Shown: positions 1 to 64,000 of the stretch, in pieces
How the letters are laid out: each line of letters begins with the position of its first letter
Position numbering within the stretch: the stretch's first letter is position 1
Position numbers and translations under genes: made by a program
Origin: Bradyrhizobium sp. G127
GTDB lineage: Bacteria; Pseudomonadota; Alphaproteobacteria; Rhizobiales; Xanthobacteraceae
NCBI RefSeq assembly: GCF_021502575.1
Contig: NZ_JAKFGN010000002.1
Span: 372,001 to 436,000 of the forward strand
Direction of reading: 5' to 3'
Length of the DNA: 64,000 nucleotides
Notes under the pieces: generated by a model
The model's input: only the letters and a program-made list of their open reading frames with translations
What the model was told of the DNA's origin: nothing
Databases searched by the model: none

Positions 1-39
1 GGGGGGCACCGACACGAGATCGCGCGCAATGTCCAGATT

Positions 40-129
40 GTCATTGCCGGGCTTGACCCGGCAATCCATCTCCCAGGAAATGTATTTCCCGAAGTGAGAT
101 GGATACGCGGGTCAAGCCCGCGTATGACG
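40..129. repeat. Palindromic intergenic repeat, copy 1
   Basis: Two self-complementary cores (CCGGGCTTGACCCGG on the left, CGCGGGTCAAGCCCGCG on the right) are arranged as a larger inverted repeat, ending in GTCATTG and ATGACG. The same architecture recurs at 23472-23573. This is the REP/BIME-like type scattered through Rhizobiales genomes. It ends about 20 bases before the pepT start, so it lies in the pepT leader. Confidence 0.75.
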
Positions 130-151
130 ATCGAAACCGGAGCCGCCCATC

Positions 152-1396
152 TTGTCCCCTAACTTCACCCACACCGTCCTCGACAGATTCCTGCGTTACG
201 TCCGAATCGACACCCAGTCCGATGCGTCGTCGCCCACCTGCCCCTCCACAGAAAAGCAGAAAGACCTCGGCCGCCTGCTCGCCCAGGAATTGCGCGATCT
301 CGGGCTCAAAGACGCGCATATGGACGAGCACGGCTATGTCTATGGCACGCTGCCCGCGAACACCGGCAAGACCGTGCCCGTCATCTGCTTCTGCTCGCAC
401 ATGGACACCTCGCCGGACTGCACCGGCAAGGACGTGAAACCGCAGATCGTTCGCAACTACCGGGGCGGCGACATCATGCTGCCCGCCGATCCAAAGCAGA
501 TCATCCGCGCCGCCGAGCATCCCGCGCTCGCCGAGCAGATCGGCAATGACATCGTCACCACCGACGGCACCACGCTGCTCGGAGCCGACAACAAGGCCGG
601 CGTCGCTGAGATCATGGACGCCGTGCAGGTGCTGCTCGCCAATCCGCAGATCAGGCACGGCACCATCAAGATCCTGTTCACACCCGACGAGGAAATCGGC
701 CGCGGCGCGGACAAGGTCGATCTGACAAAACTCGGCGCCGCCTTCGGCTACACCATCGACGGCGAAAGCGTCGGCCACCTTGAGGACGAAACGTTTTCGG
801 CGGACGGCGTGACCATCACCATCCAGGGCGTCAGCGCGCATCCCGGTTTCGCCAAGGGCAAGATGGAGCACGCGCTCAAGATTGCCGCGCGCATCGTCGA
901 CCGGCTGCCGCAGGACATGACTCCGGAAACCACCGAAGGCCGCGAGGGCTTTCTGCATCCTGTGGGCCTGGAAGGCGGCCTCGACAGCGCAACGCTGTCC
1001 CTGATCGTGCGAGACTTTACCGAACAGGGCCTGAAGGAAAAGGAAGGCCTGCTCGAAGACCTTGTCCGTGCCGTCATGAAGGATTTTCCGCGCTCGTCCT
1101 ACCGGATCGAGGTCAAGCAGCAGTACCGCAACATGAAAGAGGTTCTCGACCGTCACCCCGAAGTGGTCGAGAACGCGCTGGAAGCGATCGGCCGCGCCGG
1201 CGTGCAGCCGGTGCTCAGCAGCATCCGCGGCGGCACCGACGGGTCGCGCCTGTCCTTCATGGGTCTGCCCTGCCCGAACATTTTCGCGGGCGAACACGCC
1301 TTTCACTCGCGCCTCGAATGGGTCAGCGTTCAGGACATGGAAGCGGCGGTGCGAACCATCGTGCACCTCGCGGCGCTCTGGGAAGAAAAAGCATGA
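152..1396 (+). CDS. pepT: Peptidase T (tripeptide aminopeptidase)
   Basis: Cytoplasmic zinc exopeptidase of the M20 family that removes the N-terminal residue of tripeptides. The 414-aa product matches the usual PepT length. Metal and catalytic motifs are visible in order: HMDTSPD, GADNKAGVAEI, DEEIGRG, IDGE and the final AFHSRLEW histidine. The start is a TTG with GGAG about ten bases upstream; no in-frame ATG lies near it, and the sequence upstream is a repeat. Its stop overlaps the next gene's start (ATGA), so the two are probably co-transcribed. Confidence 0.93.
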   Translation: MSPNFTHTVLDRFLRYVRIDTQSDASSPTCPSTEKQKDLGRLLAQELRDLGLKDAHMDEHGYVYGTLPANTGKTVPVICFCSHMDTSPDCTGKDVKPQIVRNYRGGDIMLPADPKQIIRAAEHPALAEQIGNDIVTTDGTTLLGADNKAGVAEIMDAVQVLLANPQIRHGTIKILFTPDEEIGRGADKVDLTKLGAAFGYTIDGESVGHLEDETFSADGVTITIQGVSAHPGFAKGKMEHALKIAARIVDRLPQDMTPETTEGREGFLHPVGLEGGLDSATLSLIVRDFTEQGLKEKEGLLEDLVRAVMKDFPRSSYRIEVKQQYRNMKEVLDRHPEVVENALEAIGRAGVQPVLSSIRGGTDGSRLSFMGLPCPNIFAGEHAFHSRLEWVSVQDMEAAVRTIVHLAALWEEKA

Positions 1397-1980
1397 TCCG
1401 GAATATCAGACGCCTCGGCGCGGCCTTCGCGTTGGCGCTGGTGCTCCTCGCGCCACTGGCTGCAGGAGCACAGGAACAGCTGTTCGACATCACCGTGACG
1501 GCGGATGCGACGAAGGCCAACGGCAGCCCGTGGGACGGCGTGCCGCGGCTCGGCAATTCAAAGCTCAATCTCAACGCGGCCCCCGATATCGCGGTGTGCC
1601 TCGTGCGTGCGAATGCAAAGCCGGAATGCCTGTGGCGTCCCGAAGGACGCCGCCTGTTGTCGGTTTGTCAAAACCAAACGACCTGCACGTTCAGCAATGT
1701 CGCGCTCCAGCCGATGCCGATCGGACTGGTGTTCGTCGATATCGACGCGCGCAACCACGACATTATCGACGTGGCCATCCTGACCGACAAGAACGACGCC
1801 AGGGCCAACGAGGAGATTGCGGATTCGCTGCGCACCGCGATGACGGTACTGACGCCGCAGCGCTCCGAGGACACCAAGGAGCATCTCGTCCGCGATGCGA
1901 AGCTGCTGGCCCTCGCCGATTGCACTGGCGGCAAGCCGTGCCGGCTGACGCGGTCGCAGTTCACGCTAACGAAAAAGTAG
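1393..1980 (+). CDS. Secreted protein of unknown function
   Basis: A 195-aa protein that I do not recognise. The N-terminus is a clear Sec signal peptide (MIRNIRR followed by a hydrophobic stretch and LAAGAQ), so it should be periplasmic. The mature part has four cysteines in two local pairs (CLVRANAKPEC and CQNQTTC), plus CTGGKPC near the C-terminus, which suggests disulfides. The chosen ATG overlaps the pepT stop by four bases, implying translational coupling. A longer upstream start would run inside pepT and lose the signal peptide. Confidence 0.75.
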   Translation: MIRNIRRLGAAFALALVLLAPLAAGAQEQLFDITVTADATKANGSPWDGVPRLGNSKLNLNAAPDIAVCLVRANAKPECLWRPEGRRLLSVCQNQTTCTFSNVALQPMPIGLVFVDIDARNHDIIDVAILTDKNDARANEEIADSLRTAMTVLTPQRSEDTKEHLVRDAKLLALADCTGGKPCRLTRSQFTLTKK

Positions 1981-2029
1981 CCAGACAGCGTGATGAGCGC
2001 ATCTCGTTTACACCGAGAAAGCCAAGTAT

Positions 2030-2338
2030 TTATTCCCGCATCCGCAACTGAAGCATCGGCAGCACGTCGTAGCGCGCGCCGATATTCGCCTTGATCATCG
2101 GGTCTTCCGCGACGATGGCGCGGACGTCATCCATGGTTTCGTTGTCGGCGGTTTCGAACAGCGACATGCCCCAGCCGCCTGACGGATCGGCCACCGGACC
2201 GTGTGCGACGACGCCGCCTTCTGCCAGCAGCGCTTGCAGGAAGTCGCCATGCGCTTTCATCAGCGACTTCTGCTCGAGCGTCATGGTCTTGAGGAAATCG
2301 GGGCCGGGAGGAATGAAACGGCACAGGAAATACTTCAT
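2030..2338 (-). CDS. YciI-like (YCII domain) protein
   Basis: A 102-aa protein with the YCII family look: it begins MKYFLCRFIPPGPDF and continues with a ferredoxin-like alpha/beta dimer pattern including GGVVAHGPVADPSGG and a C-terminal AEDPMIKANIGARYDVLPML. YciI domains are small dimeric proteins that often accompany other enzymes; no reaction can be assigned. An ATG three codons upstream (2347) is also possible but has poorer Shine-Dalgarno spacing. It is convergent with the secreted protein gene before it. Confidence 0.8.
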   Translation of the reverse strand: MKYFLCRFIPPGPDFLKTMTLEQKSLMKAHGDFLQALLAEGGVVAHGPVADPSGGWGMSLFETADNETMDDVRAIVAEDPMIKANIGARYDVLPMLQLRMRE

Positions 2339-2407
2339 CACACACATCGCTCTGGGGGCCGACGATAGCGAGTTGCTTAGGCGGGCAACATGGCGGAGGC
2401 GTGACGG

Positions 2408-2484
2408 TGGTAGGCGGTGACGGATTCGAACCGCCGACCCTCTCGGTGTAAACGAGATGCTCTAACCAGCTGAGCTAACCGCCC
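2408..2484 (-). tRNA. tRNA-Val (anticodon TAC)
   Basis: The minus strand folds as a complete cloverleaf: acceptor GGGCGGT pairs with ACCGCCT, the D arm holds GCTCAGCTGGTTAGAGC, the anticodon loop TTTACAC gives anticodon TAC (valine), and the T loop is GGTTCGAATCC. The 3' CCA is encoded. Confidence 0.95.
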
Positions 2485-2631
2485 TCGATGCCGTTGAATG
2501 ACCGGCGATGCCCGCGTGTTTTAGCTGGACGGGCCCCTTTGGCGCAACCCGGCATCGCCCGCGGCAGGGAATTTGTTTGGGCATGATTCCCCACACGGAC
2601 AGCCTGCTTCGGAGAGGATGCTCCCCTTAAA

Positions 2632-2662
2632 ACAAAGAAAAACGGCGCCCTTTCGGGCGCCG
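2632..2662 (-). terminator. Rho-independent terminator of lon
   Basis: On the minus strand CGGCGCCC-GAAA-GGGCGCCG is followed at once by TTTTTCTTT, 25 bases after the lon stop codon. Confidence 0.88.
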
Positions 2663-2686
2663 CTTCCATCTCGTTCAAAAAGCCGC

Positions 2687-5113
2687 TCAGTGCGCGGTCA
2701 GGCCGCCGGCCGCTTCATCGGCGCCATCCGGCTTGGCCAGCGCCTTGACGTCCTCTTCCCAGACGATCGGAACGGGCTTGCGCACCAGCGCCTTGGCCAG
2801 CACTTCGTCCATCCGAGCGACCGGGATGATCTCCATGCCGCCCTTGATGGCGTCGGAAATCTCCGTCAGGTCCTTGGCGTTGTCTTCCGGAATAAAGACT
2901 GTCTTGATGCCGCCACGTGCGGCCGCAAGCAGCTTTTCTTTCAGACCGCCGATCGGCAGCACCCTGCCCCGCAGCGTGATCTCGCCGGTCATGGCGACAT
3001 CATGCCGGATCGGGATGCCGGTCAGCACCGACACGATCGCGGTCGTCATCGCAACGCCGGCCGACGGACCATCCTTGGGCGTCGCGCCTTCCGGCACGTG
3101 CACATGGATGTCGCGACGGTCGAACAGCGGCGGCTCGATGCCGTAGTTGATCGCCCGCGAGCGGACGTAGGACGCAGCAGCCGAGATCGACTCCTTCATC
3201 ACGTCGCGCAGGTTGCCCGTCACCGTCATGCGGCCCTTGCCGGGCATCATGACGCTTTCGATGGTGAGCAGCTCGCCGCCGACATCGGTCCACGCCAGAC
3301 CCGTCACGACGCCCACCTGGTCGTCGCTCTCGATCTCGCCGTAGCGATACTTCGGCACGCCGAGGAACTCCTCGACCACAGCCGCCGTCACCTTTACCGA
3401 CTTCTTCTTCGAGATCATGAGTTCCTTCACACCCTTGCGGGCCAGTGTCGAAATCTCACGCTCGAGGTTACGCACGCCCGCTTCGCGGGTGTAGCGGCGG
3501 ATCAGGAACGACAGCGCCTCATCGTCGATCGACCATTCCTTCGTGGTCAGGCCGTGCTTGGCGATCGCGTTCGGGATGAGATGCTTGCGGGCGATCTCGA
3601 CCTTCTCGTTCTCGGTGTAGCCGGCAATCCGGATGATCTCCATGCGGTCCATCAGAGGGCCGGGAATATTGAGCGTATTCGCGGTTGTGATGAACATCAC
3701 GTTCGACAGATCGTAGTCGACTTCCAGATAGTGGTCGGCGAACGTCGCGTTCTGCTCGGGGTCGAGGACCTCAAGCAAAGCCGACGACGGATCGCCGCGG
3801 AAGTCCGCGCCCATCTTGTCGATCTCGTCCAGCAGGAATAGCGGGTTCGAGGTCTTCGCCTTGCGCATCGACTGGATGATCTTGCCGGGCATCGAGCCGA
3901 TATAGGTGCGGCGGTGTCCGCGGATTTCCGCTTCATCCCGCACGCCGCCCAGCGACACGCGCACGAACTCACGTCCGGTCGCCTTCGCGATCGACTTGCC
4001 AAGCGAGGTCTTGCCGACGCCCGGAGGGCCGACGAGGCACAGGATCGGTCCGGTCAGCTTGTTGGCGCGAGACTGCACGGCGAGATACTCGACGATGCGG
4101 TCCTTGACCTTCTCAAGCCCGTAGTGATCCGAGTCGAGCACTTCCTGCGCGGCAACGAGGTCCTTCTTGACCTTGGACTTCTTGCCCCATGGAATCGACA
4201 GCAGCCAATCGAGATAGTTGCGCACGACCGTGGCCTCGGCGGACATCGGAGACATCTGCCGCAGCTTCTTGAGCTCGTGGGTCGCCTTCTCGCGAGCTTC
4301 CTTCGAGAGCTTGGTCTTGGCGATCTTCTCTTCCAGATCGGCCAGCTCGTCGCGACCTTCGTCGTCGCCGAGTTCCTTCTGGATCGCCTTCATCTGCTCG
4401 TTGAGGTAGTACTCGCGCTGGGTCTTCTCCATCTGGCGCTTGACGCGCGAGCGGATCTTCTTTTCGACCTGCAGGACCGAGATTTCGCTCTCCATCAGAC
4501 CCATCACCTTCTCAAGGCGCTGGGAGACGGACAGGGTTTCAAGGATCGCCTGACGATCGGAAATCTTGACGGCAAGATGCGACGCCACGGTGTCCGCGAG
4601 CTTCGCGAAATCCGTGATCTGCTGAACGACGCCCACCACCTCGGCGGAAATCTTCTTGTTCAGCTTCACGTAGCTCTCGAAGTCCGACACGACCGAGCGC
4701 GACAGCGCTTCCGCCTCGACGCTCTTGGCGTCGACGTCGGCGAGCGCGACTGCTTCGGCTTCGTAGAAGTCGGAGCGATCGGAATACTTGCCGGCCTTGG
4801 CGCGCTCCAGGCCCTCCACCAGCACCTTCACGGTGCCGTCGGGCAATTTCAGGAGCTGCAACACACTGGCGAGCGTGCCGATCTCATAGATGGAATCCGG
4901 AGCAGGATCATCATCGGACGCATTCTTCTGCGTCGCGAGGAAGATCAGCGCATCGTTCTTCATCACCTCTTCGAGCGCCTTGATCGACTTCTCGCGGCCG
5001 ACGAACAGCGGCACGATCATATGCGGGAAGACGACGATGTCGCGAAGCGGCAGCACCGGATAGGAATGGCTTTCGCCGTGAACGATGGTTGGACGAGGCT
5101 TTGAGGCAGTCAT
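2687..5113 (-). CDS. lon: ATP-dependent Lon protease
   Basis: Cytoplasmic hexameric AAA+ serine protease that degrades misfolded and regulatory proteins. The 808-aa product has the LON substrate-binding N-domain (from about residue 15), a coiled coil, Walker [10 protein letters not shown], Walker [10 protein letters not shown], and the protease domain with the Ser-Lys dyad at Ser684 (KDGPSAG) and Lys725 (GGLKEK). The open frame extends 41 codons upstream, but the ATG chosen has AGGA at good distance and fits family length; an ATG two codons earlier (5119) is possible. It lies downstream of clpX, as is common in alphaproteobacteria, with its own leader. Confidence 0.96.
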
Positions 5114-5295
5114 GCCCATATTCCTTTTGTTGCGCCCCCTTGCACGCAGTCCGCCGTACTGACGCAACCGCCACAAGGTGCCGTGTGTACCGGAAAAGAA
5201 AGAGCTCTTTTGAGCCACTGGCCGCGATACGGCCACTCACCCGCCCGGGTCGATTGCTGCGAATCTCGGAAGGTCTTCGTTCCGCAGCACACCAT

Positions 5296-5324
5296 TAGGT
5301 GGCTATGGCATATGGGGGTGTCAA
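5296..5324 (-). promoter_or_regulatory. Candidate lon promoter
   Basis: Minus strand reads TTGACA, a 17-base spacer, then CACCTAAT. The -35 is perfect, the -10 is weak. A CTTG begins one base upstream of the -35, but no good heat-shock -10 lies at the expected distance, so I call it sigma-70-like. Confidence 0.35.
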
Positions 5325-5382
5325 GAGAGCGAAAACCCCTGCCAGTCTTGGCTTATTCTAAAGCGGAGACGAACACGACAAT

Positions 5383-5407
5383 GGCTGCCGAAGGGCATTC
5401 GGCAGCC
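5383..5407. terminator. Hairpin after clpX
   Basis: Perfect 10-bp stem GGCTGCCGAA / TTCGGCAGCC with a 5-base loop, 38 bases beyond the clpX stop. The T run follows only on the plus strand (CGTTTTG), so termination of clpX here is plausible but not certain. Confidence 0.5.
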
Positions 5408-5444
5408 CGTTTTGTCGGAAAACCGCCAACGGTTTCCCTGCGCC

Positions 5445-6713
<1,269 letters not shown>

Positions 6714-6785
6714 TCCTGTCTCCGTCCGCCGCTCGATCTTGTCTCAGGGGTTTGCCCCATCCCGGTACAGACCGGCATGACGTGT

Positions 6786-6814
6786 AGATAGGAGCAAAAA
6801 CCGTACCAAAAAAG
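6786..6814 (-). promoter_or_regulatory. Candidate RpoH-type promoter of clpX
   Basis: Minus strand reads CTTT, an 18-base spacer, then CCTATCT. The alphaproteobacterial heat-shock consensus is about CTTG-N17/18-CYTATNT; the -10 matches fully and the -35 has one mismatch. It lies 73 bases before the clpX start. Confidence 0.4.
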
Positions 6815-7020
6815 ACCCTGCACTCCAGTTTCCCGTGCGAATCACGGTTCAATCGAATCCCCGGTCATCGTAACCCACAAACACTAGCCAATCATGGTGC
6901 CACCCGACTATCAAGAATTCGCTAACCCGCAAAACAGCCAACTCCGTGATCTTGGCGCAATTTTGCGCCTTTTCAGGGACAGTCGGCAACGAATTCATTG
7001 CAGCGTTGCGGGAATGACAC

Positions 7021-7052
7021 GGGCGGACCGGCGGAACTCCGCCGGTCCGCCC
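7021..7052 (-). terminator. GC-rich hairpin after zinc-ribbon gene
   Basis: A perfect 15-bp inverted repeat (GGGCGGACCGGCGGA and its complement, 2-base centre) ends 10 bases beyond the stop of the preceding minus-strand gene. No U tract follows, so it may be a strong pause or RNA-stability element rather than a classical terminator. Confidence 0.55.
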
Positions 7053-7062
7053 TCGGTGGGCG

Positions 7063-7830
7063 TCAGGAGCCAATGATGCCCTTGAGGCCCGCGTAGATCG
7101 AGCCCGCCGCAGTCGACAAAATGCCGGCCAGCGGACCGGCCGTCTTCATCAATTCCTGAATAATTCTCGCCCGGCGCCGCAACTGGTCCTCCCCGACATA
7201 GGGGCCCAGGATCTTCGCCACGCGATAGGCCGCCGCATTCGGCTTGTCACCCTGCGACAGCGAACTGGCAAGAAGCTGCAGCATCAAAATGCCGAGGATA
7301 TTACCGGTCACAAAGGCCAGCGCGATGCTCGCGGAGTATTCGAGCACCTCGCGCCATTCGATCCACGGTCCCGGAAGGATGGGAACATGGTCGTTGAAGC
7401 CGGTCACCGTCAGCATGCAGAATACGCTGAGCAGCGCTGTCAGGACTCCGACAATGGTTGCCCCGCGATATCCAACTTTCTGGATTGCGTAGATCGCAAA
7501 GCCGAACGGCAACGGAATCAGCACCGACGCAATGCGCAGATAGAGCGGCGACACGTTCAGCACGATGGTGACGATGATGTGGGCCGCAACCAGCAGGATC
7601 GTGGGGATCAGAATGTAGGCGATGCTGTGAACAGCGAAGGACCGGACCGGATGACGGCGGCGGTACAGTCGCGCGCTGACATTGTCGAACTCGCGCCTCA
7701 CCTTTTCGATGTCGGCGACGATGTCCTCAATTTCGAGAAGCACCGGCCGCACAACGCGGAGATCGCGCGAACAATGCTTGCAGACGAGCGCTTCGTCTTT
7801 CACCTTCTCGGCGCAGAACGGACATTCCAT
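7063..7830 (-). CDS. Zinc-ribbon membrane protein, unknown function
   Basis: A 255-aa protein I cannot place in a named family. It starts with a zinc ribbon (CPFC at residues 3-6, CKHC at 17-20, then SRD), has a short helical segment rich in charged residues (about 30-60), then four or so hydrophobic membrane spans (roughly 65-90, 95-115, 122-145, 165-190), and a basic amphipathic tail ending in a glycine-rich segment. It shares the ribbon and the SRD boundary with the next gene upstream, so the two probably arose from a common module. It is the last gene of a four-gene minus-strand set behind the CHAT protease. Confidence 0.75.
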   Translation of the reverse strand: MECPFCAEKVKDEALVCKHCSRDLRVVRPVLLEIEDIVADIEKVRREFDNVSARLYRRRHPVRSFAVHSIAYILIPTILLVAAHIIVTIVLNVSPLYLRIASVLIPLPFGFAIYAIQKVGYRGATIVGVLTALLSVFCMLTVTGFNDHVPILPGPWIEWREVLEYSASIALAFVTGNILGILMLQLLASSLSQGDKPNAAAYRVAKILGPYVGEDQLRRRARIIQELMKTAGPLAGILSTAAGSIYAGLKGIIGS

Positions 7831-7860
7831 CAGAATGCCGGTGCGTGTGGGGTGAACATG

Positions 7861-8076
7861 TCAGTTCCGCCGCAATGAGAGGCGCTGGCGGCGCCGAAGC
7901 GTTTCAAGTTCTGCCTTCGCATGCGCAAGTTCGTCCGTGGCCAAGGCCCGCTTGCGGATGAGATCGTCCCGCTCGGCAATCAGCGTTTCAGGAACCGTGA
8001 TATCGCGCGAACATGAGCTGCAAACCATTGCGCGGGGAGCGACGGGTTGCGTGCAGAAGGGGCACTCGTCCGTCAT
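7861..8076 (-). CDS. Small zinc-ribbon coiled-coil protein
   Basis: A 71-aa protein: zinc ribbon (CPFC at residues 5-8, CSSC at 19-22, SRD) followed by a charged helix (about 30-68) that should form a coiled coil and ends in arginines. No membrane segment or signal peptide. The ribbon is closely like that of the larger membrane protein 30 bases downstream. Its start is only five bases from the stop of the upstream secreted protein gene, so the genes are almost certainly one transcript. Function unknown. Confidence 0.72.
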   Translation of the reverse strand: MTDECPFCTQPVAPRAMVCSSCSRDITVPETLIAERDDLIRKRALATDELAHAKAELETLRRRQRLSLRRN

Positions 8077-8081
8077 GCGGG

Positions 8082-8537
8082 TCAGGGCGCCACTTTGAGT
8101 GTGAAGCTGGTGGTCGCGGTGCGGCCGTCGGAATCCTTCACATCGACGCGAATGAGGTGGTCGCCGGCGGGCAGTTCGGCGTCGGGCATATCGATGCCGG
8201 TGGGAACTACGAAGGGCTTCAGACGCGACGTCAGATCGACGGCGGGACTTTTTATATATGTCACCTTCAGTGAATCGGTGTCGATCTTGGCACCGCCAAA
8301 GGATTCGAATTTCAACTGCAGCCGCATCGGCGACCGCGCGGCGTCAGGACTGCCGACCAGTTCGATCTTCGGTCCGCGCGTGATGCCGCGGGTGGCGACA
8401 GCAACCCCGCCTTTCGGCGGCGGCAGCTTGGCCTCATCCGGAGAAATCAGAACCGTTCCCGCACTCGCACCGGGTGAAACCATCGACACAACAAGCCCGG
8501 CCGCCAAGCCAGCCGCCTGAAACAGCGAACGCCGCAT
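8082..8537 (-). CDS. Small secreted beta-rich protein, unknown function
   Basis: A 151-aa protein with an N-terminal signal peptide (MRRSLFQAAGLAAGLVV, cleavage likely near ASAG; the RR is only weakly Tat-like). The mature part looks all-beta, with a C-terminal pattern ELPAGDHLIRVDVKDSDGR and TTSFTLKV reminiscent of Ig-like or copper-resistance CopC-type domains, but I cannot assign a family. The ATG at 8537 has GGGGAG eight bases upstream. It lies between the CHAT protease and the zinc-ribbon genes. Confidence 0.72.
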   Translation of the reverse strand: MRRSLFQAAGLAAGLVVSMVSPGASAGTVLISPDEAKLPPPKGGVAVATRGITRGPKIELVGSPDAARSPMRLQLKFESFGGAKIDTDSLKVTYIKSPAVDLTSRLKPFVVPTGIDMPDAELPAGDHLIRVDVKDSDGRTATTSFTLKVAP

Positions 8538-8629
8538 TTCCAAATCTCCCCAACCGCCAAATCTCTTTCAAGCAATGCCGCGAGCCTACAGCACGGCGGG
8601 ATTTTTCGAAAGACGTCTCTCTTTTTACC

Positions 8630-11600
8630 TTAACGCCCGCCGCCGTCACCGATGATCGAATACGGCGCCCAGAACAGCGGATGCGCATAGGCGAACTCCG
8701 TCTTGCCGTCCGCGCCGAGATAGCCGGGTCCATCGGCGAGCGCCATCATGGCTTGCCGCAGCGCCTCGCCGCGCGTCAGCTTCGGATCGTCCGCCTGCCG
8801 CTTGAACAGGTCGGTCACCAGTTCACGCGCCGATTGCGAATGCACCGACCAGTTCGTGACCAGAAGCGCGCGCGTCCCGGCGTAGAAGAACGCCCGGCCC
8901 AGCCCCGACGCGGCTTCGGCTCCCGCTCCAGCCCCCGCGCCGGTGTTACAGGCCGACAGCACGACCCAGTCGGCGTCGAGCTTCAGCGAAAGGATTTCTT
9001 CCATTGTCAGCAACCCGTCGCCGTCGGAATCCGACAGCGCGGGTGCAGACAGCGCCAGCGCCGGTTGGGTCAAACCATCCAGTTCGCCCGGCACCAAACC
9101 ATGGGTGGCGAAGGCGACGATCTTGAACCCCGACAGGTCCATCGATTTCACCTTTTTCTCGTTGGCGTCCTTGCCGAGGTTGAGAACCTTGGCGGGATCG
9201 GCCTGCAAGGCGAGCGCGATGGAGGTGAGTTCGTCGGATGTGTCCGGCAGGCGCGGCAACTGTCCAAGTTGCGCGCTGTCGACGCCTTCAAGCTGCGGGC
9301 TGTTGCGCCGCTTCAGCGGGGCGCCACGCGTGACGTTCGACGCATCTGCGACCTGGATCAGCTTGTCGGCTTTCGCCGCGTCGTCGGCCTGCTCCTTGTT
9401 GAAATACGGATCGCCGAACGCGACCAGATCCTGCCGCGTGGCCTTGCCCGGGGGCAGCTTACGCAAGGTCTGCAGAGCTGACGCTGACGGCACCAGCGTC
9501 ACAGCATGGGTTCGCGCCAGCCACGGCACGTTGCGGTAACTGACGAACAGCGGATCGTCGTCGGCTTTCACCTCCGCAGCCGCCGTCGGCAGCAGCGACA
9601 ACGGCAACAGCCCGAGCGCGCCGTTGGTCACAACGATCAGGCTCTTCGCCGGCTTCCAGCCACTCTCGACGGGCTTCAGTATCTTGTCGTAAAGCTCGGA
9701 CGCGAGTTTTACGTCGAACGCGGGAATATCCGAAATCATCGCGGCTTTCGGCTCCAGCGCCTCGCGCAGCTTGGTCACGGTCGCATTGAGGTCGCCGACC
9801 GACAGTCCGAGCCGGGCGAACTGAACCGGGCTGTCCTTGCGCAGCACCCAGACGAAACTGTCAAAGCGGCCGAAGTAGAACGACAGCAACGCCTCGTCGT
9901 CCCTGAGCTGCTTCTGGATGTCAGCGGAATTCGGCGGCGGCGGGTTCACCAGATTGCCGTAGTCCGGAAACTTCTTCGCGATGTCCTTCAGCGTCTGCGC
10001 ACGCGATGCCTGTAACGCCGCGATCTCCGCCTGCGTCGCCTTGACCGCCTTCTCGTCGCGCTCCGCCGGCGGCAGCGTGAGCAGGTTGTTCAATGTCGCG
10101 ACGGCCGCGCCGATCCGCTTCTCGCCGTCCTGCGACGCACGCATCAGCTTCGCCAGTTCAGGATTGCTGGCGGCGGAACGAGCCGACGAAGCCTGCAGCG
10201 CACGCTGTACCGATTGCCCACGCATCACGTCTGCGTAGCCGAAGGTTTCATCGGCCACATTGGCGGGCGCAGCGGCGGGGAAGACCGATACAAATCGAAG
10301 ATACCCCTCGATCACGAAACGAACCCGTCCCTCCTGCGCAGCGGCGGTCGATCCGCTGTCGTCGTCGCTGCCGTTCGATGCGGTCAGCAGCACGGGGATC
10401 GCGGCCTTGAACTCCCGCAGCGCATCCTCCGGCCTGTTTTTGCGCGCAAGCGTCACGGCGTAGTAGCCGCGTGTCACGGCTGTGTTGACACTCTTGTCGC
10501 CCGATCTGCTGCGCTCCCGCTCGAAGGACCGCTGGGCGATTTCAAGCGCGTTGTCATAATTCTTCTGCGACAACAAAATCGACACGCGGGCCAGTCCGCC
10601 GCTCACCCCCTCGCGGCGCGACGGCTCCCACTTCGCCGTCCAGACATCGACTTGGTCGTAGAGCTTCGTCGCCTCGTCGTATTTACGTTCGAGATTCAGG
10701 ATTTGCGCGAGGAACACATTCGCCGAAACCATCTGACCGGACTCGGGCGTGTAGCCGAGCCCCTTGTAGATGTCGATGACCTGACGCTGAAGCTGCTCAG
10801 CCTCCTGGTAGCGGCCTTGTTCCTGAATGACATAGACCAGCACGCCAAGAACACCGGCCGTGTCGGCATGAAACTTCCCCGACTTGCTCAGACGGCTCAA
10901 CAGCGCGCGGCGCACATCCGCCTCGCCCTCGCCGACCCGGCCCTGCTTGACCTTGACGCGTCCTTCCAGCGCCAGCGCCCAGTCGGCGGAGCGCTCGATC
11001 TGCCCCTCCGGCGGTTTGCTTTCCCATTTCGAGAGCGTGGCGAGCGAATTTGTGTAAAAAACAGATGCCTTGTGATAGGCAGCCTCGGCATCGGCAAACC
11101 GGCCGCGGGCTTCCGCAACGCGCGCGTTGCCATCTTCGACGGTCGCCTGCCAGCTCATCCCGTAGATTGGAAACACCGGCCAGCGCTGCGCTTCTGCCAA
11201 TAGCGAGCGATTTCGCGCGGCGTAGCTCTCCGCGGTATTGGTATCGCCATTCCGGATATAACCGATCACCTGCAAGTACTGCAGAACGAACAGCCGGCCT
11301 TTTGCCTGATTGGCAAACGCCGCCGACTGCTTGGACAACAGCGCGTTGGCGCGCTTGTGCTGCCCCGCGTCGCGCAGGTGACGCATCAGGAGCGACTCGT
11401 AGCGGCTGCCTTCGTTCTTGTAGTCCCCGCCCTGTCCATTGCTGACGGCCAGTTCGGAATCCGCAAGCGCCTCCTCGGAACGGCCAAGCAGCGTGCGGGC
11501 CTGCGCCCGCTTGTAGTGGAAGTCCGCGAGAGCCGTACCTTTCAAACCGGCGGGCACCGGCGCGTCGGCCGCCGCCGTCAATTCGGCGATCTTCGCCGGG

Positions 11601-11992
11601 TCGGGTTTCTGCTGATCGAGAATGGCGGTGATGTCGGAGACCGTGCGCGGCGGCGCGACGAGCGTGGTGTTTTCCTTTGCGCGCTGGGCGCCTGCTGCGA
11701 TCTCGTCGGCCTTCGGCGCCGACACCTTCGCCGCGTCGAACAGCGCCGCCTTCGGGCGCGCGGCCATCATGGCATTGCGAACGCAAGGCGTTGCGGCGGC
11801 CTTGGCTCTCGCCATGCAGACTTCGTGCGGTCCACCGCTCTGCTTGCAGGCCATATAGGTCGGCCGGCCAATCGAATTGCGGCAGCTCTCTTGCGCTTGC
11901 GCGAGTTCAAGAGCGGAGGCTGGCGGAGCGGCTGCGAACGAGCAGAGCAAGCCGAGAAACGCCGCAACGCGGCTTCGTGCAGTTTTCGTCAT
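8630..11992 (-). CDS. Secreted TPR-CHAT domain cysteine protease
   Basis: An 1120-aa protein: signal peptide (about residues 1-26, ending ASA), a short segment with four cysteines (36, 48, 58, 69), a long alpha-helical region with TPR-type repeats (about 130-560), a linker, and a C-terminal CHAT domain (about 800-1120). CHAT is a caspase/separase-like clan CD peptidase; its dyad is visible as His964 (ATHG) and Cys1015 (LSACNTG), so the protease should be active. Between them DSDGDGLLTMEE (988-999) matches an EF-hand calcium loop. The start chosen has GGGAG six bases upstream and gives the signal peptide; the frame is open for 39 more codons. Substrate unknown; a TPR-CHAT layout is shared with the CRISPR-associated Craspase and gasdermin-activating proteases, but those are cytoplasmic. 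Confidence 0.88.
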   Translation of the reverse strand: MTKTARSRVAAFLGLLCSFAAAPPASALELAQAQESCRNSIGRPTYMACKQSGGPHEVCMARAKAAATPCVRNAMMAARPKAALFDAAKVSAPKADEIAAGAQRAKENTTLVAPPRTVSDITAILDQQKPDPAKIAELTAAADAPVPAGLKGTALADFHYKRAQARTLLGRSEEALADSELAVSNGQGGDYKNEGSRYESLLMRHLRDAGQHKRANALLSKQSAAFANQAKGRLFVLQYLQVIGYIRNGDTNTAESYAARNRSLLAEAQRWPVFPIYGMSWQATVEDGNARVAEARGRFADAEAAYHKASVFYTNSLATLSKWESKPPEGQIERSADWALALEGRVKVKQGRVGEGEADVRRALLSRLSKSGKFHADTAGVLGVLVYVIQEQGRYQEAEQLQRQVIDIYKGLGYTPESGQMVSANVFLAQILNLERKYDEATKLYDQVDVWTAKWEPSRREGVSGGLARVSILLSQKNYDNALEIAQRSFERERSRSGDKSVNTAVTRGYYAVTLARKNRPEDALREFKAAIPVLLTASNGSDDDSGSTAAAQEGRVRFVIEGYLRFVSVFPAAAPANVADETFGYADVMRGQSVQRALQASSARSAASNPELAKLMRASQDGEKRIGAAVATLNNLLTLPPAERDEKAVKATQAEIAALQASRAQTLKDIAKKFPDYGNLVNPPPPNSADIQKQLRDDEALLSFYFGRFDSFVWVLRKDSPVQFARLGLSVGDLNATVTKLREALEPKAAMISDIPAFDVKLASELYDKILKPVESGWKPAKSLIVVTNGALGLLPLSLLPTAAAEVKADDDPLFVSYRNVPWLARTHAVTLVPSASALQTLRKLPPGKATRQDLVAFGDPYFNKEQADDAAKADKLIQVADASNVTRGAPLKRRNSPQLEGVDSAQLGQLPRLPDTSDELTSIALALQADPAKVLNLGKDANEKKVKSMDLSGFKIVAFATHGLVPGELDGLTQPALALSAPALSDSDGDGLLTMEEILSLKLDADWVVLSACNTGAGAGAGAEAASGLGRAFFYAGTRALLVTNWSVHSQSARELVTDLFKRQADDPKLTRGEALRQAMMALADGPGYLGADGKTEFAYAHPLFWAPYSIIGDGGGR

Positions 11993-12204
11993 GGCGCGCT
12001 CCCGGACATTGTCATTCCCACCGAAAATGCGGTGTGTCCGGGATGAAATTGGATGCCGTTCAAACATACGGAACTGAAAATAACGACGGGTCCAACGGTC
12101 CCGGATCAATAGGTATTATTAGGAGCAAAGACCGGCACAGGGTCAAGCGCGGCGCAGGATGGAACTCAAAAGTATTTTGCAATCACCCGAACAGGTGATG
12201 CGCT

Positions 12205-12240
12205 CAAACAAAAAGCGGACGCCGGAAAGGCGTCCGCTTC
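12205..12240 (-). terminator. Rho-independent terminator of clpP
   Basis: On the minus strand AGCGGACGCC-TTTCC-GGCGTCCGCT is followed by TTTTGTTTG, 30 bases beyond the clpP stop. It separates clpP from the CHAT cassette. Confidence 0.92.
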
Positions 12241-12268
12241 AATTTTCACAATCAGACCGCGATCCGGC

Positions 12269-12901
12269 TTACGGCAGCTTCGGAGTTGCTTCCTCCGGCC
12301 GCTTGTCGATCACCTTGTCGACGAGACCGAAGTCCTTCGCCATGTCGGCGGTGAGGAACTTGTCGCGCTCCAGCGCGTCCTCGATCGCCTTATAGTCCTG
12401 GCCGGTGTGCTTGACGTAGATTTCGTTGAGCCGCTTCTTCAGGTTCAGGATTTCCTGCGCGTGCAGCATGATGTCGGTGGCCTGGCCCTGGAAGCCGCCC
12501 GACGGCTGGTGAACCATGATCCGCGAATTCGGCAGCGAGAAGCGCATGTCCTTGTGACCGGCCGCGAGCAGCAGCGAGCCCATCGACGCAGCCTGTCCCG
12601 TGCACAGCGTGGAGACCGGGGGACGGATGAACTGCATGGTGTCGTAGATCGCCAGACCCGATGTCACCACGCCGCCTGGCGAGTTGATGTACATCGAGAT
12701 TTCCTTCTTCGGATTCTCGGCTTCCAGAAACAGCAACTGCGCGACCGTCAGCGTGGCCATGCCGTCCTCGACCGGTCCGGTGACGAAGATAATGCGCTCC
12801 TTCAGCAGGCGCGAAAAAATGTCGTAGGCCCTCTCGCCGCGATTGGTCTGCTCGACCACCATCGGCACGAGGTTCATGTAGGTTTCAACGGGATCGCGCA
12901 T
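12269..12901 (-). CDS. clpP: ClpP, proteolytic subunit of Clp protease
   Basis: Tetradecameric cytoplasmic serine protease that partners ClpX/ClpA. The 210-aa product contains the catalytic triad Ser106 (GQAASMGS), His131 (MVHQPSGG) and Asp180 (ALERDKFLT), and the usual MYINSPGG turn. Length is typical of alphaproteobacterial ClpP. It lies between tig upstream and the CHAT cassette downstream, with its own candidate heat-shock promoter and strong terminator, so it is probably monocistronic. Confidence 0.97.
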
Positions 12902-12969
12902 TGGTCACCTGAGGGTTGGCGGAGGCAGCCGGCCGGGAATGCCTCGTGATGCAAAAGGTTGGGCACTAC

Positions 12970-12997
12970 AGATATGAGCGGTTAGCCCGCCCACAAG
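12970..12997 (-). promoter_or_regulatory. Candidate RpoH (sigma-32) promoter of clpP
   Basis: Minus strand reads CTTG, a 17-base spacer, then CATATCT, matching the alphaproteobacterial RpoH consensus (CTTG-N17/18-CYTATNT) at all but one defined base. The -10 lies 69 bases upstream of the clpP start, and clpP is a classic heat-shock gene. Confidence 0.6.
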
Positions 12998-13089
12998 AGC
13001 GGAAAACGGCATCGGCAAAAAGCCGAAGCGGCGGCAGTTGACGCTGATTCGGCGGGGGGCGCAAAGGTAGCGCGCGCCGCGCCGGGCTC

Positions 13090-13120
13090 ATTCGGGGCGT
13101 ATCGTTAATACGCCCCGAAT
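13090..13120 (-). terminator. Hairpin after tig
   Basis: Perfect 13-bp stem ATTCGGGGCGTAT / ATACGCCCCGAAT with loop CGTTA, 35 bases past the tig stop. It lacks a U tract on the tig strand, so termination strength is uncertain. Confidence 0.6.
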
Positions 13121-13155
13121 GCCGGGCTTTGTCGTGGTTGAGACAACGGCCCCGA

Positions 13156-14514
13156 TCAGGCAGCGGTCTTGTCGTCTTCTTCCTTGAGCAGGTCCTCGCG
13201 GGTCACCTGCTTTTCGGTCACGTTGGCGAGTTCGAGAATGAAGTCGACAACCTTGTCCTCGTAGATCGGGGCGCGAAGCTGGGCCAGCGCGTTCGGATTG
13301 CTGCGATAGAAGTCCCAGACCTCCTTCTCGCGGCCCGGCGACTGGCGGGCGCGATCGATCAGCGCCCGGCTGACTTCATCGTCGGTGACGGTGATCTTGT
13401 TCTTCTCGCCGATCTCGGAGAGCACGAGGCCGAGGCGCACGCGGCGGTCAGCGATCTTCTGATACTCGTCCTTGGCCTTTTCCTCGGTGGTGTCTTCATC
13501 GGCGAAGGTCTTGCCGGTGGACTCCATCTCGGCCTGGATCGAATTCCACATCAGCTTGAACTCTTCCTCCACCAGCGACGGCGGCGGATCGAAGCGATGG
13601 GTTTCGTCGAGCTTGTCGAGCAGGATGCGCTTGACGCGCTGGCGCGACGCCCCGGCGAATTCCACCACCAGACGCTCGCGCATCGCTTCTTTCAGCTTGT
13701 CGAGCGATTCCATGCCGAGGGTCTTGGCGAACTCATCATCGATCTTGGCGTCCTGCGGAGCCTCAATCAGGCTCGCGGTGGTCTCGAACTCCGCGTCCTT
13801 ACCGGCGAGATGTGTCGCCGTGTAGTTCTTCGGGAACGACGCCTTGACGGTGCGTGTCTCGCCGGACGCGATGCCGATCAGCTGGTCTTCGAAGCCCGGA
13901 ATGAACGTACCCGAGCCGATCACGACCTGAATACCATCGCCGGTGCCGCCGTCGAATGCCACGCCGTCGATGGTGCCCTTGAACGCGATTGTGACGCGGT
14001 CGCCCTTCTCGGCCTTCGCGCCTTCCGCCTTCGCTTCATAGGGACGGCTCTGCTCGGCAATGCGCTTCAACGCCTCGTCGACGTCGGCGTCGGTGACTTC
14101 GGCCACCGGCTTCTCGACGTTGAAGCTCTTGAAATCGGCCAGTTCGATCGCGGGCACGACTTCGATCGCGACCGAATAGTTCAGGTCGGACTTGCCGGCG
14201 AGAATCGCCTCGATCTCTTTCTCTTCCTTCGGCATGGTGACCTTGGGTTCGGTCGCCAGGCGGAAGCCGCGCTCGGTGAAGATGCCGGCGTTGGTGTCGC
14301 GGATCAGCTCCTCGACGGTCTCGGCGGCAACCGAACGGCCGTAAACCTTCTTGAGATGCGCGACCGGCACCTTGCCGGGACGGAAGCCGTTGAGCTTCAC
14401 CTTGTCCTTCAGATCGACGAGTTTCGCGTCCACCTTGGCGTCGATGTCGGCAGCGGGAACGCTAACGTTGAACTCGTGCTTCAATCCCTCGGCGAGGGTT
14501 TCTGTGACCTGCAT
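13156..14514 (-). CDS. tig: Trigger factor
   Basis: Ribosome-bound chaperone with peptidyl-prolyl isomerase activity. The 452-aa product has the N-terminal ribosome-binding domain with the GFRPGKVP signature (residues about 43-50), the central FKBP domain (about 165-250, with [14 protein letters not shown] and [11 protein letters not shown]), and the helical C-terminal substrate-binding domain. Length is normal. Gene order tig-clpP is conserved in many proteobacteria. tRNA-Leu lies 167 bases upstream on the same strand. Confidence 0.96.
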
Positions 14515-14681
14515 GGCGTCAATCTTCTTCCGGCTTGGCCCGGCATGGCCGGGTCGTTGTCAATCGGTTGGATGCGAACCGTTCGGCAGCAGAGCCGTCC
14601 GGCATGCATCGGTGGTGCGGCGGAAACGCTCCAATCGGAAACGCCTCCTCCAGAAATCTTGCGCAAACATAAGATCGCGCT

Positions 14682-14766
14682 TGGTGCGCTCGGAGGGACT
14701 CGAACCCCCACATCTTTCGACACTGGAACCTAAACCCAGCGCGTCTACCAGTTCCGCCACGAGCGC
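14682..14766 (-). tRNA. tRNA-Leu (anticodon TAG)
   Basis: Minus strand folds as a class II tRNA: acceptor GCGCTCG with CGAGCGC, D arm GTGGCGGAACTGGTAGACGC, anticodon loop TTTAGGT (anticodon TAG, leucine), a long variable arm, T loop GGTTCGAGTCC, and an encoded 3' ACCA. Confidence 0.95.
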
Positions 14767-14956
14767 GCAGCACACATCAGTCTGGTTGGTTGAGTGTCCC
14801 GGCACAGCCGCGAGCGGCGGGCTTATAACATGGTGTAACCGCTTCGCGAGCCAAAAAAATGGCTTTCGCGACGCGGCCTTAGAGCGCGCGCCGGAGGCTT
14901 CGGCAGCGACCAACCGTCCGCTGGACAGGATGGATTGAAAATGGTCCGCATAGGCC

Positions 14957-16264
14957 ATGACAAATCAGGTTTTTTCGCCGTCGAGACGGGGTCTGCTGGC
15001 CGGGCTGGGAGGGACCGCTCTCACTGCCGGGCTGCGGCTGCCCGCCGCCGCGCAGTCCGGAGCAAGCCTGTCCCTGCGGGCGCGGCCCGGAACGATCCCC
15101 CTTCAGGCCGGAGGAACCGGACAGGCGGTCTGGATGCTCGATACGGATCAGGCGGGTGCCCTGCGGTTCGGCAAAGGCGATCTCGCCGTCAACCTTTCAA
15201 ATGAACTCCCCGCACCTATCGTCCTGAACTGGCTTGGAATCGACGGCGCAGCCGCCGCGGAGCCGCTGACCGGACAGGCTCCGGTCCTACCCGGTGGACG
15301 GGCGTCCTTCACCGTGCCCCTGCGGCAATCCGGAACCTATCTGGTCAACGCGCTGGTGCCGGAAGGCGCGCCCCCTCCGACGGCAGGCCGTGCGCTCATC
15401 GTCGAGGACAGCCCGCCGGTCGCCGTGGACCGCGACGCGGTTCTGCTGATCGAGGAATGGCGGTTCAAATCGGGTGTGGCGGTTGCTCCCGGAACCGCTC
15501 CCGACGCCACGCCCGCAATCTACACCGTCAACGGACAGTTGAACTTCAGCCTCAACGTGAAGATCAACGAGCGGCTGCGGCTGCGCTTCATCAACGGCTG
15601 CGCGCGGTCGCCGGTCGGATTGAAAATCGAGAATCACGACGTTCGCGTGATGGCAATCGACGGCGCACCCGCCGAACCTTTCACCGCCCGCGACGGCCAA
15701 CTGGTGCTAGCGCCCGGTTCGCGCGTCGATGCTTTCATCGACGCGACGCGGGCGCCGGGCACCATCTCGCCGATTATCCTGCATGACGGCGCCTCACCAC
15801 AAACCATCGCGCGGCTGATCATGTCGAACGACGCGCCCGTGCGGGCGGCGGCGCTGCCGCTGTCGGCTGCGCTTCCCTCGGTCGGCCTTCCCGCGCGTCT
15901 CGACCTGCAAGGCGCGCTGCGCGCCGAACTGTCGCTCGATCCGAACGCGCAATGGGGGTCGCCTGTGAAATTCGACGCCGCGACCGCGCCGGCCTGGCGC
16001 GTCAAGCGCGGACGCACCGCGGTGATGGCGATCACCAATCCGGCCACAGCGCCGGTGGTGTTCCGGCTGCACGGTCATCATTTCCGGCTGCTCGACCGGC
16101 TCGACGACGGCTGGAAACCGTTCTGGCTCGACACGCTGATGCTGGACAAGGGCCAGACCCAGCGCATCGCGTTCCTCGCGGAATATTCCGGACGCTGGCT
16201 GATGGAAGCCACCGCACTCAACTGGGCCGCACCGAAACTGTTACGCAGTTACGCGGTGGAATAG
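14957..16264 (+). CDS. Tat-exported multicopper-oxidase-fold protein lacking most copper ligands
   Basis: A 435-aa cupredoxin-repeat protein. The N-terminus is a Tat signal (SRRGLLAGLGG, twin arginines at 10-11), so a folded protein is exported to the periplasm. The family's four copper motifs are largely lost: the HWHG motif reads NWLG (91-94), the second His pair is absent, one RLHGHHF motif (370-376) remains, and the final HCH-type motif is replaced by YSGRWLMEA. That resembles FtsP/SufI, a multicopper-oxidase homologue without copper that stabilises the divisome, more than an oxidase such as CueO. Oxidase activity is unlikely. It starts about 190 bases from the divergent tRNA-Leu. Confidence 0.82.
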   Translation: MTNQVFSPSRRGLLAGLGGTALTAGLRLPAAAQSGASLSLRARPGTIPLQAGGTGQAVWMLDTDQAGALRFGKGDLAVNLSNELPAPIVLNWLGIDGAAAAEPLTGQAPVLPGGRASFTVPLRQSGTYLVNALVPEGAPPPTAGRALIVEDSPPVAVDRDAVLLIEEWRFKSGVAVAPGTAPDATPAIYTVNGQLNFSLNVKINERLRLRFINGCARSPVGLKIENHDVRVMAIDGAPAEPFTARDGQLVLAPGSRVDAFIDATRAPGTISPIILHDGASPQTIARLIMSNDAPVRAAALPLSAALPSVGLPARLDLQGALRAELSLDPNAQWGSPVKFDAATAPAWRVKRGRTAVMAITNPATAPVVFRLHGHHFRLLDRLDDGWKPFWLDTLMLDKGQTQRIAFLAEYSGRWLMEATALNWAAPKLLRSYAVE

Positions 16265-16270
16265 CGCAGC

Positions 16271-16570
16271 CTAGGCGGGCGACGGCAGCCCATGAACCAG
16301 CAGGCCGAGGGTATCCGCACCGGCGATGCGGTCCTTGGAAATCTCACGATAGCCGGGCGAATCCAGAAAGCCCCTCGCCCGTGCCTCGTCGGCGAACGAC
16401 ATCACAACGATCTTGTCACGTTCCCAGTCGCCATCGAGAACGACAGGCTTTTCGTCGGCGGCCAGCAACCTGCCGCCGGACTCCTTGAACACGTCGAAGA
16501 ACCTCGCCTGATACTTGCGATAGCGTTCCGCGTCGGTGAACTTCAACTGGGCGATCACGTAAACCGTCAT
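16271..16570 (-). CDS. DUF1330 family protein
   Basis: A 99-aa protein with the small dimeric alpha/beta-barrel look of DUF1330: MTVYVIAQLKFTD, then GGRLLAADEKPVVLDGDW and IVVMSFADEARARGFLDSP. Members are of unknown function. The ATG at 16570 has GGGGAGAGGA immediately upstream; a longer open frame exists but the ribosome site decides the start. It is convergent with the preceding oxidase-fold gene, six bases away. Confidence 0.85.
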   Translation of the reverse strand: MTVYVIAQLKFTDAERYRKYQARFFDVFKESGGRLLAADEKPVVLDGDWERDKIVVMSFADEARARGFLDSPGYREISKDRIAGADTLGLLVHGLPSPA

Positions 16571-16670
16571 TCCTCTCCCCGTCGTTTCTTGCGGCACAAC
16601 CGCTTAGCGAAAACGCGACCGCTTTCGAAGACTCAATCGCACGCAATTCTGAAAGCGTTTCAGGCGGGCT

Positions 16671-18167
16671 TCAGTACGCGATCCCCAGTTCGTCGTAGAG
16701 ATTGCGCAGCACCGCAGGCAGCGCCTCGGGAAGATCTTCCGCGATCAGGCCGGGACCGAACTCGTGCGCCGCCTCGCCGTGCAGCCATGCCGCCATGCTC
16801 GCCGCCTCGAATGCCGGCACCCCTTGGGCAAGCATCCCGCCGATGATGCCGGCCAGCACGTCGCCCGATCCCGCCGTCGCCAGCCACGGCGGCGCGTTGG
16901 CCGTGATCGCCGCGCGTCCGTCCGGTGACGCGATCACGGTGTCCGCGCCTTTGAGCAAGACCACCGCGCCCGAGGTGTGCGCGGCCAGCCGCGCCTGTTC
17001 GAGTTTTGAATGAGCCGCCCCCGCCGTGAGAGTTTTGAACAGCCGCGCGAATTCGCCTGTATGAGGGGTGAGGACAACCTGTGGATCGGTCAGCTTTTTG
17101 ATCCCGGCAAAAAGCGCCTCGGGACTTTCGGCGAAACTCGTCAGCGCGTCGGCATCGAGCACGAGGCTACGGCCCGCTAACAACACCGTCAGGACAAAGC
17201 TGCGCGTGCGATCACTGACACCGGCGCCCGGCCCAATCACGCAGGCATTGAGGCGCTTGTCCGCCAGCAGGTCAGCGAATTGCTGCGCGCTCTCCGTCTC
17301 GCGCACCATCACCGCCGTCAGCGCCGCCGCGTTGACCGCCAGCGCATCGCGCGGCGACGCCACCGTCACCAGCCCTGCGCCCGCGCGCAGCGCCGCCCGC
17401 GCCGACAGCCGCGCGGCTCCGGTCGACGTCATGTCGCCGGAGACCACCACCGCATGCCCGCGTGCATATTTGTGGCCGTCGATCTGCGGCGACGGAAAGA
17501 TATCAGCCCAGAGGTCCGGCACGTTCTCGAATGTCTGCGGCGCGATCTCGTCGAGCACCTCCGGCTCGATGCCGATGTCCGCGACCTCGACCTCGCCGCA
17601 GTAAACGCGGCCCGGCAGCAGCAAGTGACCGGGCTTGCGGCGGAAGAACGTGACCGTCGCCGAAGCCTCGACCGCGATGCCCATCACCTCGCCGCTATCG
17701 CCACTGACGCCGCTCGGCAGATCCACGGCGAGAATAGGAACGCCGCTGGCGTTTATCGCCTCGACGATGGTGTGGGGGTCGCCTTTCAGCGGGCGGTCGA
17801 GACCGGCGCCGAACAGCGCATCGATGATCAGGCTGGGCCTGCCGAGGACCGACGGATCGCACGGCAGCACCGGGCCTTTCCATGCGGCGGCGGCCAGCGC
17901 GGCATCGCCTTTCAGCGTGGCGCGGTCGCACAGCAGCATGACCGAGACATCCCGCCCGCGCGCCGCGAGTTCGGTGGCCGCCACGAAGCCGTCGCCGCCA
18001 TTGTTGCCGCGGCCCGCAACCACCAGGATCGATCCCCGTTCGGCCATCGCCTCGGCAACATCGGCAACGGCCCTGCCGGCCTCCCGCATCAGCGCAAATC
18101 CCGGCGTGCCGTCCCTGATCGCAATTTGATCAGCCCGCGTCATTTCAGGGACTGTAAGAACTTCCAT
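16671..18167 (-). CDS. nnrD: Bifunctional NAD(P)HX epimerase/dehydratase
   Basis: Repairs hydrated NADH/NADPH (NADHX, NADPHX). The 498-aa protein fuses an N-terminal YjeF_N epimerase (NnrE; about residues 1-210, with GRGNNGGDGFVAA) to a C-terminal ribokinase-fold ADP-dependent dehydratase (NnrD; about 225-490, with LTPHTGEFARLF and TAGSGDVLAGIIGGM). The E. coli YjeF protein has the same fusion and length. Start chosen at MEVLTVPEM. It is transcribed divergently from glnB; the 476 bases between carry the nitrogen promoter. Confidence 0.93.
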   Translation of the reverse strand: MEVLTVPEMTRADQIAIRDGTPGFALMREAGRAVADVAEAMAERGSILVVAGRGNNGGDGFVAATELAARGRDVSVMLLCDRATLKGDAALAAAAWKGPVLPCDPSVLGRPSLIIDALFGAGLDRPLKGDPHTIVEAINASGVPILAVDLPSGVSGDSGEVMGIAVEASATVTFFRRKPGHLLLPGRVYCGEVEVADIGIEPEVLDEIAPQTFENVPDLWADIFPSPQIDGHKYARGHAVVVSGDMTSTGAARLSARAALRAGAGLVTVASPRDALAVNAAALTAVMVRETESAQQFADLLADKRLNACVIGPGAGVSDRTRSFVLTVLLAGRSLVLDADALTSFAESPEALFAGIKKLTDPQVVLTPHTGEFARLFKTLTAGAAHSKLEQARLAAHTSGAVVLLKGADTVIASPDGRAAITANAPPWLATAGSGDVLAGIIGGMLAQGVPAFEAASMAAWLHGEAAHEFGPGLIAEDLPEALPAVLRNLYDELGIAY

Positions 18168-18982
<815 letters not shown>

Positions 18983-19143
18983 CCCTGTCCATCAGGACTG
19001 CCCGCCTCGCCTTCCTCGCGGCAGCCCGCATCGCCGGATTTGACCGGCGCGCGAATGACGCCACCACGACGACCACGAACCATCCACGACTCTAGCCCAC
19101 CACGAACGACCAAAACGACACCAAGCAGCCATAAGGGGTATTC

Positions 19144-20553
19144 ATGAAGACCGCCAAAGACGTCCTAAAGTCGATCAAGGACAACGACGTAAAATACGTC
19201 GACCTGCGTTTCACCGATCCGCGCGGCAAGTGGCAGCACGTCACCTTCGACATCTCGATGATCGACGAAGACATCTTCGCCGAAGGCACGATGTTCGACG
19301 GCTCCTCGATCGCCGGCTGGAAGGCGATCAATGAATCCGACATGACGCTGATGCCCGATCCGACCACGGCGACGATCGACCCGTTCTTCGCCGAGACCAC
19401 CATGGTCATCACCTGCGACATTCTCGAGCCGTCCACGGGCGAGCCCTACAACCGCGATCCGCGCGGCATCGCCAAGAAGGCCGAAGCCCAGGTCAAGGCG
19501 CTCGGCATCGGCGACACCGTGTTCGTCGGCCCCGAAGCCGAGTTCTTCGTGTTCGACGACGTGCGTTTCCAGACCACGCCGTACAACACCGGCTTCAAGC
19601 TCGACTCCTCCGAACTGCCGACCAACTCGGACACCGAGTATGAAGGCGGCAACCTCGGCCACCGCATCCGCACCAAGGGCGGCTACTTCCCCGTTCCGCC
19701 GCAGGACTCGGTGCAGGACATGCGCTCGGAAATGCTCGGCTCGATGGCCAGGATGGGCGTCAAGGTCGAGAAGCATCACCACGAAGTCGCTTCCGCCCAG
19801 CACGAACTCGGCATGAAGTTCGACACGCTGACCCACATGGCCGACCAGATGCAGATCTACAAGTACTGCATCCATCAGGTCGCGCACATCTACGGCAAGA
19901 CCGCCACCTTCATGCCGAAGCCGGTCTACGGCGACAACGGCTCGGGCATGCACGTGCACCAGTCGATCTGGAAGGACGGCAAGCCGGTGTTCGCCGGCAA
20001 CAAGTACGCCGACCTCTCCGAGACCTGCCTCCACTACATCGGCGGCATCATCAAGCACGCCAAGGCCATCAACGCCTTCACCAACCCGTCGACCAACTCC
20101 TACAAGCGTCTGGTCCCGGGCTACGAAGCGCCGGTGCTGCTCGCCTACTCGGCGCGCAACCGTTCGGCCTCCTGCCGCATCCCCTACACCGCTTCGCCGA
20201 AGGCCAAGCGCGTCGAGGTGCGCTTCCCCGATCCGATGGCGAATCCCTACCTCGCCTTCGCCGCGATGCTGATGGCCGGCCTCGACGGCATCAAGAACAA
20301 GATCGATCCGGGTCCGGCGATGGACAAGGACCTCTACGACCTGCCGAAGGAAGAGCTGAAGCAGATCCCGACGGTGTGCGGCAGCTTGCGCGAGGCGCTG
20401 GAAAATCTCGACAAGGACCGCGCGTTCCTGAAGGCCGGCGGCGTCTTCGACGACGACTTCATCGACAGCTTCATCGAACTGAAGATGACCGAAGTCGCGC
20501 GGTTCGAAATGACCCCGCATCCGGTCGAGTTCGAGATGTACTACTCCCAGTAA
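19144..20553 (+). CDS. glnA: Type I glutamine synthetase
   Basis: ATP-dependent ligation of ammonia to glutamate. The 469-aa dodecameric GSI-beta subunit shows FDGSSIAGW, the glutamate/metal region [10 protein letters not shown], the ATP signature [18 protein letters not shown], and the adenylylation site Tyr398 ([10 protein letters not shown]), equivalent to Tyr397 of E. coli. Codon use is strongly biased to C-ending codons, as expected of a highly expressed gene. A rho-independent terminator follows. The last 38 bases but 22 are echoed 2.2 kb downstream (22752-22789). Confidence 0.97.
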
Positions 20554-20588
20554 GCACTCGCTTCACCGCGACTGTTTTTGCAAAAGAC

Positions 20589-20622
20589 AAAAGGCGCTCC
20601 AAACGGGGCGCCTTTTTTGTTT
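20589..20622 (+). terminator. Rho-independent terminator of glnA
   Basis: AAAGGCGCTCC-AAAC-GGGGCGCCTTT stem followed by TTTTGTTT, starting 36 bases after the glnA stop. On the other strand it also faces the end of the convergent DUF1254 gene. Confidence 0.9.
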
Positions 20623-20645
20623 CGCCGGCTCCGAACCGCCCCGGC

Positions 20646-21674
20646 CTATGTCACCGGCTTCGCTTCCGGAAACTTCCAGCTTCCGTCGAGAATGTCCTTG
20701 CGCGGGCGGTACATGCGCACGGTGTAATTCCAGCCTTTCGACGCTGGCAGGCAATTCGGGATTTTCCCATCGCAACCACCGAACTGCACATCGACCGAGC
20801 CGTCCGGGCTTTTCTTGGCCGTCAGATTGTTGAGCGAATAGGCGTTGTAGGGATTTTTCTCGAAGAACCCCGCCGCGTTGTAAACGCTGATTGACCAGAA
20901 TGCGTCCACAGGCACGTTGCCGGGCACCTTGAGACGGTAGATCGTCGTGCCGTCGTTCTTCACAGGCGTGAAGCTCGAATAGCGCGCGTCCTTGTCCGGA
21001 TTGCCGCCCCAGCCGGCCGCTGTGGAAATGAGATGCCGGATCGGATCGACCTGCCCTTTCACACCGAACGAATTTCCAAAGCCTTCATTCATCGACGCCA
21101 GCACCAGCAACGCGTCGCGAATCTTGTTCTGCGCCGCCTGATCCCAGTTCGGCGCGTCGAACGTGCCAATACTTGCCTGGGTGACCTTGATGGCGTCCTG
21201 CGCGGCATGAACTGCCTTGAGATCGTTCGGATCGGCGGGATCGACCAGCGTGCGCACCGGCGTCATGACGTAACGCGTGCCTACATTTGCTTTAGTCAAC
21301 TTCACGGTGGCGGGCGCGTACACAACCATCGGCGTGTAGTGATCCTCGTTGATGACCTGCAAAGACATGAACCGCTTGCCCGTGGCGGGCAGCGTGATCG
21401 TGACCGGGCCGGCATCGAGATCGAACACCGCCGATGAATAGAGCGTGTCGCGGTTCATGCGGATGACTTTCTGATTGTCGATCTCGGTCGGCGTGCGGTT
21501 ATGCACGAACTTTCCGAGCCCGCCGTCCTTTGCCGTCCGCCCCATGTAGAGATCGGATTCCGCACGCGTGAAATTCTGCACGGTGACGGGAGTCGGCTTG
21601 GCATCCTGCGCGAACGCCGCCGAAGTGAGCGCAAGCGAAGCGATGCCCAGCGCGATGCGGTTCAAACACTGCAT
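20646..21674 (-). CDS. Secreted DUF1254/DUF1214 domain protein
   Basis: A 342-aa exported protein (signal peptide MQCLNRIALG... ending SAAFAQ). The N-terminal DUF1254 region (about 55-170) contains RMNRDTLYSSAVFDLDAG and the C-terminal DUF1214 region (about 240-335) contains PVDAFWSISVYN and FFEKNPYNAYSLNN. These paired domains are common in bacteria and of unclear biochemical function. The start chosen is the ATG that gives the signal peptide. It lies 11 bases downstream of the beta-lactamase-fold gene, so both are one operon. Confidence 0.85.
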   Translation of the reverse strand: MQCLNRIALGIASLALTSAAFAQDAKPTPVTVQNFTRAESDLYMGRTAKDGGLGKFVHNRTPTEIDNQKVIRMNRDTLYSSAVFDLDAGPVTITLPATGKRFMSLQVINEDHYTPMVVYAPATVKLTKANVGTRYVMTPVRTLVDPADPNDLKAVHAAQDAIKVTQASIGTFDAPNWDQAAQNKIRDALLVLASMNEGFGNSFGVKGQVDPIRHLISTAAGWGGNPDKDARYSSFTPVKNDGTTIYRLKVPGNVPVDAFWSISVYNAAGFFEKNPYNAYSLNNLTAKKSPDGSVDVQFGGCDGKIPNCLPASKGWNYTVRMYRPRKDILDGSWKFPEAKPVT

Positions 21675-21685
21675 AGCCGCCTCCG

Positions 21686-22645
21686 TTATTTGCCGGTGTC
21701 TTTCGGCACACCCAGTTCGTCGTCGACCTCGTCCTCGAAGGCGCGCTTCTTGCCCGAAATGAAACGCCGATAGCCCTCCGGATCGATCCACGCTGTCATA
21801 CCCTCGGTCGCAGCCCGCTTCGCCTTACCTTCAAAATCGTAATACTCGTTGTGCTGAGCGAGCCAGATGTCGGGCTTGAGCATTTCCAGCGTGTGATGCG
21901 TGCGGCGATAGTCATGCTCAATACCCGGATAGGAGGGATTCTTGGCGATGCGATAGCCCGGATTGAATCCACTGCCGTCGGGAAACACCACGAGATAGGC
22001 TTTACCGTCGACCACAAGGTTCATCACCCACGTCGTCGCGCCGCGCGTATGGCCGGGCGTGTGATACGCCGTGAGCATGACGTCGCCCATCTTGATCTGA
22101 TCGCCGTCGCGCAGAATGCGGTCGACCTTGACCGCCGGATAAACGAAGTCGTTGGCGTATTTGAAATCGTTGCTGTCGCCGCTCTCCATTGCGGCCACAT
22201 CGTCCTTCATGACGGCAATCGGCGCGCCGAACTGCTGCTTCATGTAGGCAAATGCGCCGGCGTGGTCGATATGCGCGTGGCCGTTAATCATCAGCTTGAT
22301 GTCTTCAGGCTTGAATCCGAGCTTGCGGATCGACTCCGCGATCATCGGACCGGAGGACGGCATGCCTGTGTTCATGAGGATGTGGCCCTCCGGCGTCGTG
22401 ATGAGGAATACGCCAAGCCCCTTGGTGCCGACGAAATAAACCGGTCCGACGATGCGGACCGGCTCGGCCGGCTCTTCCCACTTGAAAAACTTTCGGGCGA
22501 GCGAGAGGAAGAGACCGTTGTCGTTGGCGAGCTGTTCCTTTGTCGGCAGATTTGGCGGCGCTGTCTGGGAATTGGCCTGCATCGCGGCGCCGGCCGTGAG
22601 CGCCAGCAACAGACCGGTAAGCCGCGGAAAACGAAGATTGCGCAT
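21686..22645 (-). CDS. Subclass B3-type metallo-beta-lactamase fold hydrolase
   Basis: A 319-aa periplasmic protein (signal peptide about 1-26). Zinc ligands are His123, His125, Asp127 and His128 (HAHIDHAG), His199 (HTPGHTRG) and His265 (LAQHNEYYD), the set expected of subclass B3 enzymes and their relatives. The segment YPAVKVDRI, the TPGHT core and the later YPGIEHDYRRT recall BJP-1 of Bradyrhizobium. Whether it hydrolyses beta-lactams cannot be told from sequence; B3-fold lactonases and other esterases look similar. Start set by the signal peptide. Operon with the DUF1254 gene. Confidence 0.82.
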   Translation of the reverse strand: MRNLRFPRLTGLLLALTAGAAMQANSQTAPPNLPTKEQLANDNGLFLSLARKFFKWEEPAEPVRIVGPVYFVGTKGLGVFLITTPEGHILMNTGMPSSGPMIAESIRKLGFKPEDIKLMINGHAHIDHAGAFAYMKQQFGAPIAVMKDDVAAMESGDSNDFKYANDFVYPAVKVDRILRDGDQIKMGDVMLTAYHTPGHTRGATTWVMNLVVDGKAYLVVFPDGSGFNPGYRIAKNPSYPGIEHDYRRTHHTLEMLKPDIWLAQHNEYYDFEGKAKRAATEGMTAWIDPEGYRRFISGKKRAFEDEVDDELGVPKDTGK

Positions 22646-22751
22646 TGCATCTTCCTCCGTTGGCAACCATGCAGCGGAAAGCATTCCTGCTGCTTGCCAC
22701 GCGGATAATATTTTACAGCAAAGTGAGAGAGCCTTCAACGGTGCCGCCGGG

Positions 22752-22789
22752 GTCGCGGGGTTTGAGATGACCCCGCATCCGGTCGAGTT
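22752..22789 (+). pseudogene. Fragment matching the glnA 3' end
   Basis: Thirty-eight bases match 20494-20531 inside glnA at 34 or 35 positions. Read in the glnA frame it encodes [13 protein letters not shown] against [13 protein letters not shown] in GlnA; most differences fall in third codon positions (TTC/TTT, GAA/GAG), so it looks like a relic of a diverged glnA copy and not a recent slip. Flanking bases on either side do not match. Confidence 0.7.
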
Positions 22790-22895
22790 TGTGGTTTCGG
22801 AAAACATCGAAAACAGACGTGGCCCGGATGGAGCGAAGCGGGTTTTGGCAGGCGGCCATTCCGGATTTCGCGGCGCTTCAGAATGATTTTCCGCC

Positions 22896-22938
22896 CGTCA
22901 TTCCGGGATGCGCCTCTTGGCGCAGGCCCGGAATGACG
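22896..22938. repeat. Palindromic repeat with nested hairpin
   Basis: Perfect 12-bp arms CGTCATTCCGGG / CCCGGAATGACG enclose a loop that itself folds (GCGCC-TCTT-GGCGC). This is a typical REP-like cruciform sequence of Rhizobiales genomes. Confidence 0.75.
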
Positions 22939-23039
22939 GCGAGCCGAAACATTTTGTGATGGGGATACGAATCCCCGCCCTTCAAACCGCTCTTAAGTTC
23001 GAAGCGTCCTGTTCGTGAGGGGCGCTTTCTAGAGGCGTC

Positions 23040-23410
23040 TTGAGGCGGAGCAGGATGCGGCGCCTGCACGCACGGTTCGCACCCGTTGTGTTCGGGAGGC
23101 TGGGGTCACCGTCCGGGCCAACTACGTGGCTCTGCCGTCAGCGGCTGGACGAGGACAGGATGAAGGCGGGGAAATCCCGCTGGATCAGAGACGCGCCGCG
23201 CTCGTCCTGTCCCGGAAGTACGGTCCTCTCGCCCAAAATCGCCGCAATGGAGCGCCGTGAGGCGACGCGCTTCCGGAGAACCATTCGCCTCGCAAGCGGA
23301 TGCCGGCAGCGAAACAAGACAAGGTGCGCCTCGCGGCGCTCCATGCCCCTCGCTTTGAAGGGGCAAGACTGAAAGCACAACCCGCGCGACGTCGCGCAGG
23401 GGTAATTATG
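23040..23410. repeat. Structured noncoding element, probable dispersed repeat
   Basis: About 370 bases with strong internal complementarity: 23247-23264 pairs with 23327-23344 at 17 of 18 positions, GGACAGGA near 23153 pairs with TCCTGTCC near 23207, and a perfect GCGCGACGTCGCGC palindrome lies near 23384. I believe very similar sequence is dispersed in related genomes, where it is often mis-annotated as small proteins, but this is from memory and unverified. Confidence 0.5.
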
Positions 23411-23471
23411 CGTGGCCGTATGACAATTGAATCTGGAGTTCGAGATAACACGCGCTGTCGCGCCATCCACA

Positions 23472-23573
23472 ATCGTCATCACCGGGCTTGACCCGGTGAT
23501 CCACGCCTCGCTTGCTATGTTGAAAGGAAGACGTGGATGGCCGGGTCAAACCCGGCCATGACGAACTGTAAGT
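23472..23573. repeat. Palindromic intergenic repeat, copy 2
   Basis: Same architecture as 40-129: core ACCGGGCTTGACCCGGT, then GATCCACG, a short centre, CGTGGAT and core GGCCGGGTCAAACCCGGCC, with outer GTCAT/ATGAC ends. It lies about 100 bases before the AI-2E transporter start. Confidence 0.78.
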
Positions 23574-23673
23574 CGTGTGGGCTGAGTGCTCGATACGCCG
23601 TCCGACGCTATCTTCGCTTGATCCGCCGCCGGCTTTCAGGAAAGAGTGGCGCAACCCAGTTCGGAGGACAGAC

Positions 23674-24813
23674 GTGACAGCCCCCATCGAGACCAGAGTT
23701 CAGACCCGTGGCGACCTCGCATGGTCGATCGCGGTGGGCGGCATCGGCATCGTCACATTCGCCGTCTTCGTGCTGTTCGCCTGGTACTATGCGGCCACGC
23801 TGTTCCTGGTGTTCGCCGGCGCGCTGCTCGGCGTCGCCCTCACCGCCATGACGCATCTGCTGCAAAAGGTCATGGGCGGACCCCATGCCTTGCGCCTTGC
23901 GATTGTCTGCGTGGTGCTGGCCGGGCTGCTGTCGGGCGTGGTCTTCCTCGGCGGCTCGACCATCGCACACCAGGCGACGGTGCTGAGCAACACGCTCAAG
24001 TCGCAGATCGTCACCGTCAAGGCGTTCCTCGAACAGCACGGCGTCGATACGAGCTATCTCGAACTCGGCAGTCCCTCCACCGCCACGCCCGGGTCCACGA
24101 CGGGCCCCGAAACCGCTCCGGCGGGATTGCCGAAAAATCTCCCGAGCGCGGGTGCGCTGGCCTCCGGCGGCGGCGCCATCGTCACGCAAACGCTGAAGCT
24201 GCTGCTGGGCACCGTCAGCGTGGTCGGCAACTTCTTCATCGTGCTGTTCCTCGGGCTGTCGTTCGCGGCACAGCCAAGCGTCTATCGCAAGGGCCTGCTG
24301 GCGCTGGCCCCCGCGCGGCATCGCCACAGCGTCACCGTCGTGGTCGACCGAATCAGCGATACGCTGGAGCGCTGGCTGATCGCGCAGATGATCACCATGG
24401 CCGCCGTGTTTCTCGTGACATGGATCGGCCTCTCGATCATCGGTATCGACAGTTCGTTCATTCTCGGAATCCAGGCCGGCCTGCTCGCCTTCATTCCGAC
24501 GGTCGGCGCGCTGATGGGCGGGCTGATCATCGTGCTGGCGAGCCTCGCGTCGGGATGGGTCGCGGCGTTCAGCGCCTTCCTGCTGTTCCTGGGCGTGCAT
24601 GCGCTGGAAAGCTACATTCTGACGCCGATCATCCAGCGCCAGGCGCTCGACATTCCGCCGGCGACGCTGTTCGCGTTCCAGATCCTGCTCGGCGTCGTGT
24701 TCGGGCTGTGGGGGCTGGCGCTGGCACTGCCGCTGATGGCCATTGTGAAGGTGATCATGACCTATCTGCGCGAGGATAAAGAGATCCGCGATCCCGAATT
24801 CAGGATGGCCTGA
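23674..24813 (+). CDS. AI-2E family transporter (PerM-like)
   Basis: A 379-aa inner-membrane protein of the AI-2E exporter/PerM family: two N-terminal membrane spans (about 18-60), a third near 75-100, a hydrophilic segment (about 110-170), then spans from about 175 on, including LLGTVSVVGNFFIVLFLGLSF, IGIDSSFILGIQAGLLAFIP and the conserved C-terminal region LEGYxLTP-like (LESYILTPIIQRQALDIPP). Substrates vary across the family (ions, small signals), so none is assigned. A GTG start with GGAGG six bases upstream is preferred to the longer open frame. Confidence 0.88.
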   Translation: MTAPIETRVQTRGDLAWSIAVGGIGIVTFAVFVLFAWYYAATLFLVFAGALLGVALTAMTHLLQKVMGGPHALRLAIVCVVLAGLLSGVVFLGGSTIAHQATVLSNTLKSQIVTVKAFLEQHGVDTSYLELGSPSTATPGSTTGPETAPAGLPKNLPSAGALASGGGAIVTQTLKLLLGTVSVVGNFFIVLFLGLSFAAQPSVYRKGLLALAPARHRHSVTVVVDRISDTLERWLIAQMITMAAVFLVTWIGLSIIGIDSSFILGIQAGLLAFIPTVGALMGGLIIVLASLASGWVAAFSAFLLFLGVHALESYILTPIIQRQALDIPPATLFAFQILLGVVFGLWGLALALPLMAIVKVIMTYLREDKEIRDPEFRMA

Positions 24814-24839
24814 CATGCAAGACGGTGTGACATGAACGC

Positions 24840-24870
24840 AAAAGGCGCCGCATCGGGCGCCTTTTTTCTT
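24840..24870. terminator. Bidirectional terminator
   Basis: AAAAGGCGCC-GCATCG-GGCGCCTTTTTTCTT between two convergent genes. The U tract is strong for the transporter gene and short (TTTT) for the monooxygenase gene on the other strand. Confidence 0.88.
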
Positions 24871-24883
24871 CAGTCCCGCGATC

Positions 24884-25180
24884 TCAGAACTTGATCACCG
24901 TGTTGGTGTGCTCGACTTCCGGCGGTGAGGCGAAATGCGGGCCGACCAGCCCGCGCCATTCGGTGAAATCGGCGGATTCGCGGAAATCGACCATGTGATT
25001 TTCCAGCGTTTCCCATGTGATGTGCAGCCGGTAGCGCGACGGCTTTTCGATCGAGCGATGCAGCTCGAAGCTCTTCCAGCCCTTGCAGCGCTTGAAGATC
25101 GGCTGCGCCATGGCAATCGCGGCCTCGAAATCCTTTTCGCTGCCCGGCTTGATCTCGATCTGTGCAATCTCGGTAATCAT
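24884..25180 (-). CDS. Antibiotic biosynthesis monooxygenase (ABM) domain protein
   Basis: A 98-aa ferredoxin-fold protein: MITEIAQIEIKPGSEKDFEAAI, then IFKRCKGWKSFELHRSIEKPSRYRL with the WETLENHM segment. ABM-domain proteins include small monooxygenases, heme-degrading enzymes and many of unknown role; no heme-ligand signature is clear. The ATG at 25180 is the natural domain start; the frame is open further upstream with no ribosome site. Convergent with the AI-2E transporter. Confidence 0.85.
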   Translation of the reverse strand: MITEIAQIEIKPGSEKDFEAAIAMAQPIFKRCKGWKSFELHRSIEKPSRYRLHITWETLENHMVDFRESADFTEWRGLVGPHFASPPEVEHTNTVIKF

Positions 25181-25291
25181 GGTCTTCCGCCCCTTTTTGA
25201 TTATGTGAGGGCTGTAGCGCAGATTGACCGGCCAGAAAAGCAAAAGGACGCAGCAAGGCGTCCCGTCGTCCGGACCGTTTTCGTTCTGCGC

Positions 25292-25525
25292 TCAGATGAG
25301 CGCGAGCAGCATCCCCAAGAGGACAACCGCGCAGCCGCCGAGCAGCACCGGCTGCCAATCGAAGGATGAACCGTAGCGGCCTTCGGCGCGGCGTGCGGCG
25401 ATCAGGGCGTGTTCGTACTCGTCGGATGTCGAGAACATGCAGGCAAATCCCGCGCGCGCGGAATCGACCGTGGCCTCAAGAGCGATGAGATCGGGATTTG
25501 TATCGTGGCTGCGTGCGGTGATCAT
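25292..25525 (-). CDS. Small single-span membrane protein
   Basis: A 77-aa protein, unrecognised: a soluble N-terminal part (MITARSHDTNPDLIALEATV) and one C-terminal membrane span (VLLGGCAVVLLGMLLALI). The tail-anchored layout suggests a cytoplasmic domain held at the inner membrane. Coding status rests on frame length and composition only. Confidence 0.55.
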   Translation of the reverse strand: MITARSHDTNPDLIALEATVDSARAGFACMFSTSDEYEHALIAARRAEGRYGSSFDWQPVLLGGCAVVLLGMLLALI

Positions 25526-25603
25526 GACCGCATCGTAGAGCGGGTATGGTAAACAGATGGTTAGAAGCCGGTGATGTCCCGATGAAAAGCGGCGCGCCGG
25601 CGT

Positions 25604-26869
<1,266 letters not shown>

Positions 26870-27014
26870 TTTCTATGCAGCGCTTACAAAAACGAGACGG
26901 AACCTGAATAGCTCCCTCAACCGCCTTCATATTTAGCAGCGGTGTCTTGGCACTCCGTTTGCGGCGGTCACAAAGTTTTCTAGAAAAATCGCGGTAATTC
27001 GGTTGTATCTGGAA

Positions 27015-27044
27015 CAAAAAAGAGCGCCCCCAAGGGCGCTCTTT
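27015..27044 (-). terminator. Rho-independent terminator of rplM-rpsI
   Basis: Minus strand AAAGAGCGCCC-TTGG-GGGCGCTCT followed by TTTTTTG, 45 bases after the rpsI stop. Confidence 0.92.
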
Positions 27045-27089
27045 GTAACTTTGTGCAGTCCGCAATTGCGGACAATTTGAACGAAACGA

Positions 27090-27566
27090 TTAGCGCTTCG
27101 AGAACTGGAACGAGCGGCGGGCTTTCGCCTTGCCGTACTTCTTGCGCTCGACGACACGCGAGTCGCGCGTAAGAAAGCCGCCCTTCTTGAGGACGCCGCG
27201 CAGATCCGGTTCGAAATTCGTCAGCGCCTTCGAGATGCCGTGACGCACCGCGCCGGCCTGACCCGACAGACCGCCGCCGGCGACCGTGCAGACGACGTCG
27301 TACTGGCCCTGACGGGCGGCCGCGACGATCGGCTGCTGGATCATCATGCGCAGCACGGGACGCGCGAAGTAGACTTCGACTTCACGGGTGTTGACGGTGA
27401 CCTTGCCGGAGCCCGGCTTGATCCAGACGCGCGCGACCGCGTCCTTGCGCTTGCCGGTAGCATAGGCGCGGCCCTGCTTGTCGACCTTCTTGACGTACTT
27501 CGGACCCTCAGGAGCGGCCGTCTTCAGCGCCGACAACTGGTCGAGAGACTGCATGGTATCGGACAT
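27090..27566 (-). CDS. rpsI: 30S ribosomal protein S9
   Basis: Universal small-subunit protein bS9/uS9. The 158-aa product has the alphaproteobacterial N-terminal extension ([14 protein letters not shown]...) before the conserved core ([40 protein letters not shown]) and ends in the invariant basic tail [11 protein letters not shown] that reaches the P site. Its ATG overlaps the rplM TAA by one base, the standard coupled rplM-rpsI operon. Confidence 0.98.
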
Positions 27567-28030
27567 TACGCGGCCCTCATGTTCTTGCGATTCATCGACG
27601 CGATGTCCACGACTTCCGGCTGCTGTGCTTCGTGCGGATGCTCGGTGCCCGCATAGACGCGCAGATTGCCCATCTGAACGCGGCCCAGCGGACCGCGCGG
27701 AATCATGCGCTCGATCGCTTTCTCGACGACGCGCTCCGGGAAACGACCCTCGAGGATCGACTTCGCCGTGCGTTCCTTGATGCCGCCGATGAAACCGGTG
27801 TGATTGTAATAGACCTTGTTCTCACGCTTGCGTCCGGTGAGAACGACATGAGCCGCGTTGATGATGATGACGTTGTCACCGCAATCGACGTGGGGGGTGT
27901 AAGTCGGGAGGTGCTTGCCGCGCAAACGCATGGCGACCAAGGTTGCGAGGCGACCGACCACCAGACCCTTGGCGTCGATCAGCACCCACTTCTTGTTGAC
28001 CTCGGCTGGCTTTGCCGAAAACGTCTTCAT
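27566..28030 (-). CDS. rplM: 50S ribosomal protein L13
   Basis: Large-subunit protein uL13, 154 aa, beginning [20 protein letters not shown]. Conserved blocks [22 protein letters not shown] and [21 protein letters not shown] are present. First gene of the rplM-rpsI operon. The promoter should lie in the 148 bases between it and the thioesterase gene. Confidence 0.98.
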
Positions 28031-28178
28031 GTGAGTTGTCCGTGAAATGGCACGTTCGGCGCAATCGCCAAACTGGCGCGGTTCTAGATAACCGAGTGCT
28101 GCGCGTCAATGCCTTGCATGTTAAAATAGCGCAGCAATAACAATTGTTTACAAATATGGTGCGATAATACCTGCAAAA

Positions 28179-28610
28179 TCACTGAACATTCGGAATGGAG
28201 TAAGTCGCTGTGACGTGAGCAATCGGATCCGGCGAAGTCCCTGATAACAGGCTTATTTCGCCAACGGCGAGACGCTTGCCAAGTTTCATCAGCTTGGCCG
28301 CCGCCAGCACGTCCTGGCCGGGCTGGCCCTTGCGCAGGAAATTGATGTTCAGGCTCGTGGTCATGGCCAGTCCGACAGGACCGATGGCCGAAAGCAGCAC
28401 GACGTACATGGCAAAATCCGCCAGCGCCATGAGCGTCGGTCCCGAGACCGTTCCACCGGGGCGAAGCATGCGCTCGCTGTAGGGCTGCCGCAGCAAACAG
28501 GTCGCACCATCCGCGCTCTCGATCAGAACATCGCCATTGGCGAACGCCTGCGGAAACTCCTTGTGGAGAAACGCTTCGACTTCTGCCACGGTCATTTTCG
28601 CTTTGTTCAT
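28179..28610 (-). CDS. PaaI-family hotdog thioesterase
   Basis: A 143-aa hotdog-fold protein of the PaaI/YbgC-like acyl-CoA thioesterase group: LRPGGTVSGPTLMALADFAMYVVLL carries the family helix with the catalytic Asp region, followed by TTSLNINFLRKGQPGQDVLAAAKLMKLGKR. It likely hydrolyses an acyl-CoA. Located just upstream of rplM on the same strand and divergent from the enoyl-CoA hydratase gene, a pairing that suggests related CoA-ester metabolism. An alternative start is the ATG five codons in. Confidence 0.85.
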   Translation of the reverse strand: MNKAKMTVAEVEAFLHKEFPQAFANGDVLIESADGATCLLRQPYSERMLRPGGTVSGPTLMALADFAMYVVLLSAIGPVGLAMTTSLNINFLRKGQPGQDVLAAAKLMKLGKRLAVGEISLLSGTSPDPIAHVTATYSIPNVQ

Positions 28611-28719
28611 GGAACGTATGTCCTGCCCTGCTCTCGTATGTGACGGTTTTGTATCTTAGGGTGAGCACGATGGCGAGCCTGACAGAACCGAAAAGCGAAC
28701 CTCGAATCTGAGCCAAAAC

Positions 28720-29544
28720 ATGCCGCAAACATCCCGCTCCGCCGCTCCACAGGCGCCCTCGCCGCTGCTGCGTGAAACCATTGGCAGCATTGCCGTGCTG
28801 ACGCTCGATTCACCATCAACGCGCAACGCGCTATCGGAAGCGATGATCGTGGCGTTGCATGACGAACTGAATTCCATTCGTGACGACAAGCACGTTCGCG
28901 CGGTCGTTATTGCCGCGAACGGTCCAGCCTATTCGTCCGGCCACAATCTGAAGGAACTGACCGCCCGCCGCACCGACGCGGACAAGGGCCGCGCCTATTT
29001 CGCTCACATAATGAAGTCGTGCAGCGACATGATGCAGGCCATCGTGCATTTGCCAAAACCGGTCGTCGCATCCGTGCAAGGCGTCGCGACCGCCGCCGGA
29101 TGCCAGCTGGTCGCGACCTGCGATCTCGCGGTCGCATCCGAGAAAGCGACCTTTGGCACCCCGGGGATCGATATCGGCCTGTTCTGCTCGACGCCGATGG
29201 TGGCGCTCTCGCGTAACGTACCGCGCAAGCATGCCCTGCATATGCTGCTCACCGGCGACCATATTTCCGCCGAGCGCGCCCGTGAACTCGGTCTCGTCAA
29301 CAGCGTGGTCCCCGCCGGAACAGAACGCGATACCGCGATCGAACTTGCGAAGGCCATCGCGCTGAAATCCGCCTATACGCTGAAGGTGGGCAAGGAAGCC
29401 TTCTACCGGCAGGCCGAGATGAATCTTGCGGACGCCTATACTTATGCGGCACAGGTGATGACCGAGAACATGATGGCGCGCGACGCGCAGGAAGGCATCG
29501 GCGCCTTCATCGAAAAACGCGCGCCCAAGTGGGAAGACCGGTAA
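28720..29544 (+). CDS. Enoyl-CoA hydratase/isomerase family protein (ECHDC3-like)
   Basis: A 274-aa crotonase-fold enzyme. Oxyanion-hole motifs are SSGHNLKEL (first) and VQGVATAAGCQLVATCDLAVA (second). The SGHNLKEL form and the FGTPGIDIGLFCSTPMVALSR segment point to the ECHDC3-like subgroup and not the classic FadB hydratase; the usual Glu at the second catalytic position is not evident, so true hydratase activity is uncertain. A repeat separates it from the CoA-binding protein gene downstream. Confidence 0.85.
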   Translation: MPQTSRSAAPQAPSPLLRETIGSIAVLTLDSPSTRNALSEAMIVALHDELNSIRDDKHVRAVVIAANGPAYSSGHNLKELTARRTDADKGRAYFAHIMKSCSDMMQAIVHLPKPVVASVQGVATAAGCQLVATCDLAVASEKATFGTPGIDIGLFCSTPMVALSRNVPRKHALHMLLTGDHISAERARELGLVNSVVPAGTERDTAIELAKAIALKSAYTLKVGKEAFYRQAEMNLADAYTYAAQVMTENMMARDAQEGIGAFIEKRAPKWEDR

Positions 29545-29554
29545 ATCCTGCGAT

Positions 29555-29639
29555 TCGTCATTGCGAGAAGTGAAGCGACGAATCAATCCAGACTTGCTTT
29601 TCTCACGCTGGATTGCTTCGCTCCGCTCGCAAAGACGAC
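29555..29639. repeat. Palindromic intergenic repeat, second type
   Basis: Imperfect inverted repeat with ends TCGTCATTGCGAG / CTCGCAAAGACGA and inner arms AATCAATCCAG / CTGGATTGCTTCG. This family (GTCATTGCGAG...GCAATCCAG) is common in Bradyrhizobium-like genomes and differs from the copies at 40 and 23472. Confidence 0.72.
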
Positions 29640-29659
29640 AAGAATTTGATGGCCGCAAA

Positions 29660-30244
29660 GTGAACCACGACGTCTACGACGACAGCTATATCCGCGGGAT
29701 CCTGACCAGCGTGAAGTCGATCGCCATGGTCGGCGCATCGCCGGTCAATGTGCGACCGAGCTATTTCGCATTCAAATATCTCGTCGAGCGCGGCTACGAC
29801 ATGATCCCGATCAATCCGGGCCAGGTCGGTAAAAGTCTGGTCGGCAAACCGTTCGTCGCTTCGCTCAAGGACATCGGACGTCCCGTCGACATGGTCGATA
29901 TTTTCCGCAATTCAGATGCCGCCGCGGCGGTCGTAGATGACGCGCTCGCGCTGCCGGTGTCGCCGAAGGTGATCTGGATGCAGCTCGGCGTGCGGAACGA
30001 CGAAGCGGCCGCAAAGGCGGAGAGCGCCGGCCTCAAGGTCGTGATGAATCGCTGCCCGAAGATCGAATACGCGCGGCTGACATCCGAAATTCAGTGGCTG
30101 GGCGTCAATTCGCGCACGCTGAGTTCCAAACGCGCGCCCATTCCGACCAGCAATATGCGACTGTCTCTGAATCGCAGCAGCGTCGTTGGCGGCGCAACGA
30201 CGGCCGCCGACCGCGCCGCCAAAGACAAGAACGACGTACCTTAA
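29660..30244 (+). CDS. CoA-binding (YccU-like) domain protein
   Basis: A 194-aa protein with a Rossmann CoA-binding domain resembling the N-domain of succinyl-CoA synthetase alpha: SIAMVGASPVNVRPSYF, MIPINPGQ, DIFRNSDAAAAVVDDAL, WMQLGVRNDEAAAKAESAGL and the family's VMNRCPKIEY. YccU-type proteins are of unknown function. A GTG start is used because the open frame upstream is only the translated repeat. The last 50 residues are low-complexity and polar. Confidence 0.82.
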   Translation: MNHDVYDDSYIRGILTSVKSIAMVGASPVNVRPSYFAFKYLVERGYDMIPINPGQVGKSLVGKPFVASLKDIGRPVDMVDIFRNSDAAAAVVDDALALPVSPKVIWMQLGVRNDEAAAKAESAGLKVVMNRCPKIEYARLTSEIQWLGVNSRTLSSKRAPIPTSNMRLSLNRSSVVGGATTAADRAAKDKNDVP

Positions 30245-30400
30245 ACCCTGCCCGCTGCAGAACGATTGTCCGCGCGCAAAGAAAATAACGACAGGACTGT
30301 TGCCTGTTAACGTCAATGCTTGCTGATAGCTTGACGAAGGCTATACCTGCCCGCAGCATATCCTTCTCACGCCCGTTCGCGGCTCTCAAAGGGACATCTC

Positions 30401-31681
30401 ATGACGGACAGACTGCCCGGCTTCTCCACGCTCTCCATTCATGCCGGCGCGCAACCGGATCCGACCACGGGCGCGCGCGCGACGCCGATTTATCAGACCA
30501 CCTCGTTTGTCTTCAATGACGCCGACCACGCCGCCTCGCTGTTCGGGCTGCAGGCGTTCGGCAACATCTACACCCGTATCGGCAATCCCACGAATGCCGT
30601 GCTCGAAGAACGGGTCGCGGCGCTGGAAGGCGGTACTGCCGCGCTGGCCGTTGCGTCGGGACATGCTGCGCAACTGGTGACATTTCACGCCCTGCTCCAG
30701 CCCGGCGATGAATTCATCGCGGCGCGGCGGCTGTACGGCGGCTCGATCAATCAGTTCAATCACTCGTTCAAGAATTTCGGCTGGAACGTCGTCTGGGCGG
30801 ACACCGATGACATCTCGACCTTCGAAAAAGCTGTCACGCCGAAGACCAAGGCGATCTTCATCGAATCCATCGCCAATCCGGGCGGCACGGTGACCGATAT
30901 CGAAGCCATTGCGGCCATTGCGCGCAAAGCAGGCGTGCCGCTGATCGTCGACAACACGCTCGCGTCACCCTATCTGATCAAGCCGATCGATCACGGCGCC
31001 GATATCGTGCTTCATTCGCTGACCAAGTTTCTCGGCGGACATGGCAACTCGATCGGCGGCATCATTGTAGATGCCGGTACCTTCGACTGGTCGAAGAGCG
31101 GGCGCTACCCCGTTCTGAGCGAACCGCGGCCGGAATATCACGGCATCAGGCTGCAGGAGACGTTCGGCAACTTCGCTTTCGCCATTGCGGCACGCGTGAT
31201 CGGACTGCGCGACCTCGGCCCAGCCCTCTCGCCGTTCAACGCCTTCCTGATCCTGACGGGTATCGAGACGCTCCCGCTGCGCGTGCAGCGTCACTCCGAC
31301 AACGCCAAGGCCGTCGCCGAGTGGCTCTCCAATCATCCTGCCGTTGCATGGGTGAGCTATGCCGGATTGCCCGGTGACCGCTATCACAATCTCGCCCGCA
31401 AATATTCACCGAAGGGAGCCGGCGCGGTCTTCACCTTCGGCCTCAAAGGCGGATACGACGCCGGCGTCAGCCTTGTGTCGAACGTCAAGCTGTTCTCACA
31501 TCTGGCCAATGTCGGCGACACCCGATCGCTGATCATCCATCCCGCGTCGACCACCCACAGCCAGTTGAGCGACGAGCAAAAGGCGCAGGCGGGCGCAGGC
31601 GTGGACGTGGTGCGGCTCTCGGTCGGTCTCGAAGACAAGGAAGACCTGATCGCCGATCTCGATCAGGCCCTGAAAGCGTAG
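30401..31681 (+). CDS. metY: O-acetylhomoserine sulfhydrylase (aminocarboxypropyltransferase)
   Basis: PLP enzyme of the Cys/Met metabolism family that makes homocysteine from O-acetylhomoserine and sulfide. The 426-aa length and motifs fit MetY: YQTTSFVFND, YTRIGNPT, the PLP-binding Lys209 (VLHSLTKFLGGHG), and the C-terminal SLIIHPASTTHSQL. The 156 bases upstream do not show the conserved core of the SAM-II riboswitch that often precedes such genes in this class. A strong terminator follows. Confidence 0.93.
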   Translation: MTDRLPGFSTLSIHAGAQPDPTTGARATPIYQTTSFVFNDADHAASLFGLQAFGNIYTRIGNPTNAVLEERVAALEGGTAALAVASGHAAQLVTFHALLQPGDEFIAARRLYGGSINQFNHSFKNFGWNVVWADTDDISTFEKAVTPKTKAIFIESIANPGGTVTDIEAIAAIARKAGVPLIVDNTLASPYLIKPIDHGADIVLHSLTKFLGGHGNSIGGIIVDAGTFDWSKSGRYPVLSEPRPEYHGIRLQETFGNFAFAIAARVIGLRDLGPALSPFNAFLILTGIETLPLRVQRHSDNAKAVAEWLSNHPAVAWVSYAGLPGDRYHNLARKYSPKGAGAVFTFGLKGGYDAGVSLVSNVKLFSHLANVGDTRSLIIHPASTTHSQLSDEQKAQAGAGVDVVRLSVGLEDKEDLIADLDQALKA

Positions 31682-31704
31682 CCCGCCTTCCAACATCAAA
31701 AACC

Positions 31705-31740
31705 AAACGCGGCGCCGGGCATGGCGCCGCGTTTTTTATT
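31705..31740 (+). terminator. Rho-independent terminator of metY
   Basis: AAACGCGGCGCC-GGGCAT-GGCGCCGCGTTTTTTATT, 24 bases after the metY stop. Confidence 0.93.
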
Positions 31741-31770
31741 GGTACAGAGCAAAATGGCTTTGTGAAAAAT

Positions 31771-32592
31771 TCAGGTCTTTGCGGTTTCCATGGCGGCTTT
31801 CGCCTTGTTCTCACGGGCCAGCCGGGCATTGCGCTGGACAATCGAGAATGCCGCGAGAGCGACCAGAACCACCAGAAGCTGAGCCGACAAGGCCTCCAGG
31901 CTTGGATTGAGCCCGAGCGATTGCAGCCACGCAAAGCCCTTCAACTCGGTGAACGGCACGATGTTCTGTTCCTGGAATTCCTGAACCGCTTCGCCGATGA
32001 ACTTGATGCCCATCGCGAACAGAAATGCCGATGTGATGATGAACAGCGGACGCAGCGGAATTCTGCGCGCGATCAGGTTGATGAAATAGAACAGCACCAC
32101 GAGACCCGCGGTCGCGACGGCAAGACCCGCGAACAGCCCGGCGCTCCAGCCCCCCTCGGTGACAGCAAGCGCATTGATAAAGAGCACGGTTTCCGCGCCT
32201 TCACGAAACACGGCGAAGAACGCCAGCGCGCCGACGGCCCACGCCGTCTCCTGCGCCAGCGCGTCGTCAGCCTTGGTCGCCAGGTAGTCCTGCCAGCCGC
32301 GCGGATCCTGCTTCACCATCAGCCAGCCACTCACATAGAGCATCAGCGCCGCCGCGAAGAGGATAACAATGCCTTCGAAAATGTCATTGTGCTCGCCGGA
32401 ATTGAGCACGGCGAAGAGCCATGCGGCGATGATACTGGCGCCGATCGCCGCCAGAGCGCCGGCGTACAGCGCCGTCACGCGGTGGCCGCCTCCCACCTTC
32501 CGCAGATACCCCGCAAGCGCCGCAATAACGAGCATGGCCTCCAGCCCTTCGCGCAACAGGATAACGGCGGCCTGGATGAATGCGTTGGACAT
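31771..32592 (-). CDS. FTR1-family iron permease
   Basis: A 273-aa inner-membrane permease of the FTR1/EfeU family, which imports ferric iron. Seven hydrophobic spans are seen, with the two REGxE iron-coordination motifs: LLREGLEAML (residues about 13-22) and VFREGAETVLF (about 143-153). The start is the ATG at 32592, since the domain begins at once. No EfeO or EfeB gene is next to it, so it may act alone or with unlinked partners. A candidate iron-responsive site lies upstream at 32739-32755. Confidence 0.92.
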   Translation of the reverse strand: MSNAFIQAAVILLREGLEAMLVIAALAGYLRKVGGGHRVTALYAGALAAIGASIIAAWLFAVLNSGEHNDIFEGIVILFAAALMLYVSGWLMVKQDPRGWQDYLATKADDALAQETAWAVGALAFFAVFREGAETVLFINALAVTEGGWSAGLFAGLAVATAGLVVLFYFINLIARRIPLRPLFIITSAFLFAMGIKFIGEAVQEFQEQNIVPFTELKGFAWLQSLGLNPSLEALSAQLLVVLVALAAFSIVQRNARLARENKAKAAMETAKT

Positions 32593-32696
32593 GGATGACC
32601 TTGCTATAATCGGCGTGGGTGACCGTTCTATCGCGCGGCAAATCGAAGTTAAAGTACGCCCGGACCGCACCAAATCGTGACCGAGCACGAAATTGA

Positions 32697-32722
32697 AGAA
32701 ACGCCCATTAACCGGGCATTTC
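32697..32722 (-). terminator. Weak hairpin after ctaA
   Basis: Minus strand GAAATGCCC-GGTTAAT-GGGCGTTTC, one mismatch in nine, 30 bases past the ctaA stop; the T content after it is modest. Confidence 0.45.
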
Positions 32723-32738
32723 TTTCATTCCGGGTTAC

Positions 32739-32755
32739 TTTAGAATACTTCGATT
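32739..32755. promoter_or_regulatory. Possible iron control element (Irr-type)
   Basis: TTTAGAATACTTCGATT has a perfect left half of the TTTAGAA-N3-TTCTAAA iron control element known in Bradyrhizobium and a partial right half. It overlaps the ctaA stop and lies about 150 bases upstream of the FTR1 permease, which would fit iron control, but the match is imperfect. Confidence 0.3.
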
Positions 32756-33855
32756 TAGCGGCGTTCGTCGACGACAAGACGCAGCTTGGCTGGCGTCGTT
32801 GCCGGCAACGTGCGGCCCAGCCGCTCGACCTGAAACAATGCCAGGGTGAGCACCACGATCGCGACGGCCTGATGGGCAAGACCGAGATCGATCGGGACCT
32901 GATTGAGCAGCGTCAGGATGCCGATGGCGACCTGCACCAGCATCACAGCCGCGATCCAGACCGCGCCGGTGACGACGGCCGGACTGGTGCGGGAGCGGAC
33001 GGCATCGACGGCATGAGCAGCGGCCACCACCACCAGTGTGTAGGCGATCATGCGATGGGTGAACTGCACCGTCAGCATGTTGTCGAAAAAGTTTCGCCAC
33101 CACGGCTGTTCAAAGAACAGACGCGCGGCGGTCGGAATAAACGAACCATCGATCAGCGGCCAGGTGTTGAACACGCGGCCCGCCCGCAATCCGGCGACGA
33201 GTGCTCCGAAATAGAGTTGCAGAAACACCAGAGCCAGCAGAATCCTGCCGGTGATTTTCACGCGCGGCGGCGCAATGGCAGGCGGTTGGCGCTGAAGCCG
33301 CTGAAGTGTCCAGACGATCGCCGCGAAAATCACCAGCGCCAGCATGAAGTGGATGGCAAGCCGGTATTGAGAAACGGACACACGCTCTGTCAGACCGGAC
33401 GAGACCATCCACCATCCGACTGCGCCCTGCGCGCCGCCGAGCACAAAGATCACCCAGAGCCGGCGCTTCAGTTCCCGCGACAGAAACCCGCGCCACAGGA
33501 ACCAGAGAAACGGCAGCAAGAACACCGCGCCGATCAAACGACCGAGCAGGCGGTGTCCCCACTCCCACCAGAAGATGGTCTTGAATTCGGAAAGGCTCAT
33601 CCCGCGATTCATTTCGCGATATTGAGGAATGGTCTTGTAGGCTTCGAACTGCCGCGTCCATTCAGCATCCGTCAATGGCGGCAGAGTTCCGGTAACCGGC
33701 TTCCATTCGACGATGGAAAGGCCGGATTCCGTCAGCCGCGTCGCGCCACCGACCATCAGGGTGCAGACAATGAGGGCCGCGACGACGATCAGCCACGCGC
33801 GGACGCTCCGCATGCCTGCGGCGCCTGCCGGTCGCTCGGTCGCGATGTGGGTCAT
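32755..33855 (-). CDS. ctaA: Heme A synthase (COX15/CtaA)
   Basis: Converts heme O to heme A for cytochrome c oxidase, in the inner membrane. The 366-aa product has about eight spans and the four conserved heme-binding histidines: [28 protein letters not shown] and GLAHQAVAI. The [18 protein letters not shown] loop is typical of the long (type 2) form in alphaproteobacteria and mitochondria. Start at MTHIATERP; the frame upstream lacks a ribosome site. Confidence 0.95.
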
Positions 33856-33954
33856 GATCCGAAATTGCAGCCTTGAATGAATTCGCGCGGACCTTATAGT
33901 CCCCGCACTTTTCCGCGCAAGGCGCGCTGCCGCAGCGACCAGCACAATTCTGTT

Positions 33955-34167
33955 ATGAATATCCGCACGCGAAAACTGATCGGAACATTCGGCCTGCTCG
34001 GCCTCGTCGTCGTCTGGTCCCTTGCCGGAATGGCAATTGCCCAGACGCCGTGGCTGGCGGCGTCAAAGCTCGCCCAGGCGATCTTTTATGTCGTCGCAGG
34101 CCTCGGTTGGGTACTGCCTGCAATGCCGCTGATCGCGTGGATGTCCCGGCCGGATCCTCAACCGTAG
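33955..34167 (+). CDS. DUF2842 family membrane protein
   Basis: A 70-aa protein with two membrane spans (about 9-30 and 41-63), matching the alphaproteobacterial DUF2842 family ([35 protein letters not shown]). Often found next to ctaA. Function unknown. It is divergent from ctaA and overlaps the end of the following minus-strand gene by ten bases. Confidence 0.85.
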
Positions 34168-35219
34168 TTGATCGCTGGCTCGATCGCGCGGCGCTTCTCC
34201 CTGCGCGCCGTCATTCCCGAAAGAACCACGCGCAGCGCGCGCAACGATCGCCGTCCGTCCCATGAAATCCGCGGAAGCGCCATCAAGTTCGACTGGCCAT
34301 CAGCCCTGACGACGCCGGGTTTGGTGGAAACTGCCGCGACAAACCCGGCTTCTCGCGCCAACAGCATCTCCCGTGGACCGAAGCTTCCTTCTCCGCCGAA
34401 CGGATAGGCGAAGTGCGGACAGGGGCCGCCGAGCGCGGTCTCCAACACCGTCCGGCCCATGATCATTTCGCGCAACGCGGCAGTCCCCTTGGTATGCGCG
34501 AGGTTCGGATAATTGACAGTTGCACTTCCAATGGTCGCATGCGGGTCTCGCGCCAATTTCGTCAGGTCTTCCCAGCTCATCGCGATGTCCCGCGACACCG
34601 CAGCGAGATCGACGCCATAGCGCCCGCACAGGTCGCCGATCGCGGTTGCCAGGTCCGGCGGCGGCAATGTCATCATCCAGGCATGCAGAATGTCGTAAAG
34701 TTGGTACTTTTCCACGAGACTTGCGGCAAAGAAATGCCGCTCGACGCGGTTCATCACGAGGCCGATCCGATGATTGCACGTGATGACCTGCTCAAGTGCC
34801 AGCCACCACGCCTGGTCGATACCGTCGACAAAGCCGGTCGGAACGTACAGCGCGAACGGTATCCGGTGACGCGACAACACCGGATAGGCGAATGTCATGA
34901 AATCGCGATGGCCGCCATCGAACGTCAGGCAGACGAAACGGCGCGCGAGCGATGCCTGCTGCGCCCGCTCGACCACTTCATCAAGAGAGAGAATATCGAA
35001 ATTCCACCGCTTTAGCGCAACAATCGCGTCCTCGAGAAATTCGGGGGTTATGTCCTGCGAACGCAATGGCTGGAACGGCTCGCTGCGCCGCGGACGAACA
35101 TGCTCAAACTTCAGGATGATACCGGAGCCTCCGGTTCTGGCCTCGATGATGCGCGCCACGCCGCTGAAATACGCGAATTCCAGCCCCATATCTGCGAGAA
35201 GGCCCTTTCGAAACAGCAC
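34158..35219 (-). CDS. NodB-like polysaccharide deacetylase homologue, active site degraded
   Basis: A 353-aa cytoplasmic-looking NodB-fold (CE4) protein at the edge of the exopolysaccharide locus. The family metal-binding residues are missing: the TFDDG motif is TFDGG (99-103), and the HxxxH motif reads ATVNY (233-237), so both histidines are gone. FAYPFGG stands where family members have RYPFG. It should therefore not deacetylate by the usual metal mechanism and may be a binding or regulatory protein. GTG start with AAGGGA upstream; an ATG ten codons in is an alternative. Confidence 0.85.
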   Translation of the reverse strand: MLFRKGLLADMGLEFAYFSGVARIIEARTGGSGIILKFEHVRPRRSEPFQPLRSQDITPEFLEDAIVALKRWNFDILSLDEVVERAQQASLARRFVCLTFDGGHRDFMTFAYPVLSRHRIPFALYVPTGFVDGIDQAWWLALEQVITCNHRIGLVMNRVERHFFAASLVEKYQLYDILHAWMMTLPPPDLATAIGDLCGRYGVDLAAVSRDIAMSWEDLTKLARDPHATIGSATVNYPNLAHTKGTAALREMIMGRTVLETALGGPCPHFAYPFGGEGSFGPREMLLAREAGFVAAVSTKPGVVRADGQSNLMALPRISWDGRRSLRALRVVLSGMTARREKRRAIEPAINYG

Positions 35220-35295
35220 TTAATCCCTTTCCGATACACATAAATGCCAGCCGGAACGCCATTCTCATTACTCTTTGTTGACATTTCTTTGAATA

Positions 35296-36543
35296 ATGTC
35301 GGCCCAAGCCATAAATCCTAAAATGTCAGAGAAAACAGGTCCGCCAATGGCCATGGCTGCAACGCTTCACGACGCAGACGCGCATCCGCGACCGCATGGC
35401 GATGCAAGCCGCATCGCGCGTGTCGATGTTATTCGTGACATGGTCGAAGCCGAACATCGCTGGCAGGCCTTTGAGGGCCCCGATTTCCTTTTTACGCCCT
35501 ATCAGCGCTTCGAGTTTCTCGATGCCTGGCAGCAGACCATCGGCGTGCACGACGGCGCCGCTCCTTTCATCGTCATCGCCACCGACGCCGACAACCGTCC
35601 GCTGCTGCTGCTTCCCCTGACCGTCGGCCGCGAGAACGGCGCAAGAATTGCGCGCTTCATGGGCGGCAAGCATCCAACCTTCAACATGGCGCTCTGGCGA
35701 CGCGAGTTCGCGGAAACCATTACGGGGACCGAACTCGACGGCCTGATCGCGGCCATTCGCCGGCAGCCGAACGGTCCCGACGTACTTGCTTTCACGCAAC
35801 AGCCACAGCGGTGGCGGAACATTGCGAACCCGCTGGCTCAGCTCTCAGGGCAGCCCTCGACCAATCAGTGCCCACTGCTGATCATGACACCGGGTTGCAA
35901 GCCTGAAGACCGCGTCAGCGCGTCCACCCGGCGGCGATTGCGGAACAAGGAACGCAAACTGCAGTCCCTTCCCGGCTATCGCTATTTTGTCGCCGAGACC
36001 GACGCCGACATCAACCGCCTTCTCGACGCGTTCTTCATCATCAAGCCGCAGCGCATGGCGCTCTCCAGACTTCCCGATGTGTTTTCGGATGAGGCGACCA
36101 AGAAATTTGTTCGCGACGCCTGCCTGGCAACGCTTCCCAACGGCGCGCGCGCGATCGAGCTTCACGCCATCGAATGCGACAGCGAGATGATTTCGATTTT
36201 TGCCGCCGTCGCGGACGGTGAGCGTTTCTCGACCATGTTCAATACCTATACGATCTCGGACAACGCCCGCTATAGTCCCGGCCTTATTCTGCTGCGCTAT
36301 ATGATCGATCACTTCGGCGAGCGCGGCTACAGTTCAGCCGACTTCGGCGTCGGCTCGGACGTTTACAAGCTGACGTTCTGCAAGCACGACGAGCCGATGG
36401 TGGATACTTTTATTCCGCTGACCGCCCGCGGAAAGTTCGCGGCGCTCGGCATGTCATCGCTCACGCACGCCAAACGGCTCGTGAAGCAAAATCCGGCGCT
36501 GATGCAGATGGCGCAGATGCTGCGCAACGCCATCTCCCGCTGA
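35296..36543 (+). CDS. CelD/BcsL-like GNAT acetyltransferase
   Basis: A 415-aa protein with the acetyltransferase domain (GNAT fold, Acetyltransf_6) found in polysaccharide clusters as CelD/BcsL-like proteins. Visible features: FLFTPYQRFEFLDAWQQ near residue 65, STRRRLRNKERKL around 215, and GLILLRYMIDHFGERGYSSADFGVG near 345, the last resembling the family's cofactor-site region. It probably acetylates a sugar or precursor of the exopolysaccharide. Divergent from the NodB-like gene. Three possible in-frame ATGs lie in the first 20 codons. Confidence 0.82.
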   Translation: MSAQAINPKMSEKTGPPMAMAATLHDADAHPRPHGDASRIARVDVIRDMVEAEHRWQAFEGPDFLFTPYQRFEFLDAWQQTIGVHDGAAPFIVIATDADNRPLLLLPLTVGRENGARIARFMGGKHPTFNMALWRREFAETITGTELDGLIAAIRRQPNGPDVLAFTQQPQRWRNIANPLAQLSGQPSTNQCPLLIMTPGCKPEDRVSASTRRRLRNKERKLQSLPGYRYFVAETDADINRLLDAFFIIKPQRMALSRLPDVFSDEATKKFVRDACLATLPNGARAIELHAIECDSEMISIFAAVADGERFSTMFNTYTISDNARYSPGLILLRYMIDHFGERGYSSADFGVGSDVYKLTFCKHDEPMVDTFIPLTARGKFAALGMSSLTHAKRLVKQNPALMQMAQMLRNAISR

Positions 36544-36567
36544 TTAGAAATATACCGTAGCGCGGAC

Positions 36568-38733
36568 TTACGCCGCCACAAACCGGTCTCCCGGTACACC
36601 GAAGTCCATCGCTTTCGGCGGCGCGCTCAGAATGGTGACGCCGGCAAATCCAGATGCCCGCAATTGGCCCTTCATCACCTCGCGAGCAGTGGCGGTGATT
36701 GCCGGATCGGGAATGATCACGGCGTGCGACTGCGCAGCAATGACGCTCGCAGGCAGGTCCGATGCCGTGCCGGCATCCAGCACAACGTGATCATAGGCCC
36801 GTGACAGCGCGTCGATCGCAAGATTGATCCGCGGCAACTGCAACAGCTCGCGCTGAGCGGCGTCCCGGCCTGCGCCGACGATGTGAACCCCCGACAGGCG
36901 ATCCTTGGTAATGATCTCGCCGAACGAAGCCGCCCCTTGCATCAATTCGGTCAGGCCCGGCGCAGACGGATCGGAGGATACCGCAGCAAGCGTCGGCGAT
37001 TCCATGGCCAGATCGACCAGCACAACCTTGGAGCCCCGAGAGAGAAGGCGAGCGAGCGTCAGAGCCGTTAGCGTCACACCTTCATCCTGATGTGCCCCGA
37101 TGACCGTGATCTTCCGTGCCGAATCGCCGCCGTGACGCAGCATGTCAGCCAGACGCTCGATCTCCGTGATGCCGGCCGGCATCTGTGGATGCGTGTCGTG
37201 CACGGGAGCAACCGGAATAAGGCCCCCGGAAACCGGGCGCGGTGCGGTCATGCGCAACAACTCGCCGGTGGCGATGTAACCCGCGGTCAGCATCAGCATG
37301 GCCATGGTCGCGATCAGCACGGTCGGAAGTTTCTTCGGGTACGCGGGCGTGTTGGAGACGATCGCTCGGGAGATGATCCTGCCATCGGCCGGGACCGCAT
37401 CAATGTTCTCGCGCGTGGTCGCCTCGCGGTACTTGGCAAGATAGGATTCGAGCAGATCACGCTGGGCCTTGGCTTCGCGCTCCAAGGCCCGGAGTTGAAC
37501 GTCCTGACCGTTGTTCGATGTCGCCTGACGTTTCAATTGGTCGAGGCTGCCGTTCAGCCCATCCGCCCGCGCGCTGGCGATTCGCGCATCGTTCTCCAGC
37601 GAACGGGAAATCTTGCTTGCCTCGTCGCGGATCTGGCGATCGATATCCGCTATCTGCGCCTTCAATTCCTTGATGCGCGGATGTCCCCCGAGCAATGTAG
37701 ATGACTGCTCGGCAAGCTGCGCGCGCAGTGTCACCCGCTGCTCGGACAGGCGGCGCACCAGTTCGGAATTGAGGACTTCCGACGCTTCGATCGGCCTGCC
37801 ACTCTGAAGCATCTCGCGGATCAGACGGGCTTTCGATTCCGCATCGGATTTCAGCGCACGGGCATTGTTGAGTTGCGTGTTCAGCTCACCAAGCTGTTGG
37901 TTCGACAGTGTGGTGTTGTTGGTGCCGACGAAGAGATTGGATTTCGAGCGAAACTCTTCCACGCGTGCTTCGGCGTCCGCGACCTTCTTCCGCAGGCTCT
38001 CGATCTCGACCAGCAGCCACTGTGACGCCGACTTCGCCTGATTCTGCCGCGCCGCCTGCTGAAGCACCAGATAGCCGTCGGCGATGGAATTGGTAACGCG
38101 CGCCGCCAGTTCCGGATCGCGCGACAGGAATTCGATCACCATCACCCGCGACTTGTCGACGGCATAGGCCGTCAGCCGCTCATAATAGGCCTCGAGCACC
38201 CGCTCCTCGGGCGTCATCTTGAATGGGTCCCGTCCGATGCCGAAAAGCGCCAGCAGCGTCCGCAGCGGCGAGACGCCGCGCAGCACCGGGTCGAACTCGG
38301 GCAGTTCGGCGAGCTTGTTCTCCTTGATGACCTCGCGGGCGAGATCGCGCGACAGCAGTAACTGGACCTGGCTGGTGACGGCTTCCGCGTCGAGGCTGCC
38401 ACGCTCCTCGGTGCGCTCGCCGGTCGGGCGCAGGAAGAAATTTTCCCGGCCATCGATCAGAATGCGCGCCTCGGATTTGTAGCGCGGCGTGATCATATTG
38501 ACCGCGAGCAGCGACAAACCGAATGCAAAGGCAGTCGGCACGATGATCCACATCCTCTTGCGGACAATCGCCTGCCAAATCGTGCGCAGGTCCACGTCGC
38601 TGAACTCAGGACTTGTGGTTGGAAGGGGTCTGCGCGGAGTGACGGACGCGGGCGCCGGGGCGGCCACTGCGGCATCCGCCTTTGTCCGGAACGGCATCTT
38701 GTCCGTCCAGTCACGCCAGAACGAAAAACGCAT
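36568..38733 (-). CDS. Wzc/GumC-like polysaccharide co-polymerase with degenerate kinase domain
   Basis: A 721-aa inner-membrane protein controlling chain length and export of an exopolysaccharide. Order: Wzz domain with first span (about 61-81), long periplasmic coiled coil (about 200-450), second span (about 470-490), then a cytoplasmic BY-kinase-like domain (about 535-721). The Walker A lysine is absent: GAHQDEGVTLT (546-556) stands where GxxxGKST is expected, Walker A' is VVLVDL, and there is no tyrosine cluster at the C-terminus. It is likely not a kinase. Divergent from the Wza-like gene. Confidence 0.9.
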   Translation of the reverse strand: MRFSFWRDWTDKMPFRTKADAAVAAPAPASVTPRRPLPTTSPEFSDVDLRTIWQAIVRKRMWIIVPTAFAFGLSLLAVNMITPRYKSEARILIDGRENFFLRPTGERTEERGSLDAEAVTSQVQLLLSRDLAREVIKENKLAELPEFDPVLRGVSPLRTLLALFGIGRDPFKMTPEERVLEAYYERLTAYAVDKSRVMVIEFLSRDPELAARVTNSIADGYLVLQQAARQNQAKSASQWLLVEIESLRKKVADAEARVEEFRSKSNLFVGTNNTTLSNQQLGELNTQLNNARALKSDAESKARLIREMLQSGRPIEASEVLNSELVRRLSEQRVTLRAQLAEQSSTLLGGHPRIKELKAQIADIDRQIRDEASKISRSLENDARIASARADGLNGSLDQLKRQATSNNGQDVQLRALEREAKAQRDLLESYLAKYREATTRENIDAVPADGRIISRAIVSNTPAYPKKLPTVLIATMAMLMLTAGYIATGELLRMTAPRPVSGGLIPVAPVHDTHPQMPAGITEIERLADMLRHGGDSARKITVIGAHQDEGVTLTALTLARLLSRGSKVVLVDLAMESPTLAAVSSDPSAPGLTELMQGAASFGEIITKDRLSGVHIVGAGRDAAQRELLQLPRINLAIDALSRAYDHVVLDAGTASDLPASVIAAQSHAVIIPDPAITATAREVMKGQLRASGFAGVTILSAPPKAMDFGVPGDRFVAA

Positions 38734-38929
38734 CGAACACTCCCCACCCGGACGCTACTGAACTCAGGCGACTGCTGAACTTTGTGGGGGCGATTACAGT
38801 CTATTAAGGTTGCCGCTGAGTTAATCCACGTTCCGATCCGGCTGTTTTCCAGTTGGGAAAAGCCCTGCGTCATACTTTATTAACCATGAAAGTCCTTAAA
38901 TCGGCTTCGATACTTACCCGGATTCTCTC

Positions 38930-39586
38930 ATGCTGCGCAGCCGCGCGCGCCTCGCCTGTCTTGTTCTTGCGCTCATCGTCTCGGGCTGCATGAGGACGGC
39001 TGCGCCGGTCGCCGCCGTCGACGACGGCAGCCTCGATGCGATCGCTTACGGCAAGGTACAGCCGGTGCGCGCGATGGAGGTTGCGACAACTCCTGTCCCG
39101 CCCGTCTACGCTTATGCCGCCCACGACGAGCCATATCGGCTCGATGCGGGCGACCGGTTGCGGATTGTGGTCTACGGCCAGGAAGGCCTTACCAACACCT
39201 ATACCGTCGACGCCGGTGGCTCGATCACAATGCCGCTGATCGGTGCGGTGCGCGCGCGCGGCATGACGCCGGCCCAATTGGCCGCCGCAGTGACATCGCG
39301 ACTGAAGAACGGCTATCTGCGCGAACCCTATGTCGCAGCAGAGGTGGAGACCTACCGCCCGTTCTTTATTCTCGGAGAAGTTGCCGCACCCGGGCAATAC
39401 CCCTACGTGCCGAATATGACGATCGAGAGCGCCGTCGCCATCGCAGGCGGTTTCACGCCCCGCGCGCTGCGAAGCAGCATCAAATTAACCCGCATGGGCG
39501 AAGCTGGTACCGCTCAGGCTGTCGTGCCGCCTGGCACGCTCCTGAAACCCGGGGACACGGTCGTTGTCGCCGAACGCTGGTTCTGA
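38930..39586 (+). CDS. Wza-like polysaccharide export lipoprotein
   Basis: A 218-aa outer-membrane export protein. The signal peptide ends in a lipobox (VSGC, Cys20). A Poly_export domain follows (YRLDAGDRLRIVVYGQEGLT, then SITMPLIGAVRARGMT) and one SLBB domain (FFILGEVAAPGQYPYVPNMTIESAVAIAGGF). This is the short form, about half the length of E. coli Wza. It is two bases from the next glycosyltransferase gene, so co-transcribed, and divergent from its partner Wzc-like gene. Confidence 0.93.
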   Translation: MLRSRARLACLVLALIVSGCMRTAAPVAAVDDGSLDAIAYGKVQPVRAMEVATTPVPPVYAYAAHDEPYRLDAGDRLRIVVYGQEGLTNTYTVDAGGSITMPLIGAVRARGMTPAQLAAAVTSRLKNGYLREPYVAAEVETYRPFFILGEVAAPGQYPYVPNMTIESAVAIAGGFTPRALRSSIKLTRMGEAGTAQAVVPPGTLLKPGDTVVVAERWF

Positions 39587-39588
39587 CA

Positions 39589-40722
39589 ATGCCCGAGACG
39601 TCCAATTCGCCGCTCCGCATCCTGCACGCCGTTCGCGCGCCTGTGGGGGGAATATTCCGTCATATTCTCGACCTTGCCGCCGGACAGGCCGAGCGCGGAC
39701 ATGAGGTCGGTATTCTCGCCGACAGCCTCACCGGCGGGGAGCGTGCGGACACCGCGCTGAAGGAGCTTGGCCCGAAACTCAAACTAGGCGTCTTTCGCCT
39801 CGCGATCCGCCGTGAGCCTCATCCGATCGATACGGTGGCATCGCTGCATTTTCTTCGTCTCGTGCGATCCCTCAAGCTGGATGTTCTGCACGGTCACGGC
39901 GCGAAGGCCGGCGCCTTCGTCCGCCTGAAAGGAAAATCCAAAAAGACGATCCGGGTTTACACCCCGCACGGCGGCTCCCTGCACTATCCGCCGAATACAC
40001 TCAAAGGCGCGTTCTATGCGCGGCTCGAACGCGCACTCATGAACCGAACAGAGTTGTTCCTGTTTGAAAGCGCTTTCGCGCGCGACACCTATGAGCGCGT
40101 GGTCGGTAGACCCGCCGGTCTGGTCCGCTGCGTCTTCAACGGCGTGACCGCGTCGGAGTTCGATCCAGTGCCGCTCGCGGAAGATGCCACCGACCTGGTC
40201 TATGTCGGGGAATTCCGGGAGATCAAAGGCGCCGACCTGCTGATCCAGGCGGTGGCGCGGCTTCGGGCCGACGGCAAACCCGTCACCCTGACGCTCGCCG
40301 GCGACGGCGAAGAGACGGCAGCGCTGAAAGCCCTCATTAAGCGTCTGAACATCGAGGACGCAGTCCGCTTCATCGGGCACGTCAGGGCGCGTTATGGTTT
40401 TTCGAAGGGCAAGCTGCTGGTCGTTCCATCGCGCGGCGACTCCATGCCCTATGTCGTGATCGAGGCCGCCGCTGCAGGTGTTCCCATGATTGCCGCAAGC
40501 GTCGGTGGCATTCCTGAAATTCTCGGGCCGCATACGAGCGGACTTTTCGTCGCGAGCAGCGTCGGTGCCCTTGCAGATGCGATCGAAACAGCGCTCGGCG
40601 ACATCGGTGCCGCTCGCGAGCGCGCCAAAAGCCTTCGCGAACGGATCTTCATCCACTTTTCCCAGAAGGCCATGGTCGAAGGCGTCTTGGACGGCTATCG
40701 CGATGCATTCAACGCGCGTTAA
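39589..40722 (+). CDS. GT4-family glycosyltransferase
   Basis: A 377-aa cytoplasmic retaining glycosyltransferase (GT-B, family 4). The N-terminal half has GGIFRHILDLAAGQAERGHEVGI; the C-terminal half has the donor-site pattern GEFREIKGADLLIQA, LAGDGEETAAL and the EX7E-type segment SRGDSMPYVVIEAAAAGVPMIA. It should add a sugar to the lipid-linked exopolysaccharide precursor. Starts two bases after the Wza-like gene. Confidence 0.92.
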   Translation: MPETSNSPLRILHAVRAPVGGIFRHILDLAAGQAERGHEVGILADSLTGGERADTALKELGPKLKLGVFRLAIRREPHPIDTVASLHFLRLVRSLKLDVLHGHGAKAGAFVRLKGKSKKTIRVYTPHGGSLHYPPNTLKGAFYARLERALMNRTELFLFESAFARDTYERVVGRPAGLVRCVFNGVTASEFDPVPLAEDATDLVYVGEFREIKGADLLIQAVARLRADGKPVTLTLAGDGEETAALKALIKRLNIEDAVRFIGHVRARYGFSKGKLLVVPSRGDSMPYVVIEAAAAGVPMIAASVGGIPEILGPHTSGLFVASSVGALADAIETALGDIGAARERAKSLRERIFIHFSQKAMVEGVLDGYRDAFNAR

Positions 40723-40837
40723 CCTATCCTTATCGAGATAACCAATTCTTCCGATTTGTTGGCTAGGCATAAGGCCGGGAACCCTTGGTTCCGCGTGGCT
40801 TACCGCCACATGACGGCACAGATCGGAAATTTGCACC

Positions 40838-42391
40838 TTGGAACCCATCGACGTCCGAACCATGATGAACGCCGCGACGGCGGGAGCCGCGACCATGGGC
40901 GACGCCGATGGCGCACCGCGGCCTGAACGCCGCAAGCGGCTGTCTCCTGCCGCGCTCGCGGTCGCCAATGAGAAGGTGAGAAAAGCCTACTCGACGGTCG
41001 TCATCAGCGGGATCGTCCGCATCGTCGACTTCCTGTTGCTGAGCGTGGTCGGCCTTGCTCTGTATCTCTGGTATGTGACGCCCATCGACGGCTTCTCATG
41101 GCAGTACACCGCCGCCGTCCTCGCGGTCGCCGCCTGCGCGGTGATCAGTTTTCAGGCCGCCGAAATCTACGACGTTCAAGTGTTCCGCGGACAGATTCGC
41201 CAGATGACGCGGCTGGCGTCGTCATGGGCCTTCGTCTTCCTGTTGTTCATCGGCGCCTCGTTTTTCGCAAAACTGGGCGGCACCATCTCTCGCGTCTGGC
41301 TGTCGGCGTTCTTCTTCGGCGGCCTCTCGGCGCTGTTCGCGGAACGGCTCATCCTGCGCGCCCTCGTCCGCCGCTGGGCCCGCGAAGGCCGGCTCGACCG
41401 CCGAACGATTATCGTCGGCTCCGACGAGAACGGAGAGAACCTGATCCGCGCGCTCAAGGCCCAGGACGATTCCGACATTCAGATTCTCGGCGTATTCGAT
41501 GACCGAAATGATTCCCGTGCACTGGAGACATGCGCCGGCGAACCCAAACTCGGCAAGATCGACGATATCGTCGAGTTTGCCCGCCGGACCCGGATCGATC
41601 TCGTGCTGTTCGCGCTGCCGATCTCCGCGGAGACACGCATTCTGGAGATGCTGAAAAAACTGTGGGTGCTGCCGGTCGATATCCGTCTCTCAGCCCACAC
41701 AAACAAGCTGCGCTTCCGGCCGCGCTCCTACTCCTATCTCGGCAAGGTTCCGACGCTCGATGTGTTCGAGCAGCCGATCACCGATTGGGACATGGTGCTG
41801 AAGGCGGCATTCGACCGGGTGGTTGGTGCAATCATTCTGGTGCTGCTTTCCCCGGTCATGGCGATCGTCGCGCTTGCCATCAAACTCGACAGTCCTGGCC
41901 CGGTGCTGTTCCTGCAAAAGCGCTACGGCTTCAACAACGAGCGCATCGACGTCTACAAATTCCGCTCGCTGTTTCACGACCAAGCAGATCCGCTGGCCTC
42001 CAAGGTGGTCACCAAAGGCGACAAGCGCGTCACCCGCGTTGGCCGCTTCATCCGCAAGAGCAGTCTCGATGAACTGCCGCAGCTGTTCAATGTGGTCTTC
42101 AAGGGCAATCTTTCGCTGGTCGGGCCGCGGCCCCATGCAGTGCAGGGCAAGCTTCAAAGCCGGCTGTTCGACGAAGCCGTCGACGGATATTTCGCGCGCC
42201 ATCGCGTGAAGCCTGGAATTACGGGCTGGGCGCAGATCAACGGCTGGCGGGGCGAGGTCGACAGCGAAGAGAAGATCCAGAAGCGCGTCGAGTTCGACCT
42301 GTATTACATCGAGAACTGGTCGGTGCTGTTCGACCTTTACATCCTCTTCAAGACTCCATTCGCCCTGATCAAGGGTGAGAACGCTTACTGA
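40838..42391 (+). CDS. Undecaprenyl-phosphate glucose phosphotransferase (WcaJ/ExoY type)
   Basis: Priming enzyme: transfers hexose-1-phosphate to undecaprenyl phosphate at the inner membrane. The 517-aa polyprenyl glycosylphosphotransferase has four N-terminal spans (about 50-180), a CoA-binding-like domain (about 190-310), a fifth hydrophobic segment (about 333-355), and the C-terminal catalytic domain with [42 protein letters not shown] and [10 protein letters not shown]. Start uncertain: TTG at 40838 or ATG eight codons later. Confidence 0.94.
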
Positions 42392-42488
42392 GCGCATGGC
42401 TCCGAAAATCACGAGGCGGATTTCGGAAAACCTCGTGCTCACATCATTGAACTGACGCGCAGGATGCGCGGAGGGGATTCCAGTTCGC

Positions 42489-43745
42489 ATGGCATTCGCA
42501 GCGGCAGACTACGCCCTTCCCGCGGCTGCGACGCCGCCCGGCATCACGGCCATCCAGCGTCTATTGATGTGGGGCGTCGGCGCTGGCGGCGCTATCGTTT
42601 TCATCGAGCCCAGCCCCTACGAACTCGTGACACTGGTGTCGGTCATCTTTTTCTTCGCCACGGGCCTGCGCATGCGCCCGGTCTTCCTCGCGCTGCTGAT
42701 CCTGCTATTCCTGCTGAACATCGGCTACACGATCTGCTCGGTGTACCTGATGGACAAGAAGGAGATTTTGAACTGGATTCTGACCTCGTGGTACATGGCC
42801 ATTACCTCGCTGTTTTTCGCGATGGTGCTGTCCGAGGACACGGCCAGCCGGCTTGAATTTCTTCGGCGCGGCCTGATTTTCGGGGCACTGATCGCCTCGC
42901 TCGCTGCCGTCGCGGGATACTTTCACCTTGTGCCAGGTGGATATGACCTGTTCACCCTGTACAGCCGCGCACGCGGTACATTCAAGGATCCCAACGTGCT
43001 GGGCGCCTATCTGATCCTGCCCGCGCTGTTCCTGCTGCAAACCGTCGTCACGCAATCTTTCTGGAAATCGGTTCGAAGCGCGGTGGCGCTCGGAATTGTC
43101 AGCCTCGCGGTGTTGCTGGCGTTCTCGCGCGCCTCCTGGGGCCAACTGGTGATCTGTTCGGCCTTCATGCTGGTGCTGATGTACCTGACGACACCGTCCC
43201 AAAAACAGCGCACCCGCATCGTGACCGTGGCAATCGCGGCTGCGATTTGCGCGGCGTTGCTGCTGGTCGTGCTGCTGTCACTCGATTCCGTCAGCAACCT
43301 CTTTCAGGAGCGCGCCAGCTTCAATCAGAGTTATGACACCGGGCGCTTCGGGCGCTTCGGGCGGCACGCTCTGGGCTTCCAGATGGCCCTGGAATTGCCG
43401 TTGGGGATCGGACCGCTTCAGTTCACCAGGTTCTTTCCCGAGGACACCCACAACTCATTCCTGAATGCATTCATGTCCGGCGGCTGGATCGCGGGGATCG
43501 CCTTCCCCGCACTAATTTTCACGACGGTCGTCATGGGCTTCAAGCTGATCTTCGTCCGCGTGCCGTGGCAGCGGACTTATCTCGCGATCTTTGCCGCGTT
43601 CGTGGGGACAGTCGGCGAAGCCTTCATCATCGACGTCGACCACTGGCGTCACTTCTGGATGATGCTGGGAACGATGTGGGCGATGTTCGCCGCCGCCCAT
43701 GCCTACAGCTATCAGGCCCGCAAACACGCAGCGCAAGTACGTTAG
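42489..43745 (+). CDS. O-antigen polymerase/ligase-like (Wzy_C) membrane protein
   Basis: A 418-aa inner-membrane protein with about ten spans, of the Wzy/WaaL-type O-antigen ligase superfamily. The large periplasmic loop carries GRFGRFGRHALGFQMALELPLGIGP and PEDTHNSFLNAFMSGGW, with the conserved H of the THNSFL motif. It most likely polymerises the exopolysaccharide repeat unit. A short in-frame tandem repeat (GGGCGCTTC twice, 43341-43358) encodes GRFGRF. Confidence 0.88.
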   Translation: MAFAAADYALPAAATPPGITAIQRLLMWGVGAGGAIVFIEPSPYELVTLVSVIFFFATGLRMRPVFLALLILLFLLNIGYTICSVYLMDKKEILNWILTSWYMAITSLFFAMVLSEDTASRLEFLRRGLIFGALIASLAAVAGYFHLVPGGYDLFTLYSRARGTFKDPNVLGAYLILPALFLLQTVVTQSFWKSVRSAVALGIVSLAVLLAFSRASWGQLVICSAFMLVLMYLTTPSQKQRTRIVTVAIAAAICAALLLVVLLSLDSVSNLFQERASFNQSYDTGRFGRFGRHALGFQMALELPLGIGPLQFTRFFPEDTHNSFLNAFMSGGWIAGIAFPALIFTTVVMGFKLIFVRVPWQRTYLAIFAAFVGTVGEAFIIDVDHWRHFWMMLGTMWAMFAAAHAYSYQARKHAAQVR

Positions 43746-43895
43746 TCCCCGTCGGCGCTTTGACCCACAGCCCCTGATCGTCGCAGCACCCGCCTGTTCC
43801 GCAATGAATGGATGTTCACGCAATATACCTGTTTCCGGCGGAACAGAGACTGTCGCTTCCCGTTGAAGAGCCGGGCAGACAACGAGGAGGACATC

Positions 43896-44567
43896 ATGAG
43901 AAATAGCCTTTTAATTACGACAGCCATGGCTGCTTTGATCGGCTCGGCTGGCATTGCGACGGCGCAAGCTCCCAGCAACGCACCAAACGCTCCGGCTGCA
44001 ACTCAATCCGCTCCGTCCACAACACAAGGCGCGCCGGCCGAGAGGGCCGCGCCGATGAATCGCGGAGAGTCGCCAAGTGGAATGAAAGGCGGCCAGGCTG
44101 AAATGCCTCGTGAGGGCGGTAGCGCCCAGCGAGCGCAGGACAATGCGCGCGATGGTATGAAGTCGAAGGGCGCCGAGACGACCCAGGATCAGAAGGGTGG
44201 CAAGGCCGCTACGGATTCGACGATGGACAAGTCGAAGAACGGCATGAAGGCCGATCAGAAGAACGCTGCCGAAGGCAAGGCCGGCACCACAACCGGTCAG
44301 GCCGGCGCCGGTGCGAAGCTGTCGAGCGATCAGCGCACGACCATTCGCACGTCTATCACCAAGCAGAACATCAAGCCTGTCACCAACGTCAACTTCTCGA
44401 TTTCCGTCGGCACGCGAGTTCCCCGGACCGTGAGCTTCCATCCGCTGCCCGCGGAAGTGGTGACCATTTATCCTGACTGGCGCGGATATGAATTTTTCCT
44501 CGTCGGCAATGAAATCGTGGTGGTGAATCCCCGGACGATGGAAATCGTCGCCGTGCTGGACGCTTAA
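43896..44567 (+). CDS. Secreted DUF1236 domain protein
   Basis: A 223-aa exported protein: signal peptide ending ATAQ, a long low-complexity region rich in Ala, Gly, Lys, Thr and Gln (about 25-145), and a C-terminal DUF1236 domain (about 150-223) with ITKQNIKPVTNVNFSISVG and YPDWRGYEFFLVGNEIVVVNP. DUF1236 is common in Rhizobiales, function unknown; it resembles RcnB/SH3-like periplasmic domains. Start set by GAGGAGG eight bases ahead of the ATG. It lies just after the exopolysaccharide genes but need not belong to them. Confidence 0.88.
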   Translation: MRNSLLITTAMAALIGSAGIATAQAPSNAPNAPAATQSAPSTTQGAPAERAAPMNRGESPSGMKGGQAEMPREGGSAQRAQDNARDGMKSKGAETTQDQKGGKAATDSTMDKSKNGMKADQKNAAEGKAGTTTGQAGAGAKLSSDQRTTIRTSITKQNIKPVTNVNFSISVGTRVPRTVSFHPLPAEVVTIYPDWRGYEFFLVGNEIVVVNPRTMEIVAVLDA

Positions 44568-44585
44568 GTTCAGCACTGCGAATTC

Positions 44586-44620
44586 AAAAAAGGCCGGTCG
44601 TAAGACCGGCCTTTCTTTTT
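44586..44620. terminator. Bidirectional terminator
   Basis: AAAAAAGGCCGGTC-GTAA-GACCGGCCTTTCTTTTT lies between two convergent genes and offers a U tract in both directions. Confidence 0.92.
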
Positions 44621-44635
44621 ACGGTTTGTCAGAAT

Positions 44636-45415
44636 TTATCGAAGGCGTCCGCTGGCGACATTGAAAGTCCAGGAGCGACGACCGCTGCTGAAGACCACCC
44701 GCCTGAACTGCAACGCCCTCGCCTGTTCGGGGATTTTTGCCGTTTCAACCAGCTGCATCGCCATCTGCCGGGTCATCTGCGGCGACACAAAGCGGACTGT
44801 GCTATTTCCGCGGCCTGATGCCTCGACTTTCATGCCGCCATCCCGCATCTGCTGGCCCATCTGGTGCGCGTAAAGCTCACGATTGGCGACGGCTGCGATT
44901 TGAACCGATGGCTGAAGAATCTCGTATTGGGCCATGCGCATGACATGCGCCATATCCAGCGCGGCCCCATTCGCCGGGTCCGCCGCAGCCGCCATCTGAA
45001 GGCGCAGCTCCATGCTGCGAAACGCCGAGATTGAAACCGGCGTCTTGCTTCTGCTTCGTCTGGCGTTTTCATAACTCGTTTTCAAGGCCGTCGCTTCAGC
45101 CAGGAGCGTGTCGAGGGCGGCTTTGTTGTCAGCGGCTTTTTGCTCAGCGGGCGTCAATGCCACCGGTGCCGGCGGTGATGCCGGGGGGGCAGCTTCACCG
45201 GATTGCGCAGGAGCTGCGGTAACCGGCTCCTGCTTAGTCGGAAGACTCCCCGTCGCCTGCGGCGGAACACCTGCATCGCGCGATTCTGAGGGAGACTGGA
45301 TACCCGGGGCGGTGGTTTGAGCCGTCTGACCCATGGCGGCACCGCCGAATAGCACGGCGAGAGATCCCAGTGCCAAAGCAATGCTTTTTCGTCGCAACAC
45401 GGTGTACCCAATCAT
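44636..45415 (-). CDS. Secreted protein of unknown function
   Basis: A 259-aa protein I do not recognise. It has a signal peptide (LALGSLAVLFGGAAMGQ), a proline/alanine-rich linker (about 35-105) and a helical domain (about 110-259) with ALKTSYENARRSRSKTP and QFRRVVFSSGRRSWTF near the end. The linker-plus-domain layout suggests an envelope protein spanning part of the periplasm. Start chosen for the signal peptide. Confidence 0.68.
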   Translation of the reverse strand: MIGYTVLRRKSIALALGSLAVLFGGAAMGQTAQTTAPGIQSPSESRDAGVPPQATGSLPTKQEPVTAAPAQSGEAAPPASPPAPVALTPAEQKAADNKAALDTLLAEATALKTSYENARRSRSKTPVSISAFRSMELRLQMAAAADPANGAALDMAHVMRMAQYEILQPSVQIAAVANRELYAHQMGQQMRDGGMKVEASGRGNSTVRFVSPQMTRQMAMQLVETAKIPEQARALQFRRVVFSSGRRSWTFNVASGRLR

Positions 45416-45527
45416 CGTCGGGGATCGACGGCAATACTGATCGACACCCACCAACGCATCAAGAGGTATTTTTGTTCGGCCTTGATACAAATAATTTTGG
45501 AAGCTGATCGGGCCGTGAATACCGGAC

Positions 45528-45560
45528 AAAAAAAATCCCGGCTGCCTTTCCGCAGCCGGG
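45528..45560 (-). terminator. Rho-independent terminator of thiolase operon
   Basis: Minus strand CCCGGCTGC-GGAAAG-GCAGCCGGG followed by ATTTTTTTTG, about 45 bases after the thiolase stop. Confidence 0.93.
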
Positions 45561-45603
45561 CCAAGTCTGGGAGTACCTTACAGAGCAAAAGACGCTGAGC
45601 GCC

Positions 45604-46788
45604 TTAGTGGACGATTTCGAAAAGACCTGCGGCCCCCATGCCGCCGCCGATGCACATGGTTACAACACCGTATTTGGCCTTGCGGCGGCGCCCTTCGATC
45701 AACACGTGACCGGCCAGACGCGCGCCCGTCATGCCATAGGGATGCCCCATCGAGATCGAACCGCCGTTGACGTTGAGCTTCTCGGGGTCGATCCCGAGCT
45801 TGTCGCGGCAATAGATCACCTGAACGGCATAGGCTTCGTTCAGCTCCCACAGATCGATGTCGTCGATCTTGAGGCCGTGCCGCTTCAGCAGACGGGGAAT
45901 AGCAGCAACAGGACCGACGCCCATCTCGTCTGGCTCGACGCCCGCGGCAACGAAACCGCGGAAGATGCCGAGCGGTTTGAGGTTCTTCTTCGCGGCGACC
46001 TTGTCGCTCATGATGACGCAAGCCGAAGCGCCATCCGACAGCTGGCTGGCGTTTCCGGCGCTGATGGTCTTGCCTTCGAACACCGGCTTGATGGCGGCGA
46101 GCCCCTCGGCTGTGGTCTCTGGACGCGGCCCCTCGTCCTTGGTCAGGGTGACGTCCTTGAACGAGACCTGCTTGGTCTCCTTGTCCATCACCGCCATTTT
46201 GGTCTTGAACGGCACGATCTCGTCGTTGAAACGGCCGCCCTGAATGGCAGCGCCGGTCCGGCGCTGACACTCCAGGCTGTACTCATCCTGCTTGTCACGC
46301 GGAATGTTGTAACGCGCCGCAACGACTTCCGCGGTCTCCAGCATCGACATGTACATGTCGGGCTTCATCGCCATCAGTTCGTCATCGACCGCATGAAACT
46401 TGTTCATGTGGTCGTTCTGAACGAGGCTGATCGATTCAATGCCGCCGCCGATTGCGACCTCGACCCCGTCGAGCATCACCGAACGCGCGGCAACCGCGAT
46501 CGCCTGCAAACCGGACGCACACTGCCGGTCGATCGTGGTGCCTGCGACCGTGACCGGAAGCCCGGCGCGGATCGCACCCTTGCGCGCGACGTTCATCACC
46601 ATGGTGCCCTGCTGCATGGCGCAGCCCATCACCACGTCCTCGACCTCACCCGGATCGATTCCGGCCCGTTTCACGGCCTCAGCCATGACATGCCCCGCCA
46701 TGGTCGGGCCTTCGGTGTTGTTGAGCGCGCCGCGATAGGCCTTGCCGATTCCGGTGCGGGCGGTGGAAACGATAACTGCATCGACCAT
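45604..46788 (-). CDS. Acetyl-CoA C-acyltransferase (thiolase, PimB-like)
   Basis: Cleaves a 3-ketoacyl-CoA to acetyl-CoA and a shortened acyl-CoA. The 394-aa enzyme has the nucleophile Cys90 (DRQCASGLQ), His349 (GHPYGMTGAR) and Cys379 (MCIGGGMG). It resembles PimB, the thiolase of the R. palustris pimelate operon, from memory of that family. It is the last step of the catabolic cluster; a 154-base gap separates it from the dehydrogenase genes, so it may have its own promoter or be read through. Confidence 0.94.
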   Translation of the reverse strand: MVDAVIVSTARTGIGKAYRGALNNTEGPTMAGHVMAEAVKRAGIDPGEVEDVVMGCAMQQGTMVMNVARKGAIRAGLPVTVAGTTIDRQCASGLQAIAVAARSVMLDGVEVAIGGGIESISLVQNDHMNKFHAVDDELMAMKPDMYMSMLETAEVVAARYNIPRDKQDEYSLECQRRTGAAIQGGRFNDEIVPFKTKMAVMDKETKQVSFKDVTLTKDEGPRPETTAEGLAAIKPVFEGKTISAGNASQLSDGASACVIMSDKVAAKKNLKPLGIFRGFVAAGVEPDEMGVGPVAAIPRLLKRHGLKIDDIDLWELNEAYAVQVIYCRDKLGIDPEKLNVNGGSISMGHPYGMTGARLAGHVLIEGRRRKAKYGVVTMCIGGGMGAAGLFEIVH

Positions 46789-46942
46789 GCGGTGACCTCC
46801 GATATATGAGCCGGCACAACCAAGTTTGCGGGCGGACTCTCTGTGAATGTCTACGTTATATGATAATCATCATTCAATTAGAAGCGCCCAAGGCCTTGGC
46901 AAGGCTGCCATGCCGAAGAGGCCCGAATGCTACGATTGAAAA

Positions 46943-48073
46943 TCAGGCCGCGCGCGCATAGCGAAGCAGATGGTAAGTCGGGTCACCGAACTGGATATTG
47001 ATTGCGGCGATGCGCTTGAAGTAATGCCCGACGTTGAGCTCGTCACTCATACCCATGCCGCCGTGAAGCTGGATCGCCTGCTCGCCAACGAAACGCGCCG
47101 CCTCGCCGACCTTTGACTTCGTGCCGGACGCCAGTTTCGATGCCTGCGGATCGCCCTCGGCGACGGTCAGGTTCAGGTGCTGCATCAGCGATGTAGCTTC
47201 TTGCAGCGCGATGAACATATCGACCATCCGGTGCTGCAGGACCTGGAAGGTCCCCAGCGTCACACCGAACTGCTTGCGGGTCTTGGTGTATTCCAGCGTC
47301 GACGCGTTCAGCACATCCATTGCACCGGTCGCTTCCGCGCAGAGCGCTGCGATGGCGCGATCCCGGCATGCTTCGAGTGCCACGACGCCCTCGCCTTCCT
47401 TCCCGAGCAAGCTGATCGCCGGAATGCTGACGTCTTTGAACGTGATTTCCGCCGCGCGCCGGCCGTCGATGGTCTTGAAACTTTGCAGATGAAGTCCCGC
47501 CGACTGCCGGTCCACGATGAAAAGGCTGACGCCGACGCGGTCGCGCGGACCGCCCGACGTTCGCGCAGACACGATGAGCTTGTCGGCCCACGGCGCGCCA
47601 ATCACCGCCGCCTTGGCGCCGTTCAGAATATAGTTATCGCCACTGCGCTTTGCAGTCGTGCTGACATTGTTGAGATCGTAGCGCGACTTGCCCTCGGTCC
47701 AGGCCAACGCCCAAATCGCTTCACCCGCCATGATCGGCGGCAGCAGCGCCTCGCGCTGCGCGTCGGTCCCCTGGCTTTCAATCAGGCCACCTGCCAGCAC
47801 TACGGTTTCAAAATAAGGCTCGACGACGAGATGACGGCCGAATTCCTGCATCACGATCATCGTCGCCAACGGACCGCCGCCGAGGCCACCGGACGCCTCG
47901 GAAAACGGCGCCGCCAGCAAACCGAGCTCGGCGAAAGCACTCCAGTGCTTCCGGCTCCAGCCGTCTTCGGTCGCGACGATCTTGCGGCGTGTGTCGAAGT
48001 CATACTGGTCCCGCAACAGACGCTGGATGCTGCTGCGCAGGAGTTCCTGCTCTTCTGTAAACTGAATATCCAC
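46943..48073 (-). CDS. Acyl-CoA dehydrogenase, small-subunit type
   Basis: A 376-aa FAD-dependent dehydrogenase-fold protein resembling the small subunit of pimeloyl-CoA dehydrogenase (PimD-like). Conserved pieces: WALAWTEGKSRYD, YILNGAKAAVIGA, EYTKTRKQFGVTLGTFQVLQHRM and QLHGGMGMSDELNVGHYFKRI. The usual C-terminal catalytic YEGT motif is absent. Twenty bases separate it from the other dehydrogenase gene, so the two probably form a heteromeric enzyme, as in steroid and pimelate degraders. Confidence 0.92.
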   Translation of the reverse strand: MDIQFTEEQELLRSSIQRLLRDQYDFDTRRKIVATEDGWSRKHWSAFAELGLLAAPFSEASGGLGGGPLATMIVMQEFGRHLVVEPYFETVVLAGGLIESQGTDAQREALLPPIMAGEAIWALAWTEGKSRYDLNNVSTTAKRSGDNYILNGAKAAVIGAPWADKLIVSARTSGGPRDRVGVSLFIVDRQSAGLHLQSFKTIDGRRAAEITFKDVSIPAISLLGKEGEGVVALEACRDRAIAALCAEATGAMDVLNASTLEYTKTRKQFGVTLGTFQVLQHRMVDMFIALQEATSLMQHLNLTVAEGDPQASKLASGTKSKVGEAARFVGEQAIQLHGGMGMSDELNVGHYFKRIAAINIQFGDPTYHLLRYARAA

Positions 48074-48093
48074 CGGATGCCTCGTGCGACGCG

Positions 48094-49275
48094 TTAAAGT
48101 CCGAGCACCGCTTTTGCGATGATGTTGCGCTGGATCTCGTTCGATCCGCCGTAAATGCTGAGCTTGCGCGCGTTCAGATATTTCTCAGCCGCGGTGTGCC
48201 CTTCGGCAGGCCCTGGCATAAAGATATTGGCGCTGACCGGATGCTCGCGCAGCGCAAGTCCGTAGTTTCCGATAGCCCTGTGCGTCAGATCGGTGATGCG
48301 CTGAAAGATTTCAGTCCCCCTGATCTTGAACAGCGACGCCGCCGGTCCCGGATCGATGCCGCGCGACATCTGCGCGACAACCCGAAGCTCGGTAGCTTCC
48401 AGTGCCAGCACATCGAGTTCGACCCGCGCGATGTCCTTGGTGAACTCGCCGAAAGCCGGGTCGTCCTCGCCGATCTCGGTCTTCACGATGGTCTTGAGCT
48501 TGTTCAGGTAGCGGGTCGAACGCCCGATCCCGGCCATGCTGGTGCGCTCGTTGCCCAGCAGGAACTTCGCGTAGGTCCAACCCTTGTTTTCCTCGCCGAT
48601 CAGATTTTCAACCGGCACACGAACGTTCTCGAGGAAAACGTCGTTGACCTCATGCGAACCATCGATGGTGATGATCGGACGCACGGTGACGCCCGGTGTC
48701 TTCATATCGATCAGCAGGAACGAGATGCCCGACTGTGGCTTGGCGGCGGGATCGGTGCGCACCAGACAGAAGATCCAGTCCGCATGCTGCGCCAGCGTGG
48801 TCCAGGTCTTGTGACCATTGACGATGTAATGGTCACCCTCGCGCACAGCCTTGGTGCGGACCGAAGCGAGATCGGAACCGGAGCCCGGCTCGGAATAGCC
48901 CTGACACCACCAGTCCTCGCCCGACAAAATCCGGGGTAGATATTTCTTTTTCTGCGTCTCGTTGCCGAAAGTGTAGATAACCGGCCCCACCATCGTCACG
49001 CTGAAAGCCAGCGGCGGCAGCGTCCCGGCGCGGGTCGTCTCCTGCTCGAAAATGAAGCGCTGCGTGATCGACCAGCCGGGGCCGCCGTATTCCTTCGGCC
49101 ACAGCGGAGCGATCCAGCCTTTCTTGTGGAGAATTTTGTGCCAGAGCATCGACTGCTCTTTCGTCAGATCCGTTTCCGGATTCGGCACGCGCATTTCCTG
49201 CGGATAGTTTTCCGCGATGAAGGCTCTCACCTCATCGCGAAATGCCGCATCCTCCCTGGAAAGCTTCAGCTCCAT
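48094..49275 (-). CDS. Acyl-CoA dehydrogenase, large-subunit type
   Basis: A 393-aa FAD-dependent dehydrogenase that introduces the 2,3 double bond into an acyl-CoA. Seen: WWCQGYSEPGSGSDLASVRT (flavin/substrate site), HYIVNGHKTWTT, FLLGNERTSMAG and SIYGGSNEIQRNIIAKAVLGL. The catalytic Glu of the medium-chain type (YEGT) reads YGGS, so the base must lie elsewhere, as in the two-subunit enzymes. Twelve bases from the SDR gene upstream; same operon. Confidence 0.93.
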   Translation of the reverse strand: MELKLSREDAAFRDEVRAFIAENYPQEMRVPNPETDLTKEQSMLWHKILHKKGWIAPLWPKEYGGPGWSITQRFIFEQETTRAGTLPPLAFSVTMVGPVIYTFGNETQKKKYLPRILSGEDWWCQGYSEPGSGSDLASVRTKAVREGDHYIVNGHKTWTTLAQHADWIFCLVRTDPAAKPQSGISFLLIDMKTPGVTVRPIITIDGSHEVNDVFLENVRVPVENLIGEENKGWTYAKFLLGNERTSMAGIGRSTRYLNKLKTIVKTEIGEDDPAFGEFTKDIARVELDVLALEATELRVVAQMSRGIDPGPAASLFKIRGTEIFQRITDLTHRAIGNYGLALREHPVSANIFMPGPAEGHTAAEKYLNARKLSIYGGSNEIQRNIIAKAVLGL

Positions 49276-49287
49276 CGGACGGCTCCG

Positions 49288-50031
49288 TTACCACTTCTCG
49301 CCGAACGGGCGGATTTCGGTCTCGAATGTCCAGGCGTCGCGGGGCTGCTGATAAAGCTGCCAGTAGGTTTCCGCGACGGCCGCCGGACGCATCAGACGAT
49401 TCGGATCGAGGTTCTCGATCGCCTCCTTGCCTTCGCGGTTGGCGATCAACTGCCGCACCCACTCGGTATCGACGCTGGAGTCGATGATAAGATGGGCGAC
49501 GTGAATGTTCTTCGGGCCCAATTCGCGCGCAATCGACTGCGCAACGGCACGCAGGCCGAACTTGGCGCTGGCGAATGCCGCGAAACCCGAACCACCGCGT
49601 AAGCTCGCCGTCGCACCGGTGAAGAAGATGGCCCCCTTGCCGCGCGGCAGCATCACGCGGGCGGCTTCGCGCCCAGCGAGGAAGCCCGAATAGCAAGCCA
49701 TTTCCCAGACCTTGCGGAATACGCGCTCGGTGGTTTCCACAATGGGGAAGTTAACGTTGGCGCCGATGTTGAAAATGCAGACTTCCAATGGCGCATGCTT
49801 GTCGGCATCGGAGATGAAGGAAATCATCTCCTCTTCCTTGCGCGCATCGAGCGAGCGGCCAAACACCGTGCCGCCTGCATCGCGGATTTCCTTCATCAGA
49901 GGTTCAAGCTTCTCGCCTTGACGCCGGCCGACGAAAACAGTGAAGCCTTCGGCTGCGAATTTCTTGGCGATCTCGCCGCCGATGAAGTCTCCGGCGCCGA
50001 TGACGGCCACGGTCGCGTTACGTTTCTGCAA
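49288..50031 (-). CDS. SDR-fold protein lacking catalytic Ser and Tyr, paralogue 1
   Basis: A 247-aa Rossmann-fold protein of the short-chain dehydrogenase superfamily with glycine motif VIGAGDFIGGE (10-20). By alignment to the usual S...YxxxK triad, Ser is Ala140 and Tyr is Phe153, with Lys157 kept (GFAAFASAKFGL). Normal hydride-transfer chemistry is therefore doubtful. Its equal-length paralogue lies across the ligase gene at 51882. The operon context (ligase, dehydrogenases, thiolase) suggests a CoA-ester or intermediate-binding role, or chemistry not based on Tyr. Confidence 0.88.
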   Translation of the reverse strand: MQKRNATVAVIGAGDFIGGEIAKKFAAEGFTVFVGRRQGEKLEPLMKEIRDAGGTVFGRSLDARKEEEMISFISDADKHAPLEVCIFNIGANVNFPIVETTERVFRKVWEMACYSGFLAGREAARVMLPRGKGAIFFTGATASLRGGSGFAAFASAKFGLRAVAQSIARELGPKNIHVAHLIIDSSVDTEWVRQLIANREGKEAIENLDPNRLMRPAAVAETYWQLYQQPRDAWTFETEIRPFGEKW

Positions 50032-50096
50032 GGTCTTTCTCCCGGCGAGAGTAAATTTCAGGATTTTGTCGCGATTTCAGTGACGCAAATCTTGCG

Positions 50097-51653
50097 TCAC
50101 GTCTCCCGCAGCGATTCAGCCAGTTTGTGCTTCAGGATCTTGCCCGTCGATGTCGCCGGCAGAGCGTCCAGCACGATGATCTGCGACGGACGCTTGTAGG
50201 ACGTAAGCTGCTTGCCGGCGAAGGCCATCAGCTCCGATGGGGTCACATTGGAGCCCTTCAGCAACTGAACGAAGGCCACCACTTCTTCATTGCCATCGGC
50301 AGAGCGCCCCACCACGGCGGACTGCACCACGGCATCGTGCGAACTGAGCACGGCCTCCACCTCGGCCGGATAGACATTGAAGCCCGACCGGATAATCATT
50401 TCCTTGGTGCGACCGACGATGAAGAAGCATCCGCCATCGGCGCGCGCAAGGTCGCCGGTATTGAACCAGCCGTCGCTGTCGATCGCTTTCGCGGTGAGAT
50501 CCGGCGCGCGATAATACCCAAGCATGACGTTGCGGCCGCGGACATGCAGTTCACCGACAGTTCCGTCAGCGACAATTGCGCCTTCGCGGTTGACGATGCG
50601 CGCCTCGATACCGGGCAACAGTGTTCCGACCGCCTCATCCGGACGCGGCGAATCCAGCCGCACGCCGGAAATGCCCGGTGAGCACTCCGTGATGCCGTAG
50701 CCGTTCAGCAGCGACAGACCCAATTCCTGTTCAGTGCGGCGCTTGAGATCAAGATCGAGCGGCGCGCCTGCAACGGTGATCATGCGCAGCGAGCCGGTGT
50801 TCAGTTTATCGATGCCCTGCAACGTCTTGTATTCGAGCAACCGCTGGAAGGTTGCCGGTACGCCGTTGAGGATGGTCACGCCGTCCTCGGCGATGGCCTT
50901 TGCCAATACAGCGGGATCGTATTTGCTGACCATTTGGACCGTGCCGCCGGTCATCAGAGTCTGGAGCAACAGCGAGACACCGACGATGTGAGAGATCGGC
51001 AACACGACATAGACCCTGTCGCGATTGTCCATCTTCCGGAACAGCGCGATCGCCTTGGCACTGAACAGCAGGTTTTCGTGAGTCAGCATCACGCCTTTCG
51101 GCGTACCTGTAGTCCCCGAAGTATAGATCAGAACGGCGACCTGCTTGGCGGGATTGACGTGAACCGGCTCCGCCGCCGCAGTTTCATTCAGGAGTCCGAT
51201 CCCGATATCTTTCAGCGGACCGACATTGCCAATAGTCGCGCCGACGCGCGTCGCATGGTTCGCGGACTCCGGCGAGACGTTCACCGTGAAGAACATCCGT
51301 CTTGCGCCGCTGTGGTCGCGAATCTGATCCAGTTCGCGCGGGGACAACCGCGGATTGACAACGATCGCCCAAGCATCGATCCGGCTGGCCGCGAGCAACA
51401 ATGCTGCCAGCGCGATGCAATTCTCACTGACGATCATCATCCGGTCGCCGGGCCGAACGTTGAGCTCCCGCAGCGCCGAGGCCACCTGCTCCACGGATTC
51501 GGAAAGCTGCCGGTACGACCAGATTACAGATCCTTCGACTAGCGCCGGGTGATCGGGCGTCGCGGAGACTGCGCGATCCATGGTCTGGTGCAGGCGATCC
51601 GGGATCTCTTTCAGTATGTCAGCGACGTCAATCGCCTGAGCAGCGCTTGCCAA
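50097..51653 (-). CDS. Acyl-CoA synthetase (AMP-forming), first gene of catabolic operon
   Basis: Activates a carboxylic acid with ATP and CoA. The 518-aa adenylate-forming enzyme contains the P-loop motif YTSGTTGTPKGVMLTH, the YGITECSPG motif, the GWFNTGDLA hinge, and the C-terminal lysine region STGKILKHKL. A TTG start six codons into the open frame is preferred because GGGAGG stands six bases before it; an upstream TTG (51671) is possible. It is led by operator A, and SDR and dehydrogenase genes follow on the same strand. Confidence 0.9.
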   Translation of the reverse strand: MASAAQAIDVADILKEIPDRLHQTMDRAVSATPDHPALVEGSVIWSYRQLSESVEQVASALRELNVRPGDRMMIVSENCIALAALLLAASRIDAWAIVVNPRLSPRELDQIRDHSGARRMFFTVNVSPESANHATRVGATIGNVGPLKDIGIGLLNETAAAEPVHVNPAKQVAVLIYTSGTTGTPKGVMLTHENLLFSAKAIALFRKMDNRDRVYVVLPISHIVGVSLLLQTLMTGGTVQMVSKYDPAVLAKAIAEDGVTILNGVPATFQRLLEYKTLQGIDKLNTGSLRMITVAGAPLDLDLKRRTEQELGLSLLNGYGITECSPGISGVRLDSPRPDEAVGTLLPGIEARIVNREGAIVADGTVGELHVRGRNVMLGYYRAPDLTAKAIDSDGWFNTGDLARADGGCFFIVGRTKEMIIRSGFNVYPAEVEAVLSSHDAVVQSAVVGRSADGNEEVVAFVQLLKGSNVTPSELMAFAGKQLTSYKRPSQIIVLDALPATSTGKILKHKLAESLRET

Positions 51654-51717
51654 TTTCAACCTCCCGGGCAATGTCCGGCCGCTTCCGGGGCGACCTTTGA
51701 ACTTCGCTCAACCTATC

Positions 51718-51739
51718 GTTCTTTTTTAGAACTAGTCAA
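51718..51739 (-). promoter_or_regulatory. Operator/promoter site A
   Basis: Minus strand reads TTGACTA, then GTTCTAAAAAAGAAC, a 15-bp palindrome (GTTC-N7-GAAC) placed in the spacer after the -35. The whole 22-base unit is identical to site B at 59178. It drives the acyl-CoA synthetase/SDR/dehydrogenase operon. Confidence 0.75.
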
Positions 51740-51881
51740 TCGGATTTGATGCGGCGCAAGACAGATATGAACTGCTCTCCCGGGTACATAACGTTCATTC
51801 CGCAGCGCGATAGCCGTTTACAACGAGCATCCCGCCGGTTATGAAACAAAGTACCAAATAAGAACTATATAGGAGGATTCC

Positions 51882-52625
51882 GTGGCTCAAAGCAAAGGCG
51901 CAGTGGTGTTGGTTGGTGCGGGCGACGCCATCGGAGCAGCGGTTGCCAGGCGCTTCGCCAAGGGCGGATACAAGGTTTGTGTGGCGCGCCGCGATGCAGC
52001 CAAGTCTCAGGGGCTCGTCGATGAATTGAAGGCGGAAGGATGCGAGGTTCACGCTATCAGCGTGGACGCCCGCCAGGAAGCCGATGTGCAAGCCATGTTC
52101 GCCCGCATCGAAAAGGAAATCGGCCCGATCGAGGTTTGCCTCTACAACGCCGGATCCAACGTCAACAAACCGCTGCTGGAAACCACCGAGAAGTTGTTCT
52201 TCAAGGCATGGGAGCTTGCGTGCTACGGCGGGTTCCTCGTGGGACGCGAAGCTGCCAAATACATGATGCAGCGCGGCCACGGCACAATCCTGTTTACCGG
52301 CGCCACCGCCAGCGTCCGCGGTGGCAAGGGATTCGCGGCCTTCGCGTCCGCCAAATTCGGACTGCGCGCCGTCGCTCAAGCAATGGCCCGTGAACTCGGC
52401 CCGAAGAATATTCATGTCATCCATCTGCTGATTGACGCCGCTGTGGACAGCGAAGCCATTCACCAGCGGATGAAAGCTGCGAAGGGGATCGAAGCAAGCG
52501 ACATCCCCGCCGACAGCCTGACAAAGACGGACTCCATCGCGGATGCCTACTGGTTCGCGCATCATCAGAGGCGCGACGGCTGGACTCACGAACTCGATCT
52601 GCGTCCCTCTGTGGAGACATGGTAA
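51882..52625 (+). CDS. SDR-fold protein lacking catalytic Ser and Tyr, paralogue 2
   Basis: A 247-aa SDR-superfamily protein, clearly a paralogue of the one at 49288 (same length, shared GATAS-RGG-GFAAFASAKFGLRAVAQ segment). Glycine motif VGAGDAIGAA; catalytic Ser is Ala141, Tyr is Phe154, Lys158 is kept. GTG start with AGGAGG five bases before it. Its stop is two bases from the glutathione transferase gene, so these two form an operon running away from the synthetase operon. Confidence 0.88.
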   Translation: MAQSKGAVVLVGAGDAIGAAVARRFAKGGYKVCVARRDAAKSQGLVDELKAEGCEVHAISVDARQEADVQAMFARIEKEIGPIEVCLYNAGSNVNKPLLETTEKLFFKAWELACYGGFLVGREAAKYMMQRGHGTILFTGATASVRGGKGFAAFASAKFGLRAVAQAMARELGPKNIHVIHLLIDAAVDSEAIHQRMKAAKGIEASDIPADSLTKTDSIADAYWFAHHQRRDGWTHELDLRPSVETW

Positions 52626-52626
52626 G

Positions 52627-53319
52627 ATGGCTGCCGCTCCGAACCTCACGCTATGGGGCGTCGGAACCAGCCGCACGGTCCGTCCGCATTGGGCGCTGGC
52701 AGAACTCGGTTTGCGTTACGAAACTCGCGCCATTGGCCCCCGCACCGGCGAAACCAAGACATCGGAATACACAAAACTTAATCCGCGTCAGAAAGTGCCG
52801 ATGCTTCAGGACGGCGACTTCTCGATCGGCGAGAGTGCCGCCATCGTCGCCTATCTGGCGCGGACGTATGGCAGTCCCGGCCGATGGCTGATCCCCGATG
52901 ACAAGCAAGCCTACGCCAAGTGGCTGGAATGGTGTTTTTTCATCGTCACCGAACTTGATTCCACCAGCCTGTATGTCATGCGGCGCCATAGCGCCGGCGC
53001 GCTCGGACACATCTATGGCGTTGCGCCGGAAGTCACCACGAAAGCCGGTGAATACTTCCGCGAGCAATTGCGGCATGTCGAGGTCGCACTTGAGGACGGA
53101 CGAACCTTCCTGATGGGCGAGCAATTTACCAGCGCGGACATTCTGTTGACGACATGCCTCGAATGGGCGATCGCCTACGGCGTCGGCATCTGCGACAACG
53201 CCAAGCCTTATCTTGAACGCATCCAGTTGCGGCCCGGCTACCAGCGCGGCACCGCGGCGAACGTTCCGCCCGCACCCGGCGAGCCGGTCATCCGTCCGGC
53301 CGGCCTGAGTTGTCCGTAA
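52627..53319 (+). CDS. Glutathione S-transferase family protein
   Basis: A 230-aa cytosolic GST: thioredoxin-like N-domain (about 5-80, with WGVGTSRTVRPHWALAELGL and the cis-Pro region QKVPMLQDGDFSIGESAAI) and a helical C-domain. Within a CoA-dependent catabolic cluster it may isomerise or conjugate an intermediate with glutathione. Starts two bases after the SDR gene. Confidence 0.9.
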   Translation: MAAAPNLTLWGVGTSRTVRPHWALAELGLRYETRAIGPRTGETKTSEYTKLNPRQKVPMLQDGDFSIGESAAIVAYLARTYGSPGRWLIPDDKQAYAKWLEWCFFIVTELDSTSLYVMRRHSAGALGHIYGVAPEVTTKAGEYFREQLRHVEVALEDGRTFLMGEQFTSADILLTTCLEWAIAYGVGICDNAKPYLERIQLRPGYQRGTAANVPPAPGEPVIRPAGLSCP

Positions 53320-53332
53320 CAGGATGAAGGAA

Positions 53333-53365
53333 AGGCTGCGGGCAAAACCTGCGGCCTTTTTGTTT
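53333..53365. terminator. Terminator between convergent GST and CoA-transferase genes
   Basis: AAAGGCTGCGG-GCAAAA-CCTGCGGCCTTT with U tract TTTTTGTTT on the plus strand, 14 bases after the GST stop. The opposite strand has only short Ts. Confidence 0.85.
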
Positions 53366-54564
53366 CAGCGCGCCGCCCGCACCGATTTATCAGCAATCAT
53401 CGCATCGATGGCGGCGTCGCTGTAGCCGAGATCGCGCAGCACGGTGCGCGAATGCTCACCGACCCGCGGCGCAGGGCCGCCGATGACGGCCTTGTTGACC
53501 TCGAAGATCGCCGCGGGCTTCGGCTGACGCACCCGCCCCACCGTCGGCTGGTCGAATTCCTCGATCAGGCCGCGCGCCACCACCTGGTCGTTGCCGATAA
53601 TCTCGCTGCGGCGCAGGATCGGAGAACACGGCACATCGGCGGCATCCAGACGCTCCAGCCATTCGGCGGTGGTGCGCTGACTGATGTATTCCTGCATCTT
53701 GTTGATGCGCGCGGTGGCGTTGACGAAACGCGCGCTCGGCGTCGCGAAACGCTCGTCTTTCGCTAGCTCCGGATCGCCCGAGGCCTTGCAGAAACCCTGC
53801 CATTCGGAATCCGAAATGGTGCCGGCGGTGATATAGCCGTCCAGCGTCTGAAACACGAGGTCAGGCCGGTCGTTCGGGTCCCCCGCGGCCGCTTCGGAGC
53901 CGACAACGGTGTATTGCATCATGCCTTCCGGCCACAGATACGAGATCATGGTGTCGAGCATCGCCACCTGGATGTGGTCGCCCTTGCCTGTTTTCTCGCG
54001 GGCATACAGCGCCGACGAGACCGCCTGCGCCGTGAAGACCGAGGTTGTCTTGTCGCAGACGATGGTCCGGATCATCTGCGGGCGGTTGGTCACCGGCTGC
54101 GACTGGATGTCGGCAAAGCCCGACAGAGCCTGAATGATCGGATCGTAGACCCGCTTCTTGACGTAAGGACCGCTGTCGCCGACGCCGCTGATCGAGACAT
54201 AGATCAGCCGCGGATATTTCTTGCGCAGCTCTTCCTGGCCGAGTCCCAGGCGCTCCATGGTGCCGGGGCGGAAGTTCTGCACCAGCACGTCTGCCTGCGA
54301 CGCCAGCTTGGCCAACACCTCGCGGCCCGCATCGCTCTTGATGTCGATCGAAAGCGAGCGCTTGCCGCGATTGCACGACACGAACAGCGCCGAGAACTCA
54401 CCGGCCGCATCGATCAGCGTCCGGCTCCGTCGCGTGCCATCGCCGCTGGTCGGCTCGATCTTCAGCACATCCGCGCCCTGATCGGCCAGAAACATCGTCG
54501 CATAGGGACCCGACACCACCGCCGTCAGATCCAGAACGCGCACGCCATGAAGGGGACCGGGCAT
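53365..54564 (-). CDS. CaiB/BaiF class III CoA-transferase
   Basis: Transfers CoA between acids without ATP. The 399-aa protein has the family N-terminus GVRVLDLTAVVSGPYATMFLADQGADVLKIE and the catalytic Asp in VYDPIIQALSGFADIQS (position of Asp169 in formyl-CoA transferase). Substrate unknown; it may move CoA from a product such as succinyl-CoA onto the incoming acid. It follows the isomerase-like gene by 95 bases on the same strand. Confidence 0.93.
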   Translation of the reverse strand: MPGPLHGVRVLDLTAVVSGPYATMFLADQGADVLKIEPTSGDGTRRSRTLIDAAGEFSALFVSCNRGKRSLSIDIKSDAGREVLAKLASQADVLVQNFRPGTMERLGLGQEELRKKYPRLIYVSISGVGDSGPYVKKRVYDPIIQALSGFADIQSQPVTNRPQMIRTIVCDKTTSVFTAQAVSSALYAREKTGKGDHIQVAMLDTMISYLWPEGMMQYTVVGSEAAAGDPNDRPDLVFQTLDGYITAGTISDSEWQGFCKASGDPELAKDERFATPSARFVNATARINKMQEYISQRTTAEWLERLDAADVPCSPILRRSEIIGNDQVVARGLIEEFDQPTVGRVRQPKPAAIFEVNKAVIGGPAPRVGEHSRTVLRDLGYSDAAIDAMIADKSVRAAR

Positions 54565-54659
54565 CTGTTTCTTCCTGTTTGTCTTGACAGCTGGGCTGGC
54601 TGAGGGCCTTGCCGCTGGATTCCGGAGATCAGTTTAAACGCTAAGCAAGCGTTTCGAAA

Positions 54660-55298
54660 TCAGGCGGATTTGGCTTTCGCTGCACCGAGCTGCTCGACGA
54701 TCGATTCCTCGACATCGCGAAGCTGGTCCTTGCCGAAGAACATCTCCTTGCCGACGAAGAAAGTCGGCGAACCGAACGCGCCGCGGTTGACAGCGTCCGT
54801 CGTCACCTCGATCAGCCTCTTTTTCACATCGTCCTGCTGCGCGCGGGCAATCAAGCGATCGATGTCGATACCTGATGACAGGAAAGCGTTCCGGAAAATT
54901 TCGGGGTCGTCCATCTTCTTCGGCTCTTCCCACATGTGATGGTAGGCGGCGCGAAAGTACGGCTCGAACATGTTCTCGAATATCGCAGCTGTGGCGCCGC
55001 GCATCAGCATCAGCGTGTTCACCGGAAAGAACTGGTTCTGCTTGAATTTCGTGATGTTGTGGCGGCGGACGAAACGCTGCGTCTCGAGCGCGTTGTATTC
55101 CGGCTTGTTCTTGATGCCGCGAAGCGAGTCGAACGGCGACATGTTGTTGGTCGCCTTGTAAATCCCGCCAAGCAAAACAGGAACGTAGTCGAACTTCACG
55201 CCGGTGCGTTTTTCGATTCCCGGGAGGGCGTACTCCGCCAGATAGGCATTCGGACTGCCAAAATCGAACTGAAACTCGACTTTCAAGGGACTGGCCAC
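54660..55298 (-). CDS. DsbA-fold kappa-GST/HCCA isomerase family protein
   Basis: A 212-aa protein of the 2-hydroxychromene-2-carboxylate isomerase/kappa glutathione transferase family: thioredoxin fold with an inserted helical domain, and FDFGSPNAYLAEYAL in place of a CxxC, the serine being the usual catalytic residue. AFGSPTFFVGKEMFFGKDQ is the C-terminal cis-Pro region. A GTG start with GGAGG eight bases upstream is chosen; the open frame continues to 55379 but that ATG would sit inside the promoter of operator C. Confidence 0.85.
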   Translation of the reverse strand: MASPLKVEFQFDFGSPNAYLAEYALPGIEKRTGVKFDYVPVLLGGIYKATNNMSPFDSLRGIKNKPEYNALETQRFVRRHNITKFKQNQFFPVNTLMLMRGATAAIFENMFEPYFRAAYHHMWEEPKKMDDPEIFRNAFLSSGIDIDRLIARAQQDDVKKRLIEVTTDAVNRGAFGSPTFFVGKEMFFGKDQLRDVEESIVEQLGAAKAKSA

Positions 55299-55382
55299 CG
55301 CGCTTTTCCTCCTCTGCCGCACGCCATTTCCGCGTGCTTTTTTAACGCCCTGACCTTGCCGGAGCGACGGCTCATTCATAAA

Positions 55383-55403
55383 GTTCTAAAATCGAACTGT
55401 CAA
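55383..55403 (-). promoter_or_regulatory. Operator/promoter site C
   Basis: Minus strand TTGACA, GTTCGATTTTAGAAC, TT, then TATGAA: a 17-base spacer with the GTTC-N7-GAAC palindrome inside it and a fair -10. It shares the palindrome ends and placement with sites A and B and lies about 85 bases before the isomerase-like gene's GTG. Confidence 0.7.
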
Positions 55404-55546
55404 TTCGGGATAACTGTTCCTCGGTTTTGTGCTCGCAACCGCCCGATTAGGACTTTTGTCCAGCTCAGTGCCTATTTAGAATGGGACCACATCAGGCTAT
55501 ATAAATACCATTGGAACTACGCCTAAGGACCGAATCGGAGACGACT

Positions 55547-56071
55547 ATGAGATGGGACGAACTTGAAGAGGAGCCATGCTCCATGGCCCGCACCATCGGC
55601 GTGATTGGCGACCGCTGGAGTCTGCTGATCCTGCGCGAATGCTTCCTCCGCACCCGCCGGTTCGAGGCCTTCCAGGCTGCGCTTGGGATCACCCGGCATC
55701 TGCTGGCGGAACGGCTCAAGAAGATGGTCCGTCTCGGCGTCTTGCGGCGGGTGCCCTATCAGGAATCGCCGAAGCGCCACGAGTATATTCTGACCCAGAA
55801 GGGCCTCGACCTCTACCCGATCATGATGGCGATCGTTCACTGGGGCGACATCCATATGGTGGACGAGCGCGGCCGCCCGCTGATCCATGTTCACAAGAAT
55901 TGCGGCAAGCAGTTCGATCCGGTCATGGTGTGCTCGGAATGCGGTGACCCTCTCGTCGCCAAGGAAGTCGACGTCTTCCCCGGCCCCGGCGCCCGCCCGA
56001 AGACCGATACGCCGAAGCCGGCAAAAGTTGCCAAGGCAAAGCCTGCGCGCGCAAAGGCCCGCGCCGCCTGA
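55547..56071 (+). CDS. HxlR-family transcriptional regulator
   Basis: A 174-aa DNA-binding protein. The HxlR-type winged helix covers about residues 8-105: CSMARTIGVIGDRWSLLILREC, then FEAFQAALGITRHLLAERLKKMVRLGVL and the wing RVPYQESPKRHEYILT. A C-terminal stretch has CSEC and an upstream cysteine (NCGK) that could bind metal, then a Lys/Ala/Pro-rich tail of about 35 residues. Start set by GGAG six bases before the ATG. It is the only regulator gene in the cluster and is the natural candidate to bind sites A-C. Confidence 0.9.
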   Translation: MRWDELEEEPCSMARTIGVIGDRWSLLILRECFLRTRRFEAFQAALGITRHLLAERLKKMVRLGVLRRVPYQESPKRHEYILTQKGLDLYPIMMAIVHWGDIHMVDERGRPLIHVHKNCGKQFDPVMVCSECGDPLVAKEVDVFPGPGARPKTDTPKPAKVAKAKPARAKARAA

Positions 56072-56105
56072 GCACCGAACGTCGGGATCAACGGCCAAAA
56101 CGACC

Positions 56106-56134
56106 AAAGGCGCCGGCCTTCCGGCGCCTTTTTG
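56106..56134. terminator. Terminator between HxlR and acyl-CoA synthetase genes
   Basis: AAAGGCGCCGG-CCTT-CCGGCGCCTTTTT, 35 bases after the HxlR stop, with Us on the plus strand. It abuts the stop codon of the convergent synthetase gene. Confidence 0.88.
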
Positions 56135-57754
56135 TCAGGCGCTCTTTTGCGACGTGTAGTGACCCGCGAATCGCCGCCGCAATTCCATCTTCTGCACCTT
56201 GCCGGTCGCACCGTAAGTTAATGCCTCGACGAAGATGACGTCGTCCGGCATCCACCATTTGGCGATTTTCCCTTCGAGAAATGACAACACGGCTTTCGCC
56301 GTCGCCGGCTCAGACGCCGCTGGCACCACGATGAGCAGCGGACGCTCTTCCCACTGCGGATGAGGAATGCCGATGACCGCAGCCTCCGCGACGCCAGGGC
56401 ATCCCGCCGCCAGGTTTTCGACATCGATCGAACTGATCCACTCGCCGCCCGACTTGATGACGTCCTTGGCGCGGTCGGTAAGCTGGATGTAGTTGTCGTC
56501 GTCCATCACAGCGAGATCGCCGGTATTGAACCAGCCGTCCTCCAGCAAAGGCTTCTCGTCGCGATAGTAGCCGCTGAGAACCCAAGGACCGCGCACCATG
56601 AAGCGCCCGCTGGATTTTCCGTCATGCGGCAGTTCATTGCCGTTCTCGTCGGCGATCTTGACGTCCACGCCGTAGACCGGCGTGCCTTGCATGGTCTTGC
56701 GGCGAAGCTGTTCCTGCGGCGAAGCCTTCGCTGCCTTCCGCGACGGCTGCGTCGATGTCCCGCACGGACTGGTTTCGGTCATACCCCAGACGTGATTGAC
56801 TGAAACGCCGAGACGCTCGAAACCTTCAATCATGCTGGGCGCGGGCGCGGAGCCTGCCACCACCAGCCGCTGCATCGTTCCCGCTCCCCGACCCTGGTCC
56901 TCGAAATGCTGGAGCAGTTTGGAGTAGAGCGTCGGGACGCCTGCGGTGACGGTGACCGCTTCGGTCTCTATGAGTTCGGCGATGCTCGCGGCATCCATTT
57001 TCGGGCCCGGGAACACAAGCTTCGCACCCACCATCGGCGCGGCATGGGTGAAGCCCCATGCGCCGTTGGCATGAAACATCGGCGTCATCGGCAAGATGGT
57101 GTCGGTTGCGGCGAGCCCCATCGAGTAGACGCCTGTGATGGACAGACAATGCAGCACATCCGAACGATGGGAATAAAGCACGCCCTTCGGATTACCCGTC
57201 GTGCCCGAGGTGTAAAACAGTGACGATGCAGACAGTTCATCGAACACCGGCCAGACAAAACCTTCGTCGCCTGAGGCGATGAAATCTTCATAGCACTGAA
57301 GATTGGGAATGTTGGTCACGGCGGGCAACGCGGCCCGATCAGCCATCAGAACGAACAGACCTACGGTTGATAGATCAGGCGCGAGTTTCTCCACCACCGG
57401 CAGAAAAGAACTCTCGAAAAACAGAACCTTGTCCTCGGCGTGATTGGCAATGTAAATGAGCTGCGCCGGGATCAACCTCGGATTGATCGCGTGCCAGATG
57501 GCGCCCATCCCGGTGACGCCATGTTCGATCTCGAAATGGCGATAGTTATTCCAGGCCAGCGTCGCGACGCGGTCGCTGTGTTCGATGCCGTGGCGTTGCA
57601 AGGCGCTGGCCAGTTGGCGCGCCCGGCGTGCAGCATCGCGATATGTGTAGCGATGGATCGGTCCCTCGACCGTGCGCGAGACGATCTCCGTGCTGGCATG
57701 AAACCGGTCCGCATGGCGCAAAAGCGACGACAGCAGCAGCGGCTGATTTTGCAT
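56135..57754 (-). CDS. Long-chain/medium-chain acyl-CoA synthetase (AMP-forming)
   Basis: A 539-aa adenylate-forming enzyme of the fatty-acyl-CoA ligase type: [18 protein letters not shown] (P-loop), [34 protein letters not shown] and [10 protein letters not shown], with the catalytic Lys in the C-terminal [13 protein letters not shown]. Longer and different in detail from the synthetase at 50097, so the cluster can activate two acids or two stages. The chosen start is the ATG at 57754. It follows the solute-binding protein gene by 120 bases on the same strand and is probably in its operon. Confidence 0.93.
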
Positions 57755-57873
57755 CAGGCCCTTCACTGGCTTTCTCCCTGAATTTCGAAGGCGGTTTCGA
57801 CGAGCAGAGTTCGTTACGCGGCCGGCATCCTTGTTCAGACGCCGGCCGCGATTTTCGTTCGACAAGCGCCGCG

Positions 57874-59073
57874 TTACTCGGACTTGGCGTCCAGCACGTC
57901 GCCGAACTGCTCCCAGTTCGAACCGCTCCAGCGCTGAAGCTGAAGCTGCGTCCAGAGCTGGTTGACCTTGTCGGTGGTGTTGATTTTGATTCCCGGCATT
58001 GCCGTCGGGAGCACAACGTCCTTCAGGCTCTTGGCTTGCTTGAGGACGTTTTCCCGGGACAGATCATCGCCGCACTGCTTGAGCAACTGCTCGAGAACCA
58101 GACCCTGCTGGTATCCCGTTAGGTAGTTGGTGTCACCAATGTCCGATCCCGACAGATATTTGTCGAAAAATGCCCGGTATTGCTTCATTCCGGCATCGTT
58201 GTCCCACTTCGAGTCCGTTGGGTCCTTGAGGAAGGTGCCGACGATCACGCCGACAGACTTGTCCAGGCCGGCCGGTTTCAGGGTTGCCGCAACCGACGTC
58301 GAGGGGAAGTTGATGATAAGGGTCGGTTTCCATCCGATCTCGGCTGCCTTGCGAATGGCCTGTGCGGAAAACTTCGGCGTGCCCGCAACCAGCAACGCCT
58401 CGGCGCCCGATGCCTTGAGCGTGACGACCTGCGAATCGACCGTTGGATCGGAAATTTCGTAAGCCGCGGTCACGACCCGCTTGTCGAAGTCGGGCCCGAG
58501 AAACTCCTTGAAGGCCTTGACGTAGTCTTTGCCGAGGTCGTCATTCTGATAAAGGATCGCATATTTTGCGTTCGGCAGCGTTCTGGTCAAATACTTGGCG
58601 TAGATCTTTCCCTCGGTGTCGTAGCTGACGAGGCCCGTGGTGGTGGTCGGAAAATCCGCGACGTTCGTGAACTTGGCCGATCCGCTGATGATCGCCAGCG
58701 ATGGAATTTTCTTGCTGCCGTAATACTTCGACGTGGCGGAAAGACCGGGCGTTCCGAGTTGCCCGAACATGAAGGCGACCTCGTCGCTTTCGATGAGCTT
58801 GCGGGCATGTTCGACAGCCTTCGGCGGGCTGTAGGCGTCATCGTAGGCGATGTAATTGATCTTGCGGCCGTTGATACCGCCGCGGTCGTTGATCGACTGC
58901 ACGTAGGCAAGCACGCCCTTGCCTACCAGTCCGATCGACGATGCGGGCCCGCTGAACGGGAATATGCCGCCGATCTTGATTTCCGTTGCGGTGACTCCCG
59001 GCGCATCAGCCGCAAACGCCGATCCGGACAGCGCCAGCACCAATGCCGACGCAATTTTGAAGCCCTTGAACAT
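57874..59073 (-). CDS. ABC transporter substrate-binding protein (LivK-like)
   Basis: A 399-aa periplasmic binding protein of the branched-chain-amino-acid (Peripla_BP_6) family: signal peptide ending GSAFAAD, IKIGGIFPFSGPASSIGLVGKGVLAYVQSIND at the N-domain, INYIAYDDAYSPPKAVEHARKLIE, and repeat domains after. Such proteins in alphaproteobacteria bind aromatic acids and other carboxylates as well as amino acids. No permease or ATPase gene is nearby, so it must use an unlinked transporter. Start has GGAGGAG seven bases ahead. Led by operator B. Confidence 0.93.
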   Translation of the reverse strand: MFKGFKIASALVLALSGSAFAADAPGVTATEIKIGGIFPFSGPASSIGLVGKGVLAYVQSINDRGGINGRKINYIAYDDAYSPPKAVEHARKLIESDEVAFMFGQLGTPGLSATSKYYGSKKIPSLAIISGSAKFTNVADFPTTTTGLVSYDTEGKIYAKYLTRTLPNAKYAILYQNDDLGKDYVKAFKEFLGPDFDKRVVTAAYEISDPTVDSQVVTLKASGAEALLVAGTPKFSAQAIRKAAEIGWKPTLIINFPSTSVAATLKPAGLDKSVGVIVGTFLKDPTDSKWDNDAGMKQYRAFFDKYLSGSDIGDTNYLTGYQQGLVLEQLLKQCGDDLSRENVLKQAKSLKDVVLPTAMPGIKINTTDKVNQLWTQLQLQRWSGSNWEQFGDVLDAKSE

Positions 59074-59404
59074 CGTATCTCCTCCCTGGCAATGAACTGC
59101 GCCCGTCCTCGCGACCGGCACAGGCGTGATTTTCGGCTGCGGCGTTTGGACTGGCCGTCATTGGCTTCGACGTTACAGTTCTTTTTTAGAACTAGTCAAG
59201 CGCCGAGACAGGGGAATGGATCGTTCGGTGCCGGTGAGAGCACCCCCCCGTAAAACAAGGACAACATGCGATATGAGGCAGAGCAGCATGCCATCCGCCT
59301 GCATCGATCGAATGAATCAGGAACCAAAATTCAATTTTTGAACTGAAGTAATTTGCACCACATCCAGCGTATGGTTCACGTCACGGCTTGTAGCGTCGCC
59401 GATC
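59074..59404. other. Region upstream of solute-binding protein gene
   Basis: 331 bases without a gene. It holds the shared operator B and about 200 bases before the next minus-strand gene ends. No other signal is apparent. Confidence 0.6.
59178..59199 (-). promoter_or_regulatory. Operator/promoter site B
   Basis: Identical over 22 bases to site A: minus strand TTGACTA followed by GTTCTAAAAAAGAAC. It lies about 105 bases ahead of the binding-protein start. Confidence 0.75.
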
Positions 59405-60910
59405 TCAGCGCACCGCGCGAGGCGGAACGATCAATGCGGCAATCCGCGCCGGAACGCCCGGCATGCCCCAAAGCTGCGGCTGAACGACGAAATCGAAGCT
59501 GATGGCACCTGGCGCAATTGCCGCGATTTGTTTCGACCAGATCAGGCAGGTCTCCTCATCGGGGAGACACATGGTCGCCCAGCCTCCCTGTAGTGCCGCC
59601 TCGGGCGGCATCTGCCACACGTATTGCTGGTTGAACGGAATCACGAACGCCGGGTGATCAGGGGAGTAGAACCCGAGCGCCATCGCCAGCTTGTCACCGC
59701 TGACGGTTTTCAAAGGGCTGACCGACGTCTGACGCCAGTGCTTCATTAACTCGTTCGTCGCGAGGCTGTAGTAATTCCGCCCCTCGCTAAAGGGGTGACT
59801 ATTCCGGTAGTAGGCATGAGCTGGCGCAAGCAGGACCGCGATCACGGTCAGCGTCAGCACACCCAGAGCGAGCCGCCGCGTTTCCCGCCACTCGACCGGA
59901 AACCTGGCGGCGCAGACCGCCACGAGCACGAAGGCGAAAACTCCCGGGGATGCCCAGACCGCGCTGAGCGAGCTTCCGAGGATCAGGCTGATCAGCGGGG
60001 GAGTTACGGCGGCTCCAATGGCGACCAGAAGCAACAGCAGGAGACCCGGCTCCAGCGTCCTCAGGCCCCTGAGATAGTCCCCCGCCCGCGAGCGGATCAT
60101 GACGGCCCACACCAGCGCCGGCAGGGCCAGCGTAGCCGCGAGGCTCAGCAGGAACATCAGGCCCGAAAGGAAGGCACGGCCGGTGGTGAAGCCGCCGTGG
60201 GTCGCCAGCGCGTAACCGAGGGGACTTACCCCCGAACTCAGCATCCAATGGATGTGCGGCCCCAGCAGCAGCAAGCCCGCCCCCGTTGAAATCCACGGGG
60301 CTCCGGACGTGAAATAAGCCCGGCGCGCGGGATGGCACACTGCCGCGAAAGCGAACCCCAGGATCAGAAAGACAGAATAGTACTTGCCGAGAACGGCTAA
60401 AGCGCCGGCCAACCCGGCCACGACAGCCCATCCGGCATGTCGAGTCTCGAAGGATCGCAGGAAGCAGTAGATCGCAAGCGGCCAGATCGCGAACAGGACG
60501 GAATTCGCGTTAAAGCGCTGCGCCTGGAATTGATACACCGGCAGCAGCATCAGCAGCAGCAGGATGATGGCGCGTTTGTCGTCGCGAATAAAACGGCGCG
60601 CCGTCAGATCGACGATCCAGAGTGCCATGGCTGAATTCGTCATGGCCAGCAGGTAAAGCGACCAGTCCCTGACCGGAAAAACCAGCATCCAGACATGACT
60701 GATCCAGCCCATCAGCGGCGGATGCTTGGCTCCGCTCCAGTCCGGCGCGCGCCCGATAGTCCAGGCCTCCAGAACGTCCGGATGCAGATCACCGTTGGCG
60801 TAGGCAATCCCGAGAAACACCGTCCACAGCACTACGAAGATCGCGAGCAGTGCGGGAATACCCCAGCCCTTCTCAACGCCATCGAGCCACGTATCGAAAA
60901 ACGAGGCCAT
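59405..60910 (-). CDS. GT39/ArnT-like membrane glycosyltransferase
   Basis: A 501-aa inner-membrane protein of the PMT_2/ArnT glycosyltransferase superfamily, which use polyprenyl-phosphate sugars as donors and work on the periplasmic side. About eleven spans. The signature loop after the first span has NGDLHPDVLEAWTIGR (acid pair for catalysis) and KHPPLMGWISHVWM. It may modify an envelope glycan or protein. Start at MASFFDTW, since the open frame upstream lacks a ribosome site. Confidence 0.87.
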   Translation of the reverse strand: MASFFDTWLDGVEKGWGIPALLAIFVVLWTVFLGIAYANGDLHPDVLEAWTIGRAPDWSGAKHPPLMGWISHVWMLVFPVRDWSLYLLAMTNSAMALWIVDLTARRFIRDDKRAIILLLLMLLPVYQFQAQRFNANSVLFAIWPLAIYCFLRSFETRHAGWAVVAGLAGALAVLGKYYSVFLILGFAFAAVCHPARRAYFTSGAPWISTGAGLLLLGPHIHWMLSSGVSPLGYALATHGGFTTGRAFLSGLMFLLSLAATLALPALVWAVMIRSRAGDYLRGLRTLEPGLLLLLLVAIGAAVTPPLISLILGSSLSAVWASPGVFAFVLVAVCAARFPVEWRETRRLALGVLTLTVIAVLLAPAHAYYRNSHPFSEGRNYYSLATNELMKHWRQTSVSPLKTVSGDKLAMALGFYSPDHPAFVIPFNQQYVWQMPPEAALQGGWATMCLPDEETCLIWSKQIAAIAPGAISFDFVVQPQLWGMPGVPARIAALIVPPRAVR

Positions 60911-61050
60911 GATGGCAAGATCCCACCGGTTGCAACATAGAGATGTTAGCCCTATCCGACCGGGCACGGACGGGTCAACATTGGCAAGATTTCCGATGCA
61001 ACCCAAGTCCACAAAATCCGACGTCGCCCGCCGGATTGCTGCGCAGCGAT

Positions 61051-62259
61051 TCAGCGCAGAATCTGCCGGTATGCATCGACCATTAGACCAGCGCTGTGCC
61101 GCCAGTCGAACCGGCGGGCCTGTGCGATCCGCGCTTGCCGCTGCGCGAGGTCGGCATGCCCGCCGCTGTCCAGCGCGTCCTGAAGCGCATCTGTCCAGCC
61201 ATCGACATCCAAGGCAGAGATCCGGTTGCCAAGGTTCGCGGAAATCTCGTCCATCGCGGTATCGGCGCTATGGGCTACCGGCGTCCCGCATGCCAGGGCC
61301 TCGACCACGGGCATTCCGAACCCTTCGTAAAGCGACGGCATCAGCAACAGCCGCGCACCCTCATACAGGCTGCGCAACTGCGCGCCTGACACATGCTGAA
61401 CGAAGCGCAACGCACCTTCCGCGACAAGCGCCGCCGTTTGCGTCGGCAACTTCAGTTCTCCCCACCCCGCCCCGCCGGCTACAACCAGAGGAAAGCGGGC
61501 ACGAATAGCAAGCGGCAGTTGCGCATAGGCCGCAATCAGCGTGCGAAGATTCTTCCGGGGCTCGAGCGTCCCGACCGCAAGAAAGAAATTTCCATAACGC
61601 AAATCCAGGATGTCGAGATCGCGCTGCGTCGCGCCTTCTCCCATCGGCGCAAACTGCGCCGCAGCCGCCGGCGGCGCGACAAAAATCCTGTCGAGCGGAT
61701 AGCCGAAAAGTCCAGCGATTTCCCGCCTGCTGAACTCGGAAATTGTCTGCACTCGCGGCGCCTGAGCGAGAGTATCCCGCAACGGCGAGAGCCATCGCAC
61801 CCGATCGTCCGGATGAAACTCCGGATGCCGGAACGTCGAGAGATCATAGATCACCGGCAACACCGGCACCCCGGGATCAGCCAGCGGGCGGAAATTAAAC
61901 GTATGAAACAGATCGAGCGATCGGCTGCCGACCGACGACGCAAAACGCATTCGTCTCAATGCGCGATAGATCGTCCGGACTGAACCCAAGCCTGCGCGGC
62001 GACCGCCGTTGAGAAGCGACGTGCGCACAACGCTGCGCGCTCCTCGTCGAAGTCCGTTTTCCGCTCCATACGAATCTTGCCGTGCAGCGAACTGCTCCAG
62101 CGCTGCGAGATCGACCGTCTCCCAATTAAACCGGCGAAAACCGGAGAACCTCAGATCCGGCGACAACTCAAGCGCCGAGCGGATCATATGGAACGTATAA
62201 TTCGCGATGCCCGTCATCGGGCCATCGAGAATGCCGGATTCAAAACCCGCGCGTATCAT
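61051..62259 (-). CDS. GT4-family glycosyltransferase
   Basis: A 402-aa GT-B family 4 enzyme: LDGPMTGIANYTFHMIRSAL at the acceptor side and GTLEPRKNLRTLIAAY, VVAGGAGWGE, and SLYEGFGMPVVEALACGTPVA at the donor side (the EX7E motif). Its ATG overlaps the stop of the upstream glycosyltransferase gene by ATGA, so translation is coupled. Probable surface-polysaccharide role. Confidence 0.92.
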   Translation of the reverse strand: MIRAGFESGILDGPMTGIANYTFHMIRSALELSPDLRFSGFRRFNWETVDLAALEQFAARQDSYGAENGLRRGARSVVRTSLLNGGRRAGLGSVRTIYRALRRMRFASSVGSRSLDLFHTFNFRPLADPGVPVLPVIYDLSTFRHPEFHPDDRVRWLSPLRDTLAQAPRVQTISEFSRREIAGLFGYPLDRIFVAPPAAAAQFAPMGEGATQRDLDILDLRYGNFFLAVGTLEPRKNLRTLIAAYAQLPLAIRARFPLVVAGGAGWGELKLPTQTAALVAEGALRFVQHVSGAQLRSLYEGARLLLMPSLYEGFGMPVVEALACGTPVAHSADTAMDEISANLGNRISALDVDGWTDALQDALDSGGHADLAQRQARIAQARRFDWRHSAGLMVDAYRQILR

Positions 62260-63773
62260 CTCTGTAGCGTCAGCATTGACATCGCGCTGACGTCTGTTGC
62301 GATACATTCATCTACGATTTGAGAAATCGACTGAGCTGTCATCCTCCAAGAATACGGCTTGTAATTCTCGCAGATGTTGGTCTCGCGCATCTTGACGTAG
62401 TCGGGATCATCGATTGCGCGGCGGACGAGCCGGTAGCAGGCCGGAACATCGAGCGGATCGAAATAATCGACGAAATCCCCTCCCGCCTCCGGAAGAGAGG
62501 TCCTGTCTCCAGCAATGCAATATTTTCCGACAGCGAGGCTTTCTGAAATCGGCAATCCCCATCCTTCATAGACCGAAGGGTACAACGTAAACAGACAGTG
62601 CCTGTAGTACCATGCCAGTTCCTCGTCTGTAATTCCGGTCAGTGGCATGATAAGACGATTGACCAGTCTGTCGTGCCGAATTTGATAGAGCAAATCGGTC
62701 ACGTACAAATGAGGCGTGCCGATCAACAGAAGTTGCGGGCATTCCTCCTTAAGGTCTTCGGCCAGACGTCGCCATACCTGATAGAGAACGCTCTGATTTT
62801 TGCGGATGTCGAGTGTCGAGACGCAGATAGCGAACTTCCTGTCCGGAACAAAGCGGGGCAATGGAGGTGAGTTGCTGGCACCCTTTCGGCCGTAGAAGTT
62901 GGGATTATCACCCAAGCGAACGACTTCAACAGGCGGTGATGGCAACCTTTCATCCTCAATATACTTCGCTATCTCTTGTTTCTGAAAATTTGAAATTGTC
63001 AAAATCACATCGGCATTTCGAATCTGTTGGCGAACCCACAGGGTCACAACACGCGAGGCGCCGGGCGTCAGCCATTGAGGATACAGCGTCGGAATAAGAT
63101 CATAGATCATGCTCACGCATTTGAAACGATACTTAGTCTTGTTCTCGGCAATCGTCTCTCCGTAGCGATGAATTCCCCAAGTGGCCGATAGCGACAAACA
63201 CACATCGCCAGGCTGGAATACGATCGGTCGAACGCCGACACCTTCAGAGATGATTTTAGTTTTCTTTGCAGCGTTGATAACGATGCGATTTGCCCTTGAA
63301 AGAGCCGATTGAAGTTTTTTCTTTATAACTCGAAGCAAATGAAATCCGCTTCGCAAGAAATCTCGCAATGCATCCGTCATCTCGGCGCCGATGATGGGCC
63401 GCAAAAACCTGCCAGACCTGGATCTCAACCTCCCCGTGGCGTACGCCAATGGAGCCACCGGCGCCAGGGCGGCCGCTAAACTGGCGTGCGATCTGGACGT
63501 TCTGGCTTCCCCCAATATCGCTGGCGTATAGCTGTCAACAGCGGGGGCAGAATCCGGATCGCTGCCGGCCTGATCGAGATGCCGCCGCACGATTTCTGAC
63601 AGAGATTGACTCGTCGTTACTTGAAGCGCGCGCGCTGCTTCATCATAGCAAAAAAGACCAACGTCCTTCCGCAACTGCAACAGTTCTGACAGAACGCCCA
63701 CAGCGGTCCGCTGAATACCGGTCAGGTGAGAATGGTGCCATCTTTGCAGGTCAGTAACGTCGAACCAAAGCAT
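62256..63773 (-). CDS. GT4-family glycosyltransferase, large
   Basis: A 505-aa GT-B family 4 enzyme. The donor half is clear: FAICVSTLDIRKNQSVLY, LLLIGTPHL, and SVYEGWGLPISESLAVGKYCIAG. The N-terminal 220 residues (LTGIQRTAVGVLSEL and a basic region LRVIKKKLQSALSRANR) are longer than in typical members and may add an acceptor or membrane-association part. Start chosen at the ATG at 63773; a TTG eleven codons upstream is possible. First gene of the minus-strand trio visible here; upstream genes lie beyond the window. Confidence 0.9.
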   Translation of the reverse strand: MLWFDVTDLQRWHHSHLTGIQRTAVGVLSELLQLRKDVGLFCYDEAARALQVTTSQSLSEIVRRHLDQAGSDPDSAPAVDSYTPAILGEARTSRSHASLAAALAPVAPLAYATGRLRSRSGRFLRPIIGAEMTDALRDFLRSGFHLLRVIKKKLQSALSRANRIVINAAKKTKIISEGVGVRPIVFQPGDVCLSLSATWGIHRYGETIAENKTKYRFKCVSMIYDLIPTLYPQWLTPGASRVVTLWVRQQIRNADVILTISNFQKQEIAKYIEDERLPSPPVEVVRLGDNPNFYGRKGASNSPPLPRFVPDRKFAICVSTLDIRKNQSVLYQVWRRLAEDLKEECPQLLLIGTPHLYVTDLLYQIRHDRLVNRLIMPLTGITDEELAWYYRHCLFTLYPSVYEGWGLPISESLAVGKYCIAGDRTSLPEAGGDFVDYFDPLDVPACYRLVRRAIDDPDYVKMRETNICENYKPYSWRMTAQSISQIVDECIATDVSAMSMLTLQR

Positions 63774-64000
63774 TTGGTGACCGGAAATAAGACTTCTTGA
63801 TAGCAAGTCCTAACACAAAATAGATTCTGTGTTCTACGGTCACAGCGTGACGTCGCCCGCCCGGAACCCGATGTTCGCCGATTTATGAGGTTAACGGATG
63901 TTACGGTCAATTTTGCGGAAAGGGGCAGAATATCTGGGAATCAGGATAGGACCGGATGGGTCCCTTGTCTTGCTGTCTCGATCGGCGAGAAGGAATGTCC

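Follow-up and report, generated by a model that had tools for sequence, protein, structure and literature searches.

Four genes that stand between clpP and clpX in a 64,000-nucleotide stretch of the Bradyrhizobium sp. G127 genome (the window) recur together in relatives, which exchange both the protease at the outer end of the set and the cytosolic head of its membrane protein. The genes encode a TPR-CHAT protein (CHAT), a small secreted Ig-like protein (beta), a zinc-ribbon coiled-coil protein (ZR1) and a zinc-ribbon membrane protein (ZR2). We tentatively read them as one form of a modular cassette for envelope signalling with a swappable outer protease and a swappable inner head. As relatives swap outer proteases or an inner TIR, the cassette looks like an undescribed trans-envelope signal device; no description of such a module was found in the openly licensed literature.

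Table 1. Features of the four-gene locus and its surroundings (positions in the window).
Feature	Position	Strand	Remarks
clpP	12901-12269	-	
Intrinsic terminator of clpP	12212..12240	-	12-pair stem and T run; separates the set from clpP
Candidate promoter-like TTGACC-17-CCTAAT	12118..12146	-	by eye; after the terminator, upstream of the CHAT gene
CHAT, predicted TPR-CHAT clan-CD cysteine protease	8630..11992	-	1120 aa; predicted to be secreted, signal-peptide-like start by eye
N-terminal four-cysteine helical hairpin of CHAT, residues 30-78	11759..11905	-	Cys 37, 49, 59, 70
Catalytic His964 codon of CHAT	9101..9103	-	
Catalytic Cys1015 codon of CHAT	8948..8950	-	
beta, small secreted Ig-like protein	8082..8537	-	151 aa from ATG; alternative TTG start at 8543 gives 153 aa
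ZR1, zinc ribbon and coiled coil	7861..8076	-	71 aa
ZR2, zinc-ribbon membrane protein	7063..7830	-	255 aa
clpX	6713-5445	-	

The four genes (translation table 11) were all found intact and evolve under purifying selection, with Ka/Ks against four relatives of 0.116-0.137 for CHAT, 0.083-0.193 for beta, 0.133-0.196 for ZR1 and 0.066-0.106 for ZR2; the gaps between them are 92, 5 and 30 bases. The set had been described as a unit of its own, cut off from clpP, and this is borne out by the terminator, whose region (12195-12268, 74 bases) folds at -34.1 kcal/mol (z -4.46) and whose stem is kept by eye in 8/8 aligned upstream regions. The candidate promoter-like element that follows was not reported by a consensus promoter scan; in the same upstream alignment TTGACC is conserved in 8/8 rows and CTAAT in 7/8. 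That clpP and clpX are normally close neighbours also proved correct: in ten out of ten genomes, chosen for absence of the set at that site, their matches lie 377-495 bases apart, and nothing in the gap matches CHAT, beta or a ZR protein at E 1.

The CHAT protein matches Pfam CHAT (PF12770) at E 1.9e-47 (162.5 bits against a cut-off of 24) and TPR_12 at E 1.5e-17, and the dyad first reported as intact, His964 and Cys1015, is invariant in 23/23 and 26/26 rows of two alignments (A4 and A6). Its domain score and His/Cys pair place it in the CHAT peptidase family, as a predicted protease. Its only cysteines besides Cys1015 are the four of an N-terminal hairpin and Cys17 in the signal-peptide region; the hairpin is modelled as helices 30-51 and 56-78, with pLDDT of 82-89 over residues 31-70 and 69 over 71-80. 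Secretion of CHAT and beta, as originally proposed, agrees with the signal-peptide-like start that both carry and that many CHAT relatives share (by eye). The catalytic part is modelled poorly (pLDDT below 50 for much of 858-1030). Foldseek places human separase among the best matches of this partly low-confidence model and yeast separase lower, at rmsd of 13 to 32, a likeness in which helical repeats are followed by a caspase-like domain. Separase is a eukaryotic protein. The NCBIfam model of the FxSxx-COOH system TPR protein (NF040586) was rejected for CHAT at 32.6 bits against a cut-off of 300.

The partner proteins are less familiar. Neither beta nor the four-helix membrane protein belongs to a Pfam or NCBIfam family above cut-off. 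beta is a predicted beta-sandwich whose best Foldseek match is CopC (E 5.8e-4), followed by PKD domains, with VIA Z of at most 7.5; its motif D-x-T-x-R is invariant in 23/23 diverse aligned sequences. The zinc ribbons ascribed to ZR1 and ZR2 hold up in their cysteines, four of which are invariant in 13/13 ZR1 rows and 15/15 ZR2 rows, although the Pfam zinc-ribbon matches of both lie below cut-off. Neither a membrane segment nor a signal peptide is apparent by eye in ZR1. From a hydropathy scan we read ZR2 as an N-terminal zinc ribbon and coiled coil followed by four membrane helices (best segments 73-91, 98-116, 124-142 and 169-187), with a conserved loop joining helix 3 to helix 4 (D-x-V-P-x-x-P...E-W-x-E-x-x-E-Y). 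Pfam finds neither a TIR nor an NTPase family in the four proteins of the window, and profile searches gave no gasdermin-like Pfam, NCBIfam or PADLOC match in beta, ZR1 or ZR2.

Co-occurrence away from clpP and clpX was the test set in advance for the preliminary description, and the full ordered set passes it at 58 of 80 named loci. Altogether CHAT, beta, ZR1 and ZR2 stand in order at 74 of these loci, of which 16 include clpP or clpX and 58 do not. These counts are not independent, as most loci come from Afipia and Bradyrhizobium, and they include beta by construction, the loci having been found through it. The set occupies several unrelated genomic places, and in one genome (G106) a decayed ZR2 and no CHAT remain at clpP/clpX while the full set lies elsewhere; the clpP/clpX position looks incidental. 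The neighbouring genes inspected are clpP/clpX/lon/tig, that of a CoA transferase and, by eye, tgt/queA.

In the host family (149 genomes), where relatedness inflates co-occurrence counts, Fisher values and distance correlations alike, beta occurs in 25 genomes and the membrane protein in 24, all of them beta genomes (Fisher 7.7e-27); a close CHAT (above 500 bits) occurs in 20, with beta in 18 of these 20 versus 7 of the 129 others (1.2e-15); and pairwise distances over 73 loci correlate at r 0.956 for beta and the membrane protein, 0.873 for CHAT and beta, and 0.847 for CHAT and the membrane protein. Within the family, beta and the four-helix membrane protein are a near-constant pair. CHAT did not keep the place of a fixed core: it is absent next to beta at 12 of 28 family beta places, and the pair lies nearer to the core. 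The original picture of four genes as one set stands for the ordered loci, with the correction that not all relatives keep the four together. Two CHAT subtypes replace one another or stand in tandem ahead of the same beta/ZR genes (L065, L071, L130).

What takes the place of CHAT is, repeatedly, a caspase. Peptidase_C14 proteins occupy the protease position in six genomes, five of which have both beta and the membrane protein and one of which belongs to another class. They adjoin beta or the membrane protein at L144, L145 (two copies), L146 and L153 (E 1.1e-33 to 1.6e-38; L153 has C14 and beta and lacks the membrane gene), and at L166 the sole C14 match of the genome holds the protease position (E 9.6e-37). 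In the other class, L225 comprises beta, a zinc-ribbon membrane protein, a C14-DUF4384 protein (C14 E 6.5e-17), OmpA and a second beta. By tblastn, C14 was found at 0/74 complete loci (L062-L135) versus 6/15 lacking CHAT (L138, L142-L153, L166 and L225; one-sided Fisher 8.6e-6, worked by hand); with L225 left out, C14 at 5/14 CHAT-less loci has p 1e-6 when the per-locus chance is taken from whichever of the six counted genomes has the highest value. The window's own genome has two C14 matches, both away from the locus and neither adjoining the set. CHAT and C14 exclude each other at these loci, and the protease is an exchangeable part. The caspases inspected have the His and Cys of the dyad (L225 by eye), and that of L146 carries the four-cysteine hairpin of CHAT (hmmsearch i-E 3.1e-18) along with TPRs.

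The cytosolic head of the membrane protein is exchangeable as well, being either a zinc ribbon or a TIR. TIR_2 replaces the zinc ribbon in L150 (E 4e-10), L052 (8.5e-11) and L149 (3.6e-10); these three loci belong to two of the 24 family genomes that have the membrane protein. The helices and outer loop of the TIR-headed proteins can still be aligned with the membrane family, whose profile found these proteins at 1.1e-24, 2.4e-22 and 1.8e-28, respectively. The TIR of L150 can be aligned with SARM1 (E 5e-4), and the alignment covers the E of HKEIVTAL, the catalytic Glu.

Four unrelated genes might simply travel together by descent, as the dominance of two genera among the named loci would allow; this is very improbable and already largely refuted, given the several unrelated genomic places, purifying selection on all four genes, recurrence of beta, zinc-ribbon membrane protein and caspase in another class, and independent swaps of protease and head.

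Solo CHAT genes, pairs that lack a protease and scarcity beyond the family all count against a single obligate machine. CHAT genes of the same clade occur by themselves at six of the loci inspected (L043, L045, L046, L048, L049, L050). Conversely, in the stretches examined, neither CHAT nor C14 lies at L138 or at 8 of the 12 family beta places that lack CHAT (L142, L143, L147-L152); these include both TIR-headed loci of G117 (L149 and L150, which are short contigs), and such protease-less loci suggest that the protease might be supplied in trans or not be needed. beta lacks the membrane gene at L151 as at L153. Outside the family, where few first-look candidates were scored per genome, beta occurs in 8 of 385 genomes of the class, six of which (G230, G345, G438, G207, G252, G272) give no membrane-protein match at E 1e-4, and further out in a phylum sample of 398 genomes only in G191 and G732. 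Three genomes of the window's genus have no part of the set in searches for CHAT, beta and the membrane protein.

An alternative is envelope proteolysis without signalling, in which the protease would mature or degrade envelope proteins, beta would be its adaptor, chaperone or inhibitor, and ZR2 an anchor or assembly factor at the inner membrane. Proteases occur near beta even where no membrane gene was found: besides L153, the neighbourhood of beta in L167 has a trypsin-C14-DUF4384 fusion with serpin and OmpA genes, similar C14 matches lie near beta at L169 and at L171, the match near beta at L170 is weaker, and a trypsin-like gene is close to beta of L172. The gene next downstream of the solo CHAT at L045 encodes a lytic transglycosylase, and C14 proteins match PG_binding_1 weakly, under the cut-off, or carry Sel1 repeats. 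Proteolysis alone leaves unexplained why a TIR replaces the cytosolic head of a protein that keeps its helices and outer loop, and why a separate soluble zinc-ribbon partner, ZR1, is under selection; we think this account rather unlikely.

Several known systems share parts with the cassette. The Craspase TPR-CHAT protein, according to parts of PMC9729208, has the dyad H585/C627 and cleaves Csx30, which is bound to RpoE. The window CHAT resembles it as a TPR-CHAT protein with a His-Cys dyad that would work with partner genes; it differs in its signal-peptide-like start (by eye), its four-cysteine hairpin, and its Ig-like secreted and zinc-ribbon partners. The window's own genome has no match to the RAMPs family (gRAMP/Cas7-11; 0/1), whereas 4/14 control genomes do. 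Sections of Asplund-Samuelsson et al. 2012 (PMC3501461) report that caspases abound in Alphaproteobacteria, that some may have signal peptides or parts that bind peptidoglycan, and that there are metacaspase operons with OmpA or protease inhibition. The OmpA and serpin genes near beta in L167 and the OmpA gene in L225 recall these operons; those sections do not describe an Ig-like and zinc-ribbon/TIR membrane pair or a CHAT/caspase exchange.

A role in anti-phage defense or other conflict, in which a protease in the periplasm would detect incoming phage or an attack on the envelope and set off a cytosolic TIR or zinc-ribbon effector that stops cell growth, is unlikely. Caspase and TIR are conflict-system parts (PMC7159879, in part) and CHAT is a Craspase part (PMC9729208, in part); presence is patchy (beta in 25/149 family genomes), with loss and relocation in G106. 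In sections of Kaur et al. 2020 (PMC7159879), NTP-dependent conflict systems have mutually exclusive caspase and trypsin in fixed gene sets, TIR among the effectors, and zinc ribbons, membrane helices or OmpA in some parts; the main text makes no mention of CHAT. Unlike these systems, so titled, the window genes include no NTPase family, and the proteases here have signal-peptide-like starts. Against a conflict role, the PADLOC matches of the four proteins are confined to LmuB (E 2.4e-4 and 0.016) in the zinc-ribbon/coiled-coil stretch of ZR1 and BovA (E 0.086) in a stretch of CHAT, the inspected neighbouring genes are those named above, and TIR heads occur at three loci.

For the modular signalling cassette, we suggest the following scheme. 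In the oxidising periplasm the protease would be restrained by the hairpin, as a disulfide hairpin, and by the TPR superhelix, and the caspase versions may be restrained instead by peptidoglycan-binding, Sel1 or OmpA-type parts. An envelope signal, for which damage was the candidate first proposed, would release the protease, which could then cut or bind the Ig-like beta with its invariant D-x-T-x-R; beta would in turn engage the conserved loop on the outer side of the inner-membrane protein; and the inner head, with ZR1 as the probable coiled-coil partner of the zinc-ribbon form, would as output alter its partners (zinc ribbon) or enzyme activity (TIR). The role in sensing or relaying first envisaged for the set fits both the head swap (zinc ribbon/TIR) and the protease swap (CHAT/caspase), whereas signalling itself, and its inward direction, we infer. 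It is conceivable, if doubtful, that the whole is a transmembrane receptor in which a TIR enzyme or zinc-ribbon adaptor in the cytosol is switched by caspase-family proteolysis outside the inner membrane, via a secreted Ig-like partner; it would be a periplasmic, caspase-first counterpart of innate immune signalling with interchangeable proteases and output heads. Were the relay real, it would connect caspase to TIR, or caspase to zinc ribbon, across a bacterial membrane. Caspase-type proteins are numerous in rhizobia and their relatives, with 2 to 17 C14 matches in each of the six family genomes counted, and the near-constant pair with its exchangeable protease and head offers a concrete handle on what the secreted ones do.

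The preliminary description had placed a four-gene set between clpP and clpX, and the coordinates agree: the genes for a secreted TPR-CHAT protease (CHAT), a small secreted protein (beta), a zinc-ribbon coiled-coil protein (ZR1) and a zinc-ribbon membrane protein (ZR2) follow one another on the minus strand, separated by 92, 5 and 30 bases. The strong terminator described after clpP is also present, and alignment of upstream regions, read by eye, shows it kept in 8 of 8, with a promoter-like element behind it. Ka/Ks values of 0.066-0.196 across all four genes against four relatives indicate purifying selection and rule out a random insertion with broken homologues. The genome holds a single CHAT match and two matches to Peptidase_C14 (C14, a caspase family that is also clan CD), both away from the set.

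Features of the window locus and of related loci (L, locus; G, genome)
Feature	Position	Strand	Remark
clpP	12901-12269	-	flanks the four-gene set
terminator closing clpP	12240-12212	-	strong
CHAT, secreted TPR-CHAT protein	11992-8630	-	
beta, small secreted protein	8537-8082	-	
ZR1, zinc-ribbon coiled-coil protein	8076-7861	-	
ZR2, zinc-ribbon membrane protein	7830-7063	-	
clpX	6713-5445	-	flanks the four-gene set
ZR2 3'-end repeats	L037:13311-13433 and 16248-16349	+	
ZR2 3'-end repeat	G106:C1:5094357-5094479		
two-copy four-cysteine-module protein	L076:4776-5351	+	
two-copy four-cysteine-module protein	L079:6349-6924	+	
two-copy four-cysteine-module protein	L080:6327-6905	+	
beta site beside tgt and queA	L142:8341-11162		
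TIR-headed membrane protein	L149:1790-2683	+	
lytic transglycosylase	L045:11399-12592	+	SLT_2, PG_binding_1
trypsin-Peptidase_C14-DUF4384 fusion	L167:12078-16195	+	

Scanning genome contigs with a beta profile, which gave Afipia as the closest named relatives (the window's genus is therefore called Afipia here), yielded 87 loci, the best 80 of which were analysed. The complete order CHAT-beta-ZR1-ZR2 occurs in 74 of these 80 (L136-L141 are incomplete), and beta in all 80 by construction, as the loci were found through it; the counts are not independent because the loci come mostly from Bradyrhizobium and Afipia. The stretch examined contains clpP or clpX in 16 of the 74 complete loci and neither in 58, so the four genes do occur together away from clpP/clpX, a co-occurrence that the preliminary description had proposed to score. 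With 58 of the 80 named sets lacking them there, clpP and clpX were rejected as functional partners. The genes that follow ZR2 in one Bradyrhizobium group, two for CoA transferase proteins and one for an acetyltransferase, were regarded as bystanders. The CHAT copy has an internal stop in L074 and is split over two frames in L078, the partner genes beside it reading through in both.

A close CHAT (>500 bits) was found in 20 of 149 whole genomes of the family, beta in 25 and the membrane protein in 24, beta being present in every one of these 24; beta occurs in 18 of the 20 close-CHAT genomes versus 7 of the 129 others. Beyond the family, beta is rare (10 of 385 genomes of the class, two of them in the family, and 12 of 398 of the phylum, ten of them in the family). 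Within the window's own genus, three genomes have neither CHAT nor beta nor the membrane protein. In ten hand-picked genomes selected for lacking the set at this site (three from the window's genus and seven from elsewhere in the family), clpP and clpX lie 377-495 bases apart, measured between match ends, with no set remnants between them. G106, a genome of the window's genus, carries a full set at another place and, at clpP/clpX, a decayed one consisting of beta and a broken ZR2 without CHAT; sets have therefore been lost and relocated. The module is real and recurrent and, as far as we searched, undescribed, no description having been found in openly licensed papers. Downstream of the intact ZR2 gene of G106 (locus L037) lie three further copies of its 3' end, a pattern such as an element that targets or duplicates this terminus might leave; none of the three neighbouring genes checked is an integrase. 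A second recurrent beta site lies beside tgt and queA (gene names by eye) in L142, L148 and L151, with the membrane protein in the first two, but not in L151, and with no CHAT or C14 nearby.

What is conserved is a pair, beta and a four-helix membrane protein (helices from our own reading of a hydropathy scan), combined with an exchangeable clan-CD protease outside and an exchangeable head, the presumably cytosolic N-terminal part, inside. CHAT adjoins beta at 16 of the 28 family places and is absent at 12, four of which have Peptidase_C14 caspases instead (L144, L145 with two, L146 and L153); at the other eight, neither C14 nor CHAT was found in the stretch examined. Two further caspase loci lie outside the family: L166, in a different family of the same class, has the sole C14 match of its genome, and L225, in a different class of the phylum, encodes on one strand beta, a zinc-ribbon membrane protein, a C14-DUF4384 caspase, OmpA and a second beta. 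His and Cys are kept in the caspases inspected (L225 by eye). At these loci CHAT and C14 are mutually exclusive: tblastn found C14 in none of the 74 loci with the complete set and in 6 of 15 CHAT-less loci, a comparison set up after the cases had been seen and ignoring kinship. A simple gene-count model, also set up afterwards, ignoring kinship and using C14 counts from six genomes, gave p 1e-6 for C14 at 5 of 14 CHAT-less loci (the 12 family places, L166 and L138). The caspase gene of L146 points away from beta-ZR1-ZR2; its product has TPRs and begins with the four-cysteine module of CHAT (i-E 3.1e-18), in effect a catalytic-domain swap. CHAT itself comes in two subtypes before the same partners, alternating or in tandem (L065 and L130 carry both, L071 the other one), and six examined sites carry a CHAT gene of this clade but not the pair. 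In L076, L079 and L080 a secreted-looking protein with two copies of the four-cysteine module is encoded between CHAT and beta.

At the inner end, a TIR_2 domain replaces the zinc ribbon in L150, L052 and L149 (E 4e-10 to 8.5e-11; three loci in two genomes), while the helices and outer loop still align with those of other membrane proteins. L052 adjoins CHAT; the short contigs of L149 and L150 gave no CHAT or C14 match. The alignment of the L150 TIR with SARM1 (E 5e-4) covers the glutamate of HKEIVTAL, presumably the catalytic residue. In L149 the four-helix part lies inside the TIR domain, whose sequence resumes past the last helix (by eye).

The predicted structure of beta is a generic Ig-like sandwich (best Foldseek E 5.8e-4; VIA Z does not exceed 7.5, and by the tool's own note 7 to 8 is typical of models without a clear match); sequence search against solved structures gave a best E of 0.0041 over 30 positions. 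In the CHAT model the four-cysteine module forms a helical hairpin (pLDDT 82-89, residues 31-70), and the catalytic domain is poor. The only cysteines of CHAT are the four of the hairpin, the catalytic one and Cys17 of the signal-peptide region. Sequence search against solved structures returned TPR proteins, mainly kinesin light chain, and Foldseek returned matches of large rmsd. Matches to Thionin (CHAT N-terminus, E 0.024), HYR (beta, E 0.07) and PADLOC LmuB (ZR1, E 2.4e-4) were taken as chance.

The best reading, to which we give slightly less than even chances, is a relay from outside to inside, in which the outer protease and beta would act on the membrane protein and, through it, on the inner head. 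If the N-terminal ribbon is inside, positive-inside reasoning would place the conserved loop that joins helices 3 and 4 outside. The D-x-T-x-R motif of beta does not vary in any of 23 diverse sequences, the window's included, and this makes it the first candidate for a docking or cutting site; orthocaspases cleave after basic residues, according to the abstract of PMC6426788. Counting against the relay are the CHAT genes without the pair, the eight family places with neither CHAT nor C14 in the stretch examined, the class-level genomes with distant beta relatives in which the membrane protein was not found, the three genomes of the window's genus that have none of the parts, and the poor catalytic domain of the CHAT model. 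Cell-wall links (weak PG-binding matches, Sel1, OmpA, and a lytic transglycosylase gene behind a solo CHAT) favour the envelope as the source of the signal. The lytic transglycosylase gene, in L045, begins 47 bases after that CHAT gene.

The rivals to the relay reading are plain envelope proteolysis and defence. Craspase, a switched TPR-CHAT protease with partners, would be a partial parallel, but the window genome has no RAMP match and its TPR-CHAT protein has a signal-peptide-like start, so the set is not a Craspase. Going by passages of the two papers, the parts resemble those of metacaspase operons (PMC3501461) and of NTP-dependent conflict systems (PMC7159879), whereas the pair and the exchange differ from both, and there is no NTPase among the four window genes.

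Six class-level genomes have distant beta relatives, and the membrane protein was not found in them. C14 lies near beta in four of their loci: L167, L169, L171 and, with a weak match (E 6e-8) about 5 kb away, L170; L168 and L172 have no C14 match near beta, and L168 also lacks CHAT. In L167 a trypsin-Peptidase_C14-DUF4384 fusion, preceded by an OmpA gene and followed by a serpin gene, is divergent from the distant beta gene, as in L169 and L171 (partly by eye). The arrangement is perhaps like the operon of protease and protease inhibition mentioned for four Rhizobium strains in PMC3501461.
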